Positions 1 to 21,296 of a stretch of 21,296 bases of DNA are shown piece by piece. The notes under the pieces were generated by a model, which saw only the letters and a list, made by a program, of their open reading frames with translations, was not told where the DNA came from and ran no database searches. The translations under genes and the position numbers were made by a program. How positions within the stretch are numbered: position 1 is the stretch's first letter; each line of letters starts with the position of its first letter. The stretch lies in the IMG/VR virus record IMGVR_UViG_3300009604_000109, positions 1 through 21,296 of that record. One strand, 5' to 3'. Source of the stretch: a virus.

Positions 1-1371
1 ATGCATGAGAAAATGGGAGATACTAGAATTAATCCAGCAAGTCCAGAGCAATTATCTTGGCTTATCTACTCTAGAAAAGTTATTGATAAAAAAACCTGGT
101 CTGGTATTTTTAATATTGGTATAGACAAATTTACAAAAAGAAAAAAAAGAAGACCAAAGTATTCTCGTACTCAACTTAGTAAACTTGTAGCTGAAAATAC
201 TGAGTTAATCTATAAAACAACGGCATCTAAATGTGCATCTTGTAATGGTAAAGGAATAATTAAAAAAATAAAACGAGACGGAAGTCCTTACAAAAAGTAT
301 AGCAAGTGTGATTCATGCGATGGAGAAGGATTTTTGTATTCTAATATGGCCAGTGTTGCTGGGTTTAGACAAAAGCCACGAGGAGTTATGGATGTATCTG
401 AAGGAGGTTTTAAAACAGATCGTATTACTCTTACTAAAATTGCCTCGTATGCTCAAGGAGATCTGAAGGAATTATTAGATTCTTTAATTCGTTTTAATGC
501 TATTGATACTTATCTAAATACTTTTATATCTGGAATAAAAAATTTTACTAGCAAAGAAACTAGAATTCTTAGACCAAAATTTATGCAATGTGTAACGGCT
601 ACTGGAAGGTTATCTAGTAGAGATCCCAATTTTCAAAACCAGCCACGAGCTAGAACATTTCCTATACGAAAAGTTGTAACCTCACGATGGAACGGTGGAA
701 GTATTATGGAAATAGATTTTTCTCAATTGGAATTTAGAACAGCCGTTTACCTTGCCCAGGATAAACAGGGAATGGAAGATATTGACAATAATATTGATGT
801 TCATCAATACACCGCAGATACAATAGGTATATCACGACAGGATGCAAAAGCACATACCTTTAAACCATTGTATGGAGGCATGAGCGGAACCGAAGAAGAA
901 AAAAAATATTATTCTGAATTTTTAAAAAAATACAAAGATATAAAACATTGGCATGATGTTCTGCAAAGTAACGCAATTGAATTTAAAATTATAAAATTAC
1001 CAACGGGAAGAGAATATTCATTTCCCTATGCGGAACGAATGCCTTGGGGGGGATCAAGTTATTCAACCCAAATAAAAAATTATCCAGTACAAGGGTTAGC
1101 TACAGCAGACATAGTTCCAATTACTTGTATTAACATTTGGAAAATTATGAAAGCTAAAAAGGTAAAAAGTTTATTAATTAATACTGTGCACGATTCTGTT
1201 ATTGCAGATGTACATCCTGAAGAAGAAAATATAATGAAAGAAATTATGAAGGATGGAGCACAAAAAGTTATCTTGTCTTTAAAAGAAATTTATGATATTA
1301 ATTTTAATGTGCCTCTTGACACAGAATTAAAGACAGGGTATAATTGGTTAGATTTAACAACAATAACATAG
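1..1371 (+). CDS. polA: Family A DNA polymerase, 3' part of gene (polymerase domain)
   Basis: Replicative DNA polymerase of the Pol I/T7 gp5 type. Visible motifs: a TGRLSSRDPN block at residues 201-210; motif A with Asp239 in DFSQLEFR (usual DYSQIELR); motif B as R279-K283-F287-Y291-G292; motif C as His397-Asp398-Ser399, with Ser where cellular enzymes have Glu. Asp239 and Asp398 are the expected metal ligands. The residue equivalent to E. coli Phe762 is Phe287. Residues 78-110 hold two CxxCxGxG units (Cys78, 81, 103, 106), a DnaJ-like zinc site, inserted between an NPASPEQL block (thumb) and the palm. The ORF is open at the window edge. It begins where a thumb would be and lacks a 3'-5' exonuclease domain, so the ATG at position 1 is probably internal and the gene starts upstream. 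The downstream gene follows after 9 bases. Confidence is high for the family and low for the start. Confidence 0.95.
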   Translation: MHEKMGDTRINPASPEQLSWLIYSRKVIDKKTWSGIFNIGIDKFTKRKKRRPKYSRTQLSKLVAENTELIYKTTASKCASCNGKGIIKKIKRDGSPYKKYSKCDSCDGEGFLYSNMASVAGFRQKPRGVMDVSEGGFKTDRITLTKIASYAQGDLKELLDSLIRFNAIDTYLNTFISGIKNFTSKETRILRPKFMQCVTATGRLSSRDPNFQNQPRARTFPIRKVVTSRWNGGSIMEIDFSQLEFRTAVYLAQDKQGMEDIDNNIDVHQYTADTIGISRQDAKAHTFKPLYGGMSGTEEEKKYYSEFLKKYKDIKHWHDVLQSNAIEFKIIKLPTGREYSFPYAERMPWGGSSYSTQIKNYPVQGLATADIVPITCINIWKIMKAKKVKSLLINTVHDSVIADVHPEEENIMKEIMKDGAQKVILSLKEIYDINFNVPLDTELKTGYNWLDLTTIT

Positions 1372-1380
1372 GAGGATATT

Positions 1381-1569
1381 ATGGGTGCAGTAAAAGCATA
1401 CTACATGTCGGTTCATGAATTAATAGACTGGGATAAATCGCTAGAAGATAATATAGAAAGTCTTAAAGGCGTTGCAGTAAATATTAATGGTTCGCAAATA
1501 CCTGTTCTTACAAGTACCATAGAAGAAGTATGGAAATCAGAACATGAAATTGATAGAGATCCAGTATAA
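1381..1569 (+). CDS. Small acidic protein, unknown function (62 aa)
   Basis: I do not recognise this protein. It is soluble-looking, with no hydrophobic segment, cysteine cluster or low-complexity tract, and it is acidic in the middle and at the end (many Glu/Asp). A strong Shine-Dalgarno sequence, AGGAGG at 1370-1375, overlaps the polymerase stop codon and sits 5 bases before the ATG, so the gene is very likely translated, probably from the same transcript as the polymerase. An opposite-strand reading frame covers the same stretch but has no comparable ribosome site. Its position between polymerase and nuclease genes suggests a replication accessory role, but that is only context. Confidence 0.75.
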   Translation: MGAVKAYYMSVHELIDWDKSLEDNIESLKGVAVNINGSQIPVLTSTIEEVWKSEHEIDRDPV

Positions 1570-1586
1570 CAAATAGGAGGTAAATA

Positions 1587-1835
1587 ATGAATATCGAAGA
1601 TGAAGCCCCTCATGTATCATTCAATTCAATAGATAGTGAATATGATGATGAGCAGGTTAAAGCATATGATTTTTTTGAGAAGCTATTAAAAGAATTTAAT
1701 AATGGTAGCGATGTGCGTAAGCCCATTAAGCTTTTGATAAATAAAGACTATGAGCTTCAAAGCTATCTCATGTGGTTTGCTAGATCTCATGGAATAGCTG
1801 CTGAACTTACTAATAAGAAAACACAATTGATTTAA
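1587..1835 (+). CDS. Small protein, unknown function (82 aa)
   Basis: Unrecognised. The N-terminal third is strongly acidic (Glu/Asp around residues 4-24). The rest looks like an alpha/beta fold with a helix near residues 22-36 and a Leu/Ile-rich strand near 46-51. No membrane segment or metal site is visible. The start is fixed by AGGAGG at 1575-1580, 6 bases before the ATG, and the gene lies 17 bases after the previous stop, so it is likely co-transcribed with the polymerase. An acidic N-terminus would suit a protein-binding or DNA-mimic role, but nothing in the sequence establishes this. Confidence 0.75.
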   Translation: MNIEDEAPHVSFNSIDSEYDDEQVKAYDFFEKLLKEFNNGSDVRKPIKLLINKDYELQSYLMWFARSHGIAAELTNKKTQLI

Positions 1836-1859
1836 CTAATTGAAAATAAAGGAGAATTT

Positions 1860-1985
1860 ATGGAATATTTTATTTGGAAATTACTAGATGGCATTGGAGA
1901 GATACTATTTTTTTTATGGGTGGTTGCTGTTTGTGGCGTAGTGGTATTTTCTGTAGGCAAAACTATTTTTGAATTATTTATATAA
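1860..1985 (+). CDS. Single-helix membrane miniprotein (41 aa)
   Basis: A short gene that a length cut-off would miss. AAAGGAG lies just upstream (about 1849-1855), ATG is at 1860 and TAA at 1983-1985. Residues 14-33 are almost entirely hydrophobic (Ile, Leu, Phe, Val, Gly, Ala), flanked by charged residues Asp10/Glu14 and Lys34/Glu38, which is a single transmembrane helix. Gene spacing of 24 bases fits the surrounding operon. Placed among replication genes, it could anchor something to the membrane or act on the host envelope early in infection. No family is recognised. The next gene has its own promoter immediately downstream. Confidence 0.6.
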   Translation: MEYFIWKLLDGIGEILFFLWVVAVCGVVVFSVGKTIFELFI

Positions 1986-1999
1986 TTCAATTTTACCCA

Positions 2000-2028
2000 T
2001 TGACAAAACGGGTCAAATATGTTATACA
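2000..2028 (+). promoter_or_regulatory. Sigma70-like promoter with overlapping inverted repeat
   Basis: A perfect -35 box, TTGACA (2000-2005), is followed after 17 bases by TATACA (2023-2028), a 4/6 match to the -10 consensus. The ATG of the next gene is at 2059, with GGAGGA at 2045-2050. An inverted repeat, TTGAC (2000-2004) and GTCAA (2012-2016), overlaps the -35 box and could be an operator or simply chance. This is the best host-type promoter I see in the window and would drive the single-strand-binding/nuclease genes separately from the polymerase. Confidence 0.5.
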
Positions 2029-2058
2029 TACTTAATTATAATTTGGAGGATTTTATAT

Positions 2059-2910
2059 ATGACAAATGAACTTATTAATTTAGATACAATGTCTCATGAT
2101 CAAATCATGAAGGCATTAGGTCAAGTTCCAGGTGGATCATCTGGAAATAATATTCCTAGACTTGGAATAAATAGATCTCCAGAAGATGATGATGGAAACA
2201 GATTACCTATAGGTAATTTCTTTGTTTACGTTGCTGATGCTGGAGAAAGTATATATGGTAAGCCTATTACTTTTCGCCCATTTGTAAGTGCAATGCAATA
2301 TATGCACTACGAACCAGAGAAGGGAGAATATGTAAATAGATCAATCATATTTAAAAACTGGAAAGACGAAGCTATAGATATCCAAGGCGGAGTTCGTTGC
2401 GGAAAAATACCGTTTAAACAAAGAAACTCTTTAACTCCAGAAGAACTAGCAGAGCAAAAAAAGATAAGATGCTATCGTCTAGTTTATGGATTAGTTTCTA
2501 TGAATGGGGCTAGAGCAAATGGTGAACAATACAAAGTAGAAAATTGCCGTTCTTTGTGGCGTGTTACGGGAACAAGTTTTTCTCCAATGGGTTCTGCTTT
2601 AGAGCAAATTGATAAAAAGAAAAAACTTTTATTCTCTTGCGTGTTTACAGTTAATAGCAAGAAACAAAAAAAAGGAGGAAATACTTTTTATATTCCTGAT
2701 ATAAAAGTAAACCTTGAAGCAAATATGTCTATTAATGATGAAGATAGAGAAACTTTAAATTCTTTTCAACAAATTATTCATGATGAAAATGAAGAGGTTG
2801 TTAATTTATGGAAAGAATCAAGAGCTAAAGCGTCTGGACCAAAAGATGTAATTGATGCAAAAGTTGTTGATGAACTAGATAACCCAGAAAAAATGCTTTC
2901 TACTTCATAA
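2059..2910 (+). CDS. Probable single-stranded DNA-binding protein (283 aa)
   Basis: The open frame extends upstream to 1969, but the real start is taken as ATG 2059. GGAGGA is at 2045-2050, the ATG lies after the promoter, and the earlier ATG would overlap the preceding miniprotein and lacks a ribosome site. The protein has a short N-terminal helix region, a Gly/Ser/Asn linker (about residues 18-26) and then a beta-rich middle with many aromatic residues. Lys/Arg patches include KKKK near residue 193 and KKQKKGG near 207. The tail from about residue 230 is Asp/Glu-rich. This pattern, and the position directly before two recombination-type nucleases, fits a phage ssDNA-binding protein. I see no diagnostic motif, so the function is inferred from composition and context. 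It overlaps the next gene by one base (TAATG), implying coupled translation. Confidence 0.5.
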   Translation: MTNELINLDTMSHDQIMKALGQVPGGSSGNNIPRLGINRSPEDDDGNRLPIGNFFVYVADAGESIYGKPITFRPFVSAMQYMHYEPEKGEYVNRSIIFKNWKDEAIDIQGGVRCGKIPFKQRNSLTPEELAEQKKIRCYRLVYGLVSMNGARANGEQYKVENCRSLWRVTGTSFSPMGSALEQIDKKKKLLFSCVFTVNSKKQKKGGNTFYIPDIKVNLEANMSINDEDRETLNSFQQIIHDENEEVVNLWKESRAKASGPKDVIDAKVVDELDNPEKMLSTS

Positions 2911-3818
2911 TGACTAATATACTTCAAAAAGTACAAATCTATTTAGATAAAGCTAGTAAATCACCAGTTAAATTATCTGATGGCCTTGTATTTGAATTTG
3001 GAGAGGCTTGTAAATCTGCCCTGCGTAAACAGTTTTCTAAACAAAGGGCAGATAAGTTTCACATTCGCATGAGTAATGCAGGAAGACCTACTTGCCAATT
3101 ACAAATGGAAGCTAAAAATGTAAAGGGAGATGGCCAATCATATAATGTAAAAATGAGAAATACATTTGGTGATATGGTAGAAGCTCTTGCAGTGTTTATT
3201 TTAAAATCTTCTGGCGTAAATATAACAGGAGAACAAAAACCAGTATCCTATAAGTTTAATGGTGGATCCATTGACGGTACTTATGATGTTAAAATAAAGG
3301 AGAATCAAGAAAAAATTTGGGATATAAAAAGTGCATCTCCGTATTCATTTGAACATAAATTTGGAGAGAAGGGTGGGTTTATGGAATTAGTAAAAGAAGA
3401 TTCTTTCGGCTATGTTCCGCAAGGATATCTATATTCTGAATCTGAGAAAGTACCCTTTGGAGGATGGATTGTAATTAATAAATCTACAGGAGAATGGACT
3501 GTATGTGAGACTCCATTAGTTGATGATGAATATAAAAAAGAGGCAATTGAAAAGGCTCATATAAATTACAAAACAATAAAAGATGATAAGCCTTTTAAAA
3601 GATGTTATACTGAAATTGATGAAACCTATAGAAAAAAACTTACAGGTAATAAAGTGTTGGGCACGGTATGCTCGTATTGCCCATACAAAGTTCCTTGCTG
3701 GGGCAATAACTTGCAGTTGCTTCCACAACAACAATCGCAAGGAAAAAACCCTAAGTGGGTCTGGTACACTGAAGTGAATAATCCTAGAGAAGATAATGAC
3801 TACAATAAAAAGTCGTAA
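2910..3818 (+). CDS. Cas4/AddB-like PD-(D/E)XK exonuclease with Fe-S cysteines
   Basis: A RecB-family nuclease likely to act on DNA ends in recombination or replication. Catalytic pattern: Glu91 in GDMVEA, Asp122 in the SIDG loop, Asp138-Ile-Lys140 (the (D/E)xK motif), then Gln171 and Tyr175 (QxxxY). Cysteines: Cys62 in RPTC near the N-terminal end of the domain, and Cys254, Cys257 and Cys263 as CxxCx5C near the C-terminus. This one-plus-three layout is the 4Fe-4S arrangement known from Cas4 and AddB nucleases. There are no CRISPR repeats or cas genes here, so it is a stand-alone phage nuclease rather than an adaptation gene. Its ATG overlaps the preceding stop by one base. It shares 23 bases with the next gene, another nuclease, so the two may be made together. 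Confidence 0.85.
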   Translation: MTNILQKVQIYLDKASKSPVKLSDGLVFEFGEACKSALRKQFSKQRADKFHIRMSNAGRPTCQLQMEAKNVKGDGQSYNVKMRNTFGDMVEALAVFILKSSGVNITGEQKPVSYKFNGGSIDGTYDVKIKENQEKIWDIKSASPYSFEHKFGEKGGFMELVKEDSFGYVPQGYLYSESEKVPFGGWIVINKSTGEWTVCETPLVDDEYKKEAIEKAHINYKTIKDDKPFKRCYTEIDETYRKKLTGNKVLGTVCSYCPYKVPCWGNNLQLLPQQQSQGKNPKWVWYTEVNNPREDNDYNKKS

Positions 3819-4197
3819 AGCTAAAGGGCGAAAGCTTCAGAATTGGGTCAGGGATAGTTTGAGGGGTCTACTCCCTGACTTAACCAGTAATGAAATACGG
3901 TGTGCCATTATGGGAGAACGTGGTGCAGATATAAAATTATCAAAAAGAGCGTATTCTATTTTTCCGTATGATATAGAATGCAAAAATGATGAGAAGTGGA
4001 AAAAAGTATATGATGCCTATGACCAGGCAAATAATCATGGATCTTTAAATCCACTTGTATTTATAAAAATGAATAATAAAAAACCACTTGTTATATTAAG
4101 TGCTGAAAAATTTTTTGAACTACACTCTTCTGTTGAATTAACAAATTCTTGGAGAGTAAAATATGATTATTTAAATGAAAAAAATACAGAAATTTAA
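3796..4197 (+). CDS. Small PD-(D/E)XK endonuclease, Holliday-resolvase-like
   Basis: A 133-residue protein with a basic N-terminus (SRKAKGRKLQ, residues 6-15) followed by GERGADIKL (residues 40-48; Asp45) and DIECKN (residues 59-64; Glu61-x-Lys63). The Asp...ExK spacing is that of compact PD-(D/E)XK nucleases such as the phage Holliday junction resolvases, including T7 endonuclease I and VRR-NUC-like enzymes. After ExK comes a helix with WKKVYDAYDQA. The role would be debranching recombination intermediates or degrading host DNA, with the substrate inferred. It begins 23 bases before the end of the larger nuclease gene, with AGAGAAG just upstream, and ends inside the next gene, so the three reading frames are interlocked. 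Confidence 0.75.
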   Translation: MTTIKSRKAKGRKLQNWVRDSLRGLLPDLTSNEIRCAIMGERGADIKLSKRAYSIFPYDIECKNDEKWKKVYDAYDQANNHGSLNPLVFIKMNNKKPLVILSAEKFFELHSSVELTNSWRVKYDYLNEKNTEI

Positions 4198-4522
4198 TGT
4201 TGATTTTACTAATTCAATAAAGATTCTACTTAGCCCTGTAGAAGATGGCTTTGCATGTGGTATACTAGTTGATACTCATAGAAAACTAGACGCACCGTCT
4301 GAACATATGTGCACAACTATTGCAAGAGGTATGATTCGCATGGCTACTAGAAATCCGCATGAAACATTTTTAGAAGGAATAAAAGGTTTTCATGAGGATA
4401 GCAAGCGATCAAGTGAACTGGGTATACAAGAAGGCGATTTAGCAGGAGTAAGTAAGACTAATCTGGTTGACTTTATGTCGTATTTAAAAAAACGTAAATT
4501 TAAAAAGGAGGACTTAAACTAA
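4175..4522 (+). CDS. Conserved-type small protein, unknown function (115 aa)
   Basis: Not recognised. It looks like a soluble alpha/beta protein: an N-terminal strand region with VEDGFACGI (residues 22-30), a Met/Arg-rich helix (about 47-57) and a Lys-rich C-terminus. The ATG at 4175 directly follows an unrelated in-frame stop at 4172-4174, so it is the earliest possible start. The nearest GGAG (4151) is too far away to be a good ribosome site, so translation probably depends on coupling to the upstream nuclease gene, with which it overlaps by 23 bases. Its TAA overlaps the ATG of the phosphoesterase gene by one base (TAATG). Confidence 0.7.
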   Translation: MKKIQKFNVDFTNSIKILLSPVEDGFACGILVDTHRKLDAPSEHMCTTIARGMIRMATRNPHETFLEGIKGFHEDSKRSSELGIQEGDLAGVSKTNLVDFMSYLKKRKFKKEDLN

Positions 4523-5280
4523 TGGCAACACACTTAGTAATAGGCGATCCTCATAGTACACCTAAATCACCTAATGATAGGTTTCTATGGGCAGGAAAAT
4601 TTGCTAGAGATATAAAAGCAGATGTTATAATTTGTATGGGAGACTTTGCGAGTATGGATTCTCTTTCAAGTTATGATAAAGGTAAGAAGTCTTTTGAAGG
4701 AAGAAGATATAAAAAAGACATAGAGCATGCACACGATGCGTTGGAAAAATTTAATCGTGGCCTGCTAGGAAATGGGCGGAAGAAAAACGGACAAAGAAGG
4801 ATAATGCTACTGGGAAATCATGAAGATAGAATTGATAGAGCTATAGATAATACTCCAGAACTTGATGGAGCAATTAGTATTGATGATTTAGAATATGATA
4901 GATTTGGATGGGATGTGTATAATTACCAGGTTCCTGTTAATGTGGATGGTGTATACTATTGTCATTGCTTTCCAAATGGAGTTCTTGGAAAAGCTATATC
5001 TGGAGAAAATGTTGGTAGGTCTTTATTAAATAAAAATAAAACATCAAGTACAGTTGGTCATAATCATTTATTAGATTATGCAATATCTACGTCTCCATCT
5101 GGCAAAAAACTTATGGGCTTATCTGTTGGATGTTTTTTAAATCATGAAGAGCCGTGGGCTATTGCTACTCAACGAATGTGGTGGAGTGGATTAATAGTGA
5201 AACGTAATGTGGATAAAGGTGAATACGATTTAGAAACTATAAGATACAATAAGATTAGGAGAACCTATGGTAAGAAATAG
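4522..5280 (+). CDS. Calcineurin-like metallophosphoesterase
   Basis: A two-metal phosphoesterase of 252 residues, close to the usual length of the family. All classic motifs are present: GDPH (residues 8-11; Asp9, His11), GD (Gly40-Asp41), GNHED (98-102; Asn99, His100), a conserved His in YCHCF (His148) and GHNH (179-182; His180, His182). Such phage enzymes hydrolyse phosphodiesters or phosphomonoesters. The natural substrate (nucleotide, nucleic acid or protein phosphate) cannot be told from sequence. It has no signal peptide, so it acts in the cytoplasm. It starts at a TAATG overlap with the preceding gene, with AAAGGAGG a few bases before, and its end overlaps the DUF3310 gene by 14 bases. 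Confidence 0.92.
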   Translation: MATHLVIGDPHSTPKSPNDRFLWAGKFARDIKADVIICMGDFASMDSLSSYDKGKKSFEGRRYKKDIEHAHDALEKFNRGLLGNGRKKNGQRRIMLLGNHEDRIDRAIDNTPELDGAISIDDLEYDRFGWDVYNYQVPVNVDGVYYCHCFPNGVLGKAISGENVGRSLLNKNKTSSTVGHNHLLDYAISTSPSGKKLMGLSVGCFLNHEEPWAIATQRMWWSGLIVKRNVDKGEYDLETIRYNKIRRTYGKK

Positions 5281-5515
5281 ACTAACTAAAAACTTTAAAG
5301 ATGATGTGAATGCACCTGCACATTATCTTAAAGGTAATAAAGAAACTATCGAAATCATAAAAGATATTATGACAAAAGATGAATTTCTTGGTTACTTAAA
5401 AGGTAACGTTATAAAATATGTTGCTAGATTTAGATTTAAAGGTGAACCAAAAAAAGATTTAGATAAAGCATTATGGTATTTAAATCGTTTAAACAAGGAG
5501 GTAAATAATGACTGA
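5267..5515 (+). CDS. DUF3310 protein (T7 gp1.7 C-terminal-like)
   Basis: An 82-residue protein matching the DUF3310 pattern found in many phages: APAHY (residues 16-20), an EIIK helix, GYLKGNVIKYVARF (42-55) and KDLDKALWYLNRL (63-75). T7 gp1.7, a nucleotide kinase, carries the same kind of segment in its C-terminal part (a PSHY motif, then GNILKY). This shorter stand-alone form lacks the gp1.7 N-terminal region, so kinase activity should not be assumed. A role in phage nucleotide metabolism is a reasonable inference given its neighbours. TTAGGAG (5255-5261) marks the ATG at 5267. It overlaps the phosphoesterase gene by 14 bases and the next gene by 8. Confidence 0.88.
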   Translation: MVRNRLTKNFKDDVNAPAHYLKGNKETIEIIKDIMTKDEFLGYLKGNVIKYVARFRFKGEPKKDLDKALWYLNRLNKEVNND

Positions 5516-5753
5516 TATAAATAAAGCAGCACCAAAAACAAAACCAGAACCAGATGTACGAGAACCAGTTTACTTAGTATCTGGATCAGTACTACAAGAT
5601 CTTATGAGATATTTAATGTCTCGTCCATATGGTGAAGTTGTAAAGTTAATGTCGATATTAGCTAGACTTTCTCAACTGGATCCTAATATTAGTCCAAGTT
5701 TTGTAAAACGTCCACAAGATGAGAAATCTGCCAAAAATAAACCAGCTCAGTAA
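5508..5753 (+). CDS. Small protein, unknown function (81 aa)
   Basis: Unrecognised. The N-terminus is Pro/Lys-rich (residues 7-20). The middle is a hydrophobic amphipathic stretch with LQDLMRYLMS and VVKLMSILARL (about 29-54), which suggests two short helices and perhaps a small oligomeric fold, and the tail is Lys/Gln-rich and polar. AAGGAGG at about 5496-5502 precedes the ATG, so translation is well supported. It overlaps the DUF3310 gene by 8 bases and is the last gene before the structured gap at 5754-5886. Confidence 0.7.
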   Translation: MTDINKAAPKTKPEPDVREPVYLVSGSVLQDLMRYLMSRPYGEVVKLMSILARLSQLDPNISPSFVKRPQDEKSAKNKPAQ

Positions 5754-5764
5754 AAAAAGATTGC

Positions 5765-5803
5765 GTCAGAGCCTCGTACAGTGATTTAAACGGGGCTACT
5801 GAC
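5765..5803. other. Strong hairpin in gene-free gap (possible regulatory or noncoding RNA)
   Basis: The 133-base gap 5754-5886 has no gene. It contains GTCAG (5765-5769), A, GCCTCGT (5771-5777), a 12-base loop, ACGGGGC (5790-5796), TA, CTGAC (5799-5803). All 12 base pairs close (one G-U in RNA), with a 1x2 internal loop. The local GC content is well above that of its surroundings. A run of seven C follows at 5813-5819, and CCCCGT at 5851-5856 could pair alternatively with ACGGGG. No U-tract follows on the plus strand. On the minus strand a 7-T run (complement of 5754-5758 and the adjoining A bases) follows after about six bases, so it might act as a weak minus-strand terminator. Other options are an RNA processing site, a small RNA or a replication signal. 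Confidence 0.5.
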
Positions 5804-5886
5804 CATAGACTACCCCCCCATATACAACTCTTCTTTAAGGGCCTCTCAGACCCCGTAATTAACGTTTTATAGTTTAGGAGTATGAA

Positions 5887-6129
5887 ATGAGTGCCAAAAA
5901 GGATAAATATCGTGTTATAGAGAATGGAGAGCTATTTGAACTTCAAATAGGTATTAATAAGTATAATTCTATAGTATTAGACTATGGAGGAAAGCCAATT
6001 AATAAACTTAAAAAGAATTTAGAAAACTATCCATACCATGCAAATATATGTGCTGCAATTATAAATCATTGTAATGCAGTTTGTAAACGTTTAGAAAGTG
6101 AAATCAAAGAAATAATAAATAAAGCATGA
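5887..6129 (+). CDS. Small basic protein, unknown function (80 aa)
   Basis: Unrecognised soluble protein. The first half is strand-like (KYRVIENGELFELQIGI), and the second half is a helix with Cys55, His61-Cys62 and Cys66 near NHCNAVCK (60-67). Those Cys/His residues could bind metal, but the spacing matches no family I know. Lys is frequent at both ends. TTTAGGAG at about 5873-5880 supports the ATG at 5887. It is the last clear gene of the plus-strand arm and is separated from the others by the hairpin gap, so it may have separate expression. Its stop (TGA) overlaps the start of a 17-codon hydrophobic frame. Confidence 0.7.
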   Translation: MSAKKDKYRVIENGELFELQIGINKYNSIVLDYGGKPINKLKKNLENYPYHANICAAIINHCNAVCKRLESEIKEIINKA

Positions 6130-6179
6130 TTGATTTAATTATATTCATATTATTTTTTCCCTTAAGTCTTTTTATATAG
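6126..6179 (+). CDS. Possible hydrophobic micropeptide (17 aa)
   Basis: A 17-codon frame, MIDLIIFILFFPLSLFI, starts at an ATGA overlap with the preceding stop and ends with TAG just before the convergent terminators. Every residue after Asp3 except Pro12 and Ser14 is strongly hydrophobic, as in very small membrane peptides. There is no good ribosome site, so it would rely on re-initiation at the ATGA overlap. In AT-rich DNA, T-rich codons produce such sequences easily, so chance is a real alternative. Confidence 0.25.
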   Translation: MIDLIIFILFFPLSLFI

Positions 6180-6183
6180 GGAT

Positions 6184-6211
6184 AAAAAAATCCCCTGCGT
6201 AAACAGAGGAT
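6184..6211 (-). terminator. Intrinsic terminator for the minus-strand virion/lysis operon
   Basis: Read on the minus strand, ATCCTCTG and CAGGGGAT (6204-6211 and 6190-6197) form an 8-bp stem with one G-U pair and a 6-base loop. A 7-T run follows directly (complement of 6184-6190). It lies about 45 bases beyond the stop of the 708-residue gene, the correct place for the end of that operon. Confidence 0.8.
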
Positions 6212-6228
6212 GCTATGTGTTGCCTGTG

Positions 6229-6258
6229 AAGGGGGAGTGTAATGCTTCCCCTTTTTTT
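6229..6258 (+). terminator. Intrinsic terminator for the plus-strand replication operon
   Basis: AAGGGGGAG (6229-6237) pairs with CTTCCCCTT (6245-6253) around a 7-base loop, giving nine pairs including one G-U, followed by a T run (6252-6258). It ends plus-strand transcription and overlaps the last two bases of the convergent minus-strand gene. With the element at 6184-6211 it forms a back-to-back insulator between the two arms. Confidence 0.85.
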
Positions 6259-8383
6259 ATGCTAGTAATTGTTGTGTTTGATCATCTATAGGAAGACTCT
6301 TTGTCTTGTCAATGGATGTGAGTTTAATTGAATTAGCTAAAATCTCCTTTTGAAGATTCTTTGGTAATTCCATTTTAATTAGTTGTTCTGTTCCCCCTTG
6401 TGTTTCATGTTCTCCTTTAGGATCTTTCCACTCTTTAAGATAATTTGAATAATTTGTCATATCATCAGCAGAAATATCAGATATATCATTAACAGGAACA
6501 ATTGGCATTTCCCAGACTATTTCAGCTGGCGGTTCTATACCTTCTGGATCTTCGGGAAGGGCATAATCTTCTTCCGCTTCTTTCCAAACGTATACTTCAT
6601 TTTTTCTTATTTTATTCCAAAGGCTATCATAAGTACCGAATTGTTGAATGTCATCACCTGCTAGACCTTTTATATAATTTTCAATGTAATTAAGACCTTG
6701 CCCTCTTCCTTCGTTAGTGTATAAAGCAGCATGTCCTGGAATATCTTCGTCTTTAGTTCTATCCCATAGTTCTTGCAGGGTTATTCTTTGTAGTTTATAA
6801 TTATTATCCGTTGCCTTTTTAATTTTCTGGTCTATGGACAGGCTTCCTTGAAATTCAAAGTCTCCTTTAGTAGTAATATTTATTCTCTGAAGGTAGAAAT
6901 TAGGACCCATCCATTTCTTTGCAATTTTCTCAAGCTGTGGGATGACAATTTCATCATAGAATTTCTTATTACCCTGTTTATTTTCTTCACTTTGTGCTTC
7001 ATAGCGATTATATTGAATCTGTCCATTAGTAATAGCAATGCTATCTCTGCCATCCTTAACGGCTTTTCTTATCATTTCATTTAAAACTAACTCAACCCAT
7101 CTTTTGGATTCTTTTATAGGAAAATCTGGTGCTGCATACTTTTGTAAAACTCTTTGTGTGTCTTCAAATGTATCCCATGTGGCTGCCCTAGCAAAACTTG
7201 GAAGTTCCCCCTCTTTATTAAAAATAAAATAACGGTCCTTCATTTCTTCTGGAAAAGAATCCAGCCAATACTTTGGTTGTTCTGGTAGGCGGAAAGACTC
7301 AACTACAGCAGATTTTTGATTGTCAGTAAGATCCTCACCATAACCAATTGTGTAGTCTTCATAAGCTCCGTCAGTTCTAAGTCTTTGCAACCAATCTGAT
7401 TGTATCTCGTCTATTATTTGAGTGTTGTCTAATTCAGGCATATCAGCATATCCAACTTGAACTCTTGCATGGGCGAAAGTTGCAGTTCCATATTCTGTAT
7501 TAAAATGGGCTGATTTAAATAATGTCTCAGGTGGAGGTGGGTCTTCGGGGTCATACCTCCATTTGGGCGATTCATAATCTATTTGAAATACTATATCTTC
7601 TGAAGTTCCTTCTTGACCTCTGCCCAAGCTATACGCAGCATACATAGGATTTCTTTCCTCTTCAGGTACAGAACGAACTATAATATCAGGTGCTATATCT
7701 TTTTTCTCAACTAACTTTAATAATTCTTGTTTGCTAATAACTTCGTTACCAAATAACAATTCAGTTAAACCAAGGTAATCCATTTCATCTCTAGTGGTAT
7801 TGCTTTTAATAATACTTGCCCATTTACCTTTAGTGTATTTATCATCTTTAGCGGTCTTAATAGCGTCAACAGCTCGTGAATAAAAATCAGGTTTATCTTC
7901 TTTAAGAGCCAATGCAGTTTGCAATTCAGTTTTTGTTAATACACCGAACTTAGGTTTTTCTATAGGCTTTTCTGCTTGCTGTGTCAAGATACTAGTATCA
8001 GGTGTTTCTGGAGTAACATAACCTGGATCTATTTTTTTCTCTTGAACAGGAACTGGTAATCCCGTATCTACATCTTCTTGTGGAGGAGGTGGCATAGAAG
8101 GAGGTAGTGCGGATATAGTATCTGCTGGTTGTTCTTCTGGAAATGTTTCTGGTTTTTTTAAGAGTTCTTCTGTTTCTCTTTCGGCTTGAGTTTTAGGACC
8201 ATGAATTCCTCCTATATACTCTAAGCCTTTGTATGTAGCTCCTCCTATTCCCAATCCAGATATTGCCGTAAATGTTTCTTTACCATACGTTTTTGCAAAG
8301 TTCTTCGCACCCTGTTTTGCTAATTCCTTAGTTAAAATAGGTAATGCAAATCTTCCTGCTGCAGTTACAATAAAAGGAATCAT
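6257..8383 (-). CDS. Large polyvalent-type phage protein, possible injected virion protein (708 aa)
   Basis: The last gene of the minus operon. N-terminus: a Gly/Ala-rich, partly hydrophobic segment (residues 1-60), then a Pro-rich linker (about 80-145). The block at 185-232 (KGKWASIIKS...TRDEMDYLGLTELL...SKQELLKLV) resembles a segment seen in giant polyvalent proteins, where a short Trp-containing helix precedes an 'EEL-W-GL' motif and a 'TKxEVLxYV' helix. Then FAHARV (303-308), IDEIQSDW (324-331), WVELVLNEMIRKA (429-441), SIAITNG (448-454), RYEAQS (460-465) and a helix KFYDEIVIPQLEKIAKKW (474-491) match, from memory, the conserved blocks of the large polyvalent protein-associated domain family. 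The biochemical activity of that domain is not known to me. Its place after the ejection and lysis genes suggests a virion protein delivered to the host. No good ribosome site is visible; its ATG lies 2 bases after the previous stop. Confidence 0.65.
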   Translation of the reverse strand: MIPFIVTAAGRFALPILTKELAKQGAKNFAKTYGKETFTAISGLGIGGATYKGLEYIGGIHGPKTQAERETEELLKKPETFPEEQPADTISALPPSMPPPPQEDVDTGLPVPVQEKKIDPGYVTPETPDTSILTQQAEKPIEKPKFGVLTKTELQTALALKEDKPDFYSRAVDAIKTAKDDKYTKGKWASIIKSNTTRDEMDYLGLTELLFGNEVISKQELLKLVEKKDIAPDIIVRSVPEEERNPMYAAYSLGRGQEGTSEDIVFQIDYESPKWRYDPEDPPPPETLFKSAHFNTEYGTATFAHARVQVGYADMPELDNTQIIDEIQSDWLQRLRTDGAYEDYTIGYGEDLTDNQKSAVVESFRLPEQPKYWLDSFPEEMKDRYFIFNKEGELPSFARAATWDTFEDTQRVLQKYAAPDFPIKESKRWVELVLNEMIRKAVKDGRDSIAITNGQIQYNRYEAQSEENKQGNKKFYDEIVIPQLEKIAKKWMGPNFYLQRINITTKGDFEFQGSLSIDQKIKKATDNNYKLQRITLQELWDRTKDEDIPGHAALYTNEGRGQGLNYIENYIKGLAGDDIQQFGTYDSLWNKIRKNEVYVWKEAEEDYALPEDPEGIEPPAEIVWEMPIVPVNDISDISADDMTNYSNYLKEWKDPKGEHETQGGTEQLIKMELPKNLQKEILANSIKLTSIDKTKSLPIDDQTQQLLA

Positions 8384-8385
8384 GA

Positions 8386-9714
8386 TTAAGTTTGTTTAGT
8401 TAATCCCGTATCTTGTGTTTTTATTCCTAATTTTTTCAGATTGTCCATAACTATATCAGATAATCCTCCTGTTTTATTTGATGCAACAAATACTCCTTCC
8501 ATGTTGGTAGGAAGAAATGATTGTTCTTCAACCTCTGGTGCACCTGGTGGTGTAACTGTTTGAGTTGTAGGTTTAGGTTGAGGTACAGGAGCTGTAGTTT
8601 CCGTTGATCTAAGATAAGGTTTTCCTGGATATGCACCAATAACAATAGGAGTTCCGTATGCTGTTGTTCCTCTTTTATCAATTCCTGGACTAGTATCTAA
8701 TTGTCTATTTAATGCAGGATTTACTATTGCACCTTCTAGACCTCCAGCGGCACGTGGTGCAGAACTTCTAAGTCCGCTTTCTGGAATATCAGATTCTAAT
8801 ACAGGTATGTCACTTGTAGTTGTAGTATCCTCTGCTAAATTTCTTAAATCCTGTAAAGATAATGAATTAAGAAGGTTAAGAGTATCCTTTCCTTCAGCTG
8901 TAGTTGTATCAAATCCACCTGAAAGAAAATCCAAATAGGATTGTTTTTCACCAGTTAATTCTGGTGGTGCTTGTTCTGCTGAAACTTGCGTACCAGCCTG
9001 CCCAAGCATATTATTTGTTTGTTTATTAATGTCATTCTCTGCCATTGTAATATCACCCTCCATAATTTGTGATTGTAAGTTTAATGGTTCTATTCTTTTA
9101 AACCAAAGACTGCGTAAAGTTCTTCTATATTTTCCTGGATTTTCATTATATTTTGTTTGACCTATTGCATCTATAAAATCTTCTGTTGTATTTGCCGTTA
9201 GTAATGAATTTTTAAAAGGAATCATATTATCACTAGAAAGAGCAAAATTAATAAACCCATGAATATTATCTTCAAAAGAATTAAATTGTCTTAAATAGGC
9301 GGAATCTCCATTTATTGTTCTAATACCAGTTTCTTTATTTCCATGCATTCCAAGAAAGTTGTTTGCTTTTTTTGCTGTAGGTCCACCTTCAAATCCTCCC
9401 CATCCAGATTCATTTGCCATTAATGTTGCAAGAAAATTAGAAAATGCTTTAGGATTTTTTATTATATCCTTATAATCTCTTTTAACAGTATCTTCTATCG
9501 TTTTACTAGAATTTATTACAAAATCTTTTTTCCATTGCTCATAATTTAAATTAGGTGCTAAATCTTCTGGTTTAGGAATAGGTGTAGGAACTATTAATTT
9601 ATCAGTCTGTTCGTTGACTGTAAATTCTTTCTGTGGCCCAACACTAATATTTTCAGCCATAACAATTTGACTCCATAATAATAAAATTAAAATAAATCTA
9701 GTAAGAATATACAA
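8386..9714 (-). CDS. Secreted glucosaminidase-domain protein with long low-complexity tail (442 aa)
   Basis: A peptidoglycan hydrolase candidate. Residues 1-20 form a signal peptide (MYILTRFILILLLWSQIVMA) with likely cleavage after Ala20. Residues about 75-212 resemble the mannosyl-glycoprotein endo-beta-N-acetylglucosaminidase (Bax/FlgJ-type) fold: ANESGWG with Glu102 as candidate catalytic acid, NNFLGM (118-123), AYLRQFNSFEDNI (139-151) and KYNENPGKYRR (188-198). After residue 215 the sequence turns into a Pro/Thr/Ser/Gly-rich tail unlike an enzyme. The start codon is TTG: there is no in-frame ATG upstream, and the first internal ATG (Met19) would remove the signal peptide. It overlaps the M15 peptidase gene by 17 bases. 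The tail could be a separate product (see the internal start at 9043-9061). It may be a virion-associated lysin or a second lysis enzyme. Confidence 0.75.
   Translation of the reverse strand: MYILTRFILILLLWSQIVMAENISVGPQKEFTVNEQTDKLIVPTPIPKPEDLAPNLNYEQWKKDFVINSSKTIEDTVKRDYKDIIKNPKAFSNFLATLMANESGWGGFEGGPTAKKANNFLGMHGNKETGIRTINGDSAYLRQFNSFEDNIHGFINFALSSDNMIPFKNSLLTANTTEDFIDAIGQTKYNENPGKYRRTLRSLWFKRIEPLNLQSQIMEGDITMAENDINKQTNNMLGQAGTQVSAEQAPPELTGEKQSYLDFLSGGFDTTTAEGKDTLNLLNSLSLQDLRNLAEDTTTTSDIPVLESDIPESGLRSSAPRAAGGLEGAIVNPALNRQLDTSPGIDKRGTTAYGTPIVIGAYPGKPYLRSTETTAPVPQPKPTTQTVTPPGAPEVEEQSFLPTNMEGVFVASNKTGGLSDIVMDNLKKLGIKTQDTGLTKQT
9043..9061 (-). promoter_or_regulatory. Possible internal translation start (GGAGGG + ATG)
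   Basis: On the minus strand GGAGGG (9061 to 9056) stands 10 bases before an in-frame ATG (9045-9043) that begins MAENDINKQ, residue 224 of the glucosaminidase-domain protein. The ATG lies at the boundary between the enzyme domain and the low-complexity tail, so a separate 219-residue protein (9045 to 8386) could be made. The spacing is slightly long for an optimal site. Confidence 0.35.
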
Positions 9715-10087
9715 CTTGAGGAAGATTAGTATATGCAGTTCGTAAATCTATATGTATAAAAGTTTTTGCTATACCTACACTAAAATTTCTATTTAAGGCA
9801 ACCTTAATAAGTTGGGCAGCATACGCTCCATCTTTTCTTTTAACATCTACTGCGCAAGTATCTGTTCCGTATTTATTATTATCTATTAGATGGAAACTAT
9901 TTGAACTTGCAGGATAGCCACGACCTTGTAGCCATTCGTTATGTTCATCAGTTCTACACCCACTTGTTATAATCATAGATTGATTAAACTCTTCTCGTAA
10001 AGCATCAAGAGCATCACCAAATCCATCTTGTAATTTAAATTGCCCAGTAGTAGGGCATTTTAATTCATCTTCTGTAAAGTATTTCAT
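9698..10087 (-). CDS. M15-family peptidase endolysin (129 aa)
   Basis: A zinc D-Ala-D-Ala/L-Ala-D-Glu-type peptidase of the Peptidase_M15_3 kind, the usual small phage endolysin that cuts peptidoglycan stem peptides. Motifs: SGCRTDEHN (residues 42-50; Arg45), SFHLIDN (64-70; His66), AVDVKR (79-84; Asp81) and FIHIDLR (110-116; His112, Asp114). His66, Asp81 and His112 are the expected zinc ligands, and Asp114 lies in the conserved HxD. There is no signal peptide, so it needs a holin, and a holin-like gene lies two genes upstream (the 55-residue Cys-rich gene is between). The length matches the family. It overlaps the glucosaminidase-domain gene by 17 bases. Confidence 0.9.
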   Translation of the reverse strand: MKYFTEDELKCPTTGQFKLQDGFGDALDALREEFNQSMIITSGCRTDEHNEWLQGRGYPASSNSFHLIDNNKYGTDTCAVDVKRKDGAYAAQLIKVALNRNFSVGIAKTFIHIDLRTAYTNLPQVVYSY

Positions 10088-10089
10088 AA

Positions 10090-10257
10090 TTATCCAAAGT
10101 TATAAGGTTTATTTTCTTCATCTATCCAGTAGTTTGTATTATTGCATTGACAATTTTTACATTTGCATTTCTCTGGTCCTTCACAATCTGTTCTACCACA
10201 ATGGCATATGTGTTTGCAGTCATCACACACTCCTACTTGTTTTTCTCTTGTTTCCAT
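10090..10257 (-). CDS. Cys-rich metallothionein-like protein (55 aa)
   Basis: A short gene fitting exactly between the holin-like gene (stop at 10260) and the endolysin gene (start at 10087), with 2-base gaps on both sides. Residues 11-38 contain nine cysteines (11, 14, 18, 20, 25, 31, 33, 36, 38) and two histidines (16, 19) in CxxC, CHC and CxC arrangements (CHCGRTDC; CKCKNCQC). This density and the CxC/CxxC mix are typical of metallothioneins. An alternative is a two-site zinc-binding module. The C-terminal 17 residues are polar with Trp44, Tyr43 and Tyr52. Lack of a signal peptide means the protein would be cytoplasmic and reduced. The ribosome site is weak (GAAGAAAT), so translation may be coupled. 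Function in infection is unknown. Confidence 0.7.
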   Translation of the reverse strand: METREKQVGVCDDCKHICHCGRTDCEGPEKCKCKNCQCNNTNYWIDEENKPYNFG

Positions 10258-10259
10258 AA

Positions 10260-10649
10260 TTATTTCTTCATCATTTTAGCAGCACTTGATACTCCCTTGA
10301 TTCCAAAGCTCGCTGAGATAGCTATGTAAAGAAGATGTTGATAGTACTCAGGAAGCTCTTGGAGAGCAACAAATCCGTTCTTTACAAATTCAGTACATCC
10401 AGGAATAAAAACGAGAACAGCAGGAAATAAAAGTACAATAAGACTTACTTCATCTTTCCAAGATCCTTGCATTTGACCGACAGCAGTTTTTTCCCATTCA
10501 ACTTTACCTGCTATTTGTTGTTCCATCAAAGCAGTATCCGCTTTAATTTTAGTAAGTTTCTGTTCTGCCTTTGCTTTTTTAGTAGCTACCACTCCTTTGA
10601 TTGCTTCACCAGCAACACCTAATAATGGCTTTATTAATAAATGAAACAT
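10260..10649 (-). CDS. Holin-like membrane protein (GTA/3TM type)
   Basis: A 129-residue protein. It has an amphipathic hydrophobic N-terminus (residues 1-21), a Lys/Ala/Glu-rich helical segment (24-50), a WEKTAVGQMQGSWKDE region (52-67), transmembrane helix 1 (about 69-84, LIVLLFPAVLVFIPGC) and helix 2 (about 102-122), then a basic tail ending KMMKK. This matches the layout of the holin family found in gene transfer agents and phages (three membrane segments, the first weak). It would permeabilise the inner membrane to release the M15 endolysin encoded downstream. AAGGA lies upstream of the ATG, 2 bases after the previous stop. Confidence 0.75.
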   Translation of the reverse strand: MFHLLIKPLLGVAGEAIKGVVATKKAKAEQKLTKIKADTALMEQQIAGKVEWEKTAVGQMQGSWKDEVSLIVLLFPAVLVFIPGCTEFVKNGFVALQELPEYYQHLLYIAISASFGIKGVSSAAKMMKK

Positions 10650-10651
10650 AA

Positions 10652-10816
10652 TTAATCCTTCTTTTTCTTTTTCTTTTTACCGACTACTTTTTCAATACCT
10701 TCTACTTTTACTTTAATTTCAACCATATCCTTAGAAAGTTGAAATGTTTGATTTAAGTTCCAGCCGCCAAGTGCTAACAAGACAACCAAAAGTGCACCAA
10801 TAATTTTTTCGTTCAT
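10652..10816 (-). CDS. Small N-terminal membrane-anchor protein (54 aa)
   Basis: Residues 4-20 form one transmembrane helix (IIGALLVVLLALGGW), followed by a short polar helix and an unusual C-terminus of seven consecutive Lys residues then Asp (residues 47-54). GAGGAGG lies 9 bases upstream of the ATG, and the start overlaps the lipoprotein stop as ATGA. I recall similar one-helix proteins next to lysis genes in marine phage genomes, but no function is established. It could be an antiholin, an i-spanin-like protein or a membrane accessory. The poly-Lys tail could bind membrane phospholipid or nucleic acid. Confidence 0.65.
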   Translation of the reverse strand: MNEKIIGALLVVLLALGGWNLNQTFQLSKDMVEIKVKVEGIEKVVGKKKKKKKD

Positions 10817-11031
10817 TCTGTAGCCTCCTCAATTTCTTCGACCCAAACAGTGTCGGATTTATTTAAGTTTTTATTCTTAGCTGGGAAGGTCCAGTGTAGT
10901 TTCATACGACCTTTTTCTCCCCAGTCATTTCCATCTAAATTCAGCTTGTCTAATGTAATATTTAATTTGGGATATCCACATGCAGATACTATTAAGAACG
11001 AGCCTAATAATAAAGTTTTAATAATATTCAT
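10813..11031 (-). CDS. Small lipoprotein, possible o-spanin (72 aa)
   Basis: Residues 1-17 are a lipoprotein signal peptide with Lys5, a hydrophobic core and a VSAC lipobox, making Cys18 the lipid-modified residue. The mature 55 residues are polar, with a WGEKGRMKLHWTFP block (37-50) and an acidic tail. A small outer-membrane lipoprotein inside a lysis cluster suggests an o-spanin, which would pair with an inner-membrane coiled-coil protein to fuse membranes (the 134-residue protein nearby is the candidate). It is not especially Pro-rich as many o-spanins are, so this is an inference. GGGGA lies upstream of the ATG at 11031. It overlaps the next gene by 4 bases (ATGA). Confidence 0.7.
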   Translation of the reverse strand: MNIIKTLLLGSFLIVSACGYPKLNITLDKLNLDGNDWGEKGRMKLHWTFPAKNKNLNKSDTVWVEEIEEATE

Positions 11032-11033
11032 TG

Positions 11034-11276
11034 CTATTCCCCATATTTATCTTTTAGTATTTCAAGAATCCTAATCCGCCCATTGTATTCTTCCACCTCT
11101 GTTTCAGCCATTACATTACCACATTGTAAAATAATATCTTCAGGTGATGTATTTCTTTGGCCAATACGTTTTGCTGCTAAGCATTCGGACATTGTGGAAT
11201 AGTAATAATGTTCCTTTAATTTAGCCTCATCTCCTTCAATTATAAATAGGCATAATGCCACAACCATTTCAATCAT
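11034..11276 (-). CDS. Small phage protein with MSEC motif, unknown function (80 aa)
   Basis: Residues 1-13 are hydrophobic (MVVALCLFII), a short signal- or anchor-like segment. After it come MSECLAAKRIGQR (29-41) and IILQCGNVMAE (48-58), with three cysteines (9, 32, 52). Cys32 and Cys52 are spaced as a possible disulphide in an exported protein. I recall similar proteins, with a hydrophobic start, MSxC and a second Cys about 20 residues on, repeatedly in marine podoviruses, always without function. Its ATG overlaps the upstream stop by one base (TGATG), so translation is probably coupled. Confidence 0.7.
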   Translation of the reverse strand: MIEMVVALCLFIIEGDEAKLKEHYYYSTMSECLAAKRIGQRNTSPEDIILQCGNVMAETEVEEYNGRIRILEILKDKYGE

Positions 11277-11680
11277 CAGTTACTTCCATTAGCAAATTGT
11301 CTTTGCTTATCTTTTAATTTCTCTACATCCTGTTGTAGTTTATTTACAGCTTTATCCAAAGCTGAAATATTTACCTCATTGTGTAGCATTGAATCTACTC
11401 GTATTTGTAATTTATCCATTTGTTTATAAAGTTCTTCAATTAACATAAATTGTTCTGAATCGGCTGGAAGCGACCCTAAAAGACCACGAGGCCATTTGAT
11501 TCTAAAATCTGTATTCATCACTACATCTTTATCCATAATTTCTAACTTCGTTGAATGTTGGTTTAATTTTTCCTGAATACCGAAAAAAGCCCATGTTCCG
11601 ATTGCGACTAACGTTATAAGGCTAGCAACTGTTTTCATTGGCATTTGTACTTTAGCTTCGTCTGAAATTTTTAATGCCAT
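11276..11680 (-). CDS. Membrane-anchored coiled-coil protein, possible i-spanin (134 aa)
   Basis: One transmembrane helix (about residues 17-34) follows a short polar N-terminus. Then comes a conserved-looking central block, NTDFRIKWPRGLLGSLPAD (56-74), with many Glu/Lys/Leu residues up to residue 128, which form heptad-like repeats (coiled coil). The N-in, C-out topology with a periplasmic coiled coil is what an i-spanin needs, and a lipoprotein gene follows two genes downstream. The WPRG-LGSLPAD block is not a spanin feature I know. I recall it as recurrent in marine phages, so a virion-linked role is possible. AAGGAG is 6 bases before the ATG. It overlaps the 78-residue gene by 10 bases. 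Confidence 0.7.
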   Translation of the reverse strand: MALKISDEAKVQMPMKTVASLITLVAIGTWAFFGIQEKLNQHSTKLEIMDKDVVMNTDFRIKWPRGLLGSLPADSEQFMLIEELYKQMDKLQIRVDSMLHNEVNISALDKAVNKLQQDVEKLKDKQRQFANGSN

Positions 11681-11907
11681 ACTACTCCTTGTATATTTTT
11701 TTCTCGTTTATCACAATAAAATGACACCATATAACCATATTCATTTATAATTTTAACACCAAACTTCTCAGTCAAATCATTCCACATTTCCGAGACTTTT
11801 ATATATCCTGCGGTACTACAAGAATAATAGTCGAAATATTTTGTTTCCATTTCTCCTCCAGTACATCCTAGAGCCGAGCAAATTCGTAGCATTAAAACCC
11901 AAGACAT
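11671..11907 (-). CDS. Small Cys-containing exported-type protein, unknown function (78 aa)
   Basis: The N-terminus is hydrophobic (MSWVLMLRICSALGC), followed by DYYSC (26-30), STAGYIKVSE (31-40) and VSFYC (61-65). The four cysteines (10, 15, 30, 65) could form two disulphides outside the cytoplasm. The pattern 'hydrophobic start, two close Cys, YxxC..GY..S, FYC near the end' recurs, from memory, in small proteins of pelagiphages and other marine podoviruses, with no known activity. Its ATG overlaps the stop of the 16-residue KKPKPY gene by one base (TAATG), so its translation likely depends on that tiny gene. Confidence 0.65.
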   Translation of the reverse strand: MSWVLMLRICSALGCTGGEMETKYFDYYSCSTAGYIKVSEMWNDLTEKFGVKIINEYGYMVSFYCDKREKNIQGVVWH

Positions 11908-11957
11908 TAGTATGGTTTTGGTTTCTTATATGGTTTTGGTTTTTTTATAGTATTCAT
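11907..11957 (-). CDS. 16-residue Lys/Pro/Tyr tandem-repeat peptide
   Basis: A 16-codon gene encodes MNTIKKPKPYKKPKPY, two perfect KKPKPY hexapeptides. GGAGAAAGG is directly upstream of the ATG at 11957. Its TAA overlaps the next ATG by one base (TAATG). The two 18-base DNA copies differ at two positions, AAA/AAG (Lys) and TAT/TAC (Tyr), and both changes are synonymous, which points to selection on the peptide. The 5' half overlaps the end of the zinc-ribbon gene in another frame. It is strongly basic (six Lys) and, with four prolines, probably extended. It could bind DNA, RNA or an acidic partner, or act as a leader peptide setting translation of the 78-residue gene. Confidence 0.6.
   Translation of the reverse strand: MNTIKKPKPYKKPKPY
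11911..11942. repeat. 18-base-period direct repeat (codes KKPKPY twice)
   Basis: TATGGTTTTGGTTT occurs at 11911-11924 and at 11929-11942 (plus-strand reading), one 18-base period apart. It is the DNA basis of the hexapeptide repeat in the 16-residue minus-strand gene and probably arose by slippage or local duplication. Confidence 0.85.
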
Positions 11958-12066
11958 TCCTTTCTCCATTACAACACGGATAAATATTGTTTTTACAATG
12001 TTCACATTGTATATGCCCATGTACCCAGATTAATAGTGTATGTTTATTGCACCAGGTACAGAGCAT
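11926..12066 (-). CDS. Zinc-ribbon miniprotein (46 aa)
   Basis: Residues 1-32 hold two metal-binding knuckles, CTWC (Cys3, Cys6) and CEHC (Cys21, Cys24), plus Cys31-Cys32 and several His (9, 16, 18, 23). CxxC-14-CxxC is a classic small zinc-ribbon layout, with Trp5 and Trp14 packing. The C-terminus is basic (YYKKTKTI). It starts 4 bases after the stop of the 35-residue membrane gene and has no clear Shine-Dalgarno sequence, so it would depend on re-initiation. The last 32 bases are shared, in a different frame, with the KKPKPY gene. Possible roles include nucleic-acid binding or modulation of host transcription or translation. No specific target can be read from sequence. Confidence 0.6.
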   Translation of the reverse strand: MLCTWCNKHTLLIWVHGHIQCEHCKNNIYPCCNGERNEYYKKTKTI

Positions 12067-12070
12067 TTAA

Positions 12071-12178
12071 TTAAGCTATAAGTGCAATAACAATAATTGC
12101 TGCTGCAAGGCAAACACAAATAGTAAGTTTTCTATTGTTTTGCCATGCTTCTATACAGAATCCTTTTATAATTTCCAT
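12071..12178 (-). CDS. Single-helix membrane miniprotein (35 aa)
   Basis: The start is well marked: GGAGG lies inside the end of the preceding gene, whose stop TAA (12182-12180) is directly followed by AATGG. A polar/amphipathic N-terminus (residues 1-17, with Arg16-Lys17) precedes one transmembrane helix (about 18-35: Leu, Ile, Val, Ala, two Cys) ending at the C-terminus. It sits among lysis and membrane genes, so it may be a pinholin-like or antiholin-like peptide, but nothing specific is recognised. Confidence 0.6.
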   Translation of the reverse strand: MEIIKGFCIEAWQNNRKLTICVCLAAAIIVIALIA

Positions 12179-12179
12179 T

Positions 12180-12392
12180 TTATCCTCCAAATATATTTGT
12201 TTGTATAAGCCATAGTAATTGACTAAGCACTCCTACAAATACAACCCATAGTACTTTTTGTATTTGACATATCTTATAATCAAGATGTTTTAAATGATTA
12301 TTTTTTATATTGTTTATATCGTTTTTTATAACTTTTAATTCACCTTGAACTTCTATAATAGCCTCTCTATTTGTTCTTGTTATGCGTGTCAT
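12180..12392 (-). CDS. Coiled-coil protein with C-terminal membrane anchor (70 aa)
   Basis: The N-terminal half (residues 8-34) has heptad-like spacing (IIEVQGELKVIKNDINNIK), followed by a HLKHLDYKI segment and one C-terminal transmembrane helix (about 47-65, VLWVVFVGVLSQLLWLI). This layout, a short coiled coil then a membrane helix with almost nothing after it, resembles the XhlA-type phage lysis accessory proteins, though the match is loose. It starts 4 bases after the 1471-residue gene. The ribosome site is poor, so translation may be coupled to that gene. Confidence 0.65.
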   Translation of the reverse strand: MTRITRTNREAIIEVQGELKVIKNDINNIKNNHLKHLDYKICQIQKVLWVVFVGVLSQLLWLIQTNIFGG

Positions 12393-12396
12393 ATTA

Positions 12397-15300
12397 TTAT
12401 TTTGTTATTTTTCCTTCTGCAGTAATATACTTATTTTTAATTACATCTCTAATTGCTGCTATACTAGGATTATCTTTAAACGCTCCAGTTCTTTTGAATG
12501 TTCTCTCTAACAGGGTCGTATTCATCAATTCTACTCTATTTTCTACACGCTCCTCAAGTCTCTCTGCTGAAAACCCTAATCTAAAAGCTGCATCGTATAA
12601 ATGAGGTGGAATCATTTTATAATTCATTATTGTATAAGCTGCCTTCGTTACTATAGTGTCAATGTCAAATTTTAAATTTTTATTTAGTTGTGTAGTAACA
12701 TATATGAATCTTAATGCTTCTCGCTCTTCCAGAGATCGCATACTAAAAAATCTTGCAACCCAGTCATTACTTCCTCGTTTTATTGTTCCACGTTCTTTTC
12801 TACCTCTTTTAACGTCTCGTACAATTAATTTATCAACTTCATCTGGATTGGCAGTTCTTAATCCAAGATAATCCATAGATGTTCCTTTCATAAATCCAAA
12901 TCCATCAGATGTACCAATTTCAAAATCACTTAATGGTTTTTCTGCATAATATCTTTCTACAAAACCTTTCATAGAATTTGGAGATATATTTATCCAAAAT
13001 CTTTTCCAAGCGTCTTTTCTTATTCCTGAATTACCCATTGGGTCACCGATAGTGGCAGGAAGTAAATTCATAGTCGATAGAAGCAACCCATCTTTAAAAC
13101 TTTTAGGGTATAATCCGAACATTTCTAACGCAGGCATACTTGCCAAATCTCCTGGAGTTAAACCTGGAGAAGCTAAAGTTGTAGTTAAATCCATACCTAA
13201 TAGAGAGGAGGGTATACCATACTTTAATATTTCTGGTTGGTCACTTAAAGCAACAGTTTCTGAGTAATTAAGAATTCTTTCTTTTTTTCCTAATTTTTTA
13301 AAAAGCGGGTTTGTAACATTATCCATTATCCAATCGACTGATCCAGACAAAAATATTCCGTATAGTCCGCCAACCATTGTCATTTGAGTTAGAAAGGCAG
13401 CTAATGGAACATAATCTCCAGTCCTTTGACCAGTTTTAAAATAATCCCATAATTGAGATATATAATTATGTGCAAATGTTTTAAATAATCCTGCAGGTCT
13501 TCCAATAGTGCCCAAACCAGCTTCAGAATATATTCCTGGTCTTTCAATATAATTATACTCAACCATGTATTGATCTCCTAATGTATTAGCTATGTTCTTT
13601 GCACGTTCTGGAGTGTGCCCCGCACTTCTAAGAAATCTATAAAAAATTAATCCTGCTTGCATTCTAGAAAATTGTTCTACTCTTGCTGCCATTCTTTGGC
13701 CAACTATAGTTTCAGCTTTACCTGCATAATTTATAACTTTTATTTCTCCATCAGCCTCCATTTCTTTTTTTGCTTCACTATATCTTTTAAATCCATGTTT
13801 TTTGATGTACCCAGGTGCAAGTATGTGTGCAGGATGATGTCTTCCTTCAATTGCTTCTGTTACAAATTTAGATTCAACAAGACCATGTTCATAAAAGTAT
13901 TTCTGAGCAGATTGTGCCTCTTTATCTGCAAAAACCATATCTCTTAACGCTCTAACGTAAGAAACGGTTATATTGCCTTTATCTAATCCACCAACTTTAA
14001 GATCAACTAGTTTAGGCCAAAGCATATGATATGGTTGAATAAATTGAGCTATAGTAAATCTAGGATTAAAAAATAATAAAGCCCAGTGTAATGCTGCTTT
14101 ATTTAATGTTCCTAATATAGATCCTAATCCAGATTTCCCAATCCATTTAGCTCCAGCATTATTTGCTGCTTTTATCCAAGCATTTTCTTTAACTGTTCCT
14201 CCAGCATTTTCAAAATGTCTTTGTAAAAATTGAGCAGTATTGGGATAAAGATTTGGATCAGCAAGAATAACATTTGTTTTTGTCGAATTACGACTAGGAA
14301 GAGGAGTGTGCAACAATGTATGTAAATCTGTTTCTGCTTTTAAATTTTCTGATGCTCGTATTGCTCCTCCAACAAAAGTTTCCACTGCTCTTTGAAAATT
14401 AGCTAATCCCACATTACCTTTTTCTGTTCCCATATATCCTGCAGCAGTTCCTCTTTTTAAAAAATGTTTTTTTATCCCTGGTCTCTGCTCAATTTCAAAA
14501 TATTTGGTAAGAGTAGTTTTAAAGTCTTGCGGTAAGCTTTCATTTTTGTCTAATCTATTCAATTCTCTATAAAATGATGCAATATCTTTACTTTGAAATC
14601 GACTTGCTGCTAATGGTTCAGTTGGAAGTACTATTTTTGTTTCAATTTTTTCATTTTCAGCTGCATACTTAGATTGCAATTCCTTCTCTATTCTTTCTGC
14701 ATGTGCTCTATTGTTAGCGGCTCTAGTTTCTATTGCCTGAAGTTTAATTCCAGTACCATCTTTAGTAGGAACTCTTTTTGAAGCAAATATTCTAAACTCA
14801 CCTTCCCACATATGAGGGAAATAATTTGGATTTAATCGACCTGATAATGTTTTAGCGGATTTTTGGCCAACGGTTTCTTCTACAGCTTTTAAATATGATA
14901 ACATAGATTCTTTAATTCCACCATATACATCACGTACAATTGAAATTTCATATGGATCTAATTTCCAAATAGTTCTCAATTCGTGATCTGTAACTTCGTA
15001 TTTAAATTTATCTGTATTATTAATACGTTTATTATAAGGTTCATTATTTGCTTTAGCTTGATCATGTTTAAATTTATCTGCTTCAATAATTGCTCTACTT
15101 ACTTTTTCTCCTTTATTGGGATCTGTTTTCCAGTAAACCTCAAACTTTGTAATAGCTGATCCCTCATATGATTTTACAGGTACAGCTTCCAATATTCTTA
15201 ATTTTGGAGTAAATTTACCAGTTACCTCTGCTCGTAATCTAAATTGAGACTCTGTTTCTCCTGCTTTTTGACCTTCAAATCTTCCAGTGTTAGGATCTTT

Positions 15301-16812
15301 TTTAAACTTAGTATATCGTAAATTATATAGTATCTGTGATATTTTTTGAGTAGCCTCTATATTACTCCTTCTAATACGATCTGTACCCCATTTCACTATA
15401 GGGTTTTCTGCAGCAAATTTTGAAACAAAAGACCCTGGAGCAAACCATTGTGACATTTTACCTTTTAAGTTACCTTTTAAGTCAGGATATCTGGGAGCTA
15501 AGTTATCAGTAACAGCAGCAATTTTTACTTCGGTAGGTCTTCTTAAATCCATACCTTGTTGACGTATAGATACCTTATCATAATCATATGCTGCTTCTTG
15601 TCGTGCTCTTATCTCCACATCTAATTGTTTTATAATTTCTTGTAATCTAGTTACAGTAATATTTTCAGGTTCTATTAAATCTCTTGCAAAAATAGGCTCT
15701 TGCATTCTTTTAGCTGCTTCTACTTCTATTCGTTCACTAACCAGTTGAGCAGCTCTTGGATCTGTCAATAATCTATTTTGAGACCTTTCAATTTTTTTCT
15801 TTTGTACAGTAACTTTTTTATTATTCATTCTTTGTTTTGCTACTAAATCTAAAACTTCTTTTGCTTCAAAATGTTTATTTAACACATCTCTTAATGTTCG
15901 TTTTAATTCTATAGCTTCATCTGCCTGTTTCATGAAAATATTTCTTTCACTTAGTTCCTTTTCAGATAATTCTTTTCCTTTTTCAAGACCATAACGTGTT
16001 TGCTGTGGTTTGCGAGGAGCTGTTGGAATTAAACCAAACGTTCCCCATACAGCAGCAGCAGCTAATCGTTTATCAAGAGAAGCACCATGTACAGATTCTT
16101 GTGCATACCCAAGAGTAGCAAGAATTCCTGTTCTAAGAAGTAATTGTCTTTGTGACGCAAAAGAAATAGCTGATCCAAGAGCATAACCTTTTGTTGCAGC
16201 CCATAAAACATCACCTGCACTTCCTTTATCCCATTCTCTTAAAAATTCTGTTGCTGCTATTCCTGCAGGAACCTGTTGCGGTAATCCAAATAGTTTAGCT
16301 CCTCTAGTTACTGTAGATGCTGCTTTTACAGCAGGGATATATGAAATTAGTGTAAGAGGAGATGCAGCAGCCATTGCTATAAAATTATTCCAAAAACCTT
16401 CAGGATCTTCATATTTAGATAGTGCTTTTAAATTATGTTTTACCTTTTTTCTAAAATAACTTTCAACATTATCAAGAAGATCATCCTCTGTTGGAGCTTT
16501 TTTTCCAGAAATTTTGGCAACCCACTCTCTTAATCGTTCAACACCACCAGGAAGACTAGCAACTAATTCCCAAGCCGCTGCCTTTGATCCATACAACCCG
16601 TATTTAAAAGAACCTGCAACATCTACAGATTCATCTTTTTCTCTTACAGATTCTGTAAAACCAGGATTTAAAGATGGATCATAATCAGCTAAATTTTGTA
16701 ACCAGAGATTCATTCCTTGTTTTTTAACAAAATCTTTATCTTCAGTTAAATTTGTGTTATTAAGATTTCTAAGAGAATCTAAACTAATATCAGAAGTTTT
16801 AGGTAAATACAT
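12397..16812 (-). CDS. Very large internal virion / DNA-ejection protein (1471 aa)
   Basis: The largest gene in the window. Its size and place in the tail module (after a 576-residue protein and before lysis genes) correspond to T7 gp16, an internal core protein ejected to form a channel across the envelope. No diagnostic catalytic motif is visible, and I see no lytic transglycosylase signature at the N-terminus. Hydrophobic stretches at about 144-166, 202-221, 226-238 and 250-264, and again near 1134-1160, suit membrane insertion. The middle (about 290-430) is long, charged and helical, with many Lys/Glu/Arg. A C-terminal region with RFLRSAGHTPERAKNIANTL, FKTFAHNYISQLWDYF and LRFIYVTTQLN resembles the terminal parts of large polyvalent phage proteins. 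Ejection is inferred from context. The gene is 2 bases downstream of the 576-residue gene, with a weak ribosome site. Confidence 0.7.
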   Translation of the reverse strand: MYLPKTSDISLDSLRNLNNTNLTEDKDFVKKQGMNLWLQNLADYDPSLNPGFTESVREKDESVDVAGSFKYGLYGSKAAAWELVASLPGGVERLREWVAKISGKKAPTEDDLLDNVESYFRKKVKHNLKALSKYEDPEGFWNNFIAMAAASPLTLISYIPAVKAASTVTRGAKLFGLPQQVPAGIAATEFLREWDKGSAGDVLWAATKGYALGSAISFASQRQLLLRTGILATLGYAQESVHGASLDKRLAAAAVWGTFGLIPTAPRKPQQTRYGLEKGKELSEKELSERNIFMKQADEAIELKRTLRDVLNKHFEAKEVLDLVAKQRMNNKKVTVQKKKIERSQNRLLTDPRAAQLVSERIEVEAAKRMQEPIFARDLIEPENITVTRLQEIIKQLDVEIRARQEAAYDYDKVSIRQQGMDLRRPTEVKIAAVTDNLAPRYPDLKGNLKGKMSQWFAPGSFVSKFAAENPIVKWGTDRIRRSNIEATQKISQILYNLRYTKFKKDPNTGRFEGQKAGETESQFRLRAEVTGKFTPKLRILEAVPVKSYEGSAITKFEVYWKTDPNKGEKVSRAIIEADKFKHDQAKANNEPYNKRINNTDKFKYEVTDHELRTIWKLDPYEISIVRDVYGGIKESMLSYLKAVEETVGQKSAKTLSGRLNPNYFPHMWEGEFRIFASKRVPTKDGTGIKLQAIETRAANNRAHAERIEKELQSKYAAENEKIETKIVLPTEPLAASRFQSKDIASFYRELNRLDKNESLPQDFKTTLTKYFEIEQRPGIKKHFLKRGTAAGYMGTEKGNVGLANFQRAVETFVGGAIRASENLKAETDLHTLLHTPLPSRNSTKTNVILADPNLYPNTAQFLQRHFENAGGTVKENAWIKAANNAGAKWIGKSGLGSILGTLNKAALHWALLFFNPRFTIAQFIQPYHMLWPKLVDLKVGGLDKGNITVSYVRALRDMVFADKEAQSAQKYFYEHGLVESKFVTEAIEGRHHPAHILAPGYIKKHGFKRYSEAKKEMEADGEIKVINYAGKAETIVGQRMAARVEQFSRMQAGLIFYRFLRSAGHTPERAKNIANTLGDQYMVEYNYIERPGIYSEAGLGTIGRPAGLFKTFAHNYISQLWDYFKTGQRTGDYVPLAAFLTQMTMVGGLYGIFLSGSVDWIMDNVTNPLFKKLGKKERILNYSETVALSDQPEILKYGIPSSLLGMDLTTTLASPGLTPGDLASMPALEMFGLYPKSFKDGLLLSTMNLLPATIGDPMGNSGIRKDAWKRFWINISPNSMKGFVERYYAEKPLSDFEIGTSDGFGFMKGTSMDYLGLRTANPDEVDKLIVRDVKRGRKERGTIKRGSNDWVARFFSMRSLEEREALRFIYVTTQLNKNLKFDIDTIVTKAAYTIMNYKMIPPHLYDAAFRLGFSAERLEERVENRVELMNTTLLERTFKRTGAFKDNPSIAAIRDVIKNKYITAEGKITK
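15459..15482. repeat. 12-base tandem duplication inside the 1471-residue gene
   Basis: TACCTTTTAAGT occurs twice head to tail (15459-15470, 15471-15482). In the minus-strand protein it gives the short DLKGNLKG repeat near residues 444-451. It is probably a small slippage event that kept the reading frame. Confidence 0.7.
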
Positions 16813-16814
16813 TA

Positions 16815-18545
16815 CTATGCACCAGTAAATTCTTGTTGAATTGGATAAGGGCTGACATATTTATTTTCTCTATATCTTATTATGCCTATCTCTCCTTCAG
16901 GATTTCGAACTTCTCCTAATGAAAGGTTATCTACTTTGGAGTTTAAATACGTAGGATTTAAATAAATTAATTCTCTTCCTCCATACTGTTTTGCCTCTTC
17001 AGAATTTCTATGTAACCCTGCAATGCTAAGATGAATCTTTGCAATTTCCATTAATTCCCTTTTTAAATTAGAAGATTCATTTATTGCTCTTCTACTATAT
17101 GTTCCAGCATCAGGGTCAATAGAGTTATTGTTGCTATCTCTTATTTCTTGAATAATACCATTTTCATCTACTAAAGACCACACGGCTTTTCCATCACTAT
17201 TAACAAATCGTAGTAATCTGTGTACTCTAGCAGGTTGACTTAATATTATGGAGCCATCGGCTAAAGAAAAATCTTCTAATTTTTTTGTAAAAATTAATGG
17301 TTCATTACCACCCTCTAAAATAGAATTTGCTCCATTTGTATTATAAGCTTCTATTATAGGTTTTACTACTTTATCTTGTATTTCCGTATCTTCTTTATAA
17401 TTTATAGGAGATAAATCATCACTATCAATTGCAGTATTAATTCCTTCTGTTATTTTCTTAGTTACTTCTGGAACGGTCTCAACTTTACCAGCAATATCTG
17501 CATAGGTTGCCTCAAATATTAACATATGCTGATCAGCTATAGTTCGTAGCATACCAGAAATGCTATCCATTGCTGCCTGTTTATCTCTTTTTGCTTTTTC
17601 TAATGCATATCCTCCTACTATTTCAGCTTCTGCTATATCTTTATCTGCAGCAAGTAGATTACTCATTACTGTTTGTCCTTCTGGAGAAGATATAAATGCA
17701 TTTATAGTAGCTGCATCTCCACCAAAAGCATTTCGTATAGCTATTTCATCAAAAGCATAAGGTGTACCTACAAGATCAGCCTTCATTCTATCTACTATAA
17801 GAGTGGGATGTTGCCCTGCAGTTTCAGGATTTGATACGACATCATCATATAACATTTGAAGTCTTACAAGTTCATCAGCACCCTTTTCTGTAGCGTCAAG
17901 ACTTTTAGGCTTAAATGCATAAAAATTTTTCCAATTAATCTTAATTTCTCCTTCAGGAAATTGAGTTATATCAGGTATTCCAGGTTGTGAATATCCTGTT
18001 GCTTGTTCTCCAGTTTTATATGCTTCAGTTTTGTCAAGTACTTGATTTTCAAAAGTCAGTGGTCCTAAAGTTGCAGAGTTCTTTTTTTCTTGTTCTAAAA
18101 CTTTTCTTTTATGTTCACGTATATCTTCTATTGATGCATATGTTTCTCCAGGAGAAATACTTTGCCTTTGAAGCATTTCAAATACTTGATTTAAACCCTC
18201 TGTAATGTTCGCAACTCCATTCAAATAATTTCCCTCATAAAGTTTTGATAAAATTGGATTAACTACATTATTAAATTGTATTATGTTAGGAGATCCGTCT
18301 GCTTCCGTTTCAATTCCATAGTAATCTCGAAAGCTATTATCCTCTTTAAGCCTTGTTTTTATAGTTTGAAGTAATTCCCATTGCTTTCTATCATTTTGAA
18401 CACTTAAAGATGTATCTTTAGCTGCGTCATTTGCTAATGTTTCTATAGTTTGCCCATCTAGATCTGGGTCAGAATTTCTAAGTGCCCAACTTTGTTTTGC
18501 AAAATTTCCAAGTGCTAGTACATGGTCATCTGATAATCTGGCCAT
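16815..18545 (-). CDS. Probable internal virion protein (T7 gp15-like position, 576 aa)
   Basis: A long, mostly helical, soluble protein with no catalytic motif I recognise. Features: a helical N-terminus (residues 1-110), a charged heptad-like segment EDIREHKRKVLEQEKKN (about 143-159), a Pro/Gly-rich break (about 186-198, GYSQPGIPDITQFPEG), an Ala-rich helix bundle (about 290-345) and a beta-rich section with LLRFVNSDGKAVWSLVDENG (about 441-460). It ends with a polar tail. Lying directly before the 1471-residue gene, it is in the place of T7 gp15, the partner of gp16 in the DNA-ejection machinery, hence the call. AAGGAGG lies upstream of the ATG. It and the preceding and following genes are spaced only 2 bases apart. 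Confidence 0.55.
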   Translation of the reverse strand: MARLSDDHVLALGNFAKQSWALRNSDPDLDGQTIETLANDAAKDTSLSVQNDRKQWELLQTIKTRLKEDNSFRDYYGIETEADGSPNIIQFNNVVNPILSKLYEGNYLNGVANITEGLNQVFEMLQRQSISPGETYASIEDIREHKRKVLEQEKKNSATLGPLTFENQVLDKTEAYKTGEQATGYSQPGIPDITQFPEGEIKINWKNFYAFKPKSLDATEKGADELVRLQMLYDDVVSNPETAGQHPTLIVDRMKADLVGTPYAFDEIAIRNAFGGDAATINAFISSPEGQTVMSNLLAADKDIAEAEIVGGYALEKAKRDKQAAMDSISGMLRTIADQHMLIFEATYADIAGKVETVPEVTKKITEGINTAIDSDDLSPINYKEDTEIQDKVVKPIIEAYNTNGANSILEGGNEPLIFTKKLEDFSLADGSIILSQPARVHRLLRFVNSDGKAVWSLVDENGIIQEIRDSNNNSIDPDAGTYSRRAINESSNLKRELMEIAKIHLSIAGLHRNSEEAKQYGGRELIYLNPTYLNSKVDNLSLGEVRNPEGEIGIIRYRENKYVSPYPIQQEFTGA

Positions 18546-18547
18546 TT

Positions 18548-19129
18548 TTACATTACCTCCTTATCACGTTTATTAGGAGACATTAATCCTCCTACATCTG
18601 TTTTTTGAATTTGCTCTCCAACTTTTTCTCCTACTTTTTTAGCTCTGTCCATAGAACTTTTAATTTTCACTGCCTTTGAAGAAAACTCTAAATCTTTTTC
18701 ATCCTTTAATCCAATACGTATTTTTTTTATTTTTAATTTTTTTGCAAGAACTAGTAACTGTTGAGCGACTATAGGAGCAACTAAATGGGCAACATCTACA
18801 CTCCACATTCCCTCAATAAAACCAGTAAATACAATTACACGTGTTAAAGCTTCTATTGGAACTTCCATATCTAAAAGAGCATGAATACGCTTTAATTTAT
18901 TAGAATCAAAAAATTGTCGCCACACATATTCTGCTGCTTCATCTACAGTAGAAATACGTGGAGGACGTTCCCAAGGAGAATTACCTGGAGTATCTGCCAA
19001 TGATTCTCCTGGAATTGGAGTATCAAATCTGTTATATGGAGATTCCTCTACACTTCCTAATTCACCTGTTTCATTTGAAATTGGTTGTTCTGGTTTTTTA
19101 TTTAAAAATTCTTGAAAATTGTAAGCCAT
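18548..19129 (-). CDS. Virion-type protein with PWERPP motif, unknown function (193 aa)
   Basis: It has a disordered, Pro/Ser/Glu-rich N-terminus (residues 1-50) followed by SPWERPPRISTVDEAAEYVW (51-70), FFDSNKLKRI (73-82), and DMEVPIEALTRVIVFTGFIEGMW (87-109). A hydrophobic helix follows at about 112-131 (VDVAHLVAPIVAQQLLVLAKK), and the C-terminus is Lys-rich with QKTDVGGLM near the end. From memory, the 'PWERPP...AAEYVW..FF' block recurs in tail-region proteins of marine T4-like and T7-like phages, where it lacks a known function. The hydrophobic region may be buried or membrane-associated. AGGAG precedes the ATG at 19129. Confidence 0.6.
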   Translation of the reverse strand: MAYNFQEFLNKKPEQPISNETGELGSVEESPYNRFDTPIPGESLADTPGNSPWERPPRISTVDEAAEYVWRQFFDSNKLKRIHALLDMEVPIEALTRVIVFTGFIEGMWSVDVAHLVAPIVAQQLLVLAKKLKIKKIRIGLKDEKDLEFSSKAVKIKSSMDRAKKVGEKVGEQIQKTDVGGLMSPNKRDKEVM

Positions 19130-19143
19130 TTATTAATCTCCTA

Positions 19144-19560
19144 TTATGTTATTGTGGATTTTACACTGGGCATTTTATAGGATTTTCCATCAATTTTTCT
19201 TAAGTAATTTTCCCAGGCGTATTCTAAATGACTTAACCTACTAGACTCTTCAGTTTCAATACTTCCAAATCTTGCTGCTCGTGCCTGTCTAGGAGACATT
19301 AATGAGGAAGTGAATCCTCCACCATAATGTGGTTTCTCAACATCTTTCAATGCTTCAGGAAGTCTAAGTGATTGTAAATAAGTTGGTTTACCTTCCCTTA
19401 ATCGTCTATCTTGTTGCGTAATACGATCTATTCCTTCTCTTGTTGCAGCCTCTCCAAGTTTTTTTATTCCAGTCTTTGCGAATTTTGTAATACTTTCTCC
19501 TATATCTGATCCTGCAAATTCTCTAACTTTAGTTCCTATACCTGCCCAAAAATCATTCAT
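19144..19560 (-). CDS. Small basic virion-module protein, unknown function (138 aa)
   Basis: Unrecognised. The first 50 residues look like an amphipathic helix with many Gly/Lys/Ile (IGTKVREF...ITKFAKTGIKKLGEAA). The middle is basic with RRLREGKP and SLMSPRQARAARFG (about 86-99). The end includes LEYAWENYLRK. No cysteine cluster or membrane helix is visible. GTAGGAG upstream supports the ATG at 19560, 16 bases after the 456-residue gene. Its place among the tail and internal-protein genes suggests a minor structural or scaffold role. SLMSPRQARA could be a maturation site, but that is speculation. Confidence 0.6.
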   Translation of the reverse strand: MNDFWAGIGTKVREFAGSDIGESITKFAKTGIKKLGEAATREGIDRITQQDRRLREGKPTYLQSLRLPEALKDVEKPHYGGGFTSSLMSPRQARAARFGSIETEESSRLSHLEYAWENYLRKIDGKSYKMPSVKSTIT

Positions 19561-19576
19561 AATATTATTCTCCTAC

Positions 19577-20947
19577 TTAAGTTGATGTTCCAAAAATTCC
19601 TAATGCAAGATCACCTAGTAACTCATACATTTTAAAACGTTTTGTTTCGTCCTGCAAATCAAGTGCAGTTGTTCGTTCTAAAGCTGAAAGAGCAACATTA
19701 TGTGCTCGTGTTAATGCATTTTGTGATGAAGTGTTAACCCATGATGCTTCATCTCTCCACTGTTGCCATAAATTTGATAATGAGTAATTAGATAGATTCA
19801 ATCTATTTTGAGCATTTATTTGATTAGAAGCATTTGTTGTAGCTGTATTTGCAGTATTAATTTCTCTTCTCCATACCACATTAGATTGATCTATAATTCT
19901 TTGATTTTCTGCATTAAATCTATCTCGTAAATCTCCCATAGTTGCATTATATTGATTTAATGTAGCTTGTCGTTCTGCATTTGCTTTATCTACCTCTACA
20001 GCATTGCCAGCATTTAATGCTGTAAGTTTATTATCTTCAGATGCAGTAAATTGTTTCATTGCATCTAATCTATTAGCATTCGTTAAATTTATTTCTTTAG
20101 CTATATTTGAAAAAAATTGATCTGTTTGACCTTGATTTTGTGCATTAAATTGTAATGATGCATTTGTTGCTGCTTGATCAGATAATAAGAAAGCATGTCT
20201 AGTATGCAAATTTTCTACTGATGATTGTTGATTATTGGATAAATTTGCCATATCCATTTGTAAATAATTTCTAGCATTTTCAATTGTAGCTTGCTGTCTA
20301 TTATTTAAATTTTGAAATATCATCTGTTTGTATGTATCAGCATCTGCTTTAGCAATTGGAATAGCAGAGTTCATAATACCTTCAGATAATGCTTCAGCCA
20401 TCATACTACTTGCACCCATACCTCTAGCCTGCATAGCTGCACGAGTTGCCTCTGCTGCACCTCTAGCCCATACAGGTAATGCAGTTCCTTGTTGAGTAGC
20501 TGTAGTTACTTCTTGTTGTAATGCTTCAAGTTGTCCTTTTACGGTAGCTTCAGATGTAACAGCACCTGTTTGAGCAACTGCTGGTGCGGTTACTGTGCCT
20601 TGAGCAGCAGTCATTGTAGGTACTGCTCCTCCAACTTGTGCTCCTGTATATGCTGGAGCAGTCGGAGTAGTAGGAACTGATACGGCAGTTGTTGGTGTAG
20701 GTGCTGTTGCTGTAGCTACAGGAACTGTTGGAACTGTTGGAGTTGCAGCTGTTACTGCACCAGTAACTCCAGGAGTTGCCATTAGTTCACCTGTTTGAAC
20801 TTGTTGAGGAGTAGGAGTTATAGTAGTTCCTACAGGTAAACTGGGTTGATTTAATAATGATTCTATTAAATTAACAGCAGCTTTAGAACCTGTTTGTCCA
20901 CTTTGCGTTGGTGCTACAGCACCTGCAGGTAATGTTCCATTTGCCAT
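19577..20947 (-). CDS. Ala/Thr/Asn/Gln-rich virion protein (T7 gp14-like position, 456 aa)
   Basis: It shows a three-part layout. Residues about 42-136 are low-complexity Thr/Ala/Val/Pro, like a flexible linker. Residues 158-215 contain WARGAAEATRAAMQARGMGASSM and AIPIAKADADTYKQM, a Gly/Met/Ala-rich block. Residues about 215-430 are a long Asn/Gln/Ala-rich helical array with recurring QFNAQNQ, RFNAENQ and QINAQNR units, suggesting a repetitive coiled-coil fibre or shell. The C-terminus ends in a hydrophobic LLGDLALGIFG. I recall this kind of protein in marine podovirus and myovirus tail regions without a firm role. As the first large protein before the gp15/gp16-position pair, it may be the smaller internal core protein. 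AAGGA lies upstream of the ATG. Confidence 0.6.
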   Translation of the reverse strand: MANGTLPAGAVAPTQSGQTGSKAAVNLIESLLNQPSLPVGTTITPTPQQVQTGELMATPGVTGAVTAATPTVPTVPVATATAPTPTTAVSVPTTPTAPAYTGAQVGGAVPTMTAAQGTVTAPAVAQTGAVTSEATVKGQLEALQQEVTTATQQGTALPVWARGAAEATRAAMQARGMGASSMMAEALSEGIMNSAIPIAKADADTYKQMIFQNLNNRQQATIENARNYLQMDMANLSNNQQSSVENLHTRHAFLLSDQAATNASLQFNAQNQGQTDQFFSNIAKEINLTNANRLDAMKQFTASEDNKLTALNAGNAVEVDKANAERQATLNQYNATMGDLRDRFNAENQRIIDQSNVVWRREINTANTATTNASNQINAQNRLNLSNYSLSNLWQQWRDEASWVNTSSQNALTRAHNVALSALERTTALDLQDETKRFKMYELLGDLALGIFGTST

Positions 20948-20949
20948 AA

Positions 20950-21093
20950 TTAATTTCCTTGTTTATTATATTTTTTAAAATTTTCTCGTCTATGCTTATT
21001 CATCATAGCTAGACTTGGATTTCTTCCAATACTTGTTTTTTTAAATACTGGAATATGTATCTGTGTTGCAAAAAGACTTTTTCGTTTAACCAT
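20950..21093 (-). CDS. Small basic protein, unknown function (47 aa)
   Basis: A very basic miniprotein: KRK near residue 3, KK at 18-19, and HRRENFKKYNK at 34-44. There are no cysteines and no membrane helix. Its ATG at 21093 overlaps the stop of the 31-residue gene by one base (TAATG) and has GGAAATAGGA upstream. It ends two bases before the next gene, and its last codons carry that gene's AAGGA. The tight fit argues that it is real. The high positive charge suggests nucleic-acid or capsid-interior contact, which is an inference from composition. Confidence 0.6.
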   Translation of the reverse strand: MVKRKSLFATQIHIPVFKKTSIGRNPSLAMMNKHRRENFKKYNKQGN

Positions 21094-21188
21094 TATTTCC
21101 TATTTCCTTTATTCCATCGTTTATTCCAAGCCCAATTGCTCATTTTTCCACAATAAACTTCTAATAAACCTAATATAAAATCTTTCAT
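21093..21188 (-). CDS. Very small protein, unknown function (31 aa)
   Basis: MKDFILGLLEVYCGKM followed by a Trp/Asn/Lys/Arg-rich half (NWAWNKRWNKGNRK). It is flanked by TAATG overlaps on both sides (stop of the tail-fibre-like gene at 21188-21190 and ATG of the 47-residue gene at 21093), a good sign of coupled translation. The N-terminal helix is hydrophobic and the rest strongly basic with three Trp, an amphipathic, membrane-touching composition. No family is recognised. Confidence 0.55.
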   Translation of the reverse strand: MKDFILGLLEVYCGKMSNWAWNKRWNKGNRK

Positions 21189-21296
21189 TATGGTTTAGTA
21201 GGCCAAGTTACATTTTCAACATCTGAAACTGTACTTAAACCGCTTGGTAAATCTCTAAGATCTTGTCTGTAAGTCGTCATTTCTGCCGACATTGTA
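21188..21296 (-). CDS. Tail fibre-like protein, C-terminal end only (partial)
   Basis: The gene is open at the right window edge; the 5' part lies beyond it. The visible 35 residues end with YRQDLRDLPSGLSTVSDVEN and then VTWPTKP, which matches the C-terminal motif of the phage tail assembly chaperone-type domain (YRQxLRDL...WPxxP) found at the end of tail-fibre or putative tail proteins. This places a tail-fibre or host-recognition gene just upstream on the minus strand. The stop TAA overlaps the next ATG by one base. Confidence 0.75.
   Translation of the reverse strand, partial: TMSAEMTTYRQDLRDLPSGLSTVSDVENVTWPTKP

Follow-up and report, generated by a model that had tools for sequence, protein, structure and literature searches.

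A 16-codon Lys-Pro reading frame as a candidate translated minigene in a marine phage operon

Genes as short as KP16, a 16-codon open reading frame (ORF) in a phage operon, lie below annotation cut-offs. Is this frame a gene, or a by-product of the sequences that surround it? A sequence-only reading of the window (the whole stretch of 21,296 nucleotides analysed here) had proposed a tiny translated gene for a tandem KKPKPY peptide. That proposal is still the best reading, on grounds that are partly other than those given at the time. KP16 appears to be a translated marine-phage minigene that would pass ribosomes to the next gene, p78, with a probability of roughly one half. That the KKPKPY frame is translated in some form, whether as a minigene or as the tail of a zinc-ribbon protein, is judged likely.

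The reading frame, its repeat and its codons

KP16 opens with ATG at 11957, preceded by GGAGA at a spacing of 5, and closes with TAA ending at 11907. Between them it reads AAT ACT ATA, then AAA AAA CCA AAA CCA TAT and AAG AAA CCA AAA CCA TAC, which agrees with the 16-codon KKPKPY frame first described and with its count of six Lys and four Pro. The coordinates of the locus are collected in Table 1.

Table 1. Features of the KP16 locus, in positions of the window
Feature	Positions	Strand	Description
p78	11671..11907	minus	Next gene (78 aa), without a Shine-Dalgarno site of its own
KP16	11907..11957	minus	16-codon ORF, MNTIKKPKPYKKPKPY followed by a stop; TAATG, in which its stop and the next start share an A
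Tandem 18-nt copies	11910..11945	minus	AAAAAACCAAAACCATAT and AAGAAACCAAAACCATAC (KKPKPY twice), matching at 16/18 positions
A7 run	11940..11946	minus	Removal of one A fuses zn46 to the KKPKPY repeat (ending in NGERNEYYKKPKPYKKPKPY and a stop)
Shine-Dalgarno-like site	11958..11967	minus	GGAGAAAGGA; site of KP16 and codons of the conserved Gly-Glu of zn46
zn46	11926..12066	minus	Zinc-ribbon gene, MLCTWCNKHTLLIWVHGHIQCEHCKNNIYPCCNGERNEYYKKTKTI followed by a stop
35-aa ORF	12071..12178	minus	MEIIKGFCIEAWQNNRKLTICVCLAAAIIVIALIA; single transmembrane segment, strong Shine-Dalgarno site, immediately upstream of zn46
70-aa gene	12180..12392	minus	Coiled-coil/transmembrane; resembles gp51 of Pelagibacter phage HTVC033P and is syntenic with it

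The two repeat copies differ, as had been observed, solely at synonymous positions: both differences (A/G and T/C) fall in third codon positions. Close tandem matches with periods of 12-45 are confined in the window to one of period 12, elsewhere, and that of period 18 in KP16; no period-18 match arose in 40 second-order Markov simulations with the same trinucleotide make-up. The silence of the changes was described as unexpected for a noncoding repeat. Both changes are indeed silent, but the pattern is only modestly surprising, and the synonymy taken alone is weak evidence because the chance that both would be silent is 0.028 if they are random and 0.098 if they are transitions, which is the case here. 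Likewise, the description ‘conserved at codon level’ is true between the two copies within KP16 and nowhere beyond them.

The codon score of the KP16 segment NTIKKPKPYKKPKPY ranks at the 46th percentile of segments read in frame from the genes of this phage and exceeds that of every sampled out-of-frame segment. Codon score and synonymy occur jointly with P = 0.0008 (0.08% of open frames) under a null in which the unit was shuffled, duplicated and given two changes, conditional on an open frame. The score is an aid and no proof, since the zinc-ribbon core, which is proven coding sequence, itself scores poorly on the same measure.

Relatives of the locus were sought in viral contigs and named phages, where no second phage with a KP16 locus and no homologue of KP16 were found. 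In the viral contigs, the tandem KKPKPY pattern gave 0 matches, and searches with the p78 core and with the C-terminus of the 1471-aa gene yielded no second copy of the locus. A tblastn search of named phages with zn46 and KP16 returned nothing useful, and loci drawn in via the 134-aa neighbour do not share the small-gene block.

A possible ribosome site within the zinc-ribbon gene zn46

The start of KP16 falls inside zn46, a gene missed by the earlier reading, with the motif C-x2-C...VHGHxQC-x2-C...PCCxGE. The last 32 nt of zn46 are shared with KP16 and read in another frame; elsewhere on the minus strand of the window, overlaps measure only 1-17 nt. Both GGAGAA and AATGAA arise from the coding of G-E-R-N-E in zn46. 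The ‘strong ribosome site’ claimed for KP16 is present as a Shine-Dalgarno-like GGAGAA, but it is of moderate strength (duplex folding gives -6.4 kcal/mol, against 0 to -12.6 for other sites of the operon) and also encodes the conserved Gly-Glu. Among zinc-ribbon relatives, 63 of 86 have a Shine-Dalgarno-like core at this position, and 24 of 86 have GGAGAA or GGAGAG. The ribosome-site argument for KP16 is weakened because GGAGAA represents the Gly-Glu codons of the family; judging by these relatives, the site is to be expected from the protein code of zn46 and is by itself no evidence for KP16, whose start signals may be incidental to zn46 coding.

The region is also overlapped by a plus-strand ORF (11841-12074), a reading that was rejected because the surrounding operon lies on the minus strand. 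An AlphaFold model of zn46 (mean pLDDT 76) had no PDB match at E <= 0.001, the top-ranking chains belonging to ribosome entries with E > 1, and the predicted structure adds no function.

Viral contigs yielded at least 119 matches to a degenerate zinc-ribbon pattern, and the comparison covered 91 distinct relatives. Twelve columns are invariant over 22 aligned members (C-x2-C...HGHxQC-x2-C-x5-PCCxG, with E usually next). The search pattern itself dictated part of the HGH, Q, C and PCC columns; the first two Cys and the G owe nothing to it. All 12 columns are found in zn46, which thus belongs to the family. No Pfam, PHROG or NCBIfam model scored above threshold for it. This widespread, unnamed phage family comprises zn46 and loci L089-L288, with further members in Bacteroidota metagenome-assembled genomes (MAGs; L289-L299). 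The latter were the only relatives recovered by a pattern scan of genome contigs, and their tails are mostly short.

In 33 of the 91 relatives, a long next gene begins out of frame with an ATG 8 to 22 nt past the PCC codons, and in six the start lies at +13 nt, as in KP16. These next genes encode 45-228 aa and are of several unrelated kinds. Because a long gene begins there in a third of the relatives compared, a second gene starting from the Gly-Glu codons is read as a recurrent architecture, and KP16 occupies that start position. Examples of an out-of-frame gene starting in the last zinc-ribbon codons are L101, L103, L105, L117, L110 and L102, among others; the Gly-Glu codons apparently serve as the ribosome site of the next gene, and overlaps extend to about 60 nt or more.

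The junction with p78 and competing explanations

The TAATG overlap between KP16 and the 78-aa gene had been noted earlier and is real. The best Shine-Dalgarno duplex of p78 reaches only -1.2 kcal/mol. Its start is backed by a homologue in L059 that is 72% identical with the same N-terminus; an alternative start at METKYF (11850) was rejected, as L059 keeps the longer N-terminus. Among 17 minus-strand junctions, the gap of 18 nt between zn46 and p78 is the largest; the rest span -17 to +16, the majority lying between -4 and +4. A start that lacks a Shine-Dalgarno site and lies 18 nt from the last stop, as p78 would be without KP16, is seen at no other junction here. Reading KP16 as a gene narrows this gap to -1 nt, and the pair then shows the two marks of reinitiation, a stop at the next start and a Shine-Dalgarno-poor downstream start. 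In an experimental study, reinitiation drops steeply across such distances, with a distance of +14 nt lowering it by 40-80% in native E. coli gene pairs (PMC10666635).

This arrangement suggests a mechanism. Ribosomes would initiate at the ATG of KP16 from the site embedded in the Gly-Glu codons, translate 16 codons in a frame other than that of the zn46 tail, stop at TAATG and then reinitiate on p78. One role of KP16 is therefore probably, on this geometry, a translational hand-over to p78. We infer from its charge that nucleic acid, or some other acidic surface, is the probable binding partner of the product, an extended and strongly basic Lys-Pro peptide.

The operon runs from the 70-aa gene through the 35-aa transmembrane ORF, zn46, KP16 and p78 to the 134-aa gene. 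By DNA polymerase, the closest named phage is HTVC033P (68.6% identical), a Pelagibacter phage belonging to the HMO-2011-type group and discussed in a study of these phages (PMC9038755); further top matches are CRP-series Roseobacter phages and Puniceispirillum phage HMO-2011. In HTVC033P, gp51 sits in the same place as the 70-aa gene, after the large virion gene, and the KP16 block is absent. Elsewhere on the minus strand of the window, a 442-aa gene with a glucosaminidase domain (8386-9714; Pfam E 8.6e-8) lies beside an M15 peptidase (9698-10087), the pair forming two adjoining putative cell-wall hydrolases. This AT-rich phage sequence also contains G7 and C7 runs (1046-1052 and 5813-5819); one of them lies between genes, the other in frame inside the gene for DNA polymerase.

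Three other explanations compete with the minigene. The repeat may be noncoding, an A-rich tandem duplication in the 3′ end of zn46, which is free to vary, and in the 18-nt spacer before p78, with the ribosome site and ATG as by-products of G-E-R-N-E coding and the synonymous pattern as chance. This is unlikely, though it is the strongest of the three. The conserved Gly-Glu motif with its recurrent GGAGAA or GGAGAG, GERN encoded also in two relatives (L190 and L271), tails past PCCxGE that vary freely in the family, and a synonymy that alone has a P of just 0.03-0.10 are all consistent with it. It has to accept, however, a combination of codon score and synonymy that is improbable in the shuffle null, and it leaves p78 with a start unmatched at the other junctions.

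A rather doubtful alternative, which the sequence-only reading had not considered, makes the repeat the C-terminal tail of the zinc ribbon, cut off by one extra A in the A7 run, which could be a mutation, an error of assembly or a slippage site. If the run were A6, the protein would end in PCCNGERNEYYKKPKPYKKPKPY and a stop on the TAATG of p78, and there would be no minigene. The fusion yields a 1-nt overlap, as elsewhere in the operon, and accounts for the TAATG junction equally well; without the A, repeat homology also runs three bases further left (TAT/TAT), and the register AAA AAA A could slip +1. Yet 28 other homopolymer runs of at least 7 lie in genes and leave them intact, so the window sequence is not error-prone. 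Nor does any zinc-ribbon relative carry a KKPKPY-like tail, and the family-typical start position of KP16 would be left as coincidence. Finally, it is most improbable that KP16 is a nonfunctional, truncated N-terminal remnant of a longer gene behind zn46, cut by insertion of p78. The unrelated families of next genes in this position fit such a history, as does the reshuffled module implied by L059, where the p78 homologue follows an M15-peptidase-like gene. A whole small gene better suits the tandem unit and exact TAATG junction, and a next gene with the N-terminus of KP16 is not seen among the relatives.

The translated minigene is thus supported by its synonymous copies, codon score, shared start position with next genes of relatives, junction with p78 and Lys/Pro-rich counterparts in unrelated marine phage contigs. 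Against it stand the absence of a homologue in the searches, the possibly incidental start signals, the 32-nt overlap and the Lys/Pro enrichment described below being post hoc, with a single lineage supplying three of its five cases.

Lys/Pro-rich mini-ORFs and known systems

ORFs of 10-30 codons were scanned in 1.76 Mb of fetched loci. Of the 75 that have a leading Shine-Dalgarno site and a directly joined next ORF of 55 codons or more, 5 are rich in Lys, Arg and Pro, compared with 53 of 14,689 others (Fisher P = 1.1e-5, or 1.9e-4 without the window); these P values are only indicative, because the test was framed after L105 had been seen and the loci were not randomly drawn. The five cases are KP16, L105 (MRKPKPTKPKPVRRPKPYGR), L133 (MLQIDSKKKSKPKPPRY), L101 and L113 (MPGQHYGMPKPKKKKKKK, also with TAATG). 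L105, L133 and L101 represent one lineage and one slot behind a terminase-like gene, where divergence among the small basic ORFs is rapid. The same slot is seen in L105 (minus strand, reverse complement 5512-5574), L133 (3155-3208), L101, L157, L129, L179 and L182; many of its small Lys/Pro-rich ORFs end in a basic stretch and Tyr, and L182 has tandem KYDPKKK-type repeats.

It is tentatively suggested, as a rather unlikely generalization, that marine phages carry a class of fast-evolving, Lys/Pro-rich minigenes of 16-25 codons, always joined to the next gene, in which both the peptide and the ribosome hand-over matter. Should this doubtful class exist, KP16 would be its smallest member and one that starts within the conserved codons of another gene. 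If KP16 is translated, phage operons conceal basic microproteins that at the same time determine how adjacent genes are expressed, and the codons of a conserved protein motif, Gly-Glu, serve in addition as the ribosome site of a second gene. About one in three of the zinc-ribbon relatives would then show this simple form of overlapping information.

KP16 is probably a real gene, of a kind that is overlooked but not unprecedented. Within the PCCxGE zinc-ribbon family, to which zn46 belongs, it takes the slot of the usual overlapping next gene; the difference is one of size, as that gene, where present, encodes 45-228 aa and KP16 only 16. Termination-reinitiation pairs with overlaps of -1 or -4 nt (PMC6728339, PMC10666635) share with KP16/p78 the TAATG and a downstream gene without its own Shine-Dalgarno site. 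In contrast to such pairs, the upstream partner has just 16 codons and starts inside another gene, and we infer the coupling here. The marine-phage mini-ORFs L105, L133, L101 and L113 are similarly led by a Shine-Dalgarno site, 17-25 codons long, Lys-Pro rich and joined to the next gene. They occupy other genomic slots with other neighbours and have nothing alignable to KP16 beyond the KP motif; their resemblance appears to be in kind only. Regulatory minigenes offer a further parallel as very short ORFs within an operon; the minigene of the axe-txe operon is reported to influence translation of a neighbour (PMC8708949). Its sequence is unrelated to that of KP16, which encodes a repeated basic peptide and sits between phage genes.
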